Below, in pieces: positions 1-48,000 of a DNA stretch of 48,000 bases. The notes beneath the pieces were generated by a model. The model had not been told where the DNA came from and did no database searches. It saw only the letters and a program-made list of their open reading frames with translations. Each line of letters starts with the position of its first letter. Positions within the stretch are counted from its first letter, which is position 1. The DNA lies in contig NZ_SMAF01000024.1 of assembly GCF_004343305.1 (NCBI RefSeq), positions 1-48,000 on the forward strand, in the 5' to 3' direction. Source of the DNA: Pseudofulvimonas gallinarii. GTDB taxonomy: Bacteria; Pseudomonadota; Gammaproteobacteria; Xanthomonadales; UBA2363. The position numbers and the translations under genes were made by a program.

Positions 1-199
1 GCACGATGGCACGATCACGTTCTTGCACCACCTGGCGCTGACGCGCAACGGTCTCCAGGGCGGCATCGCGTTCGGCGCACGCCCGCTCATGATCGCGTTG
101 GGTGGTCTGCACCGTCGCCGCCATCGACGACAGCAGCGCCTGGGCCGCCTCGCGCAGCTGTACGGGGTCGTCGATGTCATCGAGCATGGACCAATCCAT
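1..199 (-). CDS. tnpC: IS66 transposase TnpC, N-terminal part, cut by window edge
   Basis: The minus-strand ATG at 199 opens a frame that runs out of the window with no stop. It begins MDWSMLDDIDDPVQLREAAQ and continues into a charged, probably coiled-coil stretch rich in Arg, Glu and Gln (about residues 30-66). This resembles the N-terminus of IS66 transposases, which precedes a zinc-finger-like region and the DDE domain. Only about 66 residues are visible, so neither the catalytic residues nor intactness can be judged. It lies 19 bp downstream of tnpB, as expected for IS66. Confidence 0.75.
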   Translation of the reverse strand, partial: MDWSMLDDIDDPVQLREAAQALLSSMAATVQTTQRDHERACAERDAALETVARQRQVVQERDRAIV

Positions 200-218
200 G
201 CGCGTAGTATGCCATACT

Positions 219-560
219 CTATATCTGTTTACAACCAGATATTGGCGCATCCGACAGCCGTCGCCAGTCCACGCCCATGCTCAACCATGCGAACTGCTCG
301 GCGCTCAGCGTCCAGCTCGTCGCGCCCGCCCGCGGCCACACGAATCGCCCCTGGTGCAGGCGGCGCACCGCCAGCCACACCCCGTGCCGATCACAGCTGA
401 GCAGCTTGATCCGTGTGCCGGCGCGATTGCAGAACACATACGCCTCGCCCTCGATCGGTTCACGGTCCAGCACCGTTCGTACCGCAACCAGCAAACGATC
501 CATGCCGCAGCGCAGGTCGGTGGGCGCCGTCACCAGCCACCATGAGGTCAGGGTCAGCAT
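219..560 (-). CDS. tnpB: IS66 accessory protein TnpB
   Basis: A 113-residue protein of the usual size for IS66 Orf2/TnpB. The family hallmarks are visible: a D-L-R-C-G-M-D-R-L-L segment near residue 17, the C-N-R-A-G-T-R-I-K-L-L strand near residue 45, and the D-R-H-G-V-W-L segment followed by R-R-L-H-Q-G-R-F. TnpB is required together with TnpA and TnpC for IS66 transposition; its biochemical role is not settled. The start overlaps the end of tnpA by 7 bp, the typical translational coupling in this family. The frame is intact, unlike its upstream neighbour. Confidence 0.9.
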   Translation of the reverse strand: MLTLTSWWLVTAPTDLRCGMDRLLVAVRTVLDREPIEGEAYVFCNRAGTRIKLLSCDRHGVWLAVRRLHQGRFVWPRAGATSWTLSAEQFAWLSMGVDWRRLSDAPISGCKQI

Positions 561-885
561 GACGACAAGGCCCGCACCAGCGCCGCGACATCCGATGGAT
601 CAGGCACACCCGCCAGGCGCACACGCAGGCCATTGCCGAGGCAGACCTCCATCATCGACGACGTCACGGGCGTCATGCTGGCGGGCGCCACCCGGATCGG
701 CACCAGCGAACGCGTAACCGGCACCGCGCAATCGGCTTCATCCCGATCCGTTCGCAGTTGCCGACGCCAGTAGCCGAAGCTGGCCAACGACAACGCATGC
801 CGCCGGCAATATACGCCGACTGGCTCAGGCCACTGGATTGCCAGGCGGCCATATGGGCCGCCCATCGGGTACCCTTGCTGGGCAT
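554..885 (-). pseudogene. tnpA: IS66 tnpA, frameshifted by a 2-bp insertion
   Basis: The natural start is the ATG at 885 (MPSKGTRWAAHMAAWQSSGL...), the helix-turn-helix N-terminus of IS66 Orf1. After ...LSQSAY the expected continuation CRRHALSLASFGYWRRQL is present but in another frame. The plus strand reads CAATATACG at 807-815; removing one TA (or AT) pair restores a continuous Y-C-R-R-H frame. Downstream of the shift the frame runs to the stop at 554 with the normal C-terminal part and overlaps tnpB. The long alternative frame opening at 919 has an N-terminus unlike TnpA. Programmed frameshifting is not known for this gene, so I read it as a disabled tnpA. Confidence 0.82.
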
Positions 886-935
886 GACGGGGCTCCATCG
901 AATTGAGGGTGCCCATCAAACCCCGCTGGCGACCG

Positions 936-1007
936 GGAAAACAGGTGTCGTCGGCAGACGCTTACCAATCAGCAGCGCGGAAACAGGTGTCGCGACCGGA
1001 CGCTTAC
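936..1007. repeat. IS66 subterminal repeat pair, 42-bp period
   Basis: Copies at 936-965 and 979-1007 share AAACAGGTGTCG and end in ACGCTTAC, differing in the centre. The outer copy forms the tip of the element. Repeated transposase-binding motifs near the tips are usual in IS66 elements, so these are probable TnpA/TnpC binding sites. Confidence 0.7.
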
Positions 1008-1052
1008 TTCCAGCCAGCCGGATGGCCGCCATCCAGGGAATTCCAGCAAGGA

Positions 1053-1081
1053 TTGTTGCCGACGCCCGAGGTCCGTATAAT
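1053..1081 (+). promoter_or_regulatory. Sigma-70 promoter of tRNA-Thr
   Basis: TTGTTG at 1053-1058 and a perfect TATAAT at 1076-1081 are separated by 17 bp, followed by a GC-rich discriminator and the tRNA 5' end 13 bp later. GC-rich discriminators are typical of stringently controlled stable-RNA promoters. The IS66 tip lies only 46 bp upstream of the -35, so the core promoter is intact but any upstream activating element may be displaced. Confidence 0.75.
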
Positions 1082-1093
1082 CGCGGGCCCAAC

Positions 1094-1169
<76 letters not shown>

Positions 1170-1177
1170 GGAAAAGG

Positions 1178-1203
1178 AAACGCCCGGCATCGCCGGGCGT
1201 TTC
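1178..1203. terminator. Bidirectional intrinsic terminator between tRNA-Thr and pilE
   Basis: AAACGCCCGGC (1178-1188), a 3-nt ATC loop, then GCCGGGCGTTT form an 11-bp perfect stem. The plus strand continues TTTCTG..., and the minus strand continues TTTCCTTTTCC. It can therefore end the tRNA transcript on the plus strand and the pilus operon transcript, downstream of pilE, on the minus strand. Confidence 0.85.
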
Positions 1204-1222
1204 TGCTTTCCGCTTCAAGCGC

Positions 1223-1672
1223 TTACCAGCAACGGCCGGGACCGTCGGTGCCTGTAGCGCCCTTGACGCCGAGGTTGTTGATCGAAAGAGTGCCACACTT
1301 GGTATCGAGAGCCTGGTTACCGCAGCTGCCCGAGCTCGCCGGGGTAGCAGTGAGCGTATAGCTCATGTTGCCAGGACCCAATGCGATGGTCGCCGTGTAG
1401 CAACCCTGTTCAGACTGGTTGTTCGCAAAACCCAAACCATTGGGCTTGGGCGTCGTCAGCGCATTGGTGTACTGACCGCGCGCGGTGAAAAAACGCTCCT
1501 GCTCGCCGGCGATCCGGTTGAGGAGAGCCTTTCCATCGGCACGCTTGGACTTCCGCACGTATTCAACGTAGTTGGGATAGGCAATCGCGCTCAGCAGGCC
1601 GATGATCGCCACCACGATCATCAGCTCGATCAACGTAAAACCCGCGGCACCTTTCAAACTGGCTTGCTTCAT
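1223..1672 (-). CDS. pilE: Type IV pilin-like protein PilE
   Basis: A 149-residue class III signal protein. A short basic leader ([11 protein letters not shown]) is followed by F-T-L-I-E-L-M-I-V, with the conserved Glu at +5 after the predicted PilD cleavage between Gly11 and Phe12, and a hydrophobic helix to about residue 32. The C-terminal domain carries four cysteines that could form the D-region disulfide. It is the last gene of the fimT-pilV-pilW-pilX-pilY1-pilE operon, 30 bp after pilY1, and is followed by a strong terminator. In Pseudomonas and Xanthomonas this position holds the minor pilin PilE, which helps prime pilus assembly. A major-pilin role is less likely from context. Confidence 0.9.
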
Positions 1673-1702
1673 GCGGTTTACTCCTTTAACGGCACCATCG
1701 GA

Positions 1703-4700
1703 TTACTGGACCGGGATATCACGCCAGCCGCTGCGGCGACGGATGGGCACACCATTGATCCGCGTGCCCATCACGGCCATTACGCCCGAACTAGGATCAA
1801 TGAACGATGTCAGGTCGGCCGGACCATTTCGCAGCTCGCCAACCTGATTCAAGGGACCGTCAACAAATGCACCGCCGCCGGCCGAGAATGAACCATCATC
1901 ATTCGCCGCACCTGGGAAGGCGAATCCGCCGGTCAGCGCCGACAGCACGTACACCGCTGAATTTCCCTGGGGCGAGCAAGGCTCGTCGGAAGGGATGTAG
2001 CTACCGATCGCGACGATGTTGCTGGAGAAACTCACCGGCAAGCTCATGTCGATCACACGTTCGCCATCCACTACACCACCGGGTGCGCCGGGATTTCCGA
2101 GCAGGATGTACCAGCCGCGCCGATTCTGTGGGATGGGGCGGGTCCGGTCCATGCTGATGGTGCCATCTGCGCGCACGCTTACCGTCTGCTCCACCAGACT
2201 TGCGAGTGTAATGGGATAGGACGCGCAGCCCGGGCCACATTCGCGAATGCCGTAGATGGCTTGGCGCGGAATCTCGGTTTCACGGTCATGGTCCTCCAGA
2301 TACTTGCCGGTACCTACAACCGCGATCATCTCACCAGTCGTCGGATCCGCGAACAGGCTCGGCCCGGATGTAATGGGTCGCGTGTTTGAACCGGTGAACA
2401 TGCGGTCAACACGCGCGCCACCCACATCGCTCCAGCCCCGACCCTTGAAGTCGATACGGAAAAGATTCCCGTTAAGGTCGCCTGCGACTGCAAAATCCAG
2501 CTCGTAGTCGAGCTCGTAGTCCGCCAATTGAACGGTGGCAAGACCACGAGCACCGGCCACCGGAATTCCAACGGTCTGCCCATCGGAAATCCGGATGACG
2601 AACACCATACCGTCACTGTCGCCTCCAGGAACAAAGTGTGTGTCAGGCCGCTCGTTAGGCAAATTGCGGGTGGCGTAATCGAAACGCGCTTCACTGTTGT
2701 AGCCCGACGGAACTACAGCAACCCAGGTTCCGTCACTCAGGCGATAGACGTTTGGTCGACCATATGTATACCCGAGATGAGCATGACCCTCGTCTGTGAA
2801 TTCCCACAGAACCCTGGGATTCTCCGGCTCGGTAATATCCAGGGCATACACGCCCTGACCGCCCAAGCCAAGCGTACCAATCAGCACGGTGCGCCATTGG
2901 TCATTGATATAGACATCATGATCGATGGGCGTGTTGTTCACGAAGGGAACGAACTGGTAGTCGGGTGACGTCAGGCGCGCGAGATTGGGGACAAGGCGAT
3001 TCGGGATGAATGCCCAAGATTCACGCCCGGTTTCGGCCTCGAACGCATGAAGCATGCCGTCATTGGCACCAACATATAGCATCGGCAGTCGACGCTGGTG
3101 TGTGCGTCGGAAATCCTCATACGCACTTCCCCCCTCGGCAAAGCCGACGCGGCCACGATAACCGAAGCGCGGAGCGCTGACGCTGATAAGACTGGAACCA
3201 ATGATCGGTCCCAGAAGGGAATCCCGACTGCGGAGCACACCACCATTCTGCTGTTCATCACTTCGATTGCCCCGAATCCAATCCACTCGTCTCTGGCCAA
3301 GCGAATCTTCGGAGTTGCTCATTGGATTGATGCTCAGCCAAGCACGTTGGTCAGCACTCAAGTTCCCCCAACTGAACTCGGTCTGGCTGGCCGGGCCTGA
3401 GCCCGCCGTATTCGTCAGGATTCGGCGAGATCCGGGAGTGCGGGATGTCAACTGCTCGCCGGCACTGAGCGACCACTCCATTACGTCCGTGGGCTCTCCT
3501 GTTTCTATATTGACTGCTCGAGCAATAACATCACCACTCCAGCGCCCGGTGTCATAGGAAGCCTCGTACATCACCGCATCACTTCTGAGGAATGATGTCG
3601 ATCCGGCGCTGCCGACAACACCTTGGCGTCGACTGATATTGTCCATGATCGCCGACAACGCATTGACGAGTTCCTGTGGGTTATTGGCACTGAGGAACGA
3701 ACCGCGACTGTTAACGGCCGCATGCCATGCGTCATCAATGGCGGATGAGGTGTCTGCCCGCGCACCCGGCCACTGAATTTCGCCCCGACGTAGCGCGCGC
3801 AAAGTCGCGTCGTCGTTTGTCAGCGTCGACCCGGCACCAAACGTCACCATAAAATTTACCATGCGCTGCCAGTTGGCAGGGTCATTAGCCGGGTTGAAAT
3901 AGATCTCGTCCTCAGCCGTAGCGCCACTGACGATACCGGTTCGACGATCTCCAATATGGCTGGGGACGTTATTCTCAAGAGTATCGCGAAGATCTCTCGC
4001 GTAATAATACATAGCCAAATCTGCGAGATTTGGGACTGTATTATTACGCTGCGATTGATTGAAATAGATTGCGGCAGCGTTCCCCTGGACAATCCGCCCA
4101 TCCGCCAACACCCGCCCGCTGTCGTCATATTCACCAACACCCGATGGCGCCGAGCCATTCCAGTAACCGTCGGTCATCATGACGTGAAAGTTCTGGCGAC
4201 AAGAGAGCTCACGACCGTAGCCTGCATCCCAATAGGGATTCCTCTCGTTGCTAGAACTACGCTCAAAGAATCGCCCCGCCCGAGCAAAGGTGGCCCGCAT
4301 TGGAGTGCCACCGTTGTACCTCGGTGTGCGGAGCCAGTTGTAGAACGACGTTCGCCAAGACGTATCATCTGTCCCGTCGGCCCGACGTCGCACAAGGGAT
4401 TTGATCTCGGTCGAGGCGGGCAACTGGTTGGTATTGAAATTCTGCCAGGCCACTCGCACCGACTGATCCATGTTCGCTACCGCAGTCGACAGCGCGCTTC
4501 GCGCCGCAAGACTGCGGAAGCGGTAGTAGGAGAACCAGTTGGCGAAGTTCTGCTGGATCGCAGCACTCTGGCTCGCCACGATGCGCACATCACCCGGCGC
4601 ACTGTTACCTACGCAATAAAAGGCGCGCTGATTGGAGCCGCTTGCAACACCACTCGGGAAATTGTCCGTTTTCCACCCTGAGGAGTAGTCAGCACTCTGG

Positions 4701-5074
4701 CTGTTTGTCACCCTATACCGAGTTGTCAGATTGACCGTGCCATAGGTCGTATTCAAGCCATCAACCCAGGCATTCGTCAATGATGAATTGGGATATGGAG
4801 TTCCATCCGGGCGCAACGGCGGTGGATATTCAAGCGCCGGGTTGAAGTACATCGAATTCGAAGCGGAGTTGTACCAGCTACAATTTGTTCCAGGACTGTT
4901 CTGGCTTGCACTGGGCATATGGCCCCAGGCCATACTCCCCGAGTCATCCAGACTGATCAGGATATTGGGGGCCACCGAAGCGTTCAGGCTTGGAGGGACT
5001 CGAGAAAGATCCAGTGAGGCTGCACCGGCACTTGCCGATACTGTCAACGCTACTGCGACGGTGAAGAGTTTCAT
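1703..5074 (-). CDS. pilY1: Type IV pilus tip adhesin / assembly factor PilY1
   Basis: A 1123-residue secreted protein, of the usual PilY1 length. It has a cleavable signal peptide (about residues 1-18), then an N-terminal VWA-like domain with the metal-ion-dependent adhesion motif D-D-S-G-S at 43-47 and a later T-D-G near residue 300. A C-terminal beta-propeller (about 660-1010) opens with L-Y-V-G-A-N-D-G and contains a likely calcium loop, G-D-L-N-G-N, near 865. PilY1 sits at the pilus tip with the minor pilins and acts in adhesion, mechanosensing and counteracting retraction. It lies between pilX and pilE. Much of the gene is AT-richer than the window (25 of 60 bases are G or C in 3961-4020), suggesting variable surface selection or transfer. 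Confidence 0.93.
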   Translation of the reverse strand: MKLFTVAVALTVSASAGAASLDLSRVPPSLNASVAPNILISLDDSGSMAWGHMPSASQNSPGTNCSWYNSASNSMYFNPALEYPPPLRPDGTPYPNSSLTNAWVDGLNTTYGTVNLTTRYRVTNSQSADYSSGWKTDNFPSGVASGSNQRAFYCVGNSAPGDVRIVASQSAAIQQNFANWFSYYRFRSLAARSALSTAVANMDQSVRVAWQNFNTNQLPASTEIKSLVRRRADGTDDTSWRTSFYNWLRTPRYNGGTPMRATFARAGRFFERSSSNERNPYWDAGYGRELSCRQNFHVMMTDGYWNGSAPSGVGEYDDSGRVLADGRIVQGNAAAIYFNQSQRNNTVPNLADLAMYYYARDLRDTLENNVPSHIGDRRTGIVSGATAEDEIYFNPANDPANWQRMVNFMVTFGAGSTLTNDDATLRALRRGEIQWPGARADTSSAIDDAWHAAVNSRGSFLSANNPQELVNALSAIMDNISRRQGVVGSAGSTSFLRSDAVMYEASYDTGRWSGDVIARAVNIETGEPTDVMEWSLSAGEQLTSRTPGSRRILTNTAGSGPASQTEFSWGNLSADQRAWLSINPMSNSEDSLGQRRVDWIRGNRSDEQQNGGVLRSRDSLLGPIIGSSLISVSAPRFGYRGRVGFAEGGSAYEDFRRTHQRRLPMLYVGANDGMLHAFEAETGRESWAFIPNRLVPNLARLTSPDYQFVPFVNNTPIDHDVYINDQWRTVLIGTLGLGGQGVYALDITEPENPRVLWEFTDEGHAHLGYTYGRPNVYRLSDGTWVAVVPSGYNSEARFDYATRNLPNERPDTHFVPGGDSDGMVFVIRISDGQTVGIPVAGARGLATVQLADYELDYELDFAVAGDLNGNLFRIDFKGRGWSDVGGARVDRMFTGSNTRPITSGPSLFADPTTGEMIAVVGTGKYLEDHDRETEIPRQAIYGIRECGPGCASYPITLASLVEQTVSVRADGTISMDRTRPIPQNRRGWYILLGNPGAPGGVVDGERVIDMSLPVSFSSNIVAIGSYIPSDEPCSPQGNSAVYVLSALTGGFAFPGAANDDGSFSAGGGAFVDGPLNQVGELRNGPADLTSFIDPSSGVMAVMGTRINGVPIRRRSGWRDIPVQ

Positions 5075-5103
5075 GATTCAACCTCCCGGATGGGAAAAAG
5101 GTG

Positions 5104-5793
5104 TCAGGGCGTAGGCGCTTCCGCGTCACCCATGATGCCGATGTAGTAGCTTTCGGCGACGCGCATGACATTGGCTGTCGAGCCGACGCTGCGCCCGGTT
5201 ATGCGATAGACATTGGGCGGTGGAGTGGCGCTGCCGCTGCCGGCGGCATCGACGCCACCGAATGAGCCCACCTGGCCACCCGTAGCGCAGCCGGTGCAGC
5301 GCACAACCCCCATGTTCTCGACCATGAACTGGGGCCGCTGTGCCATGCCCGCACCTTCATGGCTGGACAAGGCACCGTCGGCGATCAGTTCGGACGGGTA
5401 ATCATGGATGAACTCCCCGCCCCAAGTGCTGCTCCAGTCCGGCAAGGACCGAAACTGATTGGCGAGCGCAATCGCATCCTCGCAGTCGCCGTTTACGTTC
5501 GCCGGGTCGATTTCCTCACGCGCCAGGACGGTGTCACTGGTACGACAGGCACCAATCAACTGGTCGCCGCGGGAATGGAAATCGCGAATCCACTTCTCTC
5601 CGGCACGCAGCGCGCTTTCAGCGCCGGCCTCCGCGATCGAAGCATTGCGCAGATTGCCGGCCATACGCTCCTGCATGACTACGCCACTCATCGCCGTAAT
5701 TGCCATCAGTGAAGTGATAAGCAGGAAGATCAGGCCGATCACCAACGCCATACCCTGCTGTCTGGATTGATACTTCCGCATGACGGTGTGCAC
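5104..5793 (-). CDS. pilX: Minor pilin PilX
   Basis: About 229 residues from a GTG at 5793, chosen because a GAGG ribosome-binding sequence that overlaps the pilW stop lies 8 nt upstream. An upstream ATG at 5814 and a downstream ATG at 5781 are alternatives. The N-terminus has the PilX pattern: basic residues, Q-Q-G, then M-A-L-V-I-G-L-I-F-L-L-I with no Glu at +5, as in other PilX/GspK-like minor pilins, followed by A-M-S-G-V-V-M-Q-E-R-M-A-G-N near residue 40. PilX joins PilV, PilW and PilE in the tip complex that carries PilY1. It lies 29 bp upstream of pilY1. Confidence 0.9.
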   Translation of the reverse strand: MHTVMRKYQSRQQGMALVIGLIFLLITSLMAITAMSGVVMQERMAGNLRNASIAEAGAESALRAGEKWIRDFHSRGDQLIGACRTSDTVLAREEIDPANVNGDCEDAIALANQFRSLPDWSSTWGGEFIHDYPSELIADGALSSHEGAGMAQRPQFMVENMGVVRCTGCATGGQVGSFGGVDAAGSGSATPPPNVYRITGRSVGSTANVMRVAESYYIGIMGDAEAPTP

Positions 5794-5803
5794 GATAGCG
5801 CCC

Positions 5804-7144
5804 TCAGTATGCATTGTTTCGCAAAGCCACTACGGTCCGAAATTCACGCCTGAGCATGCGCCCTGGAGGAAGCCCGGACGGCAGGACCTGTACGGCGCCG
5901 GCAGGACAGCTGCTGTTGTACTGCGGGTCGCAGGCGACTTCGACGGCGTTGGCGGTGTTCGCCGTGCCATTGGCGAGAAAGCCGTACTGGTAGGACTCCT
6001 GACGCTCACCGGCATCATCGATCGTGTTGGCCAGCAGGTAGACCTCGATCGCCCTGACGGAACGCCATCCGCAATTCGCAAGGTCAAGCGCAGCGGCACC
6101 GGCAGACAGCGGCGGATTCATTGAGGGGTCCGGACAGTTGGTCGCTGTGGCGACCTGGTCGGCGGTCATCGGACGGACATTTCCCGCCCTATCCTCGACA
6201 TGATAGAGGAAATCCAGACGTTCGATTCCTTCGGCGATACTGACATCGATGCCGTTCTCGCGCCGGCGCAGCGCACTGATCATTCGGCCAGGTCGCGACG
6301 GATCATTCTCCAGGCGCAGGTAATAGCTGACCGTGACGAAGTCGGTATCGAAATCCGAAACCCTGACATCATTGAATACATCAAACGACGGCGCCTGGGC
6401 ATCGGCTAGCAGGCTTGCCCCTCCACCGACAAATGAACTTGCTGTCCCTGAGGCCGTCACCGGGACAAATGCCGTCGTGGCGTAGTCGCCCATGACAAGT
6501 ATGCGGCTGGGCCCGACTGTAAGTGGTGAGTTGAGGATGATGGCATTGTTGTCAATGACGCCGACAAAGCGCACAGCGAGTGGGACGCCGACCCCACGCA
6601 GGTAACGCAGAGTTAAAACGTCTGCACCGGCGGCTCGCGAACCAGCGGTGGTTCCGACATCCGGCACCGGACCGAAACCCGCCACGTTGAAGGTGTCCCA
6701 GCCCCGGTTGGGTACGGCGATATTGGCAGGTGAACAGCTGGTCCGACATTCGGTCCCGCGGACCATGAAGGCTGGCGAGATGAAATAACGACCACCTGTG
6801 ACGCCGGACTCGCTGGCACCTGGCAACCCCGTTTGTCGCAGGTCGGTACTTCCGAAATCGGCGAAACTGAGGATCGGTCGATCCGGATTCACGCGATTTC
6901 CACCGCCTCCCTCGCTGGCTTTTCGCGTGCCGCGCGTAGCCGATGCCATCCGGATGTCCTCGGCGATGCGGTCGAGCGCGAAGCGGCCATTCTCCTGGAG
7001 GCGCGCCAGTCCGTTCTCCATCCGGTTGATACCGGAAGTGGTCGTGAACAGCGAAGTGATGCCGATGACCAGCAGCAGGCCGATGACCATGGCGATCATC
7101 AGCTCGATCAGGGAGAAACCTCGGTGTCGAAACGTCTTGATCAT
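5804..7144 (-). CDS. pilW: Minor pilin PilW
   Basis: A 446-residue pilin-like protein. Basic leader M-I-K-T-F-R-H-R-G, then F-S-L-I-E-L-M-I-A-M with Glu at +5, a hydrophobic helix to about residue 30, then Asn-Arg-Met-Glu-Asn-Gly and R-F-A-L-D-R-I-A-E-D-I-R, the conserved PilW region. It is longer than many PilW proteins (often 270-400). The start overlaps the pilV stop by 4 bp (ATGA). It is expected to be processed by PilD and to take part in the pilus priming complex with PilV, PilX, PilE, FimT and PilY1. Confidence 0.91.
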   Translation of the reverse strand: MIKTFRHRGFSLIELMIAMVIGLLLVIGITSLFTTTSGINRMENGLARLQENGRFALDRIAEDIRMASATRGTRKASEGGGGNRVNPDRPILSFADFGSTDLRQTGLPGASESGVTGGRYFISPAFMVRGTECRTSCSPANIAVPNRGWDTFNVAGFGPVPDVGTTAGSRAAGADVLTLRYLRGVGVPLAVRFVGVIDNNAIILNSPLTVGPSRILVMGDYATTAFVPVTASGTASSFVGGGASLLADAQAPSFDVFNDVRVSDFDTDFVTVSYYLRLENDPSRPGRMISALRRRENGIDVSIAEGIERLDFLYHVEDRAGNVRPMTADQVATATNCPDPSMNPPLSAGAAALDLANCGWRSVRAIEVYLLANTIDDAGERQESYQYGFLANGTANTANAVEVACDPQYNSSCPAGAVQVLPSGLPPGRMLRREFRTVVALRNNAY

Positions 7145-7650
7145 GGCTGGATGATCCAGGAGAAGGCTCGTTGACTGGATTCCTGCGTCTGGCCGGTGTC
7201 ACCGACCTCACCCCAGCGAACACCCAGCGTGCAGGTGCCGTTGTAGGCGGCCGGAGCGTAGCCGCTGGGCGCGATGGAATTGCACTGGACGCGTACCTCG
7301 CCACCCGGCAAGCGCTGGTTGGCCATCTGTGCCCATGCCGCAAGATCGCGGGCGGCCAGATCTGTCGCATTGCAACTCGTGCAAGCATTTCCACCCGCGG
7401 TGGAGATCCAGTCGGTGTTGTACGCGCCCGCATTGACCGCGGCGAGATTGGCGCGGAGGCCATCGGCCATCGCCGTGGCGACATAGACGGCCTGCGAATG
7501 ATGATAGGCCTGATGGTTGCCGCGAACCGCCGACACCATCATCGCCGCCAGGCCCAGCAGGCCGACACTGAAGACGACAAGCGCGATCAGCACCTCTAGC
7601 AGCGAAAAACCTCTGCTCCGTCCGCACCCGGCTGGTGGAATATTGATCAT
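7141..7650 (-). CDS. pilV: Minor pilin PilV
   Basis: 169 residues from the ATG at 7650, which overlaps the fimT stop as TGATG. A GTG three codons upstream (7659) is also open. The leader G-C-G-R-S-R-G is followed by F-S-L-L-E-V-L-I-A-L, with the conserved Glu at +5 and a hydrophobic helix, then the small-residue segment G-L-A-A-M typical of PilV. Several cysteines in the C-terminal half may form disulfides in the periplasm. It overlaps pilW by 4 bp, so the two are almost certainly translated together. Confidence 0.9.
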   Translation of the reverse strand: MINIPPAGCGRSRGFSLLEVLIALVVFSVGLLGLAAMMVSAVRGNHQAYHHSQAVYVATAMADGLRANLAAVNAGAYNTDWISTAGGNACTSCNATDLAARDLAAWAQMANQRLPGGEVRVQCNSIAPSGYAPAAYNGTCTLGVRWGEVGDTGQTQESSQRAFSWIIQP

Positions 7651-8249
7651 CAGCTGCACCCCATCGTCAATCCCGGAAGACCCTTCACAGCCTGCGCCCG
7701 TCCCGCAACCGACACCTGGATGCCGGTGGAACGTGCGGCGTTACCATCCGGCCGGCAGAGTCCGAAACGCGCGCCGGTACTCGGGAGAACAGTCTGGCCC
7801 TGGGCGCCGAAAGCGATCTGGGCGACATTGGAGCCGCCGCCGGAGGCTCCCTCGATGGCACGCAGAAGGAACGCGGTTTCGGCCGAGGTGTAACCGCCAT
7901 TGATCGGGTCCTGGCTCTTCAGCGTGGGCTCGTCGCCATCCTGCGCGCCGTTCAGGTTGGTATCCGTCCAGATGTTCCAGCCATTCGCCCAGTCGCCACC
8001 GATGGCGACGATATAGGTGGGACGGGCCGTCTTGACCGCTTCGCTGCGCGCGGTCGAGAGATCGGCCAGCAGTGTATTGATCATCCCGGAGCTGCGGCTG
8101 TTCAGTCCGACCTCCCGCAGGCTGGGCACAGCCATGGCAAGCAGGATGGCCAGTACGGCAATGCTGATCATCAATTCAACCAGCGTGAAACCCGCCAGGC
8201 GCGTCGGCGCTGGTCGGGACGATGGTCGCGGGCGGTAGGGTGCATTCAT
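7650..8249 (-). CDS. fimT: Pseudopilin FimT (GspH/FimT family)
   Basis: 199 residues from the ATG at 8249, supported by AGGGAG six bases upstream; the frame is open further upstream but without pilin features. After a long Pro/Arg-rich leader (about 24 residues) comes G-F-T-L-V-E-L-M-I-S-I-A-V with Glu at +5 and P-S-L-R-E near residue 45, the GspH/FimT signature, then L-L-A-D-L-S-T-A-R-S-E-A. In several gammaproteobacteria FimT binds DNA during natural transformation. It is the first gene of the minor pilin operon, and a perfect palindrome lies just upstream of its start. Confidence 0.88.
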   Translation of the reverse strand: MNAPYRPRPSSRPAPTRLAGFTLVELMISIAVLAILLAMAVPSLREVGLNSRSSGMINTLLADLSTARSEAVKTARPTYIVAIGGDWANGWNIWTDTNLNGAQDGDEPTLKSQDPINGGYTSAETAFLLRAIEGASGGGSNVAQIAFGAQGQTVLPSTGARFGLCRPDGNAARSTGIQVSVAGRAQAVKGLPGLTMGCS

Positions 8250-8272
8250 ACGACTCTCCCTGATGGATGCAG

Positions 8273-8291
8273 TCTGGACGTCGCGTCCAGA
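8273..8291. promoter_or_regulatory. Perfect 8+3+8 palindrome upstream of fimT
   Basis: TCTGGACG, TCG, CGTCCAGA at 8273-8291 ends 24 bp upstream of the fimT start codon. It has no T-run, so it is not an intrinsic terminator. It could be an operator or a hairpin in the leader of the pilus operon mRNA. The position is seen; the role is inferred. Confidence 0.45.
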
Positions 8292-8618
8292 ACGGGGCAA
8301 GTATGACCCGATGGGCGGCACAAGACACCCGACCAGCGGAAGGAAGGCAGGCGCCTCGGCCTCGGAAGTGGGCCCCAGACGTCCGGCCGCGGCCGGCAGC
8401 GGCCGGCGAGCATTCCTGGAGATGCAGTCCGCGGAGCATCGCCCGCGAGAGCGGGACGGGACGGGACGAAGGCGCTGGACGACGTGCACATGGGTCAAGG
8501 CAGGATCACGCGCGCATGGGAGGGACTGCACGGCCTCCGGCGCAGCGCACCGCCCTTGCGCTGGTGCCTGTCCCAACCCTGCCCGTGCCGGTCGCGCCCG
8601 CCGGCGATGATCCGCGGC
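8292..8618. other. Gene-free stretch between fimT leader and ispH
   Basis: The 369-bp gap 8250-8618 holds the fimT ribosome-binding site and the palindrome at 8273-8291. The rest is GC-rich with clustered GGCCGGC-type motifs around 8390-8412. I find no convincing -10/-35 pair, small gene or terminator; long open frames here on the plus strand are shadows of ispH. Confidence 0.5.
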
Positions 8619-9578
8619 CTAGACCAGCTGCGCGCGCAACTCGCGGGGCAGCGCGAACACCACGTCCTCGGGCTTGCCGTCGAGCTCCTCGACGGAGTCG
8701 GCGCCCAGTTCCCGCAGGCGGTCCACCACGCCCTGTACCAGGCGCTCGGGGGCCGAGGCGCCGGCAGTCAGGCCGATGCGACCGCGCCCCTGCAGCCACG
8801 CCGTCTGGATATCGTCGGCGCCGTCGATCAGATAGGCCGGAATGCCGGCCTTGGCGGCCAGTTCGCGCAGGCGGTTGGAATTGGAGGAATTCACCGAGCC
8901 GACGACCAGCACCAGATCGCAGTGCTCGGCCAGCCGGCGCACGGCATCCTGGCGGTTCTGGGTGGCGTAGCAGATGTCGTCGCGGCGCGGACCGGCGATG
9001 GCCGGGAAACGGCGCTGCAATGCCTCGATGATTTCGCGGGTGTCGTCGACGGACAGCGTGGTCTGGGTGACGAATGCCACCAGCGCCGGATCGCGCACCT
9101 GGACCTGCTCGGCGTCGGCGACGGTCTCGATCAGCTGGATGCGTGCGCCACCGCAGTTGCCGGCGTCCCACTGCCCCAGCGTACCCTCGACTTCCGGATG
9201 GCCGGCATGGCCGATCATCAGCACGTCACGGCCGGCCTTGCAGTGCTGGGCGACCTCGATGTGCACCTTGGTGACCAGCGGGCAGGTGGCGTCATAGACG
9301 CGCAGGCCGCGCTTGCCGCCTTCCTCGCGCACCGCCTGCGAGACGCCATGGGCGGAGAACACGACCGTGCCGTTGTCCGGCACCTCGTCCAGTTCCTCGA
9401 CGAAGATCGCACCACGACGACGCAGGCCGTCGACGACGAAACGATTGTGGACCACTTCGTGGCGCACATAGATCGGTGCACCGAAGGCATCGAGCAGGCG
9501 GTCGACGATCTCGATGGCGCGGTCGACGCCGGCGCAGAAACCGCGGGGATTGGCGAGCAGGACTTCCATGGCGGGCAT
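8619..9578 (-). CDS. ispH: 4-hydroxy-3-methylbut-2-enyl diphosphate reductase IspH
   Basis: 319 residues, standard for IspH (LytB). It catalyses the last step of the MEP isoprenoid pathway, reducing HMBPP to IPP and DMAPP with an iron-sulfur cluster. The three cluster cysteines are visible in N-P-R-G-F-C-A-G near residue 15, D-A-T-C-P-L near 99 and D-D-I-C-Y-A-T near 200, together with T-Q-T-T-L-S and S-S-N-S-N-R-L. The ATG at 9578 or the one three codons in (9569) may be used. It lies 49 bp downstream of lspA, the common lspA-ispH pairing. Confidence 0.97.
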
Positions 9579-9627
9579 TATCGCACCCCGTGAACGCCTT
9601 GCCGCATCGCGCGGCAGACGCCCGGGT

Positions 9628-10128
9628 TCAGCGTCCGATGCCGCGCGTGGGGAACAGCAGGCTGGCGATCAGTGCGACGGCGCCAAGCGTGATCGCGGCA
9701 TCCGCCAGGTTGAAGGCCGGGAAATGCCAGTGCTTCCAGTACACGTCGACGAAATCGACGACGTGCCCGTAACGGATGCGATCGATGACATTGCCGATGG
9801 CCCCGGCCAGGATGAGCGCGTAGGCCAGCCCGACCAGCCGCTGCGAGCGCGGCGTCTGGCGCAGCCAGTACACCAGCAACACGCTGACGCCCAAGGCGAG
9901 GATCGTGAACAGCCAGCGCTGCCAGCCGCCGGCATCACTGAGGAAGCTGAAGGCGGCGCCCTGGTTGAACACCAGCGTCCAGTTCAGGACCGGCAACACG
10001 GGCACCGGCTGGTAAGGCGTCAGGACGGATTCGGCCCAGAACTTGGTGAGCTGGTCGAGGACGACCAGGACCGCGCTCAGCCAGAGCCAGACCAGTGCAG
10101 TGCGCGAGGGCGCGGCAGTCACTGGCAC
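9628..10128 (-). CDS. lspA: Lipoprotein signal peptidase LspA
   Basis: About 166 residues from a GTG at 10128 (a second GTG at 10122 is equally plausible; a GGGG run lies upstream). The longer open frame adds about 50 residues unlike LspA. It has four membrane helices. The aspartyl-protease residues are in G-N-V-I-D-R and F-N-L-A-D, and the F-N-Q-G-A-A-F-S motif is present. It removes signal peptides from diacylglyceryl-modified prolipoproteins made by Lgt, which is encoded at 28670 here. The gene that normally precedes lspA, ileS, is absent. Confidence 0.95.
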
Positions 10129-10282
10129 GTCCCCGCCAATGCGGCGCAATCCCCAGCCCGGCCAATGCGGAGCATCGGCGACGAAACACAGGCATCGGCG
10201 ACCGCACGGCAACACCCTGCTGGCTGGCCGCGCAATATGGACTGCGGCACCTGCCGCCCGCTCGCCCGACGACACCAGCGCA
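10129..10282. other. Operon junction between rsfS and lspA, no gene seen
   Basis: A 154-bp non-coding gap where ileS (upstream of lspA) and rlmH (downstream of rsfS) would be expected by comparison with related genomes. It contains the motif GCATCGGCGAC twice, near 10173 and 10191. I see no clear terminator or promoter. It may mark an old rearrangement. Confidence 0.4.
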
Positions 10283-10708
10283 TCAGGACGCTTCGGCGTG
10301 TTCGTCCCCGGCCGCCTGCGCGGCGGCCTGGCGCGCTTCCTCGGCGACGCCCCAGAGGCGCTCCAGACCGTAGAACTCGCGCACGCGCGGAAGCATGACG
10401 TGGACGATGATGTCGCCCAGGTCCACCAGCACCCACTCGCCTTCGCGCTCGCCTTCGACGCCGATGGGTGGCGCGCCCAGGCCCTTCAGCTGGCGCACGA
10501 CTTCGTCGGCAATCGACTTCACATGCCGGCTGGACGTGCCGGACGCAATGACGATCAGATCGGTGACGCTGGTCTTGCCGCGAACGTCGATTTCGCGGAT
10601 GTCATTGGCCTTGAGATCTTCGAGCGCGGCGATGACGCGGGCGCGCTGCTCATCCAGGTCGGGCGATGTCTTGGCCGCGTCGATGACGGCTTGGGTGTTC
10701 TGGGACAA
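10283..10708 (-). CDS. rsfS: Ribosomal silencing factor RsfS
   Basis: 141 residues of the RsfS/Iojap family. Core motifs are visible: [13 protein letters not shown] near residue 32, [14 protein letters not shown] near 49, [16 protein letters not shown] near 91, and [10 protein letters not shown]. It binds ribosomal protein uL14 and blocks subunit joining in slow growth. The C-terminus is an Ala-rich extension of about 25 residues. It lies downstream of nadD, its usual partner, separated by 75 bp with a strong palindrome. Confidence 0.96.
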
Positions 10709-10750
10709 CCGGGCAACCTCTTGAAAGTGGCGGCCAGTATAGCGCTGCAG

Positions 10751-10766
10751 CGCGGTCCGGACCGCG
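10751..10766. repeat. Perfect 16-bp palindrome between nadD and rsfS
   Basis: CGCGGTCCGGACCGCG reads the same on both strands, followed by a second GTCCGGAC at 10771-10778. No T-run follows in either direction. It could be an mRNA hairpin that stabilises or uncouples the two cistrons, or a protein-binding site. Confidence 0.45.
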
Positions 10767-10783
10767 TCGGGTCCGGACGCCGT

Positions 10784-11428
10784 TCAGCGGTAGAGGCCGC
10801 GCGCCTGGATGTGGTCCAGCACCGGCTGCGGCAGCAGGTAGCGCGGCAGGCGGCCTTCGGCGAGGGAGGCGCGGATGAGGCTGGAGGAAATCGCCAGCGG
10901 CGTGACGCGGATCACCATCACGCGCCCGGCCGGTTCGCCGCGAAGGCGCTCGACCAGGCCGGTCCAGCGACCGGCCATGGCGTTGTGCAGGTCCGGTTCG
11001 AGCTTGTCCAGGCGCTGTCGTGGCCGCGTCATCGCGACCAGATGGGCCAGGCCGGTCAGCTCTTGCCAGCGGTGCCAGGCCGGTAACGCCCGGAAGGCAT
11101 CGGCACCGAGGACGAAGATCAGCGGGCGATCAGGGCCGAGTTCCTCGCGCAGTTCCAGCAGCGTGTCCACGCTGTAGCTCGGGCCCGTGCGCTCCAGCTC
11201 GCGACGATCCAGGCGCAGCCGGCCCTGTCCGGCCAGCGCCATCTCGATCATCGCCGCACGATCGGCCGCGCTGCCGCCCGGCGCCGAGCGGTGCGGCGGT
11301 TGCGCCGAGGGCATCAGGCGGACTTCACAGTCCAGTTGTTCCGACACTTCCCAGGCGACCCGCAGATGGCCGAAGTGGATCGGATCGAAGGTGCCACCGA
11401 AAACGGCGACGGGAGCCGGCCTTTCCAT
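10784..11428 (-). CDS. nadD: Nicotinate-nucleotide adenylyltransferase NadD
   Basis: 214 residues from the ATG at 11428, where the family N-terminus begins (V-A-V-F-G-G-T-F-D-P-I-H-F-G-H). It adenylates nicotinate mononucleotide to deamido-NAD in NAD synthesis. The nucleotidyltransferase H-x-G-H motif and the C-terminal I-S-S-S-L-I-R motif are present. It starts 13 bp after the holA stop, continuing the leuS-lptE-holA-nadD-rsfS transcription unit. Confidence 0.96.
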   Translation of the reverse strand: MERPAPVAVFGGTFDPIHFGHLRVAWEVSEQLDCEVRLMPSAQPPHRSAPGGSAADRAAMIEMALAGQGRLRLDRRELERTGPSYSVDTLLELREELGPDRPLIFVLGADAFRALPAWHRWQELTGLAHLVAMTRPRQRLDKLEPDLHNAMAGRWTGLVERLRGEPAGRVMVIRVTPLAISSSLIRASLAEGRLPRYLLPQPVLDHIQARGLYR

Positions 11429-11441
11429 GCCTGCGCAGTCC

Positions 11442-12488
11442 TCAGTGGCGTGCCGCGGCACGGGGACGACCGCCGGCGGCGAGGCGCAGCAGCAGGCGTT
11501 CGGTTTCCAGCCACACATCGCCCGCCTCGCGGCCCTTGGCCATGCGGTCCAGGCGCGACAGCGTCAGCAGCGCGCGGCGACAGCCGGGGGCGCGGATGCG
11601 GCGCAACGCGCGCTGGTAAAGCGCCACGCGACTGTCCCAGACGCGCTCGGCGCGCAACGCCTGCGCTGTCGGACGACCCTCGCTTTCCGCATCGGCGACA
11701 CGGGCCAGCAGCTCCACCTGGCCGCCCAGCCACGAAAGGATCGGCACCGGCTGTTCGCCTTCAGCGCGCAGCGCCTGCAGGATGCGCGTGGCCCGTGCGG
11801 CGTCTCCGGCGAGCACGGCATCGGTGAGCGCGAACACATCCAGGCGCGACTGTTGCGCCAGCACCGCGTCCAGGCGGTCGGCATCCAGGCTGCCCTGCTC
11901 GCCCAGCATCACCAGCTTGTCGATTTCCTGCGCGCAGGCGAGCAGGTTGCCTTCGGTGCGCTCGGCCAGCAGCTGCACCGCATCCAGCGTCAGCGTGACG
12001 CCACGCGCACGCGAACGCTGGGCGATCCAGTCCGGCAGGTCGTCGCGCTTCACCGGCCACACCGGCACATACCAGCCGCGCTGCGCCAGCGCCTCGACCC
12101 AGCCGGTTTCCCAGGCCTTGCCCCACTGCGTGCAAGTCACCAGCAGCACGGTGTCGGGCGGCATCGCCGCCGCCCAGTCCTTGAGCGCTTCGGCGCCCTC
12201 CTTGCCGGGCTTGCCACCGGGCAGGCGCAGATCGACGAGCTTGCGGTCACCGCCGAACAGCGAACCCTGCTGGCTGCTGGCGGCAAGATGTCCCCAGTCG
12301 AAACCGCTCTCGCCCGCTTCCAGCACCTCGCGTTCGATGAAGGCCTGGCGACGCGCGGCGGCACGCACGGCGTCGGCCGCCTCCAGCAGCAGCAGCGGCT
12401 CCTGTCCGGCCAGCAGATAAACCGGCGCCAGCGGCTCGCGTTCCAGGTGTCGGTGCAGCTGCTCCAGCCGCGCGGACTTCACGGCCAC
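11442..12488 (-). CDS. holA: DNA polymerase III subunit delta HolA
   Basis: 348 residues from a GTG at 12488, chosen for AAGGA seven bases upstream; Escherichia coli HolA is 343. The delta subunit opens the beta clamp within the clamp loader. The N-terminal segment P-V-Y-L-L-A-G-Q-E-P-L-L-L-L-E-A is typical, followed by an AAA+-like fold without a Walker A motif, as expected for delta, and a C-terminal collar domain. It follows lptE by 31 bp, the conserved order. Confidence 0.94.
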   Translation of the reverse strand: MAVKSARLEQLHRHLEREPLAPVYLLAGQEPLLLLEAADAVRAAARRQAFIEREVLEAGESGFDWGHLAASSQQGSLFGGDRKLVDLRLPGGKPGKEGAEALKDWAAAMPPDTVLLVTCTQWGKAWETGWVEALAQRGWYVPVWPVKRDDLPDWIAQRSRARGVTLTLDAVQLLAERTEGNLLACAQEIDKLVMLGEQGSLDADRLDAVLAQQSRLDVFALTDAVLAGDAARATRILQALRAEGEQPVPILSWLGGQVELLARVADAESEGRPTAQALRAERVWDSRVALYQRALRRIRAPGCRRALLTLSRLDRMAKGREAGDVWLETERLLLRLAAGGRPRAAARH

Positions 12489-12519
12489 GATGTCATCCTT
12501 CCCGCGGACTTCGGAACGT

Positions 12520-13032
12520 TCACGGCAGGCTCGTGCCCACCGCTTCGATGCGGCGCAGGATCGCACGCACCATCTCGCGTTCGAGGTCACCACGCAGGGC
12601 TTCCTCCTGGCCGGCGACGCCCAGCGCGTCGCGCTCGTCGAAGACGAAGTCGCGCTCCAGCAGGATCACCTGCTTCGGCATCAGAAGGCTGCCGTCGGCG
12701 CCCAGCACCTCGAACTCGACGCGATGGCGGACGGCGTACTCGCGCACGCGCGCCTGCTCGCTGATGGTCAGGGCTTCGGAATAGGCCCGGTTGACCGGGA
12801 CGCGCAGCACGGCCACGTCCAGGGCATCGGCGGGCATCAGCCTGACGCCGGCCCGCTCCAGCGCGGCCACCAGTTCGCGCTTGATGCGCGGCCCGGTGTC
12901 GGCCATGTCCAGGCGCAACTGGCGCAGGCTGTCCGGAAGGTCGGCTTCGCCGCGCAGTTTGAAACCGCAGCTGGCCAGCAGGAGGGCGCAGGCCAGGACG
13001 AGGAAGGGGACGCGCAGCTTCAGGACGGACAC
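12520..13032 (-). CDS. lptE: LPS-assembly lipoprotein LptE
   Basis: 170 residues from a GTG at 13032, chosen because AAGGAG lies about 10 bases upstream and a signal peptide follows at once. The lipobox is L-A-S-C with Cys near residue 20, followed by G-F-K-L-R-G, the LptE signature. LptE plugs the LptD barrel in the outer membrane for LPS export. The C-terminal R-A-I-L-R-R-I helix is typical. The gene starts 41 bp after leuS, the classic leuS-lptE-holA order. Confidence 0.94.
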   Translation of the reverse strand: MSVLKLRVPFLVLACALLLASCGFKLRGEADLPDSLRQLRLDMADTGPRIKRELVAALERAGVRLMPADALDVAVLRVPVNRAYSEALTISEQARVREYAVRHRVEFEVLGADGSLLMPKQVILLERDFVFDERDALGVAGQEEALRGDLEREMVRAILRRIEAVGTSLP

Positions 13033-13073
13033 GTTGGCGAAGCTCCTTCGAAGGGTCACGATGCGGTCCGTAC

Positions 13074-15806
13074 TCAGACCACGATGTTGACGATCTTGCC
13101 CGGCACGACGATCACCTTCTTCGGCGCCTGGCCGTCGAGGAAGCGGATCACTTCCGGCAAGGCAAGTGCCTGCGCCTGCACGCCGTCGCGGTCGGCATCG
13201 ACCGCCACGTCCATGGTCGCGCGCAGCTTGCCGTTGACCTGCACCGCCAGCGTCACCGCGGCGCGCTGCAGCGCCCCCGGGTCGGCCTTCGGGAACGGCT
13301 GGTCGTCGACCAGGGTTTCGCCGTGCCCAAGCGCCTGCCAAAGGCCGTGGCAGACGTGCGGTGCGATCGGGTTCAGCAGCAGGGTGATGGTCTCCCAGGC
13401 TTCCTGCGCCAGAGCGCGTCCCTGCTCGCTGCCGTCATCGGCCTTCGCCAGCGCATTCATCAGTTCCATCACCGCGGCGATGGCGGTGTTGAACGCCAGG
13501 CGGCGACCGAAGTCGTCACCGACCTTGACGATGGTTTCGTGCAGCTTGCGGCGCAGGTCGCGCTGTGCCGGCGTCAGCGCGGCGACATCCAGCGCCGGCG
13601 CGGGGCCGGCCGCGACATGGCGGCGCACCTGCGACCACAGACGCCGCAGGAAGCGCGCCATGCCTTCGACACCCGCCTCGTTCCATTCCAGCCCCTGGTC
13701 GGGCGGCGCCGCGAACATCGAGAACAGGCGGACCGTGTCGGCGCCGTAGCGCGCCACCATCGCCTGCGGGTCGACACCGTTGTTCTTCGACTTGGACATC
13801 TTTTCGGTGGCGCCGATGCTCACCGGCGCGCCGTCACTGCGCAGCGTCGCGCCGGTGACGCGACCACGCTCATCGCGCTGGATGTCGACGTCGGCGGGAT
13901 TGATCCATTCCTTGCCGCCGTTCGCCATGTCCCGGAAGAAGGTTTCCGCCACGACCATGCCCTGGCAGAGGAGATTGACCGCCGGTTCGTCGCTGCCGAC
14001 GAAGCCACAGTCGCGCAGCAGCTTGTGGTAGAAGCGGAAATACAGCAGGTGCAGGATGGCGTGCTCGATGCCGCCGATGTACTGGTCCACCGGGAGCCAG
14101 TAATTGGCGCGCTCGTCGACAATGTCGTCCGCGCCCGGGCTGGTGTAGCGCGCGTAGTACCAGCTCGATTCCATGAAGGTATCGAAGGTGTCGGTCTCGC
14201 GTTCGGCGGCGCCGCCGCAGTGCGGACAGGTGGTCTTCCGCCATTCCGGATCGGCCTTGATCGGCGAAGTGACGCCGGAGAACGCCACGTCCTCGGGCAA
14301 CCGCACCGGCAACTGGTCTTCCGGCACCGGCACGTCGCCGCAGCGGGCGCAGTGGATCATCGGGATCGGACAGCCCCAGTAGCGCTGGCGGCTGACGCCC
14401 CAGTCGCGCAGGCGGTAGTTGACGCGGCGACGCCCGACACCTTCGGCTTCCAGTCGCGCAGCGATGGCGTCAAAGGCCTGCTGGAAATCCAGGCCGTCGA
14501 ATTCCCCGGAGTTCACCAGCCAGCCGCGCTCGGTGTAGGCGCCCTGTTCGGCGATCGACAGCTCGAAACGCTCGACGGTGTGCACGGCCGCATCCAGGGT
14601 GTGTGCATCGATCGTGCTGCCGGCCGACAGTGCCTGGCGCATCGGATCGGCGCCGACGCCACTGGCCAGGTCGTGGCCGATCTCGCGGATGGCGTCGCGC
14701 ACGCCGCCATCGACGATCACCATGCGCACCGGCAGGCTGTAAGCCTGGGCGAATTCCCAGTCGCGCTGGTCATGGCCGGGCACGGCCATGACGGCGCCGG
14801 TGCCATAGTTCATCAGCACGAAGTTGGCGACGAACACCGGCAACTCCTCGCCGGTAACCGGATGGATGGCGCGCAGGCCGGTATCCATGCCGCGCTTTTC
14901 CTGCGTTTCAAGTTCCGCCTCGGAAACGCCACCCTTGCGCAGCTCTTCGATGAAGTCGCCGAGCATCGGCTTGTCCTGGCGCGCACGCTGGGCCAGCGGA
15001 TGTTCGGCGGCAATGGAGATGAACGTCACGCCCATCAGCGTGTCCGGGCGCGTCGTGAAGACGGTGACCGGATCAAGATCATTGCCCTCGGCATCCCGCA
15101 CATTGAAGGTGATCTCCAGGCCTTCGCTGCGCCCGATCCAGTTGCGCTGCATCGTCTTCACCGATTCCGGCCAGCCTTCCAGGCGGTCGAGATCGTCCAG
15201 CAGCTCCTGTGCGTAGTCGGTGATCTTCAGGAACCACTGCGGAATCTCACGTTTCTCCACCAGCGCGCCCGAGCGCCAGCCGCGGCCGTCGATGACCTGC
15301 TCGTTGGCCAGCACCGTCTGGTCCACCGGGTCCCAGTTGACGACGCTGTTCTTGCGATACACCAGCCCCTTCCTGAACAGGCGCACGAACATCCGCTGCT
15401 CGTGAACGTAGTAGTCCGGACGGCAGGTGGCGAATTCGCGCGACCAGTCGATGGCGTAGCCGAGCGCACGCAGCTGCTCGCGCATGTGCTCGATGTTCGC
15501 GTAAGTCCACTTCGCCGGCGCGGTGTTGTTCCTGATGGCGGCGTTTTCGGCCGGCAGGCCGAAGGCATCCCAGCCCATCGGCTGCAGCACGTTCCTGCCG
15601 AGCATGCGCTGGTAGCGGCTGATCACGTCGCCGATGGTGTAGTTGCGCACGTGGCCCATGTGCAGGGCGCCGGACGGGTACGGCAGCATCGACAGGCAGA
15701 AATACTTCGGCCGCGCCGGGTCCTCCTTGACCTCGAAGGCGCGCGTACGCGTCCAATAATCCTGTGCGGCGGCCTCGAGGGCGGCGGCTTCGTACTGCTC
15801 CTGCAT
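13074..15806 (-). CDS. leuS: Leucyl-tRNA synthetase
   Basis: 910 residues from the ATG at 15806 (M-Q-E-Q-Y), slightly longer than Escherichia coli LeuRS (860). It is a class I synthetase. The HIGH-type motif is H-M-G-H at 49-52 and KMSKS lies at about 667-671, followed by K-N-N-G-V-D-P. The editing (CP1) domain lies between about 220 and 420 with T-T-R-P-D-T, and a zinc-type C-x2-C ... C-x2-C lies in the middle (C-A-R-C and C-P-H-C). It heads the leuS-lptE-holA-nadD-rsfS unit and is divergent from the DUF4442 gene. Confidence 0.97.
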
Positions 15807-15930
15807 GACGGTACCGGTGTGCTGAACGTGGACCGCGCAGCCTAGCGCACTGCACAATAACCGCCAACCTCGCCCGCCCCTGCCGGCCGTCCAGCACGGC
15901 CCGGCCATCGCCCCGGAGCCGCCCCGCCCG

Positions 15931-16389
15931 ATGTACGTCTCCGCCCGCCGCATGCGCTGGATCCTCAACCTGTGGCCGCCGTTCCTGTTCACCGGCGTCC
16001 GCGTCCGGGCGATCGCCGCCGACTATTCCCGTGCCGAGGTGGTCCTTCGCCGGCGCTGGTACAACCGCAATGCCGTCGGCACCCATTTCGGCGGCAGCCT
16101 GTTCGCCATGACCGATCCGTTCTGGATGCTGCTGGTCATGCAGCGCCTGGGCCGCGACTACGTGGTCTGGGACAAGGCGGCGGAAATCGACTTCGTGGCG
16201 CCGGGGCGCAGTGATGTCCACGCCCGTTTCGAGCTCGACGGCGAAACGGTGGAGGAACTTCGCGCCGCCACGGCCGACGGGCATCGCCATCTGCGCTGGT
16301 TCGACACCGATGTCGTGGACGGCACGGGCAAAGTGATCGCACGCGTCCGCAAGCAGCTCTACATCCGCAAGAAGCGCCCATCCGCCTGA
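15931..16389 (+). CDS. DUF4442 hotdog-fold protein (thioesterase-like)
   Basis: 152 residues. W-I-L-N-L-W-P-P-F near residue 10, then T-G-V-R-V and [21 protein letters not shown] near 45-65, match the DUF4442 pattern, whose members adopt the acyl-CoA thioesterase hotdog fold. Substrate and activity are unknown. The C-terminal strand V-R-K-Q-L-Y-I-R ends the fold. There is no signal peptide, so it should be cytosolic. A second ATG at 15952 could also start it. It is divergent from leuS and 122 bp upstream of a secreted amidohydrolase. Confidence 0.8.
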
Positions 16390-16511
16390 GGCCCGCCCGC
16401 TCGCCAGCCCGCCAGTCGGCCTGTCGCTGACCGGCGGCGGCCCGGCGCAGGCCATCGGGCCCCACGCGGCGCCGCGCTATCTTTGGCGCTGGCTCACCGA
16501 GGGAGAAAGCC

Positions 16512-17795
16512 ATGCGCCTTGCCTTGCTCGTCGCCGCCCTGCTGCCTTTCACGGCGCAGGCTGCCGGCTCCGTCACCATCATCGACTGCGGCCATGTATT
16601 CGATGCCGAAAACGCGCGCCTCACCGGGCCGCGCAGCATCGTCGTCCGCGATGGCCGCATCGAATCCGTCGCCACGTCGGTGCCGGCCCAGGAGGGCGTC
16701 GAGCGCATCGACCTGCGCGCACACACCTGCCTGCCGGGCCTGATCGACTCCCATGTCCACCTCGGCAGCCAGACCAGCCCGCAAGCCTACGCGGAAGGCT
16801 TCCGGCTCAATCCCGAAGACCACGCCTACCGCTCGGTCGGCTACGCCGAGAAGACGCTGCTGGCCGGATTCACCACCGTCCGCGACCTCGGTGGCGAGCG
16901 CACCCAGGGTTTGCGCAACGCGATCGACCAGGGCCTGGTCCGCGGGCCGCGCATCCTTGCCGCCGGCAAGTCGATCGCCACCACCGGCGGCCATGCCGAC
17001 CCGCGCAACGGCATCAGTCGCGAACTCGCCGCCTCGCTGGGTTATCCGGGACCGGAAGACGGCGTCGTCGCCGGCCCGATCGAAGCCCGCCGCGCCGTCC
17101 GCCAGCGCTACAAGGAAGGTTCCGACCTGATCAAGATCACCGCCACCGGTGGCGTGCTGTCGTTCGCGCGCAGCGGTGACAACCCGCAGTTCATGGAAGA
17201 CGAGATCCGTGCGATCGTCGAGACCGCGCGCGACTACGGATACCGCGTGGCCGCCCACGCGCATGGCGAGGAAGGCATCCGCCGCGCCGTTGCCGCCGGC
17301 GTCGACTCGATCGAACATGGCACCTACATGTCCGACCGCGTCATCGCGCTGATGAAGGAGAAAGGGACCTGGTACGTGCCGACGATCAGCGCCGGCGTCT
17401 TCGTCGCCGAACGCGCCGCGCAGCCGGGCTACTACCCGGAAATCGTCCGGCCAAAGGCCCTGGCGGTCGGGCCGCAGATCCAGCGCACCTTCGGCCGCGC
17501 CTGGCAGGCGGGCGTGAAGATCGCCTTTGGCACCGACGCCGGCGTGTTCTACCACGGCGACAACGCGCGCGAATTCGAGCTGATGGTGGAAGCCGGCATG
17601 CCGGCCGCGGCGGCGATCCAGAGCGCCACGCGCAACGCGGCCCAGCTGCTCGACCGCTGGGACGAGCTGGGGAGCATCACCGCAGGGAAGTGGGCCGATA
17701 TCGTCGCCGTGACCGGCGATCCCACGGCGGACATCAGCCTGATGCGCCGGGTCGGATTCGTGATGAAGGCCGGCGTGGTCTACAGCCGGCCCTGA
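16512..17795 (+). CDS. Secreted amidohydrolase / metal-dependent dipeptidase
   Basis: 427 residues with a signal peptide (about 1-18, ending A-Q-A-A). It belongs to the amidohydrolase superfamily, in the group related to imidazolonepropionase and Xaa-Pro/Xaa-Arg dipeptidases. Metal ligands are seen: H81-V-H83 after L-I-D-S, a K-I-T-A-T-G-G segment for the carboxylated Lys, H-A-H-G, I-E-H-G, and the catalytic Asp in G-T-D-A-G. The C-terminal S-I-T-A-G-K-W-A-D motif is typical. GGGAGAAA precedes the ATG. It probably hydrolyses small peptides or amides in the periplasm; the substrate cannot be told. Confidence 0.88.
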
Positions 17796-17799
17796 GGCC

Positions 17800-17830
17800 A
17801 TCGGGCAGGACACACAGACCGGCCCGATTT
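17800..17830. terminator. Weak hairpin between convergent genes
   Basis: ATCGGGC at 17800-17806 pairs with GCCCGAT at 17822-17828 across a 15-nt loop, followed by only TT. It lies between two convergent genes, so it could help end both transcripts, but the loop is long and the T-run is poor. Confidence 0.35.
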
Positions 17831-17844
17831 AGACTGTCAGGCGC

Positions 17845-19251
17845 TTATTGCCCAGGTGGCTTGCCGAGCAAGCGCTCACGCACGCCTTCCGGCATCTGCG
17901 GCGGCTTGAAATCCCAGTTGAAACGGATCGGCGTACGGAAGATCTTGAGTGTTTCCTTGCCCGCGCTCGACTTCGGTAAGCCATAGCCGTCGTAGTGGCT
18001 GCGCTGAGAGTTGGCTATGAAATAGAGCTCGTCGCCATGCACGACGCCCCACGTAGGCGCCTCGAAGGCCGGGTTGTTGGCCTCGATCGGCGTGCCTTGG
18101 TCCACCGACATGCCGTCCTCAGTGAGCTTCAGCCGCATGACGCGACGCGGCGACATGCCGCTTTGCACCGCGACCAGCTGGTCCTCGTAGACATACAGCC
18201 CTTCGACGCCTGACAGGGTCACGTTCTTCGGCAGCTTCAAATCGAAGGCCGTGCTGCGGGCAAGGTCGAGGCCGAAAATGCCCTGGTCGACATCGGCGAA
18301 ATACAACACGCGACCGCTTCCCGGCAGCGCGAGGCCGCGAATGCCACCCAGCTTGGGCTCGGCGAGCAGCGGCTGGATCTGCTGGCCATCGAACCGGAAC
18401 AGCTGGCCACGGAGGCCTTCACCGATAAAGACGTGACCATTGTCGGCAACCGTCAGCACAGTTGGCACATGCGGCAGGCGGTCATTCGGGAAGGCATAGG
18501 TCGCCTGCCGTTGGCCGTTGCGCAGGTCATACTTGACGAGGTGTGCCTTGCCCGCTTGGGAGGCCGAGAAGCCCTTGAAGTGCGGTATTCCAGCGGTGGC
18601 GACCCAGAGGATGCTGTTGCGCGCATCGACGGTCATCGCCGTGATGGCGCCAGCGTTCTCCGGATCCGGCTCGACCCAGGCCTCCAGGCTGCCATCTTCC
18701 TTGCGGCGGTACACCTTGCCATCTCGGGCGCTGCCGAACAGGAATGCATTGCCGTTCGGGTCATACGTCATTGAGTCCAGCAGGAGGTCTGAGGCCGGCA
18801 GTTCGAATGCCACCGACCCCTCGCCGAAGGACACATCCAGCGCACCGTTGTTGAGGGTAACGAGGTACTCCCACAATTCGGTGCCATGGATGTTGGCGAA
18901 CCGGTTGTCCTGGTCGAGGCGATAGGCATGACCGGACGTCTGCAACTTCAACAGCGCGTCGTACGCCGGCGTCTTCTGGTCCAGCAGCGCATACATCGCG
19001 GCGGTGTTGTACAGGTAATCGCCGCGATGCGGTCGCAGTACGGTCAGCCGCTTCCAGATCCGCGCCGCGGCCTGCCAGTCCTGGCTGCGCTCTGCCTGCT
19101 GTGCCAGGCCGACCAGCATGCCGGTGTCCTGCACCTGCTCGAGCGGGATTTCCGGCACATCGGAGGGTGCGTCGCCGCCCTGGGCGAATGCGTGCAGCGG
19201 GAGCAGGCCGACCAGCGCGGCCATCAGCGCCCGGGCAATTGTTGTACTCAT
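17845..19251 (-). CDS. Secreted TPR / beta-propeller protein of unknown function
   Basis: 468 residues from the ATG at 19251, where a signal peptide begins (cleavage after H-A-F-A, about residue 24). The N-terminal third has tetratricopeptide-like helices (R-S-Q-D-W-Q-A-A-A-R-I-W, Y-L-Y-N-T-A-A-M-Y-A-L-L). The rest has propeller-type repeats such as M-T-V-D-A-R-N-S-I-L-W-V-A and V-L-T-V-A-D-N-G-H-V-F-I-G-E-G, as in NHL/SMP-30-like proteins. I do not recognise a named family. A role as a periplasmic binding or scaffold protein is inference. It is divergent from the Nudix gene. Confidence 0.72.
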   Translation of the reverse strand: MSTTIARALMAALVGLLPLHAFAQGGDAPSDVPEIPLEQVQDTGMLVGLAQQAERSQDWQAAARIWKRLTVLRPHRGDYLYNTAAMYALLDQKTPAYDALLKLQTSGHAYRLDQDNRFANIHGTELWEYLVTLNNGALDVSFGEGSVAFELPASDLLLDSMTYDPNGNAFLFGSARDGKVYRRKEDGSLEAWVEPDPENAGAITAMTVDARNSILWVATAGIPHFKGFSASQAGKAHLVKYDLRNGQRQATYAFPNDRLPHVPTVLTVADNGHVFIGEGLRGQLFRFDGQQIQPLLAEPKLGGIRGLALPGSGRVLYFADVDQGIFGLDLARSTAFDLKLPKNVTLSGVEGLYVYEDQLVAVQSGMSPRRVMRLKLTEDGMSVDQGTPIEANNPAFEAPTWGVVHGDELYFIANSQRSHYDGYGLPKSSAGKETLKIFRTPIRFNWDFKPPQMPEGVRERLLGKPPGQ

Positions 19252-19391
19252 ATGTTCAGGACCTTGAATAGACTGGAGTGTCTGCGAGGTGGACAGCGGG
19301 AACCGGCCTGGGTTCCGGGCGTGCATCCGAACAGGCGGAGACAATGTGGGATAGCATGTCCGGGATGCCGACGGGGGCGAAGGATACCGCA

Positions 19392-19973
19392 GTGGAGCGC
19401 AACACCGGCCAAACCGCCGACACCGCGACCGAATCGTTGTACGAGGGCCGTTTCGTCGCCCTGCGCCGCCGCGGTCGCTGGGAGTTCGCCGAGCGCGTCA
19501 ACGCCCACGGGGCGGCGGTGATCGTCGCCGTCACCGACGACGACCGCTTCGTGCTGGTCGAGCAGTACCGCGAACCCCTTTCGGGCCGCGCCATCGAGAA
19601 TCCGGCGGGCCTGGCCGGCGACCAGCCCGGCGAAGAGGACATCCTCGAAGCCGCGCGCCGCGAACTGCTCGAGGAAACCGGCTTCGATGCCGATCATGTC
19701 GCGCTGATCATGACCGGTCCGGGTTCTCCGGGCATGACCAGCGAGCAGCTGACGTTCGTTCGCGCCACCGGCCTGCGCCGCGTCCATGCCGGCGGCGGCG
19801 ATGGCAACGAGGACATCACCGTCCATCTGGTACCGCTGCCCGAGGTCTGCACCTTCCTCGCGGCAAAGATGCGGGAAGGTCTGCATGTCGACCCGCGCGT
19901 CTACGCCGCCCTGTTCTTCGCACGCCACGGCATCGATGGCCGCCGGCTCGACGACGGGCGGCAGTACGAGTAG
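19392..19973 (+). CDS. Nudix hydrolase (ADP-ribose pyrophosphatase type)
   Basis: 193 residues from a GTG at 19392, chosen because AAGGA lies seven bases upstream; ATGs at 19278, 19344 and 19356 are in frame but poorly placed. The full Nudix box is present (G-x5-E-x7-R-E-L-L-E-E-T-G-F), together with upstream E-Q-Y-R and a downstream S-P-G-M-T-S-E, the ADP-ribose pyrophosphatase pattern. Likely reaction: ADP-ribose to AMP plus ribose 5-phosphate. It is followed after 33 bp by pgl and then the ECF sigma gene, so the three may be one operon. Confidence 0.88.
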   Translation: MERNTGQTADTATESLYEGRFVALRRRGRWEFAERVNAHGAAVIVAVTDDDRFVLVEQYREPLSGRAIENPAGLAGDQPGEEDILEAARRELLEETGFDADHVALIMTGPGSPGMTSEQLTFVRATGLRRVHAGGGDGNEDITVHLVPLPEVCTFLAAKMREGLHVDPRVYAALFFARHGIDGRRLDDGRQYE

Positions 19974-20006
19974 AACTCCAAGCAAGAGCAACCCACTGGC
20001 CGCCTG

Positions 20007-20741
20007 ATGATCGAACTTCCCAACGCGATTCGCAGCCATCCCGTCCGCTGGTACGCCGACGGCAACCGGGAGGCCTGGGCGCGGCGCGCCGCCGATGCCG
20101 TCGCCACCGCGCTGCAGGAGGGCCTGGAAAACGAGGGCCGCGCCCTGCTCGTGGTCGCCGCTGGCAACACCGCGCTCACGATCTACCGCAAGCTGGCCGC
20201 CGCGCCGCTGCCCTGGCATCGCGTGACCATCGCGCTGGCCGAAGAACGCTGGACGACGCCGGGCAGTACGCACAGCAACGAAACCGCGATCCGCGGCACC
20301 CTGCTCACCGGGCTGGCCGCGCACGCGACCCTGCTGCCGTTGGTGCAACGCCTGGATGATCCGGATCTCGCTGCGCGCGAGGCCGCCCGGCAGCTGCAGG
20401 AGATGGCGATGGTGCCGTCCGCCGTTGTCCTGGGCATGGACGATGACGGCCATGTCGCCGGCCTCTTCGCCCGTGCCGGTGGCATCGACCACGCGCTGGC
20501 CAGCAGCGAGCCTTACGCCGCCATCGATGCGCTCGGCTGCGAAGGCGCGGGTCGCTGGCCGACGCGCATCACGGTGACGCCAGCGCTGATCCAGTCGGCG
20601 CGGCAGCGTTTCCTGGTCCTGCAGGGTGCCAGCCGGCGGCGCAGCTTCGAACAGGCACTCACCGACGAAGACTGGCGCTCCATGTCGGTTCGCTGTGCAT
20701 TGGCCGGCCACGGCCCGCTGCAGGTGCACTGGTGTCCGTGA
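20007..20741 (+). CDS. pgl: 6-phosphogluconolactonase
   Basis: 244 residues of the DevB/Pgl family. It hydrolyses 6-phosphoglucono-lactone in the oxidative pentose phosphate or Entner-Doudoroff route. Visible motifs: A-G-N-T-A near residue 51, A-L-A-E-E-R-W near 76 with S-T-H-S-N, and L-G-M-D-D-D-G-H-V-A-G-L-F near 141. The zwf, edd and eda genes that often sit nearby are absent from this window. The 3' end overlaps the ECF sigma start by 10 bp, which suggests translational coupling, an unusual pairing for a sugar-phosphate enzyme. Confidence 0.92.
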   Translation: MIELPNAIRSHPVRWYADGNREAWARRAADAVATALQEGLENEGRALLVVAAGNTALTIYRKLAAAPLPWHRVTIALAEERWTTPGSTHSNETAIRGTLLTGLAAHATLLPLVQRLDDPDLAAREAARQLQEMAMVPSAVVLGMDDDGHVAGLFARAGGIDHALASSEPYAAIDALGCEGAGRWPTRITVTPALIQSARQRFLVLQGASRRRSFEQALTDEDWRSMSVRCALAGHGPLQVHWCP

Positions 20742-21331
20742 CGGGATCGGATACCGACGGCGCGCGCGCCGGGCCGCTCGACAGCACCGATCATCCGCAT
20801 GATGTGCGGATGACCGCGCAGCAGATGATGCCGCTGCTGTTCGACGAGCTGCGCACGCGCGCGCGCCACGAGCGGCGACGGCTGCGCGCGGGCGAGACCC
20901 TGCAGACCACGGCCCTGGTCCACGAGGCCTACCTGCGGCTCTACCGCAGCCCGTCATGGCAGGGCGAGACGCATTTCCTCAGGGCGGCGGCGCTGGCGAT
21001 GCGACAGATCCTGGTCGACCACGCCCGTCGGAAGCTGGCCGCCAAGCGCGGCGGTGGTGCCGTCGAGTCGCTCGACGAACTGCCCTTCGAACCGCCGGTC
21101 GCCAACGACGAGCAGCTGATCGAGCTGGACGAAGCACTGCAGCGGCTGTCGCAACTGAATCCGCGGCTGACCCACCTGATCGAGTGCCGGTTCTTCGCCG
21201 GCTACTCGGAAGAGGAAACCGCGCGCGTGCTGGACATCTCCGAGCGGACGGTGCGCCGCGACTGGATCAAGGCGAAAGCCTGGCTGTACCAGGCGTTGGC
21301 CGGGGCGCCTCCAGCCGATAACGTTTCCTGA
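20732..21331 (+). CDS. ECF sigma factor of the kinase-linked (TIGR02999/ECF43-like) type
   Basis: 199 residues from a GTG at 20732 overlapping pgl; an internal ATG at 20810 (M27) would give 173. Sigma region 2 is at about 33-105, with L-Q-T-T-A-L-V-H-E-A-Y-L-R-L at 57-70 and the D-H-A-R-R-K-L-A-A-K-R-G-G-G linker at 96-109. Region 4 is at about 130-190, with the helix-turn-helix S-E-E-E-T-A-R-V-L-D-I-S. The acidic D-A-E-D segment of classic ECF factors is replaced by T59-T60. No anti-sigma gene is adjacent; instead a Ser/Thr kinase gene converges and overlaps by 65 bp. In Vibrio parahaemolyticus an ECF factor of this class is activated by kinase phosphorylation. Confidence 0.88.
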   Translation: MSVTGSDTDGARAGPLDSTDHPHDVRMTAQQMMPLLFDELRTRARHERRRLRAGETLQTTALVHEAYLRLYRSPSWQGETHFLRAAALAMRQILVDHARRKLAAKRGGGAVESLDELPFEPPVANDEQLIELDEALQRLSQLNPRLTHLIECRFFAGYSEEETARVLDISERTVRRDWIKAKAWLYQALAGAPPADNVS

Positions 21332-23723
21332 CGTCTGCCGCCTGCGCTGCAAGGCGCGCGCCGGTGGGACCGGACTGCGCGGCGATGGCATCGACGTCCC
21401 CGAGCAAGGCGGTGGCGCGGGCAGCTTCTCCTTCATGCGCGTAGATCTGGGCAAGCGCGAGATTCGCCAGGGCCGTCGCAGGATGGGTCGCACCCAGGTG
21501 ATCCCTCGCCGCCTGCCCCGCCTTCAGTGCGCTGTCCCGCGCCTCGGCAATGCGCCCGGCGCCGAGCTGTGCTTCGGCCAGTCCGCTCAGCGCGGCGATA
21601 TGGAGCATGCTGCCGCTGCCCGCGAACCGCTGGCCCTGCTCGCTCGCTTCCTCCAGCACCGGAATGGCGTCGGGCGCGCGCTCCAGGCGCAGGAGCAGCT
21701 TGCCATAGTTGTTCAACAGCGCCGCCGTCGCCGCCGACGCGCCATAGTTGCGCCGGCGAAGGTCTACCGCCTCGCGCAACAGCGGCTCCGCGGCGAGGAA
21801 GTCGCCGGCCGTCACTTCAAGCGCACCCCAGTTGTTGAGGGTGTTGAGCGCATCCGGCGACTGTTCAAGTTCGATGGCCTGCCAGATGTCGCGGGCGGTG
21901 CGGAACGCCTCGCGCGCGGGCTCGTACTGGCCGAGCGCGAACTTCTGCACGCCGATGTTGTTGTAGAACACGCCAGTCTCGCGATGGCGGATGCCGCTCA
22001 ACTCGATGCGTTCCTGCAGGCCTTCCTGCAGCAGGCGCACGGCACCTTCGGTGTCACCCGCTTCCCTGAGCAGCTGCGCTTCCACCAGGCGGCTGTCCAC
22101 CAGCCTGGAACGCCAGCGTCCGGGGTCGGACTGCCAGAACGCCTGTGCCAGCGCGATCAGTTCGCGGGCGGCAGCGGTGTCGCCAAGGCGAAGCTCCACC
22201 TGCGCCAGGTCGTAACGCGCCGCCGCGATCAGCGACGCGTCCACCGAGCCGGGCTCGGCCTGCGCCAGGCGGCGCAGCAGCGGCGCCGCCGCTTCATAGT
22301 CGTTGAGCAGGAAATACAGTTCGCCCAGCGCATGCAGGGTCGGCGCAGCCGTGGCCGGGTCGCGGGCATAGCCGTCCTGGATGCGCTGCGCGGCCGCATC
22401 CAGCACCTCACTGGCGGTCGTGCCGGCGCCACGCGATTCACCAGCGACGCGGAACATGTGGAAGACCGCCTGCTGGATCGCTTCCAGGCGCGCGCGTTCG
22501 CGCACCGCTTCGTCGCGCTGCCGGGAGGCTTCGCGCTCCTGCACCACTGCCATCGCCAGACCGGTGGCGAGGCTGGCCACCACCACCGTCGTCGCCAAGA
22601 TGGGCAGAAGGTTCCGGCGCAGCCAGCGCCGCACCAGGTAGCCGCGTTCGTGCAGGCGCGCGCGGACGGGCCGATGATCCAGTGCAAGGGCGAGGTCCTT
22701 TTCGAAGGCCTCGATGCTGGCGTAACGCGCTGCCGGATCAAGCGCGAGCGCTTTCCGGAGGATGGCATCGATATCGGCAAGCAGGCCGTGTTCGGCGCGT
22801 GCGATGCCCTCCGCCAGCTTGCCCGACTGCGATACCGCAGCCGGCGCCGCATCGGCGATGCGTGCCATGACGACGGGCGTCGGCAGGCCGGCGGTCCGGC
22901 GGACCGGTTCGCCGGTCACGAGCTTGAAGAGTACGGCGGCCAGGCCGTACACATCGGTTGCCGTGCTGATCGCGCCATCGCGCAACTGTTCCGGCGCCGC
23001 ATAGTCGGGAGACAGGCGCGTCTGCCTGTGGACACCGCCGCCTTCCACCAGGTGGGCGATGCCGAAATCGATCAGGCGTGGCCGACCGGTGGCGTCGACG
23101 AGGATGTTGGACGGCTTGAGATCGCTGTGCACCACCAGCCGGCCGTGGGCATGGGCAAGCGCCGCGGCGACCTGGCGCACCAGCTGGATGCATGAACGCA
23201 GCGGGAGCCGCCGCTGCCTGCAGTATTCGTCAATGGGCAGGCCGTCGACATACTCCATCACCATGAAAGGCCGCTCTGTCGCCAGCAGCCCGCCGTCGAT
23301 CAGGCGCGCGATGCCGGGATGTTCGAGGCTGGCGAGGATCTGGCGCTCGGCGTCGAAGCGCTGCCAGTCGCTGGCGTCGGCGCCCGTGATCACCTTGAGT
23401 GCGCCCCGCTGTTCGAACAGGCCGTCATCGCGCTGCGCGTCATAGACCTCGCCCATGCCGCCACGCCCGATGGCGCGTTCGATCCGCCAGCAGCCGGCGC
23501 GTTCGCCCGGCACCAGCAGCGGTTCGGACTCGTCCTGTCCGGCGGCGGGCGTTTCCAGGAAATCGTCGGCTTCTTCCGCGGCATCAAGCAGGCTGAGGAC
23601 CTGGGCGATGATCGACGGCCCGGAGGACTGGCGTTGCAACCACGCCCGCCGCTCGGCGGCCGGCCGTTCCCAGGCGGCATCGAACAGCGCTTCGACGCGC
23701 TGCCAGGTCTCCCGATCAGTCAT
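21267..23723 (-). CDS. Transmembrane Ser/Thr protein kinase with TPR sensor domain
   Basis: 818 residues from the ATG at 23723 (M-T-D-R-E-T-W). An N-terminal helical segment (1-70) precedes a Hanks-type kinase domain (about 78-350): glycine loop G-R-G-G-M-G at 86-91, Lys110, catalytic loop H-S-D-L-K-P-S-N at 199-206, D-F-G at 219-221, A-P-E at 243-245. The usual Arg of H-R-D is Ser. A single membrane helix lies at about 372-393, followed by a coiled segment and several TPRs to the end, predicted outside the cytoplasm. The 3' end overlaps the ECF sigma gene. It probably phosphorylates that factor. Confidence 0.92.
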   Translation of the reverse strand: MTDRETWQRVEALFDAAWERPAAERRAWLQRQSSGPSIIAQVLSLLDAAEEADDFLETPAAGQDESEPLLVPGERAGCWRIERAIGRGGMGEVYDAQRDDGLFEQRGALKVITGADASDWQRFDAERQILASLEHPGIARLIDGGLLATERPFMVMEYVDGLPIDEYCRQRRLPLRSCIQLVRQVAAALAHAHGRLVVHSDLKPSNILVDATGRPRLIDFGIAHLVEGGGVHRQTRLSPDYAAPEQLRDGAISTATDVYGLAAVLFKLVTGEPVRRTAGLPTPVVMARIADAAPAAVSQSGKLAEGIARAEHGLLADIDAILRKALALDPAARYASIEAFEKDLALALDHRPVRARLHERGYLVRRWLRRNLLPILATTVVVASLATGLAMAVVQEREASRQRDEAVRERARLEAIQQAVFHMFRVAGESRGAGTTASEVLDAAAQRIQDGYARDPATAAPTLHALGELYFLLNDYEAAAPLLRRLAQAEPGSVDASLIAAARYDLAQVELRLGDTAAARELIALAQAFWQSDPGRWRSRLVDSRLVEAQLLREAGDTEGAVRLLQEGLQERIELSGIRHRETGVFYNNIGVQKFALGQYEPAREAFRTARDIWQAIELEQSPDALNTLNNWGALEVTAGDFLAAEPLLREAVDLRRRNYGASAATAALLNNYGKLLLRLERAPDAIPVLEEASEQGQRFAGSGSMLHIAALSGLAEAQLGAGRIAEARDSALKAGQAARDHLGATHPATALANLALAQIYAHEGEAARATALLGDVDAIAAQSGPTGARLAAQAADVRKRYRLEAPRPTPGTARLSP

Positions 23724-24145
23724 CTCTGCGCCCACGCGTTGCCATCCTCCCGGTCCCCGGCGATGTGCAGCATTGCCAAGACGCCCCGACAAGGCAAGGC
23801 GCGCGGGTGTCGCCTGCTGTTTTCATCGGACCCGTTGGCCGGGGAAGTCACGACGCCACGATCGCGCATGAAGCGGCGCGCATACGGACAGGGTTTCGCC
23901 ACCCGAACCCGGTGCGGCGCGCCGCCCCCCGTCCGGCCCGTCCTCCCGCCATCGCAGGCTTTGGCTCGGTTGTCGCGCATCGATTGGCAGGAGGGCCGCC
24001 CGTTTCACCACGTTGGCCGCGGGCCTGAGGCCGGGGCGTGCACGCCTGGCGACCGACCGGCCGGACGTGGTGAGGGCGTTGCTGCCCGTCGCGTGCGCAA
24101 TGCCCCGGGTTCGCGGCGCGAGTATCTGCACCCGGCATGCAGCGG

Positions 24146-24215
24146 CCCGGATGGCGTCGAGATCAAGAAGCGTCCGAAGGGCAACCGCTGGTCGCCAGAT
24201 GCGCCGGCCGACGGC
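24146..24215 (+). pseudogene. petB-derived fragment (cytochrome b, about 24 codons)
   Basis: These 70 bases match the coding strand of petB at 42089-42020 with three mismatches (24171, 24197, 24200), 67 of 70 identical and no gaps. In the reading frame of petB it still encodes P-D-G-V-E-I-K-K-R-P-K-G-N-R-W-S-P, corresponding to about residues 225-248 of cytochrome b. Similarity falls off sharply on both sides, apart from a possible CTGCACC shared about 20 bases upstream. It cannot make cytochrome b. It is best read as a duplicated, non-functional scrap or a recombination footprint. Confidence 0.8.
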
Positions 24216-24227
24216 CCGGACGCTTCC

Positions 24228-24263
24228 GCGGCGGCGAGCGCATCGATCAGGCTTCGCCGCCGC
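24228..24263 (-). terminator. Hairpin downstream of the small secreted protein gene
   Basis: GCGGCGGCGA (24228-24237) and TCGCCGCCGC (24254-24263) form a perfect 10-bp stem with a 16-nt loop, 11 bp past the stop at 24275 on the minus strand. No T-run follows, so it may be an mRNA 3' stabilising hairpin or a Rho-assisted end rather than an intrinsic terminator. Confidence 0.4.
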
Positions 24264-24274
24264 ACGGGGCGCGT

Positions 24275-24763
24275 TCAATCGGCTTCGCGTTCCACGACCA
24301 GGCTGTAGTGCAGATGCCCGTCGGTCGCGACGCCTCGTGCGCCATCCACGGGCGCCGACAGATGCAGAAGCAGCGGCGCCGAGGCATCCGCCGACACCGG
24401 CATCAGGACATACAGGCCGGTGTCGGCCACGGCAGCCGCTTCAGCCTCGCCACGGGCGCCAACCCACTCGCAGGGCCCGGCCAGCGGGTCTTCGCAGACC
24501 GCCGGGCCGGTCACCCACTGCACCACTGCGGTCGGGGCGCCGGCATCGTGGATGACGTGCAGTCGCGCCAGTTCGGCACCGCCGCGGGTGTGGACGCGTG
24601 GATCTTCGCGCACGACCCGCCAGTTGCCCTGCCACGCGCCAGCCGGAATTCCGCCGTCCATTTCGGCCTCGGACAACAGGGTGTGGGCTGACTCCTGCGC
24701 ATGAAGCGCGCCGACGAGGGTCGAAACGGCAAGAACGGCAATCAGTCGCGCGTTCAGGGTCAT
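24275..24763 (-). CDS. Small secreted protein of unknown function
   Basis: 162 residues with a signal peptide (about 1-22, ending A-L-H-A). The mature part is acidic and Ala/Gly-rich, contains one possible disulfide pair (C-E-D-P-L-A-G-P-C, about residues 90-98) and ends V-V-E-R-E-A-D. I do not recognise the family. Its start overlaps the stop of the VWA-apple gene by 4 bp (ATGA), so the two are made together and probably act together outside the cytoplasm. It is followed by a hairpin. Confidence 0.7.
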   Translation of the reverse strand: MTLNARLIAVLAVSTLVGALHAQESAHTLLSEAEMDGGIPAGAWQGNWRVVREDPRVHTRGGAELARLHVIHDAGAPTAVVQWVTGPAVCEDPLAGPCEWVGARGEAEAAAVADTGLYVLMPVSADASAPLLLHLSAPVDGARGVATDGHLHYSLVVEREAD

Positions 24764-25740
24764 TCCCCGGACTCCTCCACCAGGATCAGCTTTTCACCCG
24801 GCTTGATGCCGGCCACCCAGTCCGATCCCTCGGGCTTCAGACGCACGGCAAAGCCGCCACCGAAAAGACGGCAGCGCGGATGGCCGACGAAGAAGCTGCC
24901 GGTGGGCTCGAAGTGCCAGCCCTTGCAGGTCGCGCTGGCGTCGCACTGTGCCTTGCAGTCCTCTGCAGGCTGACCGACTTCGAAGTCCAGGCCGACCGTG
25001 GCGCCAGCGTTCTTGTCCAGCGTGACATCGAGGTCGGGTTCCAGCGCGAACCCGGGCATCCATTCCTGGCCCTCACGCGCGAGGATGGCCGGGTCCGGTG
25101 CGGCCGGCGGCGGTTCCGCCACTGCTACGGACTGCAGCGCCTCGACCAGGGACCGGCCATCGCCGGCGCGCACATAGCGCCCGCCCGTGCTTTCGGCCAG
25201 GCACTGCAGCTGCCGGTGCGCGGCGCTGCCGTCCTGGATGTCGAAGCCGACGACATGGGCGGTGAAATCGACGCCGAGTTCCTCCAGCTCGCGGCCGAGC
25301 GCGCAGGGATCGGCGTTGCAGGTTTCCTCGCCATCGCTGACCAGGATCACGGTCGCCCTGCGCTCCTCGAAGCGCAGGCGCGCGGCGGCTTCACGGACCG
25401 AAGCAGTGATCGGCGTCATGCCCTTCGGCGACAGCGCATTCACCTGGGCGCGCAGCGCGGCCGCATTGAAACCGTCCGCTTCCCTCAGCACCTCGATATC
25501 GGCGCAATCACCCTTGCGCCGGTGGCCGTAGGCCATCAGGCCCAGCGACATGCCCGGCTGCCAGTCCTCGAGCAGGCCGGCGACGGCGTCGCGCGCCAGT
25601 TCGATCTTGGTCCGTCCGTCGATCTGGCCCCACATGGAGCCGGAGGCGTCGAGCACCAGCATGGCCGAACCGGATTCCTGCGCCGAAGCGGGAAATGCGG
25701 CGGCCAGCGCCGACAGGACGAGGAAAGCAGGCAGTTTCAT
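24760..25740 (-). CDS. Secreted VWA-domain protein with C-terminal apple/PAN-like domain
   Basis: 326 residues. Signal peptide about 1-20 (A-S-A-Q). VWA domain about 25-210 with a complete metal-binding site: D31-A-S33-G-S35, a Thr in K-G-M-T-P-I-T, and the S-D-G-E-E-T motif. A Pro/Ala linker follows. The C-terminal region, about 235-305, has four cysteines with the spacing C-K-A-Q-C, C-K-G-W and P-R-C-R-L-F-G, as in PAN/apple domains, which bind proteins or sugars. It is exported and probably adhesive. It is coupled by a 4-bp overlap to the small secreted protein. This domain pairing is uncommon. Confidence 0.83.
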   Translation of the reverse strand: MKLPAFLVLSALAAAFPASAQESGSAMLVLDASGSMWGQIDGRTKIELARDAVAGLLEDWQPGMSLGLMAYGHRRKGDCADIEVLREADGFNAAALRAQVNALSPKGMTPITASVREAAARLRFEERRATVILVSDGEETCNADPCALGRELEELGVDFTAHVVGFDIQDGSAAHRQLQCLAESTGGRYVRAGDGRSLVEALQSVAVAEPPPAAPDPAILAREGQEWMPGFALEPDLDVTLDKNAGATVGLDFEVGQPAEDCKAQCDASATCKGWHFEPTGSFFVGHPRCRLFGGGFAVRLKPEGSDWVAGIKPGEKLILVEESGE

Positions 25741-25869
25741 GGACGGTCTCCGGTGGTGGATGCCTCCAGTACGCAGGATGGACCGGCAAACCGGACATCG
25801 ACGGATCTGGCCGCCTGGCGCCGGGATCTGCGTTAGGGGGATGACGGTCCATCACTCCAGGGAGCTCCC

Positions 25870-26562
25870 ATGCGATCCAGCCCGCTGATTCTCGCCTTTG
25901 TTACCGCACTCGCCGGCTGTGGCGGACGTCCGGATCCGGCACCGCGAACGCCTGCCGGCGATGCCGCCGCGGCCCTCGCCAAGGCGCCGGCCGCCTTGTC
26001 CGGTCCCTCATTCGCCGACTGGATGGACCGGCTGGATGAATTGCTGCCCCATGGCGTCGCGACCCGGCTCGCCGATCGCGAGAACGCCACCGCGCGCCCG
26101 GTGAACTACAACCGCGGCCTGCAGCTGCGCTACGAGTGGGACACCGGACGCACCATCGCCTATGCCGGATCGCAGGTGCCCGCCTTCGATCGCATCACCG
26201 TGGGCGTGCCCCGCTCCGGGATCACGCCGGCCTTCTTCCGCAGCCGCTTCCAGGCGATCGATGCCGAAACCGTGGCGCGCATCCAGGCGGAGACGGTCAG
26301 GCAGGCCGAAGCCCGTGGCCTGGATGCATCGGCCGTGGCCGTCGCCCGCGACCTCGGCGCCGGACTGGCGCAGGTCTCGCCCATCGAGGATGTCCCCGGC
26401 CTGGGGGACGATGCGGTGTGGGAACTGCGCAAGAACGGACAGGCGCTGCACATACTGCTCAACGGCAGCGCCATCACCCTGGAAGTCGACCTGGGAGAGG
26501 ATCCGGATCGCAACAAGGCCGTGGCGACCGCCCTGGCACGTTCGATGATCGAACGGTTGTAA
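25870..26562 (+). CDS. Putative lipoprotein of unknown function
   Basis: 230 residues with a lipoprotein signal (L-A-G-C-G-G, Cys17), a Pro/Ala linker to about residue 40, then a mixed alpha/beta domain with D-W-M-D-R-L-D-E-L-L and a helical Glu/Ala-rich middle (about 130-165). AGGGAG lies eight bases upstream of the ATG. I do not recognise a family. It should be anchored in the outer membrane after Lgt and LspA processing (residues after the Cys are G-G, not Asp). It is divergent from the VWA gene. Confidence 0.7.
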   Translation: MRSSPLILAFVTALAGCGGRPDPAPRTPAGDAAAALAKAPAALSGPSFADWMDRLDELLPHGVATRLADRENATARPVNYNRGLQLRYEWDTGRTIAYAGSQVPAFDRITVGVPRSGITPAFFRSRFQAIDAETVARIQAETVRQAEARGLDASAVAVARDLGAGLAQVSPIEDVPGLGDDAVWELRKNGQALHILLNGSAITLEVDLGEDPDRNKAVATALARSMIERL

Positions 26563-26588
26563 ACCGGTACCCGGCGCGGACCGGCGTG

Positions 26589-26612
26589 CAATGGCGATGG
26601 CAATGGCGATGG
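26589..26612. repeat. Perfect 12-bp tandem duplication
   Basis: CAATGGCGATGG occurs twice, 26589-26600 and 26601-26612, in the short gap between the convergent lipoprotein and rhodanese genes. It is probably slippage-prone and non-coding. Confidence 0.7.
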
Positions 26613-26645
26613 CGGGCCAGGCCATCGTCCGGCCGCGCATGCCGT

Positions 26646-26960
26646 TCAGTGGCCGATGCCGAGTCCGGCAAGCCCGCCGCGCAGCGAGGCGACCTGCGCG
26701 AAGCCCTGTGCCTGCAGCCACTGCGCCAGATAAAGGCTGCGCACACCGTGGGCGCAGATGACAAGGTGCCTGCCGGGCCCGGGATCGACGGGCGCGCGGA
26801 GGAACTCGTCCATCGGCACCCAGCGATGCGGCGCCGGCACCGGCAGCTGCAGCCGCTCCTGCGCGGTACGGATGTCGACCAGCTGCCAGCCGTCGGCCAG
26901 CGCCGCGTCCAGCGAATCGAATTCAAGTTCCAGGGGGTTGGTTTCACGCATGACCGGCAC
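26646..26960 (-). CDS. Rhodanese-like single-domain protein
   Basis: 104 residues (an ATG three codons in, at 26951, is also possible). A single rhodanese domain with W-Q-L-V-D-I-R near residue 28, H-R-W-V-P-M-D-E-F, the active loop C69-A-H-G-V-R-S and a C-terminal L-R-G-G-L-A-G-L. The active Cys and loop Arg are present, so it may transfer sulfur or bind an oxyanion. It is cytosolic, with no partner domain. It lies 58 bp downstream of the DUF2799 lipoprotein gene on the same strand. Confidence 0.9.
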   Translation of the reverse strand: MPVMRETNPLELEFDSLDAALADGWQLVDIRTAQERLQLPVPAPHRWVPMDEFLRAPVDPGPGRHLVICAHGVRSLYLAQWLQAQGFAQVASLRGGLAGLGIGH

Positions 26961-27035
26961 GGTGCCAGCACGGCACCGTCGCGGTCAACGGTCGACGCCT
27001 GCCGAGCGCGCTGGAGCGGCGAGGATGCGTCGCCT

Positions 27036-27587
27036 TCAGTACGTGGCGGGATAGCCGCGTTCGCGGGCGCGCGACTCCAGGTCCCAGACCTGTCGCTGCA
27101 GGCGCCGGCGCTCGTCCTTGTAGTGATCCAGCCAGTGCCGGTCGGCCTCGCGGCTGACATCGGTGGCGTGTTCGTCGTTCATGGACTCGCGCAGCTCGGA
27201 GATCCGCCCTTCCACTTCAGTGATGCGCCGGCGCAGGTCGTAAATGTCCTGGCCGAGACGGTAGCCGTCGAGGAACCCGTAGTCCAGTTCCTGCGGACAC
27301 TGGCCGTGATAGTTGGCATCGCGCGCGCCCAGGCGGAAACCGTTGTCCGGCGCGCAGAAGCGCGGCAACGCATCCTGGTAACCGGCACGCCAGAGTCCGT
27401 GGTCGGGCACCACCCCGGCCTTGCCGCAGGCACGGACATGCCGGCTGATCGAACCGGGCTCAAAGCCGCCCAGCGCGTCCCGCTCACCCAGCGCGTACCA
27501 GTCGGCCTGATGGCACTGCTCCGGCGTCAGGCTGGCGCAGCCGGCCAGACCCGCCATCAGCAGAGCCCAACCCCAACGGATTCCCAT
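27036..27587 (-). CDS. DUF2799-type lipoprotein
   Basis: 183 residues from the ATG at 27587, preceded by GGAGG. Lipobox L-A-G-C-A (Cys17). The body has regularly spaced aromatic/Gly motifs (W-Y-A-L-G-E-R-D-A-L-G-G, Y-Q-D-A-L-P-R-F-C, N-G-F-R-L-G-A, G-F-L-D-G-Y-R-L-G) that match the DUF2799 pattern, and conserved cysteines. The C-terminal 60 residues are a charged coiled coil. The function is unknown in the family. It is expected on the outer membrane. The longer frame upstream is a shadow of MAPEG. Confidence 0.78.
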   Translation of the reverse strand: MGIRWGWALLMAGLAGCASLTPEQCHQADWYALGERDALGGFEPGSISRHVRACGKAGVVPDHGLWRAGYQDALPRFCAPDNGFRLGARDANYHGQCPQELDYGFLDGYRLGQDIYDLRRRITEVEGRISELRESMNDEHATDVSREADRHWLDHYKDERRRLQRQVWDLESRARERGYPATY

Positions 27588-27646
27588 CTGCCACCTCCCA
27601 TGGAAGTCGCGCCAGTGCGGCCGTTGCCACCGGCGCATCGAACACC

Positions 27647-28054
27647 TTAGATCGCGGTCAGCCACCACATGATCGACTGGTAGAGCAGCACGACCGCCAT
27701 GGCCACCATCGCCAGCAGCGTCAGGATCATGCCGCCCATCCGCAAGGCGCCTGGCCCGCCGCTGCGGCTCAGGCCGACCGCGTGCAGCGCGCGGCCCAGC
27801 AACAGGGTGGCGCCGAACACATGCAGCCATAGCGGCGCAATCAAGATCAGTTCCAGCACCAGCAGCTGCAGCAGGGCCAGCGGCAGGTATTCCACCGCAT
27901 TGGCGTGCGCCCGGATGCGACGGGCCAGGATGCGGTCGCCGTTGTCGCCCAGGGCGGCCCGGGCGGCGAATCGGCGCGCAATGACGCTGGCCGTGAGCAG
28001 CATGACCAGCACGACCGCCAGCGCGAGATAGAAAGCGGTGATCCGGGGCATCAT
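27647..28054 (-). CDS. MAPEG-family membrane protein
   Basis: 135 residues with four hydrophobic helices. The MAPEG hallmark, R-I-R-A-H-A-N-A-V-E-Y-L-P near residue 46, is the glutathione-binding type segment. The bacterial family includes small inner-membrane proteins related to microsomal glutathione transferases, mostly of unknown substrate. It lies 15 bp after the DUF4920 gene on the same strand. Confidence 0.87.
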   Translation of the reverse strand: MMPRITAFYLALAVVLVMLLTASVIARRFAARAALGDNGDRILARRIRAHANAVEYLPLALLQLLVLELILIAPLWLHVFGATLLLGRALHAVGLSRSGGPGALRMGGMILTLLAMVAMAVVLLYQSIMWWLTAI

Positions 28055-28069
28055 GGCGACCGCCAGGGC

Positions 28070-28516
28070 TCAGGGCGCCGGCAGCAGCCGGATGCTGCGT
28101 GCGTCGATGCGGTATTCGACCTGTTCGCCGCTGACCTCGTCCGGGTCGCGACCACCATCCTCGGCGAGATGCTTCGCGAACGCCTCGCTCAGCGTGCGCT
28201 TGCCGAGCCGGCCGAAGACCACTGCCTCACCCTGGAAATCCCGGGGCAGGAAAAAACGGTGCCCGGTGAAGACGCGCGCATGGCGGTCGCCTTCGGCCAG
28301 CACCAGCCAGCAGCCGCGGTTCTGGCAGACCTCGGTGACGCGCCCCTCGAACTTGCCATAGCGACCCGTCCAGGTGCTGTCGTTGTCCAGCGCGGCGCCA
28401 ATGCCGATGGGCCGGCCCAGCGGCATGTCCTCGCCGTGCTGCTCCGCCGTCTGCGCCATTGCCAGTCCACCGGCACAGACCAGCGCTGCCACCGTCATCA
28501 CACGCCACTGCTTCAT
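28070..28516 (-). CDS. DUF4920-type secreted protein
   Basis: 148 residues from the ATG at 28516 with a signal peptide (about 1-22, ending A-M-A). The mature protein contains W-T-G-R-Y-G-K-F-E-G-R-V-T-E-V-C-Q-N-R-G-C-W, with the C-x4-C-W pattern of DUF4920, a beta-rich domain related to OB-type folds in which the cysteines may bind a metal. The biochemical role is unknown. It lies 15 bp upstream of MAPEG and is divergent from lgt. Confidence 0.8.
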   Translation of the reverse strand: MKQWRVMTVAALVCAGGLAMAQTAEQHGEDMPLGRPIGIGAALDNDSTWTGRYGKFEGRVTEVCQNRGCWLVLAEGDRHARVFTGHRFFLPRDFQGEAVVFGRLGKRTLSEAFAKHLAEDGGRDPDEVSGEQVEYRIDARSIRLLPAP

Positions 28517-28669
28517 GGAACCGATCTCCCGGGATGATTGGATCGGCGCCGACCCCATGGCGGCACCTGTGCGGGCATTCTACGCCAGCCGCGCGCGGCG
28601 CCGACCGGCCAGTTCCTGCGAAGCCGGGGGCGTCCACGGCATAATCGCGACCTTGCCACGGCGAAACCC

Positions 28670-29551
28670 ATGACTCCTTACGTCCACGCCATCGATCCGG
28701 TCGCCATCAGCGTCGGGCCGCTCTCCATCCACTGGTACGGCCTGATGTACCTGGTCGCGTTCGGCCTGGCCTGGTGGCTGGGTCGGGTCCGACTGGCGGC
28801 GGGGCGCCTGCCGGTCAGCGACAAGGCCTTCGGCGACCTGCTGTTCCACGGCATGCTGGGCGTGATCCTGGGCGGCCGGCTCGGCTACATCTTTTTCTAC
28901 AACTTCAACGAATGGCTCGCGGACCCGGCGATGATCATCCGCGTCTGGGAAGGCGGCATGAGCTTCCATGGCGGCCTGATCGGCGTCCTGGTCGCGCTGT
29001 GGTTGTGGACGCGCAGCCACAAGCTGCACTTCTTCGACACCGTGGACTTCGTCGCGCCACTGGTGCCGACGGGCCTGCTGGCCGGGCGCATCGGCAATTT
29101 CATCGGTGGCGAACTCTGGGGCCGCAGCACCGGCTCCGCGCTCGGCGTGATCTTTCCGCACGCCCCGGGCGTGCCGGCAGTACCGGTCGCTGAGCTTCAA
29201 TCGCTGGCGGCCTCCGGCGCGCTCGAAGGCCTGGCACGACATCCTTCGCAGCTGTACCAGGCGGCGCTGGAAGGCGCGCTGATGTTTGCCATCCTGTGGT
29301 GGTTCTCGTCACGGCCGCGGCCGCGGTATGCGGTGTCCGGCATGTTCGCGCTGCTGTACGGCCTGTTCCGTTTTGCCGTCGAATTCGTCCGCGAGCCGGA
29401 TGCGCACCTGGGCTTCATCGCCGGCGGCTGGCTGACCATGGGCATGCTGCTGAGCCTGCCGCTGGTCGCCGTCGGCCTCTGGCTGCTCTGGCTCTCGCGT
29501 CGCTCGCCGACGCTGTCGCCGATGCCTCGCCCAGCGGAGCGGCCGACATGA
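28670..29551 (+). CDS. lgt: Prolipoprotein diacylglyceryl transferase Lgt
   Basis: 293 residues from the ATG at 28670, the start of the family N-terminus. It transfers diacylglycerol from phosphatidylglycerol to the lipobox Cys, the first step of lipoprotein maturation, in the inner membrane. Visible signatures: I-H-W-Y-G-L-M-Y near residue 20, the Lgt motif [14 protein letters not shown] near 140, and H-P-S-Q-L-Y. It has seven membrane helices. Its stop overlaps thyA as ATGA, starting the lgt-thyA-folA operon. Confidence 0.97.
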
Positions 29552-30342
29552 AGACCTACCTCGACCTGCTGCGCGACGTGCTCGACAACGGTGTCGCCAA
29601 GGGCGACCGCACGGGCACCGGCACGCGCAGCGTGTTCGGCCGCCAGATCCGTTTCGACCTGGCACAGGGCTTCCCGCTGGTGACCACCAAACGGCTGCAC
29701 CTCAAGTCCATCATCCACGAACTGCTGTGGTTCCTGCGTGGCGACACGAATGTCGCCTACCTGCGCGAACATGGCGTCACGATCTGGGACGAATGGGCGA
29801 ATGCGGACGGCGGACTCGGCCCGGTGTACGGCTACCAGTGGCGCGCCTGGCCGACGCCCGATGGCCGCTCGATCGACCAGATCCAGCGCGTGATCGGGGA
29901 AATCCGTCGCAATCCCGATTCGCGGCGGCTGCTGGTCAGCGCCTGGAACGTCGGCGAGCTCGACGCCATGGCGCTGCAACCCTGCCACGCGCTGTTCCAG
30001 TTCCATGTCGCCGACGGCCGCCTGAGCTGCCAGCTCTACCAGCGCTCCGCCGACATCTTCCTGGGCGTGCCCTTCAATATCGCCAGCTACGCGCTGCTGA
30101 CGCACATGGTGGCGCAGGTGACCGGCCTCACCGCCGGCGATTTCGTGCACAGCTTCGGCGACCTGCACCTGTACGACAACCACGTCGAGCAGGCGCACGA
30201 ACAGCTGCGGCGCGAACCACATGCGCCGCCGCGCCTGCGGCTGAATCCGGGCGTCACAGACATCGACGCGTTCCGCTTCGAGGACATCGCCGTCGAGGAC
30301 TACCGCTTCCATCCCGCCATCAAGGCACCGGTGGCGGTATGA
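29548..30342 (+). CDS. thyA: Thymidylate synthase
   Basis: 264 residues, exactly the Escherichia coli length. It methylates dUMP with methylene-tetrahydrofolate, giving dTMP and dihydrofolate. The active Cys lies in A-L-Q-P-C-H-A near residue 146, with Y-Q-R-S-A-D, N-I-A-S-Y and D-L-H-L-Y-D-N-H also present. It overlaps lgt by 4 bp upstream and folA by 4 bp downstream. The product dihydrofolate is the substrate of the next gene. Confidence 0.98.
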
Positions 30343-30833
30343 GCGGGCCGCTGGCGCTGGTGGCGGCACTGGATCGCAACCGTGCGATCGGCCGCGGCAA
30401 TGCCCTGCCCTGGCATCTGCCGAAAGACCTGAAGCGCTTCAAGCGGCTGACGCTGGGCCAGCCGGTGCTGATGGGCCGGAAGACGGCGGAAAGCATCGGC
30501 TTCGCACTGCCCGGTCGCGACAACCTGGTGCTGACGCGCAGCGGCCGCGCACCCTTCACCGGCCAGGTGGCGGTGTCGTCGCTGGACGACGCCCGCGCCA
30601 TGGCCGGGTCGCGCACGCTCTTCGTGATCGGCGGCGGCGACGTCTTCGAGCAGGCGCTGCCGCACGCCTCGTTCCTGCACCTGACCTGGGTCGATACCGC
30701 CATCGACGACGCAGACGCCTGGTTCCCGGATTTCGATCCTGTGCAGTGGATTGCCATCGGCGAAGAACGTCTCGACGCCGACACGCGCCACGCCTTCGCC
30801 TGCCACGTCGTCGATTACCGCCGCGCGCCCTGA
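30339..30833 (+). CDS. folA: Dihydrofolate reductase
   Basis: 164 residues from the ATG at 30339. It regenerates tetrahydrofolate with NADPH after ThyA. Motifs: [21 protein letters not shown] near residue 21-31, [10 protein letters not shown], and V-I-G-G-G-D-V-F near 95. The active acid follows the P-W-H-L-P-K motif (Asp in K-D-L). The 4-bp overlap with thyA fits tight co-expression. Confidence 0.96.
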
Positions 30834-30884
30834 TCCGCAGCACGCTGCGCAGCGGGGCAGAAAAAACGCGGGGAAAACCGGCGC

Positions 30885-31499
30885 TCAGGGATCGACCCGG
30901 ACCGCCCGCAATTGCAGGCGCAGCGCCACCTGCGAGGACAGCGTCAGGCGGCGGCTCTCCATGCCGAACTGCCGCCGGTTGATCTCGCCACTGACGTCGA
31001 TCATGCACGCCGACTGGTCCGGCTGGCACCGGGCCGGCGCGACCCGGAAACGCACGGCGCGTTCGACGCCGCGCAGGACAAGCTGTCCGGTCAGCACGCC
31101 TCCCTCACGCAGCAGCGATTCCGGGGCCGGATCCGAGCGGAACACGACCAGGGGGTGGCGGGTGACACTGAAGAACTCCGACGAGCGCGCCCAGGACAGG
31201 TAGCGTTCCGGCGAGATCTCCAGCGAGGTGGCATCGATGCGGGTTTCGATCCGCCAGGCACGCGCGACCGGATCCCACGTCGATCCACCTTCGAAACGCG
31301 GGAAGCGGCCATGGATGCCGATCATGCCCAGCGCCGCCAGCTCGAAGTCGATGCGGCTGTCGTCCGGCTCGAATCGCCAGGCGGTGGCCGCCTCGCCGGT
31401 GTCGGGGTGACCCGCCGGTCGCTCATCGGCCAGGGCGGGGGCCACGCAGGCGGTGCAAGCTGCCATCAGGAAAACCGTCCAGACGGCCGGAACGCCCAT
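30885..31499 (-). CDS. Secreted YceI-like lipocalin-fold protein
   Basis: 204 residues from the ATG at 31499 with a signal peptide (about 1-25, ending A-L-A). The mature domain has YceI-type strands: W-R-F-E-P-D-D-S-R-I-D-F near residue 40, G-R-F-P-R-F-E-G, Y-L-S-W-A-R-S-S-E-F-F and G-Q-L-V-L-R-G-V. YceI proteins bind isoprenoid or lipid ligands in the periplasm. Identity to the family is moderate by eye. It lies 28 bp after apaH on the same strand and converges with folA. Confidence 0.75.
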   Translation of the reverse strand: MGVPAVWTVFLMAACTACVAPALADERPAGHPDTGEAATAWRFEPDDSRIDFELAALGMIGIHGRFPRFEGGSTWDPVARAWRIETRIDATSLEISPERYLSWARSSEFFSVTRHPLVVFRSDPAPESLLREGGVLTGQLVLRGVERAVRFRVAPARCQPDQSACMIDVSGEINRRQFGMESRRLTLSSQVALRLQLRAVRVDP

Positions 31500-31527
31500 G
31501 GAGTGCCGTAACGCGCCCGCTCCGGAA

Positions 31528-32376
31528 TCAGTCGTCCGCGCCATTGCGGAACCGCTCGGGGCGCGCAGGCACCTGGACCACCTGCGGTACCGGGCTGTCC
31601 AGGCGCAATGCGGTGAGGTAGCCGCCCCAGACGCAGCCGGTGTCGATGGCATGGACGCCCAGCCCCATGAACAGGCCCAGCGCCGACCAGTGCCCGCAGA
31701 CCACGCGGCTGCCGATGGGCTTGCGACCCGGTGCCGCGAACCAGGTGTACAGGCCGGGCTTCTGCGTACCCGGCGGCCCCTTCTCGCTGAAGTCGAGGCG
31801 GCCGCGCGGGGTCACGTAGCGCATGCGCGTCAGCACATTGATGGTCGCGCGCCAGCGTTCGACGCCACGCAGGCGCGGATGCCAGAGGTCCGGCCGGTTG
31901 CCGAACATCTGTCGCAGCAGGCGCTGCGGTTCCTTGCCGCGCAAGCGCTGCTCGACCTCGGCGGCGTGGCGCAGGGTGTCCTGCACGGTCCACGACGGCG
32001 CCACACCGGCATGCACCATCAGGAAATCGAGGCCGGGATCGTGATGGGCGAGCTTGCAGTGCCGCAGCCACTCGACGAGGCTGTCGCGGTCGTCGGCGAA
32101 CAGCACGCGGCGCAGGTCCGGATTCACGCGCGCCTGCTCGTCCTCGCGCCGGTGCGCGATCGCCAGCAGGCTCAGGTCGTGGTTGCCGAGCACTACGGTG
32201 GCGGATTCGCCCAGGCCCTGCACCAGGCGCAGCACTTCCAGCGACTGTCCGCCGCGGTTGACCAGGTCGCCACAGAACCAGACGCGATCCTGCGCCGGAT
32301 CGAATCGCAGGGTGTCGAGCAGGTGGGCCAGCTCGTCGTGGCAGCCCTGGATGTCGCCGATCGCATAGACCGCCAT
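31528..32376 (-). CDS. apaH: Symmetrical bis(5'-nucleosyl)-tetraphosphatase ApaH
   Basis: 282 residues, standard. It splits Ap4A into two ADP and also removes Np4 caps from RNA in Escherichia coli. Metallophosphatase motifs are visible: G-D-I-Q-G-C near residue 7, G-D-L-V-N-R-G near 36, G-N-H-D near 64, and later H-A-G and H-W. It lies 12 bp downstream of apaG, the usual apaG-apaH pair. Confidence 0.97.
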   Translation of the reverse strand: MAVYAIGDIQGCHDELAHLLDTLRFDPAQDRVWFCGDLVNRGGQSLEVLRLVQGLGESATVVLGNHDLSLLAIAHRREDEQARVNPDLRRVLFADDRDSLVEWLRHCKLAHHDPGLDFLMVHAGVAPSWTVQDTLRHAAEVEQRLRGKEPQRLLRQMFGNRPDLWHPRLRGVERWRATINVLTRMRYVTPRGRLDFSEKGPPGTQKPGLYTWFAAPGRKPIGSRVVCGHWSALGLFMGLGVHAIDTGCVWGGYLTALRLDSPVPQVVQVPARPERFRNGADD

Positions 32377-32388
32377 GGTGTCGGCGGT

Positions 32389-32781
32389 TCAGTGCAGGGT
32401 GCGTGGAACGGACAGCGTGAACTGCGGGATCGGCGCTTCGAACCGTGTGCCGTCGTCGGCAAGCAGCTGGTAGCTGCCGCACATGGTGCCGACGGCGGTT
32501 TCCAGCACCGCACCGGAGGTGTATTCAAAGCTGTCGCCGGGCCGCATCCACGGCTGCTCGCCGACCACGCCTTCGCCGGAAACTTCCTCGACCTTGCCAT
32601 TCGCATCGGTGATGCGCCAGAAGCGGCTGATCAGGCGCGCGGGCACGTTGCCGGTGTTCTGGATCGTGATCGTGTAGGCGAAGACGTAGCGGTTGTCGGC
32701 TGGCTGTGACTGGTCGTCGAGGAACCGGGTCTGCACCCGGATATCGAGAAGGTACTGGCTGTCGTCGTCCATGGTTGCCAT
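32389..32781 (-). CDS. apaG: ApaG (CorD-like beta-sandwich protein)
   Basis: 130 residues from the ATG at 32781; an ATG three codons in (32772) also fits. The family core is present: [13 protein letters not shown] near residue 33, [26 protein letters not shown] and M-C-G-S-Y-Q. ApaG is a small immunoglobulin-like protein linked with cobalt and magnesium resistance, of unknown chemistry. Its apaH neighbour supports the call. Confidence 0.95.
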
Positions 32782-32816
32782 GACAGCAAAGCGCGCGCGC
32801 GGATGCAACAGGCGGA

Positions 32817-33638
32817 TCAGCGGCGCGTGCCGCTGGTGGCGTCGTCGTGACCGCGCACGACGTAGTCGTCGTCGGACAGCATGTCCAGGTTCGGGTGCAC
32901 TGTCAGCTCGCGTTTCTTGCGCTCCTGGCGGCGCTTCGACCACAGGTTGAGCGCCTCCACGCCGGCCGAGAACGCCATGGCGAAATACAGGTAGCCGCGC
33001 GGGATATGCACGTCGAAACCATCGGCGATCAGCGCCATGCCGACCAGGATCAGGAACGACAGCGCCAGCATCTTCACCGTTGGATGGGTGTCGATGAAAT
33101 CGCCCAGCGGATTGGCCGCGAAGATCATGATCGCCACAGCCAGCAGGATGGCCGCGACCATGACCGGGATGTGGTCGACCATGCCGACGGCGGTGATGAC
33201 GCTGTCCAGCGAGAACACGATGTCGATGACGGCGATCTGCGCGATCACCATGCCGAAGGTGGTACCAGCCTTGCCGATGGCGGAATCGTGCTGTTCCTCC
33301 TCGCCCTCGACCGCGGCGTGGATCTCCATCGTGCCCTTGATGAGCAGGAACAGGCCGCCGGCGATGAGAACCAGGTCGCGGATCGAGATTTCCTGTCCGA
33401 AGGCCGAGAACAGCGTCGACTCCATCCTCGCCAGGAACGCCAGGCTGATGAGCAGCAGGATGCGCGTCACACAGGCCAGGGCGAGGCCGAACTTGCGCGC
33501 GAAGGGGCGCTGGTCGGCAGGCAGGCGACCGACGACGATGGAGATGAACACGAGGTTGTCGACGCCCAGCACGATTTCCAGCGCCGACAGCGTGAACAAC
33601 GCGATCCAGATGTTGGGGTCGAATATCCAGTCGAACAT
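32817..33638 (-). CDS. TerC-family membrane protein (YoaE/MeeF type)
   Basis: 273 residues with about seven membrane helices. TerC signature acids are present: [11 protein letters not shown] near residue 20 and [12 protein letters not shown] near 139. Members export manganese or other metals, some for secreted enzymes. The cytosolic tail is charged and ends G-T-R-R. Only 13 bp separate it from dgkA, so there is no room for the yybP-ykoY riboswitch that precedes some relatives, at least directly upstream. The metal specificity cannot be told. Confidence 0.9.
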
Positions 33639-33651
33639 GGTGAATGCGTTC

Positions 33652-34023
33652 CTAGAAGAGCCGGGGTCCGAGGATCAGCAGCCAGCACGCGAGCACATTG
33701 ACCAGAGCCAGCAGCACCGCCGCTGAACCCATGTCCTTGGCGCGTCCGGCCAGCTCGTGCCGCTCCGGCGAGGCGCGATCGACGACCGCCTCGATGGCTG
33801 AATTGATCATTTCCACGATCAGCACCAGCAGCAGGCTGCCCAGCAGGATGGCGCGCTCGACACCGCTCCGGCCGAGCCAGAGCGCCAGGGGTGCGAACAG
33901 GACGAAAAGGTAGATTTCGAGCCGGAATGCCGGCTCATGGCGCATCGCCGCGCCCAGGCCCTTCAGCGACCAGCCGAACGCTCGCCACAGGTGCCGTGGC
34001 CCTCGTGGTGAAGTGCTGGCCAT
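33652..34023 (-). CDS. dgkA: Diacylglycerol kinase DgkA
   Basis: 123 residues with three membrane helices, standard for prokaryotic DgkA. It recycles diacylglycerol, made when phospholipid head groups are used in membrane-derived oligosaccharide or LPS modification. The catalytic E-M-I-N-S-A-I-E-A-V-V-D-R segment is near residue 70, and A-K-D-M-G-S-A-A-V near 95. It lies 13 bp upstream of the terC gene. Confidence 0.96.
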   Translation of the reverse strand: MASTSPRGPRHLWRAFGWSLKGLGAAMRHEPAFRLEIYLFVLFAPLALWLGRSGVERAILLGSLLLVLIVEMINSAIEAVVDRASPERHELAGRAKDMGSAAVLLALVNVLACWLLILGPRLF

Positions 34024-34187
34024 TGGATCAGGCGCCGGCGAGGTTCATCGGCAGGCCGCTGGCGATGCCACACCCGCGCAGTCGCTCGCGGGCCTCAGAG
34101 ATCGCACGGGGCATCGGCATGGGACGGAAGGCAGGCTCGGACGGCCGGCTATGATGCCAACTGCTCGCCTGGACAACAAGTTGCCAA

Positions 34188-34976
34188 TCACGCCTTCGGC
34201 CTGCCAGGCGCGCCCGGGCGGGACCGCGGGCGCGCCGGTGGCGCCGCGCTGGCCGGTGCCAGCGCCCGCACTTCCGCCGCAACCAGCGGGCGCCACGCGC
34301 CCTTCGCCAGCTCGCCCAGCTCCAGTGTTCCGATCGCGACGCGGACCAGCCGCTGCACGTTGGCGTCACAGGCGGCCAGCATGCGCCGGATCTGCCGGTT
34401 GCGCCCTTCGGCGAGGACGAACGCCAGCCAGCTTGACCGCGTGCCCGTGCGCAGCACCTCGACGCTGACCGCGCGCAGGTGCTCGCCACGGTCGTCGATC
34501 CCGCCGCGCAGGCGCCCAAGCAGGCCATCGTCGGCGACGCGGTCGATCTGTACGTGGTAGTGCTTGGGCACACCGCTGCCGGGGCGCGTGACCGCCGCCG
34601 CCCATGCACTGTCGTTGCTGAAAAGCAGCAGGCCCTCACTGGCCTGATCGAGCCGGCCGACCGGCGCGATCCAGGGCGCGCCGGCATCGGCCAGGCATTC
34701 GTAGACCGTGCCGCGACCGCGCTCGTCGCTGCGCGTGGTCACCAGGCCACGCGGCTTGTTGAGCATCAGGTAGACCGGCGCGGCCGCGCCGACCGGCTGG
34801 CCATCGACCGCGATGTCGGTCGCGCCCAGGGCCGTGCGGCGCTCGGGATCCCGGCACGGCCGACCCGCGACCGACACGCGACCGGCGCGGATCCACTGTT
34901 CGGCCTGGCTGCGCGAGCAGACGCCGCGCTTGCTCAGCACGCGCGCGAGGCCGTACTCGGGAATGCGCCCCGGCAC
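34188..34976 (-). CDS. RsuA/RluB/E/F-family pseudouridine synthase
   Basis: 262 residues from a GTG at 34976. An S4 RNA-binding domain (about 10-65: L-S-K-R-G-V-C-S-R-S-Q-A-E) is followed by the RsuA-type catalytic domain with P-V-G-R-L-D-Q-A-S-E-G-L-L-L near residue 105 (catalytic Asp in R-L-D) and G-R-N-R-Q-I-R-R-M near 196. The C-terminus is an Ala/Pro/Arg-rich tail. It modifies a uridine in rRNA, but which site (RsuA, RluB, RluE or RluF) is not clear. It begins 3 bp after the isoaspartyl peptidase stop. Confidence 0.88.
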   Translation of the reverse strand: MPGRIPEYGLARVLSKRGVCSRSQAEQWIRAGRVSVAGRPCRDPERRTALGATDIAVDGQPVGAAAPVYLMLNKPRGLVTTRSDERGRGTVYECLADAGAPWIAPVGRLDQASEGLLLFSNDSAWAAAVTRPGSGVPKHYHVQIDRVADDGLLGRLRGGIDDRGEHLRAVSVEVLRTGTRSSWLAFVLAEGRNRQIRRMLAACDANVQRLVRVAIGTLELGELAKGAWRPLVAAEVRALAPASAAPPARPRSRPGAPGRPKA

Positions 34977-34979
34977 GCG

Positions 34980-35999
34980 TTACTCGCCCTCGGCCCAGAT
35001 CGCGATACTGCGTGCGCCGTCCACCGAGATGCGGCCGCGATACATGCCGGCACTGCTGTAGGGCATGGCGATGTTGCCCTGGGCGTCGATGGCGATCACG
35101 CCGCCGTCACCGCCGAGACGGGGGATGGCGCCTTCGACCACCTGGCTGGCGGCCTCCGGCATGGGCGTGCCGGCCAGGCGCACCCGCGCGCAGATCTCGT
35201 GCGCCGCGTTGCTGCGGATGAAAAACTCGCCCCAGCCCGTCGCGGACACCGCGCAGCCCGGTTCGGCCCAGGTGCCGGCGCCGATCACGGGGACGTCGCC
35301 GACGCGGCCGTAACGCTTCATCGTCATGCCGCCGGTGGACGTCGCGGCGGCGACTTCGCCCTGCCGGTCCACCGCGACAGCCCCCACCGTGCCGTAGGGC
35401 CTGGGATTCACGCCCGGCACCAGCGCGGTGGCTTCCCGGCCGCGTTGTCTGGCGGAAAGATACTGCTGCCAGCGCGCCTCGGTGCGGAAATAGGACGGGC
35501 TCACCATCGCCAGCCCCTGTTCGCGCGCGAAACGCTGCGCGCCGGCGCCGATCATGAAAACGTGCGGTGACTGTTCCATCACGGCACGCGCGGCCAGGAC
35601 GGGATTGCGCACGCGCGTCAGCGCGGCGACCGCGCCGGCGCGCTGCTGGCTGCCGACCATGACGGCGGCGTCGAGGTCGATGCGGCCGTCGGCGTTGAAG
35701 ACGGCGCCCTTGCCGGCGTTGAAGTACGGCGAGTCCTCCAGCACGACCACCGCCGCGGTGACGGCGTCGAGGCTGCTGCCGCCTTCGCGCAGGATGCTGT
35801 GGCCCGCTTCCAGCGCGCGCGCCAGGTCGACTTCTATCGCCTTGCGCTGGTCCGGGCCGAGGGCCGCACGTTCGATCGTGCCGGCGCCGCCGTGGATGGC
35901 GATCGCGATGGGCGCTTCAACCGGTGGCGCAGCCTGCGCGCGGCCGATGGCCAGGGTGAGGGTCAGCAGGGCAACACCCAGAACCGTTCTTGCCGACAT
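34980..35999 (-). CDS. Isoaspartyl peptidase / L-asparaginase, exported
   Basis: 339 residues, Ntn-hydrolase type, with a signal peptide (about 1-23). The precursor is predicted to cleave itself before Thr204 in P-Y-G-T-V-G-A-V-A-V-D, making the new N-terminal nucleophile; G-A-G and A-I-H-G-G-A-G precede it, and S-T-G-G-M-T and G-D-V-P-V-I-G-A-G-T follow. It removes isoaspartyl residues from peptides or degrades asparagine. The start overlaps the stop of the upstream gene as TGATG. Confidence 0.92.
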   Translation of the reverse strand: MSARTVLGVALLTLTLAIGRAQAAPPVEAPIAIAIHGGAGTIERAALGPDQRKAIEVDLARALEAGHSILREGGSSLDAVTAAVVVLEDSPYFNAGKGAVFNADGRIDLDAAVMVGSQQRAGAVAALTRVRNPVLAARAVMEQSPHVFMIGAGAQRFAREQGLAMVSPSYFRTEARWQQYLSARQRGREATALVPGVNPRPYGTVGAVAVDRQGEVAAATSTGGMTMKRYGRVGDVPVIGAGTWAEPGCAVSATGWGEFFIRSNAAHEICARVRLAGTPMPEAASQVVEGAIPRLGGDGGVIAIDAQGNIAMPYSSAGMYRGRISVDGARSIAIWAEGE

Positions 36000-37519
36000 C
36001 AGCCGTCCTCACGTTCGAGGTCGCGCTCGGGATCGGGCGTCGACGGCTGGCGGGGCAGCGTGTCGCCGCCACCTTCGCCCTCCGCCTCCGGCTCCGGATC
36101 GAGCTGGTCATATTCAAGGAAACGCTCGTCGTCCGGCTCGGCCTGCATGGTCGCTTCGGTCACGACGCGCTCCTCGCTGGCGGCGATGCCGAGGTGGTAG
36201 GCGGCGAATCCAGGCAGCACCAGCTGGTTCAGGGCCATCCCGATGATGCGGCCGTCCTCGGGCGCAAGCACCTGCGAGGCGTGGTTGCTGACCGGGTCGA
36301 TCACCCGTCCCAGCACGTCCCCCCTGCGCACGCGATCGCCGAGTTCGACCTCGGAAAACAGCATGCCGCCGTGGTCGACCCGGATCCAGCGCGACTCGTA
36401 GAACACCGCCTGCGGCTCGGCCCAGCGGCGACGGTCGTCGCTCATGCCCATGGCGTGCATCAGTGTTTCGATGGCCTGCACGCTGTGCTCGATGTCCTTG
36501 GGATCAAGCCGCATCGGACCGCCGATCTCGAAGGTCACGGCGGGAATGCCGCGATGGCTGGTTGCATAGCGCAACATGCCGGCTTCACCGGGCGAGTGCA
36601 GTACGGCGGTTGCGCCGAACCCACGCGTAAAGGCCACCACGGCAGGATTGGTCAGGTCACCGCGCACCTGCGGCAGGTTGGCGCGCTCGAAGGAACCGGT
36701 GTGGAAATCGACCAGGGCATCGCAGTGGCGGATCACCGCCTCGAAGAAGCTGTAGGCGATGCGTGAGGCGGAGCTGCCGTTGCGGCTGCCCGGGAAGAAG
36801 CGGTTGAGGTCGCGGCGATCCGGCAGGTAGCGCGAGCCGCGGGAGAAACCGAGCAGGTTGACGATCGGCACCGCGATGATCGTGCCGGAAAGTTCTTCCG
36901 GCTCGATGGACCAGGCCAGCCGGCGCACGACCTCGACCCCGTTCAGCTCGTCGCCGTGTACGCCGCCGGTAAGACACAGCCGCGGACCGGTGCGCTCGCC
37001 GTGGACGACGATGACCGGCGTTTCCATCACACTGCCGGAGAACGACTGGCCGGTTGTCCAGCTCAGGCGCTGGCGCGTGCCGGGCAGGACCTTGCCACCG
37101 AGGATCTTCATCGGCGAAACGCCGAACTCGTTGGCTTCGGGATCCGGCGGTGGCGGCCCGACGAACTGTTCCGGATCGGGCGGCGTAAGGGGCGTTGCCG
37201 GCACGGCCTGGCCCTCGATCGCCGCCTCCTGCGGCAGCGTGGCACGGTCGGGGACCGTGTCCCCGCCCTCGCCAACAGGCGATGCCGCCATTTCGGCCGG
37301 GGGTTCCCCTGCGTCCTCCGGCAGGTCGACGACCGGCGGCGGTGGTGCCTGCAGCTCCGACTGCAGCTCCGGCTGCTGTTCCGGCTGCTGTTCCGGCTGC
37401 TGCGACAGCGGCACCGGATCCTGGACCGGCATCTCGGGCAGCGGCCACACCTGCGCCGGCGCCACCTGCCATACAAGGGCGAAAGCCAGCCAGTACAACG
37501 GTCGGACGCGGATCTTCAT
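35999..37519 (-). CDS. Exported M14-type deacylase (succinylglutamate desuccinylase/aspartoacylase family)
   Basis: 506 residues with a signal peptide (about 1-22) and a long Pro/Gln/Glu-rich linker to about residue 140, including a tandem Q-P-E-Q repeat. The AstE/AspA-like domain shows a zinc site: G-G-V-H-G-D-E-L-N-G (His and Glu) and V-D-F-H-T-G-S, with a later G-M-L-F-S-E-V-E-L-G-D-R-V and a barrel-sandwich C-terminal part, then an acidic tail. It is longer than cytosolic AstE (about 320). Its substrate is unknown. It is coupled to zur (ATGA) and to the isoaspartyl peptidase. Confidence 0.86.
   Translation of the reverse strand: MKIRVRPLYWLAFALVWQVAPAQVWPLPEMPVQDPVPLSQQPEQQPEQQPELQSELQAPPPPVVDLPEDAGEPPAEMAASPVGEGGDTVPDRATLPQEAAIEGQAVPATPLTPPDPEQFVGPPPPDPEANEFGVSPMKILGGKVLPGTRQRLSWTTGQSFSGSVMETPVIVVHGERTGPRLCLTGGVHGDELNGVEVVRRLAWSIEPEELSGTIIAVPIVNLLGFSRGSRYLPDRRDLNRFFPGSRNGSSASRIAYSFFEAVIRHCDALVDFHTGSFERANLPQVRGDLTNPAVVAFTRGFGATAVLHSPGEAGMLRYATSHRGIPAVTFEIGGPMRLDPKDIEHSVQAIETLMHAMGMSDDRRRWAEPQAVFYESRWIRVDHGGMLFSEVELGDRVRRGDVLGRVIDPVSNHASQVLAPEDGRIIGMALNQLVLPGFAAYHLGIAASEERVVTEATMQAEPDDERFLEYDQLDPEPEAEGEGGGDTLPRQPSTPDPERDLEREDG
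37352..37399 (-). repeat. 12-bp tandem repeat encoding Q-P-E-Q, 4 copies
   Basis: Four 12-bp units (37352-37363, 37364-37375, 37376-37387, 37388-37399); the last two are identical (CTGTTCCGGCTG) and the first two differ slightly. On the minus strand they encode alternating Gln-Pro-Glu-Gln in the linker of the M14-type deacylase. In-frame gain or loss of units would change linker length without a shift. Confidence 0.85.
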
Positions 37520-37983
37520 GTGTTGCCGCAGCGCGAGCAGAGACCGTGGATCTCGAGGGTCTGCGCCTGCGGCGTGAAGCCGAGCCGGCGCGCCTCGCCC
37601 GCCAATGCCGCGGCGGCTCGACTGTCTTCCAGCTCGACGGTCTGCGCGCAGCCGTCGCAGATCAGGAACGGCGGCTGGTGTCCGGGCGGATCATCATGCA
37701 GGTGATCGCAACCGATGAAGGCGTTGATCGATTCCAGCTTGTGGATGAAGCCGTGTTCGAGCAGGAAATCCAGGGCGCGATACACGGTCGGCGGTGCGGC
37801 GCCGCCACGCTCCTGGCGGATCAGGTCGAGCAGGTCGTAGGCCTTCACCGGCGTTTCGTGTCCAATGACGAGCTCCAGCACGCGCCGTCGCAGCGCCGTT
37901 AGCCGCAGGCCGCGGCGCGCGCAGGCCTGTTCGACCTGCGCCATTTGCTCGGCCAGCGTCGGCCGCTCGTGAAGATGCACCAT
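37516..37983 (-). CDS. zur: Fur-family zinc uptake regulator Zur
   Basis: 155 residues. A winged-helix N-domain (R-G-L-R-L-T-A-L-R-R-R-V-L-E-L, P-P-T-V-Y-R-A-L-D-F-L) is followed by a dimerisation domain with C-D-H-L-H-D-D and the structural zinc pairs I-C-D-G-C and C-S-R-C, the Zur pattern. It represses zinc uptake genes when zinc is ample. It overlaps the M14-type deacylase by 4 bp. Znu transporter genes are absent from this window. Zur is the best choice over Fur or PerR because both C-x2-C pairs and the P-P-T-V-Y-R motif fit. Confidence 0.88.
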   Translation of the reverse strand: MVHLHERPTLAEQMAQVEQACARRGLRLTALRRRVLELVIGHETPVKAYDLLDLIRQERGGAAPPTVYRALDFLLEHGFIHKLESINAFIGCDHLHDDPPGHQPPFLICDGCAQTVELEDSRAAAALAGEARRLGFTPQAQTLEIHGLCSRCGNT

Positions 37984-38016
37984 GCCCGGATGGTAATACG
38001 GACGGGCGTGACCCGC

Positions 38017-39423
38017 TCAGTCCGAGCCGGAAATCCGCGCCAGCGCGTCGTCGATGCGTTGCAGCGCCCGATCGCGGCCGGCCAGGTACACGGTGACGTC
38101 AATGGACGGCGAGGCCGCCGAACCGGTGATGGCCACGCGCAGCGGCTGCGCGACCTTGCCCATGCCGACCTGCAGTTCGGCCGCGGCATCGACAAGCGCG
38201 GCATGCACGGTGTCGATGCGCCAGTCGTCAACTGCCGCCAGCTTCGCGTGTACGGCGCGCAGCGGTGCGGCGGCGGCGGCGACCAGGTGCTTGCCGGCGG
38301 CCGCTTCGTCGAAGCCCTGCAGCGGCGCATACCAGTGCCGGGACTTCCCGGCCATCTCGGCCAGCGTCTGCGCACGCTCGCGCATCGCCACCACCACATC
38401 GGTGGTTGCCGGCCCGGCCGCCGGATCGACGCCGATGGCGCGCAGGTGTTTCTCCAGCAACGGCGCGATGGTGTCCGGTTCGGCCTTCATCAGGTACTGC
38501 TGGTTCAGCCATTTCAGCTTGTCGAGGTCGAAGCGTGCCGCCGCGACATTGACGTCGGCGACCGAGAACAGCTCGACCATTTCCTCGCGACTGAAGACTT
38601 CCTTGTCGCCGTGCGACCAGCCCAGGCGGACGAGGTAATTCAGCAGCGCGTCCGGCAGGAAGCCGTCCTCGCGGTAGGCCAGCACGCTCACCGCGCCGTG
38701 CCGCTTCGACAGCTTCTGCCCGTCCGGGCCGAGGATCATCGGCAGGTGCGAGAATGCCGGCACCTTCGCGCCCAGCGCTTCGTAGAGATTGATCTGGCGT
38801 GGCGTGTTGTTGACATGGTCGTCACCGCGGATGACGTCGGTGATGCCCATGTCGATGTCGTCGACGACAACGGCGAAGTTGTAGGTCGGGAAGCCGTCGG
38901 AGCGCCAGATGATCAGGTCGTCCAGCTCCTCGTTGCTCCACTCGATGCGGCCCTTGACGCGGTCCTCGAACACGACCGACCCGGTCTTCGGGTTCTTGAA
39001 GCGGATGACGCGGTTGGGATCGTCGCGAGGCGGCGAGGAATCGTCGCGGTAGCGGCCGTTGTAACGCGGCTTCAGGCCCTGCTCCATCTGCGCCGCCCGC
39101 ATGGCGTCCAGTTCCTCGCGACTTTCGTAGGCGTAGTACGCCTTGCCGGCGGCGACCAGGCCCTGCGCGACCTCGTGGTAACGCTCCATGCGCTGCGTCT
39201 GGTAGAACGGGCCCTCGTCGTGTTCAAGACCCAGCCATTCCATGCCCTGCAGGATGGCCTGCACCGCCTCGTCGGTCGAACGCTCGCGATCGGTGTCCTC
39301 CACGCGCAGGATGAACTGGCCACCGCGATGGCGCGCTTCCAGATAGCAGTACAGCGCGGTACGGGCGCCACCGATATGCAGGTAGCCGGTGGGACTGGGA
39401 GCGAAACGGGTACGGACGGTCAT
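38017..39423 (-). CDS. gltX: Glutamyl-tRNA synthetase
   Basis: 468 residues from the ATG at 39423 ([10 protein letters not shown]), close to Escherichia coli GluRS (471). It is a class I enzyme. The HIGH-type motif is H-I-G-G at 16-19 and KMSKS is K-L-S-K-R near 236-240. V-E-D-T-D-R-E-R is present near residue 41. It lies 33 bp after the zur start, convergent with nothing, and downstream of sspB on the same strand by 72 bp. Confidence 0.97.
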
Positions 39424-39495
39424 GGTCGTGACTGCGGAATCTTGGGGAACATGGATGCGGCGCAGGCACCACATCGGTGAGGAAGCGTGAGGCGG

Positions 39496-39951
39496 TTACT
39501 TCACGACGCGCAGGCCGCCGCGACCGCGCGGCGGAGGCGATGGCGGTGGATCTCCGGAGGGACCGTCGCCTTCGCCGTCGCTGCCTTCGGCGTGCGGGTC
39601 CTGGTCGCGCCCCTCGTCGTCGGACGACAGCGAGGGTTCCGGCGGAAACACCATGCCCTGCCCGTTCTCCATCGCGTAGATCGCCAGTACCGCTTCCAGC
39701 GGCACCAGCACCAGCGTCGCGACGCCGTTGAATCGGGCCTGGAAACTGATGGTGTCGTCGGCCAGGTCGAGGCGATCCACCGCGTTCGGCCCGATGTTGA
39801 GCACCACCTTGCCGTCCTTGACAGTATGCGGCGGCACGCGCACGCCCAGGCGCCGCGCATCCACCAGCAGGTAGGGCGTCAGGCCGTTGTCACAGATCCA
39901 TTGATGCAGGGCCCGCACCAGGTACGGCCGGTTGGATGTCATCTCGGCCAT
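39496..39951 (-). CDS. sspB: ClpXP adaptor SspB
   Basis: 151 residues (an ATG three codons in, 39942, is also possible). N-domain S-N-R-P-Y-L-V-R-A-L-H-Q-W near residue 5 and F-N-G-V-A-T-L-V-L-V-P near 75 form the ssrA-tag binding domain. A flexible acidic linker, about 105-140, ends in G-G-L-R-V-V-K, the ClpX-docking motif of SspB. It brings ssrA-tagged proteins to ClpXP. It is 22 bp downstream of sspA, the conserved pair. Confidence 0.96.
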   Translation of the reverse strand: MAEMTSNRPYLVRALHQWICDNGLTPYLLVDARRLGVRVPPHTVKDGKVVLNIGPNAVDRLDLADDTISFQARFNGVATLVLVPLEAVLAIYAMENGQGMVFPPEPSLSSDDEGRDQDPHAEGSDGEGDGPSGDPPPSPPPRGRGGLRVVK

Positions 39952-39973
39952 GACCGGAGGGCGCTTTCGAAGG

Positions 39974-40615
39974 TCAGCCGGTCGGCAGTTCGCGCATCTG
40001 GCGCTCGTCGGGCGTCAGGCTGCGTGCAAAACCGGGATTGCGGAAGATGCGCTCGCCATAATCGAGGATGGCCTGGCCTTCGCGGCCCAGGTTCAGCCCC
40101 AGCGCCGGCAGGCGCCACACCAGCGGCGCAAGCAGGCAGTCGGCGATGCTCATTTCGTTGTTGAGGAAGAACTTCGCGGCCTTGAATACCGGCGCGCTGG
40201 ACAGCATGGCTTCGCGCAGGTGCTTGCGCGCCTTGTCGGCGGTGGCCTTGTTGCCGGACTGGATTTCCTCGACCAGCGGCAGCCATTCCCACTCGACGCG
40301 ACGCTCGGCCATGCGCAGGCGCGCACGCGAGTTCGGATCGACGGGCATCAGCGGCGGATGCGGGTAGCGTTCGTCGAGGTAGTCGCAGATGACGTCGACG
40401 TCGTGCAGCACCAGGTCGCGATCGACGAGTGTCGGAACGGACTGGTAGGGATTCAGATCGATGAGGTCTTCCGGCGGCTTCGCCGGGTCGACGAGGATCA
40501 GGTCGTAGCTCACGCCCTTCGCTGCCAGCACGAGCCGCACCTGGTGGGAACGCAGGCAGGCCTTGCCGGAATACAAGGTCAGTACATTTCGGGAACGGGC
40601 GGTGCTCGCCATCAT
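39974..40615 (-). CDS. sspA: Stringent starvation protein A
   Basis: 213 residues from the ATG at 40615, with AAGGAGG four to five bases upstream (a second ATG follows at 40612). A glutathione-transferase fold without transferase activity: N-domain L-Y-S-G-K-A-C-L-R-S-H-Q-V-R, Q-S-V-P-T-L-V-D-R-D, and a helical C-domain. SspA binds RNA polymerase and affects stationary-phase and virulence genes. It lies downstream of petC, the usual bc1-sspA-sspB order. Confidence 0.94.
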   Translation of the reverse strand: MMASTARSRNVLTLYSGKACLRSHQVRLVLAAKGVSYDLILVDPAKPPEDLIDLNPYQSVPTLVDRDLVLHDVDVICDYLDERYPHPPLMPVDPNSRARLRMAERRVEWEWLPLVEEIQSGNKATADKARKHLREAMLSSAPVFKAAKFFLNNEMSIADCLLAPLVWRLPALGLNLGREGQAILDYGERIFRNPGFARSLTPDERQMRELPTG

Positions 40616-40740
40616 CGACCCTCCTTGCTCGATCAATCCTTGCGCTGAAGTCGAGCCACCGGCGCCTTGTTGGCGCCGGGGCGAACGGTTGCCTAGCTTA
40701 GGGCCGAGGCCCTGCCCAGGGAAAGCCCGGTCACGACGCG

Positions 40741-41499
40741 TCAATGCACGTCCTTCCAGTACTCCTGCTTGAGCAGCCAGGCGATCAGGGTGAACAGTGC
40801 AAGGTAGAGCAGCACCCACACGCCGATGGCCTGGCGCTGGAGGATTGCCGGCTCGGCCGCGTATTCGAGGAAGGTGACGAGGTCGCGCACGGCGGCATCG
40901 TACTCGGCCGGGCTGAGCAGGCCGGGCGTGGTCAGCTCGAGGCTTTCCACCGCCGGGCTCGCGCCGGCTTCCTTGGCTTCACCGTAATGCGCCGACTGGC
41001 TGCCCTGCAGCTCCCACAGCACGTGCGGCATGCTGGCGTTGGCGAGGATGGTGTTGTTCCACCCGGTCGCCGACGTCGGGTCGACGTAGAACGACTTCAG
41101 GTAGTTGTACACCCAGTCCACGCCCCGCGACCGCGCGCTCAGCGACAGGTCCGGCGGCGCCTTGCCGAAGAAGGCCGCGCCATCCTTCGGCGTCATGGCG
41201 GCGTTGATGGTCTCACCGAACTTCGCGGTGTCGGAGAACGCGAGATTCTCCATCACCTGTTCCTCGGTGAGGCCCAGGTCCTCGGCCATGCGCGAATAGC
41301 GCAGGTACTTCAGCGAATGGCAGCCCGCACAGTAGTTCATGTACATGGCGGCGCCACGCTGCAACATGGCCTTGTTGGCGACCTGCGTATTGGCTGGCGC
41401 CAGGCCTTCATGGCCACCCGCGGCGGACACCGAGGCGCTGACCACCAGGCCGAACAGGAGGGACGTGAAACGGCGCATCGGGAAACGTGCCTTAGTCAT
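40741..41499 (-). CDS. petC: Cytochrome c1 of the bc1 complex
   Basis: 252 residues (an ATG at residue 8 is also possible). Signal sequence to about residue 27, then the haem motif C57-A-G-C60-H61, a likely axial Met in N-A-S-M-P-H, and a C-terminal membrane helix (V-W-V-L-L-Y-L-A-L-F-T-L-I-A-W). It passes electrons from the Rieske protein to soluble cytochrome c. The start overlaps the petB stop by 8 bp. Confidence 0.96.
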   Translation of the reverse strand: MTKARFPMRRFTSLLFGLVVSASVSAAGGHEGLAPANTQVANKAMLQRGAAMYMNYCAGCHSLKYLRYSRMAEDLGLTEEQVMENLAFSDTAKFGETINAAMTPKDGAAFFGKAPPDLSLSARSRGVDWVYNYLKSFYVDPTSATGWNNTILANASMPHVLWELQGSQSAHYGEAKEAGASPAVESLELTTPGLLSPAEYDAAVRDLVTFLEYAAEPAILQRQAIGVWVLLYLALFTLIAWLLKQEYWKDVH

Positions 41500-42763
41500 G
41501 CGTGGTCACCCTATCCGGCACCGGCTTGCTCTTCTCGAAGCCGAAGTGCGTATAGACGAACAGGAATACGAAATAACCGAAGTACAGGACGGTCAGCAGG
41601 CGACCGATCTGCGTCTCGACGGGGTCGGTACCCGGGCCGCCGCCGATCTTGCCCAGCCAGACGAAGCTCAGCGCGAAGATGCCGAGCGCGACCTTGAAGG
41701 CGGTTCCACGGTAGCGCCAGGACTTGACCGGGCTGCGGTCCAGCCAGGGCAACAGGAACAGCAGTGCGATCGCCGAGAACATCACGATCACGCCCAGCAG
41801 CTTGTCCGGCACAACGCGGAGCATCGCGTAGTACGGCGTGAAGTACCACACCGGCACGATGTGCTCCGGCGTCACCAGCGGGTCGTAGGGGACGAAGTTG
41901 TCCTTCTCCAGGAACAGGCCACCGAAGGTCGGTTCGAAGAAGATGATGAAGGCGGCGAACATCAGGAAGAAGCCGACGCCCAGCAGGTCCTTGACCGTGT
42001 AGTACGGATGGAACGGAATGCCGTCGGCCGGCGCCTCCGGCGACCAGCGGTTGCCCTTCGGACCCTTCTTGATCTCGACGCCATCCGGGTTGTTGGAGCC
42101 GACCTGGTGCAGTGCGCCCAGGTGCAGCACGACCAGCAGCAGCAGCACCAGCGGCAGCGCGATGACGTGCAGCGCGAAGAAGCGGTTCAGCGTCGCATCC
42201 GAGATCAGGTAGTCACCTCGGATGAACTCGACCAGGCCTTCGCCGATGCCGGGAATGGCACCGAACAGCGAGATGATCACCTGCGCGCCCCAGCCGGACA
42301 TCTGCCCCCACGGCAGCACGTAGCCCATGAAGGCTTCGGCCATCAGCGCCAGGTAGATGAACATGCCGATGACCCACAGCAGCTCGCGCGGCTTCTTGTA
42401 GGAGCCGTACATCAGGCCGCGGAACATGTGCAGGTACACCACGATGAAGAACATCGAGGCGCCGACCGCGTGCATGTAGCGGATCTGCCAGCCCCAGGGC
42501 ACATCACGCATGATGTACTCGACGCTGTTGAACGCCTCCGCGGCGCTCGGCTTGAAGTGCATCGTCAGCCAGATGCCGGTGACGATCTGGTTCACCAGCA
42601 CCAGCAGCGCCAGCGAACCGAAGTAGTACCAGAAGTTGAAATTCTTCGGGGCGTAGTACTCGGATGTATGCGCCTTCATGAAACTGAAGACGGGCAGACG
42701 TTCCTCGATCCAGCCGACCAGGCCCTTCTGCGGCGCGCCGTTGGGATTCGGATAACCGGCCAT
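41492..42763 (-). CDS. petB: Cytochrome b of the bc1 complex
   Basis: 423 residues from the ATG at 42763, which overlaps the petA stop by one base (TGATG). It has eight membrane helices in two parts. Haem-binding histidines are in T-M-H-F-K and R-Y-M-H-A-V and near H-V-I-A-L-P and V-V-L-H-L-G. The Qo-site motif is P-V-W-Y (not P-E-W-Y), a variant known in gammaproteobacteria. It oxidises quinol and pumps protons with PetA and PetC. A 70-bp piece of this gene is duplicated at 24146-24215. Confidence 0.97.
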   Translation of the reverse strand: MAGYPNPNGAPQKGLVGWIEERLPVFSFMKAHTSEYYAPKNFNFWYYFGSLALLVLVNQIVTGIWLTMHFKPSAAEAFNSVEYIMRDVPWGWQIRYMHAVGASMFFIVVYLHMFRGLMYGSYKKPRELLWVIGMFIYLALMAEAFMGYVLPWGQMSGWGAQVIISLFGAIPGIGEGLVEFIRGDYLISDATLNRFFALHVIALPLVLLLLVVLHLGALHQVGSNNPDGVEIKKGPKGNRWSPEAPADGIPFHPYYTVKDLLGVGFFLMFAAFIIFFEPTFGGLFLEKDNFVPYDPLVTPEHIVPVWYFTPYYAMLRVVPDKLLGVIVMFSAIALLFLLPWLDRSPVKSWRYRGTAFKVALGIFALSFVWLGKIGGGPGTDPVETQIGRLLTVLYFGYFVFLFVYTHFGFEKSKPVPDRVTTHD

Positions 42764-43362
42764 CACGCAGCTCCTTCTGGATCAACGCCGATCTCGATCA
42801 GCGTGTCGGACAGGAAGCGATGCGGCGGAACCTGCAGGTTCGTCGGCGCCGGCACACCCGAATAGACGCGACCGGCCAGGTCGAAGCGCGACTTGTGGCA
42901 GGGGCAGAAGAAACCGCCCTTCCATTCCGGATCGAACGGCTGCGGGGTCAGCTCCGGCACGAAGGTCGGCGAGCAGCCCAGGTGGGTGCAGATGCCGACA
43001 TAGATGCCGATTTCCGGACGCTGGGCGCGGAATTCGTTGGCGGCATAGGCGGGCTGCTGGCTGGTGTTCTCCGAGGCCGGGTCGCGCAGGTGGCTGGCCA
43101 GCGTCGGCAGTGCGCTGAGCATTTCCGGCGAACGGCGATAGACCCACACCGGGAGGCCACGCCAGCTCTCGATCATCAGCTGGCCCGGGGCCAGCTTGCT
43201 GATGTCGACACGGACCGGCGCACCCGCAGCCTGCGCCCTGGCGCTGGGCTGCCAGGACTTGATAAAGGGCACGGCCAGAAAGGCCGCCCCGACTCCACCT
43301 ACCACGGCCGTGGTCGCCGTCAGGAACCGTCGCCGGCCCTGATTCACATTGTGTTCCGCCAT
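42763..43362 (-). CDS. petA: Rieske iron-sulfur subunit of the bc1 complex
   Basis: 199 residues. A Tat-type N-terminus (G-R-R-R-F-L-T) leads a membrane anchor at about 15-33. The 2Fe-2S ligands are C125-T-H127-L-G-C130 and C153-P-C155-H156. Escherichia-like soluble insertions are absent. It takes electrons from quinol at the Qo site and passes them to cytochrome c1. It is the first gene of the petABC operon; the promoter region lies between it and the divergent protease gene. Confidence 0.97.
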   Translation of the reverse strand: MAEHNVNQGRRRFLTATTAVVGGVGAAFLAVPFIKSWQPSARAQAAGAPVRVDISKLAPGQLMIESWRGLPVWVYRRSPEMLSALPTLASHLRDPASENTSQQPAYAANEFRAQRPEIGIYVGICTHLGCSPTFVPELTPQPFDPEWKGGFFCPCHKSRFDLAGRVYSGVPAPTNLQVPPHRFLSDTLIEIGVDPEGAA

Positions 43363-43517
43363 TGCTGCTCCAACGTGGCTACTGGGCGAAAGGGTGTCCC
43401 CTGAATCGTGCTAGTGTAACCAAAGCCGTCGCGGGGAGACAGAGTTTCGGGACACCAGGTGGCGTGCCCGATCCTGGTGCCACGCTCGTCCTCCACCGTC
43501 CCGAGTGCCTCTTCCAC

Positions 43518-44648
43518 TTGAACCGCGTGCTCCGCAGTGTCTTGTTTCTGTTGCAGTTCGTCGTGGTCGGACTGGCGGCAGCGTTCGTCCTCACGCAACT
43601 TTTCCCGGCACGCGGAACGGCGCCGAATGGCGCGCAGAACAGCCCGGTCGCCCCGACCGGTCCCGCCTCCTATGCCACGGCGGTGCGGGCGGCGACCCCG
43701 GCGGTGGTCAATATCTATGCGAACAGCATCGTCACCGAGCGCCCGCTGGTGGTACCGGAGAACATGCGCCACCTGTTCCCGGGCGCCTTCGGCCTCGGCG
43801 CGCCCCGCCAGCGCATCAACCAGAGCCTGGGCTCCGGGGTCATCGTCAGCCCGGACGGCCATGTCCTGACCACCTACCACGTGGTCGCGCAGGCCAGCGA
43901 CATCCAGGTCGCCCTGCACGACGGCCGCGTCACCCGCGCCCAGGTCATCGGCAGCGACCGCGACACCGACCTGGCCGTCCTCAAGATCGAGGGCAGCCAG
44001 CTGCCGTCGGCCCAGTTCGCCGAGCCGGGCACGCTGCAGGTCGGCGACGTGGTGCTGGCGATCGGCAACCCGTTCGGCATCGGCCAGCGCGTCACCATGG
44101 GCATCGTCAGCGCGATCGGCAACGACCACCTCAACCTGCTGACCTACGACGACTTCATCCAGACCGACGCGGCGATCAACGACGGCAACTCCGGCGGCGC
44201 CCTGGTGAACGCCAATGGCCAGCTGGTCGGGATCAATACCGCGGTGTTCCGCTTCGGCGAGGGCATCGGTTTCGCCATCCCGGCCCAGGCGGCGCGCGCC
44301 GTGCTCGACCAGATCCTCGCCCAGGGCTACGTCACCCGTGGCTGGCTGGGCCTGGACTACCGCGATCCGCCGACGCCCACCGCCAGCGAGGATGGCGCGC
44401 AGAGCACCGCCCCGCGAGGCGTCCAGGTCACCAGCGTCTATCGCGACTTCCCGGGCGCCGAAGCCGGGCTGGCGCCGGGTGACGTGCTGCTGCATCTGGA
44501 TGGCCAGGCCCTCGACGGCCAGAACGTGCTGCGCCAGCTCGAAGCGGCCCTGGTGCCCGGCTCGAGCGCACGCGTCGACGGCCTGCGCGCCGGCGTGCCC
44601 TTCACCGTCAACATCGAAGTGGTGCAGCGGCCTTCGCGTGGCAACTGA
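43518..44648 (+). CDS. DegS/DegQ-like periplasmic serine protease
   Basis: 376 residues from a TTG at 43518, which gives a natural N-terminus N-R-V-L-R-S-V-L-F with a membrane anchor (about 8-26); a GTG at 43527 is the alternative. The frame is open further upstream but unlike a protease. Catalytic triad: His121 in T-T-Y-H, Asp151 in D-T-D-L-A, Ser225 in G-N-S-G-G. One PDZ domain follows (about 265-360). A single anchor and single PDZ fit DegS, which cleaves RseA in the sigma-E envelope stress pathway. No rseA or rpoE is in this window. It is divergent from petA. Confidence 0.9.
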   Translation: MNRVLRSVLFLLQFVVVGLAAAFVLTQLFPARGTAPNGAQNSPVAPTGPASYATAVRAATPAVVNIYANSIVTERPLVVPENMRHLFPGAFGLGAPRQRINQSLGSGVIVSPDGHVLTTYHVVAQASDIQVALHDGRVTRAQVIGSDRDTDLAVLKIEGSQLPSAQFAEPGTLQVGDVVLAIGNPFGIGQRVTMGIVSAIGNDHLNLLTYDDFIQTDAAINDGNSGGALVNANGQLVGINTAVFRFGEGIGFAIPAQAARAVLDQILAQGYVTRGWLGLDYRDPPTPTASEDGAQSTAPRGVQVTSVYRDFPGAEAGLAPGDVLLHLDGQALDGQNVLRQLEAALVPGSSARVDGLRAGVPFTVNIEVVQRPSRGN

Positions 44649-44655
44649 GGGCTGC

Positions 44656-44685
44656 TTGTCGAAGCGGCGGCCGGCTGAGTACACT
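44656..44685 (+). promoter_or_regulatory. Likely sigma-70 promoter of mgtE
   Basis: TTGTCG at 44656-44661 and TACACT at 44680-44685 are 18 bp apart, just after the protease stop. Transcription would begin near 44692, giving a leader of about 220 nt before mgtE. Confidence 0.5.
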
Positions 44686-44734
44686 TGCCGCCGTTTTCGC
44701 CGCCGCAGAGGCCCGCTTTGGACAGTAGCGACTC

Positions 44735-44818
44735 GTGTCGAACGAACGCCTGGTCCGTGCGGGCCCTGATGCGCTGAGCGCCTCCTCCGCACGACCCGGC
44801 CTCCGTCCGCTCGACTGA
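44735..44818 (+). other. Possible 27-codon upstream frame in the mgtE leader
   Basis: A GTG at 44735 opens a frame of 27 codons (V-S-N-E-R-L-V-R-A-G-P-D-A-L...) ending at 44818, inside the long leader before mgtE. The ribosome-binding site is weak. Leader peptides control some magnesium transporter genes (mgtA, mgtC), so it could be regulatory, but it may be chance. No M-box riboswitch is recognisable by eye. Confidence 0.25.
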
Positions 44819-44915
44819 ACCCGCCACCTGTGGCCCCGCCACACGGTGATGGCGTGTCGCCTGTCCTCGCCTGCCCCGGCGACCTGCCAGTGGTCGCGTC
44901 GCGAGGAACCGCGTC

Positions 44916-46271
44916 ATGGACGATATCCGCAACCTGCTTGAAGACCTGCAAGGCCTGATCGAGGCCGACGACCGGCAAGGCCTCGCCGCGCTGCTGGAAC
45001 CGCTGCGCGTGCAGGACGTCGCCGAGCTGTTCAGCGAGCTCGACAGCGACGCGCCGTTCGACGTCCTGTTCGGCCTGCTCGACCACAACCGCCAGGTCCG
45101 CACGTTCGCGTACATCGACCTCAACCTGCAGCCGCAGATCCTCGCCGCCTTCAGTCCGGAACGCCGTCGGGCCATCGTCGGCGAACTGGACAGCGACGAC
45201 CGCGCCGCGCTGATCGACGAACTGGAGCCGCCGCAGGCCGAGGAACTGATCGCCAACCTGCCGGCCGAGGAACGCGAAGACACCCGCGAGCTGCTTGCCT
45301 ACGACGAATCCAGCGTCGGCCGTTTGATGAACACCGACTTCGTGTCGGTGCGCCCGTACTGGACCATCGCCGAAGCGCTGGACCACATCCGTGCCGCCAA
45401 CGAGAACGGCGAGTCGGTCAACCGCATCTACGTCACGCAGCTGGAAGGCAAACTGCTCGACAACCTGCCGCTGCGCGCCTTCATCCTCGGCAAGCTCGAC
45501 GAGCCGGTGCGCACGCTGATGCGACGCGAGGCGATCTCCGTGCGCCCCGAGGAACACCGCGAGGAAGCGGTGCGCCTGATCCAGCATTACGACCTCGAAG
45601 CACTGCCGGTGGTGGACGAGGATGGCGTGCTGCTCGGCACCGTCACCGTCGACGACGTCATGGACGTCGCCGAAGAGGAAACGACCGAGGACTTCCATCG
45701 CCTGGCCTCGGTCGGCGCGGTCGAACTGAGCATGCGCGACGCCAGCGTCTTCTATCTGTTCCGCAAGCGCGTGCCCTGGCTGGTGATGCTGGTGTTCGCC
45801 AACATCTTCAGCGGCGCTGCGCTTGCGCATTACGAGAGCACGATTTCGTCGGCCATCGTGCTGCTGTTCTTCCTGCCGCTGTTGATCGGTTCGGCCGGCA
45901 ACGCCGGCTCGCAATCCTCGACGCTGATGGTGCGCGCGCTGGCGACCGGCGACGTGTCGATGCGTGACTGGTTCAGCCTGCTGCTCAAGGAATTCGGTGT
46001 CGCGCTGGCGCTGGGCATCGCGCTCGGACTGGCTGTTGCCGGCCTCGGCGTGCTGCGCGGCGGCGTCGCCATCGGCATTACCGTTGCGCTGACCATGGTC
46101 GTCGCCGTCATGGCCGGCAGCCTGATCGGCATGAGCCTGCCGTTCGCGTTCTCGAAGCTGAAGCTGGACCCGGCCACGGCCAGCACGCCGCTGATCACCT
46201 GCATCGCCGACATCAGCGGCATCGTCATCTACTTCGGCATCGCCAGCCTGGTCCTGGACCTGCCCGGATAA
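44916..46271 (+). CDS. mgtE: Magnesium transporter MgtE
   Basis: 451 residues. The N-domain (about 1-125) is superhelical, followed by two CBS domains (about 130-250: V-D-E-D-G-V-L-L-G-T-V-T-V-D-D-V-M-D) and five membrane helices (about 280-450), with the pore motif P-L-L-I-G-S-A-G-N-A-G-S-Q-S-S near 320. MgtE channels carry Mg2+ and the N and CBS domains sense cytosolic Mg2+. AGGA lies about eight bases before the ATG. It is transcribed from a promoter after the protease gene. Confidence 0.96.
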   Translation: MDDIRNLLEDLQGLIEADDRQGLAALLEPLRVQDVAELFSELDSDAPFDVLFGLLDHNRQVRTFAYIDLNLQPQILAAFSPERRRAIVGELDSDDRAALIDELEPPQAEELIANLPAEEREDTRELLAYDESSVGRLMNTDFVSVRPYWTIAEALDHIRAANENGESVNRIYVTQLEGKLLDNLPLRAFILGKLDEPVRTLMRREAISVRPEEHREEAVRLIQHYDLEALPVVDEDGVLLGTVTVDDVMDVAEEETTEDFHRLASVGAVELSMRDASVFYLFRKRVPWLVMLVFANIFSGAALAHYESTISSAIVLLFFLPLLIGSAGNAGSQSSTLMVRALATGDVSMRDWFSLLLKEFGVALALGIALGLAVAGLGVLRGGVAIGITVALTMVVAVMAGSLIGMSLPFAFSKLKLDPATASTPLITCIADISGIVIYFGIASLVLDLPG

Positions 46272-46289
46272 CGCCGGCCGGATCCCGCC

Positions 46290-46610
46290 CTAATCCCAGG
46301 GCCCGGTGCCGATCTGGCACAGCACGTCCATGCCCCCGGCGCTGGTGTAGTTGACGATCAGGCCGCCCAGGCAGCGCACGTCGAAATCGCGGCCATCCTG
46401 GATGATCGACAGGCTGATATCGGCGACGCCCTCGTGCTCGGCGACTTCGGCGTAGACGTTGATGGTTTCGCCATTGGGCAGGTCGACAGCCACTTCCCGG
46501 TCACCGACCGTACAAAGGCCGGATTCCTCGTCGCGGGTCAGCGGCAACAGCACCGACTGCATCGATTCGTCGCGGAAGAACAGCCTGAGGTGATCGGGCA
46601 ACGTGGACAT
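46290..46610 (-). CDS. Small protein of unknown function
   Basis: 106 residues from the ATG at 46610, with GGAG about eight bases upstream. It is acidic and cytosolic: no signal peptide or membrane helix, and the predicted fold is beta-rich (V-A-V-D-L-P-N-G-E-T-I-N-V-Y-A-E-V). The C-terminus has a Gly-rich strand and ends T-G-P-W-D. I do not recognise a family. It converges with mgtE with an 18-bp gap. The upstream 223 bp to the VOC gene hold no other gene I can support. Confidence 0.68.
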   Translation of the reverse strand: MSTLPDHLRLFFRDESMQSVLLPLTRDEESGLCTVGDREVAVDLPNGETINVYAEVAEHEGVADISLSIIQDGRDFDVRCLGGLIVNYTSAGGMDVLCQIGTGPWD

Positions 46611-46833
46611 CCCTGCTTCTCCTGATACGGGCGGTGTGTGATGCAGACGCCGGCCCGCCCTGCCGGCCGGAAGGAGGGCGACCGCGATGGGCTGCCTGCG
46701 CCGGCTTCCAGCCAGCACAATCCCGGCGCCTGGTCGGCATGCATTCTAGGACCATGGACGCTACATCGACCTGCGTGATTCCCGGTCGCCTGTTGGACCT
46801 GGGCCGGCCCGCTCCCGCCCGGCGCGCAAGCGG

Positions 46834-47217
46834 TCAGCGCGGGCGATCCCCGGATGCGTTGCCCGGCGACGGTTCCCACAACTCGATGGGATTGCCTTCG
46901 GGATCATGGATGCGCGCAAAACGTCCGACTTCCGAGTCCCATTCGTCCGGCCGGGTCTCCACGGCGATGCCGGCGGCCTGCAGCTGCGCGATCATCGCGT
47001 CCAGATCGTCGACGCGGAAATTGATCATCCATTGCTGTTCCGGCCGACCGAAATAGTCGGTGTCTGCCTTGAATGGATGGAACACCGTAGGGCCGGCGCG
47101 CTGCTCCCAGACCGCCTCGACGATATCGATGCCGAGGTGTTGTGTGTACCACGCCACAAGCGCTTGCGGGCTGTGGGCGCGGAAGAAGAACCCACCGATT
47201 CCAGTGACTTTGTGCAT
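46834..47217 (-). CDS. VOC-superfamily protein (glyoxalase/bleomycin-resistance type)
   Basis: 127 residues from the ATG at 47217. A single vicinal-oxygen-chelate unit: G-G-F-F-F-R-A near residue 8, Y-T-Q-H-L-G near 24, M-I-N-F-R-V-D-D-L-D near 63 and I-H-D-P-E-G-N-P-I-E-L-W-E near 103, with the usual metal Glu in I-E-L-W. The substrate is unknown; many relatives are uncharacterised. A predicted homodimer would form two metal sites. Confidence 0.88.
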   Translation of the reverse strand: MHKVTGIGGFFFRAHSPQALVAWYTQHLGIDIVEAVWEQRAGPTVFHPFKADTDYFGRPEQQWMINFRVDDLDAMIAQLQAAGIAVETRPDEWDSEVGRFARIHDPEGNPIELWEPSPGNASGDRPR

Positions 47218-47502
47218 GCCGGCGCCTTGCCTCGCTGTCCAGCGGCCCACCATAACGCTGGCCTCTGCCCATCGCCAGCCGAACTTCCCTGACCACAACC
47301 CCGCCACTTCGGCAAACGTTGGGCGCCAGCCAGGACAACATAAGAAACATGCAGTGATTCACTCATTTACGGATGAGCCAATTTGGCAATTCCCTGTCGT
47401 CTTTGGACCCGGCACGCACACAGCCCCTCTCCCACACATAGCAATCGTGTTGGACGCCCACGCCCGCCGATGAAATGTAGCGGCCGCCGGGGCCATTACT
47501 GA
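47218..47502. other. 285-bp gap with AT-rich patch beside the IS630 fragment
   Basis: No gene is seen. The part 47341-47400 has only 25 of 60 bases G or C, far below the window. It may hold the end of the IS630 element or transferred DNA, but I cannot identify the terminal repeat. Confidence 0.45.
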
Positions 47503-48000
47503 TCAGTCAGAAATATAGGCGACACTTGGATGCCCGAAGAACGAGCGCACCAGGTCGGGCCGGAGCTTGATGTCGGACAGTTGCGCATGGACCCGATCGG
47601 CCAGCTTCTCGCCACTACGCAGCGGGCTTCGCGCGACCCCGGTTCGCTTGGTGTAGCTCCAGACAAGCTCGTCCGGATTCAAGTCCGGCGCGTAGCCGGG
47701 AAGGAAGTGCAGCGTCAGCTTGCCCTTCAGGCTGTCAACGTAATCACGCACATCGCGTGCCTTGTGCGCAGGCAGACCATCAAGCACCAGATGGACCGGC
47801 CGACGACGACCTTTCATCATCTGCCGCAGCAACTCCACGAACTTCCCACCGTTCAAGCCGCCGCTGTAGACAGCAAACCAGAATCCGCCCTTGCTGTTCA
47901 CCGCCGAAGCCGCGCTGATGCTCTGGCGCTGACCGGGAACCGGGACCACCGGGGTGACACCTTTGACGCCCCAGGTTCGGCCCTGCACCGCATCGGCGCG
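47503..48000 (-). mobile_element. IS630-family transposase, C-terminal part, cut by window edge
   Basis: About 165 residues visible, ending at the stop at 47503 and open to the right edge. The DDE catalytic core is recognisable: R-T-W-G-V-K-G near the start, V-H-L-V-L-D-G-L-P-A-H-K-A (second catalytic Asp), and L-P-G-Y-A-P-D-L-N-P-D-E-L-V-W (third acid region, N-P-D-E). The N-terminal helix-turn-helix and first Asp lie outside. IS630 elements insert at TA dinucleotides. The visible part has no frameshift. Confidence 0.9.

What the first reader, a model, noticed from the sequence alone, without database searches (positions are those of the whole stretch)
24146..24215. A 70-bp piece of petB lies in a distant intergenic region
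67 of 70 bases match petB (24146-24215 with 42089-42020). The copy keeps the petB frame for 23 codons and then stops matching. A non-mobile core gene fragment 18 kb away is unexpected. It could be a duplication scrap, a recombination footprint, or a functional antisense/regulatory element.
Basis: seen in the sequence. Interest (0 to 1): 0.6.

Follow-up and report, generated by a model that had tools for sequence, protein, structure and literature searches.

The report
Stray 69-base scrap of petB
A short stretch of the respiratory gene petB was copied by accident into the space between two other genes, most likely when DNA copying briefly jumped to the wrong place, and nothing suggests that the scrap does anything.

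Summary
Window 24146-24215 (+) matches petB (42089-42020) at 67 of 70 bases, and no third copy was found in the genome. The copy lies between a Ser/Thr kinase gene and a small ORF. It derives from this lineage's own petB. No second scrap was recognised in 397 other genomes of the order, two of them genus mates (limits in the report).

That is the footprint of a templated insertion of 69 bp anchored by microhomology. The two differences that arose in the copy (24171, 24197) each complete a perfect 9-10-nt inverted repeat with nearby flank, as quasipalindrome template switching would do. The third (24200) is probably a later change in petB.

I found no sigma-70-like promoter, no unusual RNA fold and no conservation, so a trans-antisense role is not supported. 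An assembly artefact is unlikely, since the longest exact shared word is 25 bases. Ordinary mutational debris, with unusually legible junctions.

The parts
24146..24215 (+). copy of a petB stretch (23 codons in frame), 67/70 identical to petB
   Evidence: alignment; (E 5.4e-26 in own genome)
42020..42089 (-). source segment inside petB (cytochrome b of the bc1 complex)
   Evidence: petB identified by Pfam PF00033/PF00032
24143..24151 (+). left copy of the 9-bp direct repeat CGGCCCGGA; its last 6 bases (CCCGGA) are shared with petB
   Evidence: family D4
24212..24220 (+). right copy of the 9-bp direct repeat CGGCCCGGA; its first 4 bases (CGGC) are shared with petB
   Evidence: family D4
24167..24176 (+). 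GAAGCGTCCG, perfect inverted repeat with 24217-24226; made perfect by the copy-specific C at 24171
   Evidence: I5
24217..24226 (+). partner arm CGGACGCTTC in the right flank
   Evidence: I5
24190..24198 (+). GGTCGCCAG, perfect inverted repeat with 24046-24054; completed by the copy-specific A at 24197
   Evidence: inside I1
24046..24054 (+). partner arm CTGGCGACC in the left flank
   Evidence: inside I1
41492..42766 (-). petB, intact cytochrome b gene (424 aa)
21267..23720 (-). Ser/Thr protein kinase with TPR repeats, downstream neighbour of the scrap
   Evidence: PF00069, PF13424; start inferred
24275..24763 (-). small ORF without Pfam or NCBIfam match, found in 3 of 21 genomes, all of the genus; upstream neighbour

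Best explanation
The 70-bp match is a non-functional scrap of the organism's own petB, placed between two genes by a microhomology-anchored templated insertion (template switch). Proposed course: DNA synthesis was interrupted at CGGCCCGGA. The 3' end carrying ...CCCGGA annealed to CCCGGA in petB and copied about 60 bases. It then switched back through CGGC to the original site. The result is 69 extra bases in inverted orientation to petB and a 9-bp direct repeat at the edges. The two changes that arose in the copy were probably made by local inverted-repeat (quasipalindrome) template switching, either in the same event or later. Shown: the match, its own-lineage origin, the direct repeat and its overlap with both petB edges, and the perfect inverted repeats at the two changed bases; no second scrap was recognised in the relatives searched. 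Inferred: the empty target site, the order of steps, the enzymes, and the lack of function.
For: Own-lineage origin: of the bases where own petB differs from G002 petB the copy shares own petB's base at 7 of 8, and against G001 at 8 of 10. Identity to own petB is 96%, against 88% (G002) and 84% (G001); over the full 70 bases the best place listed elsewhere in the order has 91%, and short partial matches reach 94% over 49 bases. Junctions: 9-bp direct repeat 24143-24151 / 24212-24220. With real window flanks drawn at random, 31 of 20,002 trials gave a repeat of 9 bp or more across both edges. Changes: the two copy-specific changes complete 10-nt and 9-nt perfect inverted repeats with flank within 100 bp. 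With 100-bp flanks, 1 of 3,771 real flank pairs from this genome did as well for these two and 12 of 3,771 for all three; 2 of 456 in the window alone for all three; 0 of 2,000 and 3 of 2,000 shuffled flanks. No second scrap recognised. No sign of function. No Ku match, so classical NHEJ is less likely; a ComEC-family gene is present.
Against: The empty site was not seen: the intergenic flanks have no DNA match in G001 or G002, so the 9-bp repeat is read as a footprint without an ancestor to compare. CGGCCCGGA is a common word here (6 in the window, 1.5 expected). The inverted-repeat test was devised after the repeats were seen, and 100 bp is the most favourable of the four flank lengths tried. 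For 24197 a random single change does as well with probability 0.70, 0.014, 0.048 and 0.057 at 50, 100, 150 and 250 bp, so with 50-bp flanks only 24171 stands out. One group II intron reverse transcriptase exists in the genome, so an RNA-mediated copy is not strictly excluded.
Confidence: 0.8

Rival explanations
1. Trans-acting antisense element. Minus-strand transcription from the 24275-24763 ORF through the kinase leader would carry up to 70 nt nearly complementary to petB mRNA and could lower petB expression.
For: Orientation fits: the two neighbouring genes are on the minus strand and the copy's plus strand is petB sense, so a minus-strand transcript is antisense to petB. Two exact 25-base stretches are shared with petB.
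Against: No sigma-70-like site in 23600-24900 (other promoter types not covered). No RNA structure beyond shuffles (z 0.46 minus, 0.17 plus). No similar copy in the two genus mates, none recognised in the order sample. No Rfam match there at the gathering threshold.
Confidence: 0.05
2. Uptake of a petB piece as free DNA (natural transformation) with short-patch double illegitimate recombination, rather than a template switch on the cell's own petB.
For: A ComEC-family gene is present (one gene does not show competence). Short-patch integration (SPDIR) is named as a transformation-linked process (passage of PMC7192050).
Against: No evidence specific to it. The sequence cannot tell a copied from a taken-up strand; it says only that the donor was own-lineage petB.
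Confidence: 0.2
3. Retro-copy: a petB mRNA fragment was reverse transcribed and inserted.
For: One RT of group II intron type in the genome.
Against: The RT is on another contig (C9). The 6- and 4-bp microhomologies explain both ends without it.
Confidence: 0.05
4. Assembly artefact joining petB reads into the intergenic region.
For: Draft genome in 57 contigs; no reads available here.
Against: Three private differences. Longest exact shared word 25 bases, shorter than usual assembly k-mers (general knowledge).
Confidence: 0.02

Closest known systems
Microhomology-mediated template switching (long-distance template switch / MMBIR) in E. coli
   Same: Junctions with a few bases of microhomology, more than one switch, inverted orientation, no long homology. 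PMC3161906 (12 of 23 matching passages seen) describes such junctions and the models.
   Different: There: experimentally recovered rearrangements, most switches covering tens of kilobases. Here: one 69-bp insert inferred from a genome, no ancestor in hand.
[quoted passage not shown]
   Same: Short segment, illegitimate junctions at both ends (named in PMC7192050, one passage seen). The intragenomic origin and microhomology details are recalled (Harms et al. 2016, not seen).
   Different: SPDIR as recalled replaces a recipient segment; here the direct repeat points to a net insertion.
Quasipalindrome-associated template-switch mutation
   Same: An imperfect inverted repeat becomes more perfect (abstract and passages of PMC7202029), as at 24171 and 24197.
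   Different: Arms here are 9-10 nt and 40-135 nt apart, shorter and further apart than the engineered 18-bp quasipalindrome reporters described there.

Membership tests
Microhomology-anchored templated insertion (template switch / MMBIR-like) | inserted segment copied from elsewhere in the same genome | tested here: met
   67/70 to own petB; shares own-lineage bases at 7 of 8 and 8 of 10 diagnostic sites
Microhomology-anchored templated insertion (template switch / MMBIR-like) | microhomology of a few bases at both junctions | tested here: met
   9-bp direct repeat overlapping the match by 6 and 4 bases; 31 of 20,002 random trials. Rests on the inferred target
Microhomology-anchored templated insertion (template switch / MMBIR-like) | empty target site in a relative | tested here: inconclusive
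   no DNA match of the intergenic flanks in G001 or G002
SPDIR | replacement of a resident segment by the patch | not testable with these tools
   no ancestor sequence; the direct repeat favours net insertion; feature recalled
Quasipalindrome-associated mutation | the change increases inverted-repeat perfection | tested here: met
   24171: longest arm 4 to 10 nt; 24197: 6 to 9 nt (100-bp flanks); 1 of 3,771 real flank pairs as good. Test devised after the repeats were seen; at 50-bp flanks 24197 does not gain (6 to 5)
Trans-antisense regulatory RNA | promoter near the element | tested here: not met
   0 sigma-70-like sites in 23600-24900; other promoter types not covered
Trans-antisense regulatory RNA | conservation in relatives | tested here: not met
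   none in 2 genus mates; none recognised in the 397 other order genomes, which include those two, with the limits stated in the report
Trans-antisense regulatory RNA | expression and effect on petB | not testable with these tools
   needs RNA-seq and deletion
Mobile or interspersed repeat | several copies in the genome | tested here: not met
   only petB itself matches; no match in plasmid or phage collections at E 1e-5
Diversity-generating retroelement repeat | differences at template adenines | tested here: not met
   differences are C/G, A/G, T/G (copy/petB); the one RT found is of group II intron type. Feature recalled

The most novel reading that the evidence does not exclude
The scrap is a newly born trans-antisense segment. 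Carried in the leader of the kinase mRNA, it could pair with petB mRNA and tie cytochrome bc1 synthesis to kinase-operon transcription, showing how a random template switch can create a regulatory RNA link in one step.
Probability: 0.04. Interest if true: 0.6.

Novelty: new member of a known kind. Interest (0 to 1): 0.15.

Why it matters
It is a clean natural example of a small templated insertion in a bacterium: source, target repeat, microhomology and follow-up inverted-repeat edits can all be read from one genome. It says nothing new about petB function. If sister strains were sequenced, the site could show how such scraps arise and decay.

Tried and rejected
Second petB-like hits in other genomes: five of the 398 genomes had two matches, G000 and four others. 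In G235 the second is a full petB paralogue. In G246 and G390 it lies in a long open frame reading RVEINKGPQGTLRGRNALAG, which I recognise from memory as a TonB-receptor plug motif; no petB protein match there. The G246 piece does align with that genome's own petB (48 of 59, 4 gaps, E 3e-8 in a 3-kb comparison) and the G390 piece at 28 of 33; I read both as chance likeness of two coding motifs. In G295 (84% over 42 bases) the piece has no match to that genome's own petB and lies in long open frames. I take none as a second scrap.

Census for the rate of such scraps: 774,000 bases of own-genome stretches plus the window (822,000 of 3,452,107) gave 103 pairs, 11 of them 40-300 bp at 88% or more. 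Besides petB they were 3 contig-start pairs, 1 groEL-tail pair, 1 pair in a domain I recognise as GGDEF (recalled motif), 1 pair from an interspersed repeat with 15 matches, 1 local pair in L154 (one overlapping frame scanned, no Pfam match), and 3 local pairs in L179 that I did not examine. Among the pairs I examined, the petB piece is the only internal piece of a core gene found far from its source. Pairs with one member outside the sample were invisible.

Structured-nucleic-acid idea: RNA folds and a DNA fold (z -0.48) no better than shuffles. Phage or plasmid carriage: no match; one search used one exact 21-base pattern in viral contigs. Base composition around the copy is unremarkable. 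Literature: (the SPDIR phrase) found nothing; one search listed 15 of 22 papers and one, none the primary SPDIR paper; others (15 of 30 listed; 8 of 77 listed) gave the template-switch background, for bacterial gene-fragment scraps, listed one unrelated review. I make no claim that the phenomenon is unpublished.

The change at 24200 was first counted with the other two in the inverted-repeat test. G002 petB carries the same T there, so it is more simply a later change in own petB, and I rest the argument on 24171 and 24197. The other genus mate, G001, has a C there.

Full report
What is there. The window lies in a 3.45-Mb, 57-contig genome. The 70 bases at 24146-24215 match 42089-42020 in petB at 67 positions. 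The match keeps 23 petB codons and stops at both ends. In the whole genome the intergenic region 23721-24277 matches only itself and petB (40 of 95 first-look candidates scored). petB is intact and sits in a Rieske-cytochrome b-cytochrome c1 cluster, which is kept in both genus mates. The copy sits in about 555 bp between a Ser/Thr kinase-TPR gene and a small ORF of unknown function, both on the minus strand. In the stretches fetched from the genus mates (20 kb and 8.8 kb) the small ORF has a relative at 46-47% identity, but the kinase is not beside it.

Origin. The copy comes from this lineage's petB. It is 96% identical to own petB, 88% and 84% to the petBs of G002 and G001. Over the full 70 bases the best place listed in the other order genomes has 91%; shorter partial matches reach 94% over 49 bases. 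At sites where own petB differs from the genus mates, the copy carries own petB's base at 7 of 8 (G002) and 8 of 10 (G001). Of the three differences, 24200 (GAT in the copy, GAG in petB) is shared with G002 petB, so petB itself probably changed after the copy was made. 24171 (Gly to Arg codon) and 24197 (silent) arose in the copy. Against G001 there is no site where copy and relative agree against petB.

Junctions. The copy is flanked by a perfect 9-bp direct repeat, CGGCCCGGA, at 24143-24151 and 24212-24220. The left repeat shares its last six bases with petB (CCCGGA) and the right repeat shares its first four (CGGC). Removing one repeat and the insert leaves a continuous site...GCATGCAG[CGGCCCGGA]CGCTTCC.... 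With flanks drawn from the window at random, a direct repeat of 9 bp or more spanning both edges appeared in 31 of 20,002 trials. The word is common in the window (6 against 1.5 expected), so this is good but not overwhelming support. The simplest reading is a strand that left the site at CCCGGA, copied about 60 bases of petB, and returned at CGGC.

Edits inside the copy. The C at 24171 makes GAAGCGTCCG (24167-24176) a perfect inverted repeat of CGGACGCTTC (24217-24226) in the right flank. The A at 24197 makes GGTCGCCAG (24190-24198) a perfect inverted repeat of CTGGCGACC (24046-24054) in the left flank. With petB's bases the longest arms would be 4 and 6 nt. With 100-bp flanks, 1 of 3,771 real flank pairs of this genome matched both changes as well and 12 of 3,771 matched all three; 2 of 456 in the window alone for all three. 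Shuffled flanks, 2,000 each: for the two changes 17, 0, 0 and 0, and for all three 31, 3, 9 and 21, at 50, 100, 150 and 250 bp. Random single changes do as well as 24171 with probability 0.005, 0.005, 0.019 and 0.019, and as well as 24197 with 0.70, 0.014, 0.048 and 0.057, at the same four lengths. So 100 bp is the most favourable length, and the test was designed after I saw the repeats; I take it as suggestive. Making an imperfect inverted repeat more perfect is the signature described for quasipalindrome template switching (PMC7202029, abstract and passages).

Relatives. Neither genus mate has the copy; their single matches are petB itself. In the order sample, which includes them, 217 of 398 genomes, own included, had a match and five had two. 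The four others with two were followed up and I read none as a petB scrap. Limits: 181 genomes had no match at all, so petB there is too far from the query for this search. Only two candidates per genome were scored. Beyond the genus mates and those four I did not check that each single match lies in petB.

Function. No sigma-70-like site in 23600-24900; one terminator-like site at 23803-23817 on the plus strand, against 0.5 expected. The RNA fold of 24030-24275 is no better than shuffles on either strand. Rfam at its gathering threshold reports only a tRNA near the window's start. A minus-strand transcript of the kinase leader would be antisense to petB; that stays possible but has no support.

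Machinery. No Ku match, so classical bacterial NHEJ is less likely. A ComEC-family match is present, so uptake-linked short-patch recombination remains open. One reverse transcriptase is present, of group II intron type. Template-switch models for E. coli with microhomology junctions are described in PMC3161906 (passages). SPDIR is named in PMC7192050 (one passage); its primary paper was not found in the library and its details are recalled.

Verdict. A real, own-lineage, microhomology-anchored scrap with readable junctions and probably local template-switch edits; ordinary mutational debris with no sign of function. Low interest.

Noticed in passing
L177 (own genome C23) 211-324 and 2342-2458; also C49:22-138: The last ~117 bp of a cpn60/groEL gene, stop codon included, occurs three times (the other two 94% and 97% like the C23:2342 copy); between the two on C23 lies a Fic-family gene. 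It could be attachment-site duplication by an island that integrates at the groEL 3' end.
   Followed up: partly
L145 19152-19205 (own genome C1:119152-119205) and 14 further places: A ~53-bp interspersed repeat with 15 matches in the genome, itself included, at 87-100%, some in pairs about 140-150 bp apart (C16, C30, C34): a REP-like family.
   Followed up: partly
L140, L156, L179 first ~150 bases (starts of own contigs C1, C5, C28): Contig starts share 94-147 bp at 99-100%, probably a repeat at which the assembly broke.
   Followed up: no
own genome (G000): 34 matches to the window's Ser/Thr kinase-TPR protein in one 3.45-Mb genome, 36 and 38 in its genus mates; the other 18 genomes of that call range from 0 to 56, so a large kinase set is shared by part of the order.
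   Followed up: no
window 3999-4049 and 28401-28426: Self-complementary stretches (85% over 52 and 92% over 26 aligned bases) in the window self-comparison.
   Followed up: no
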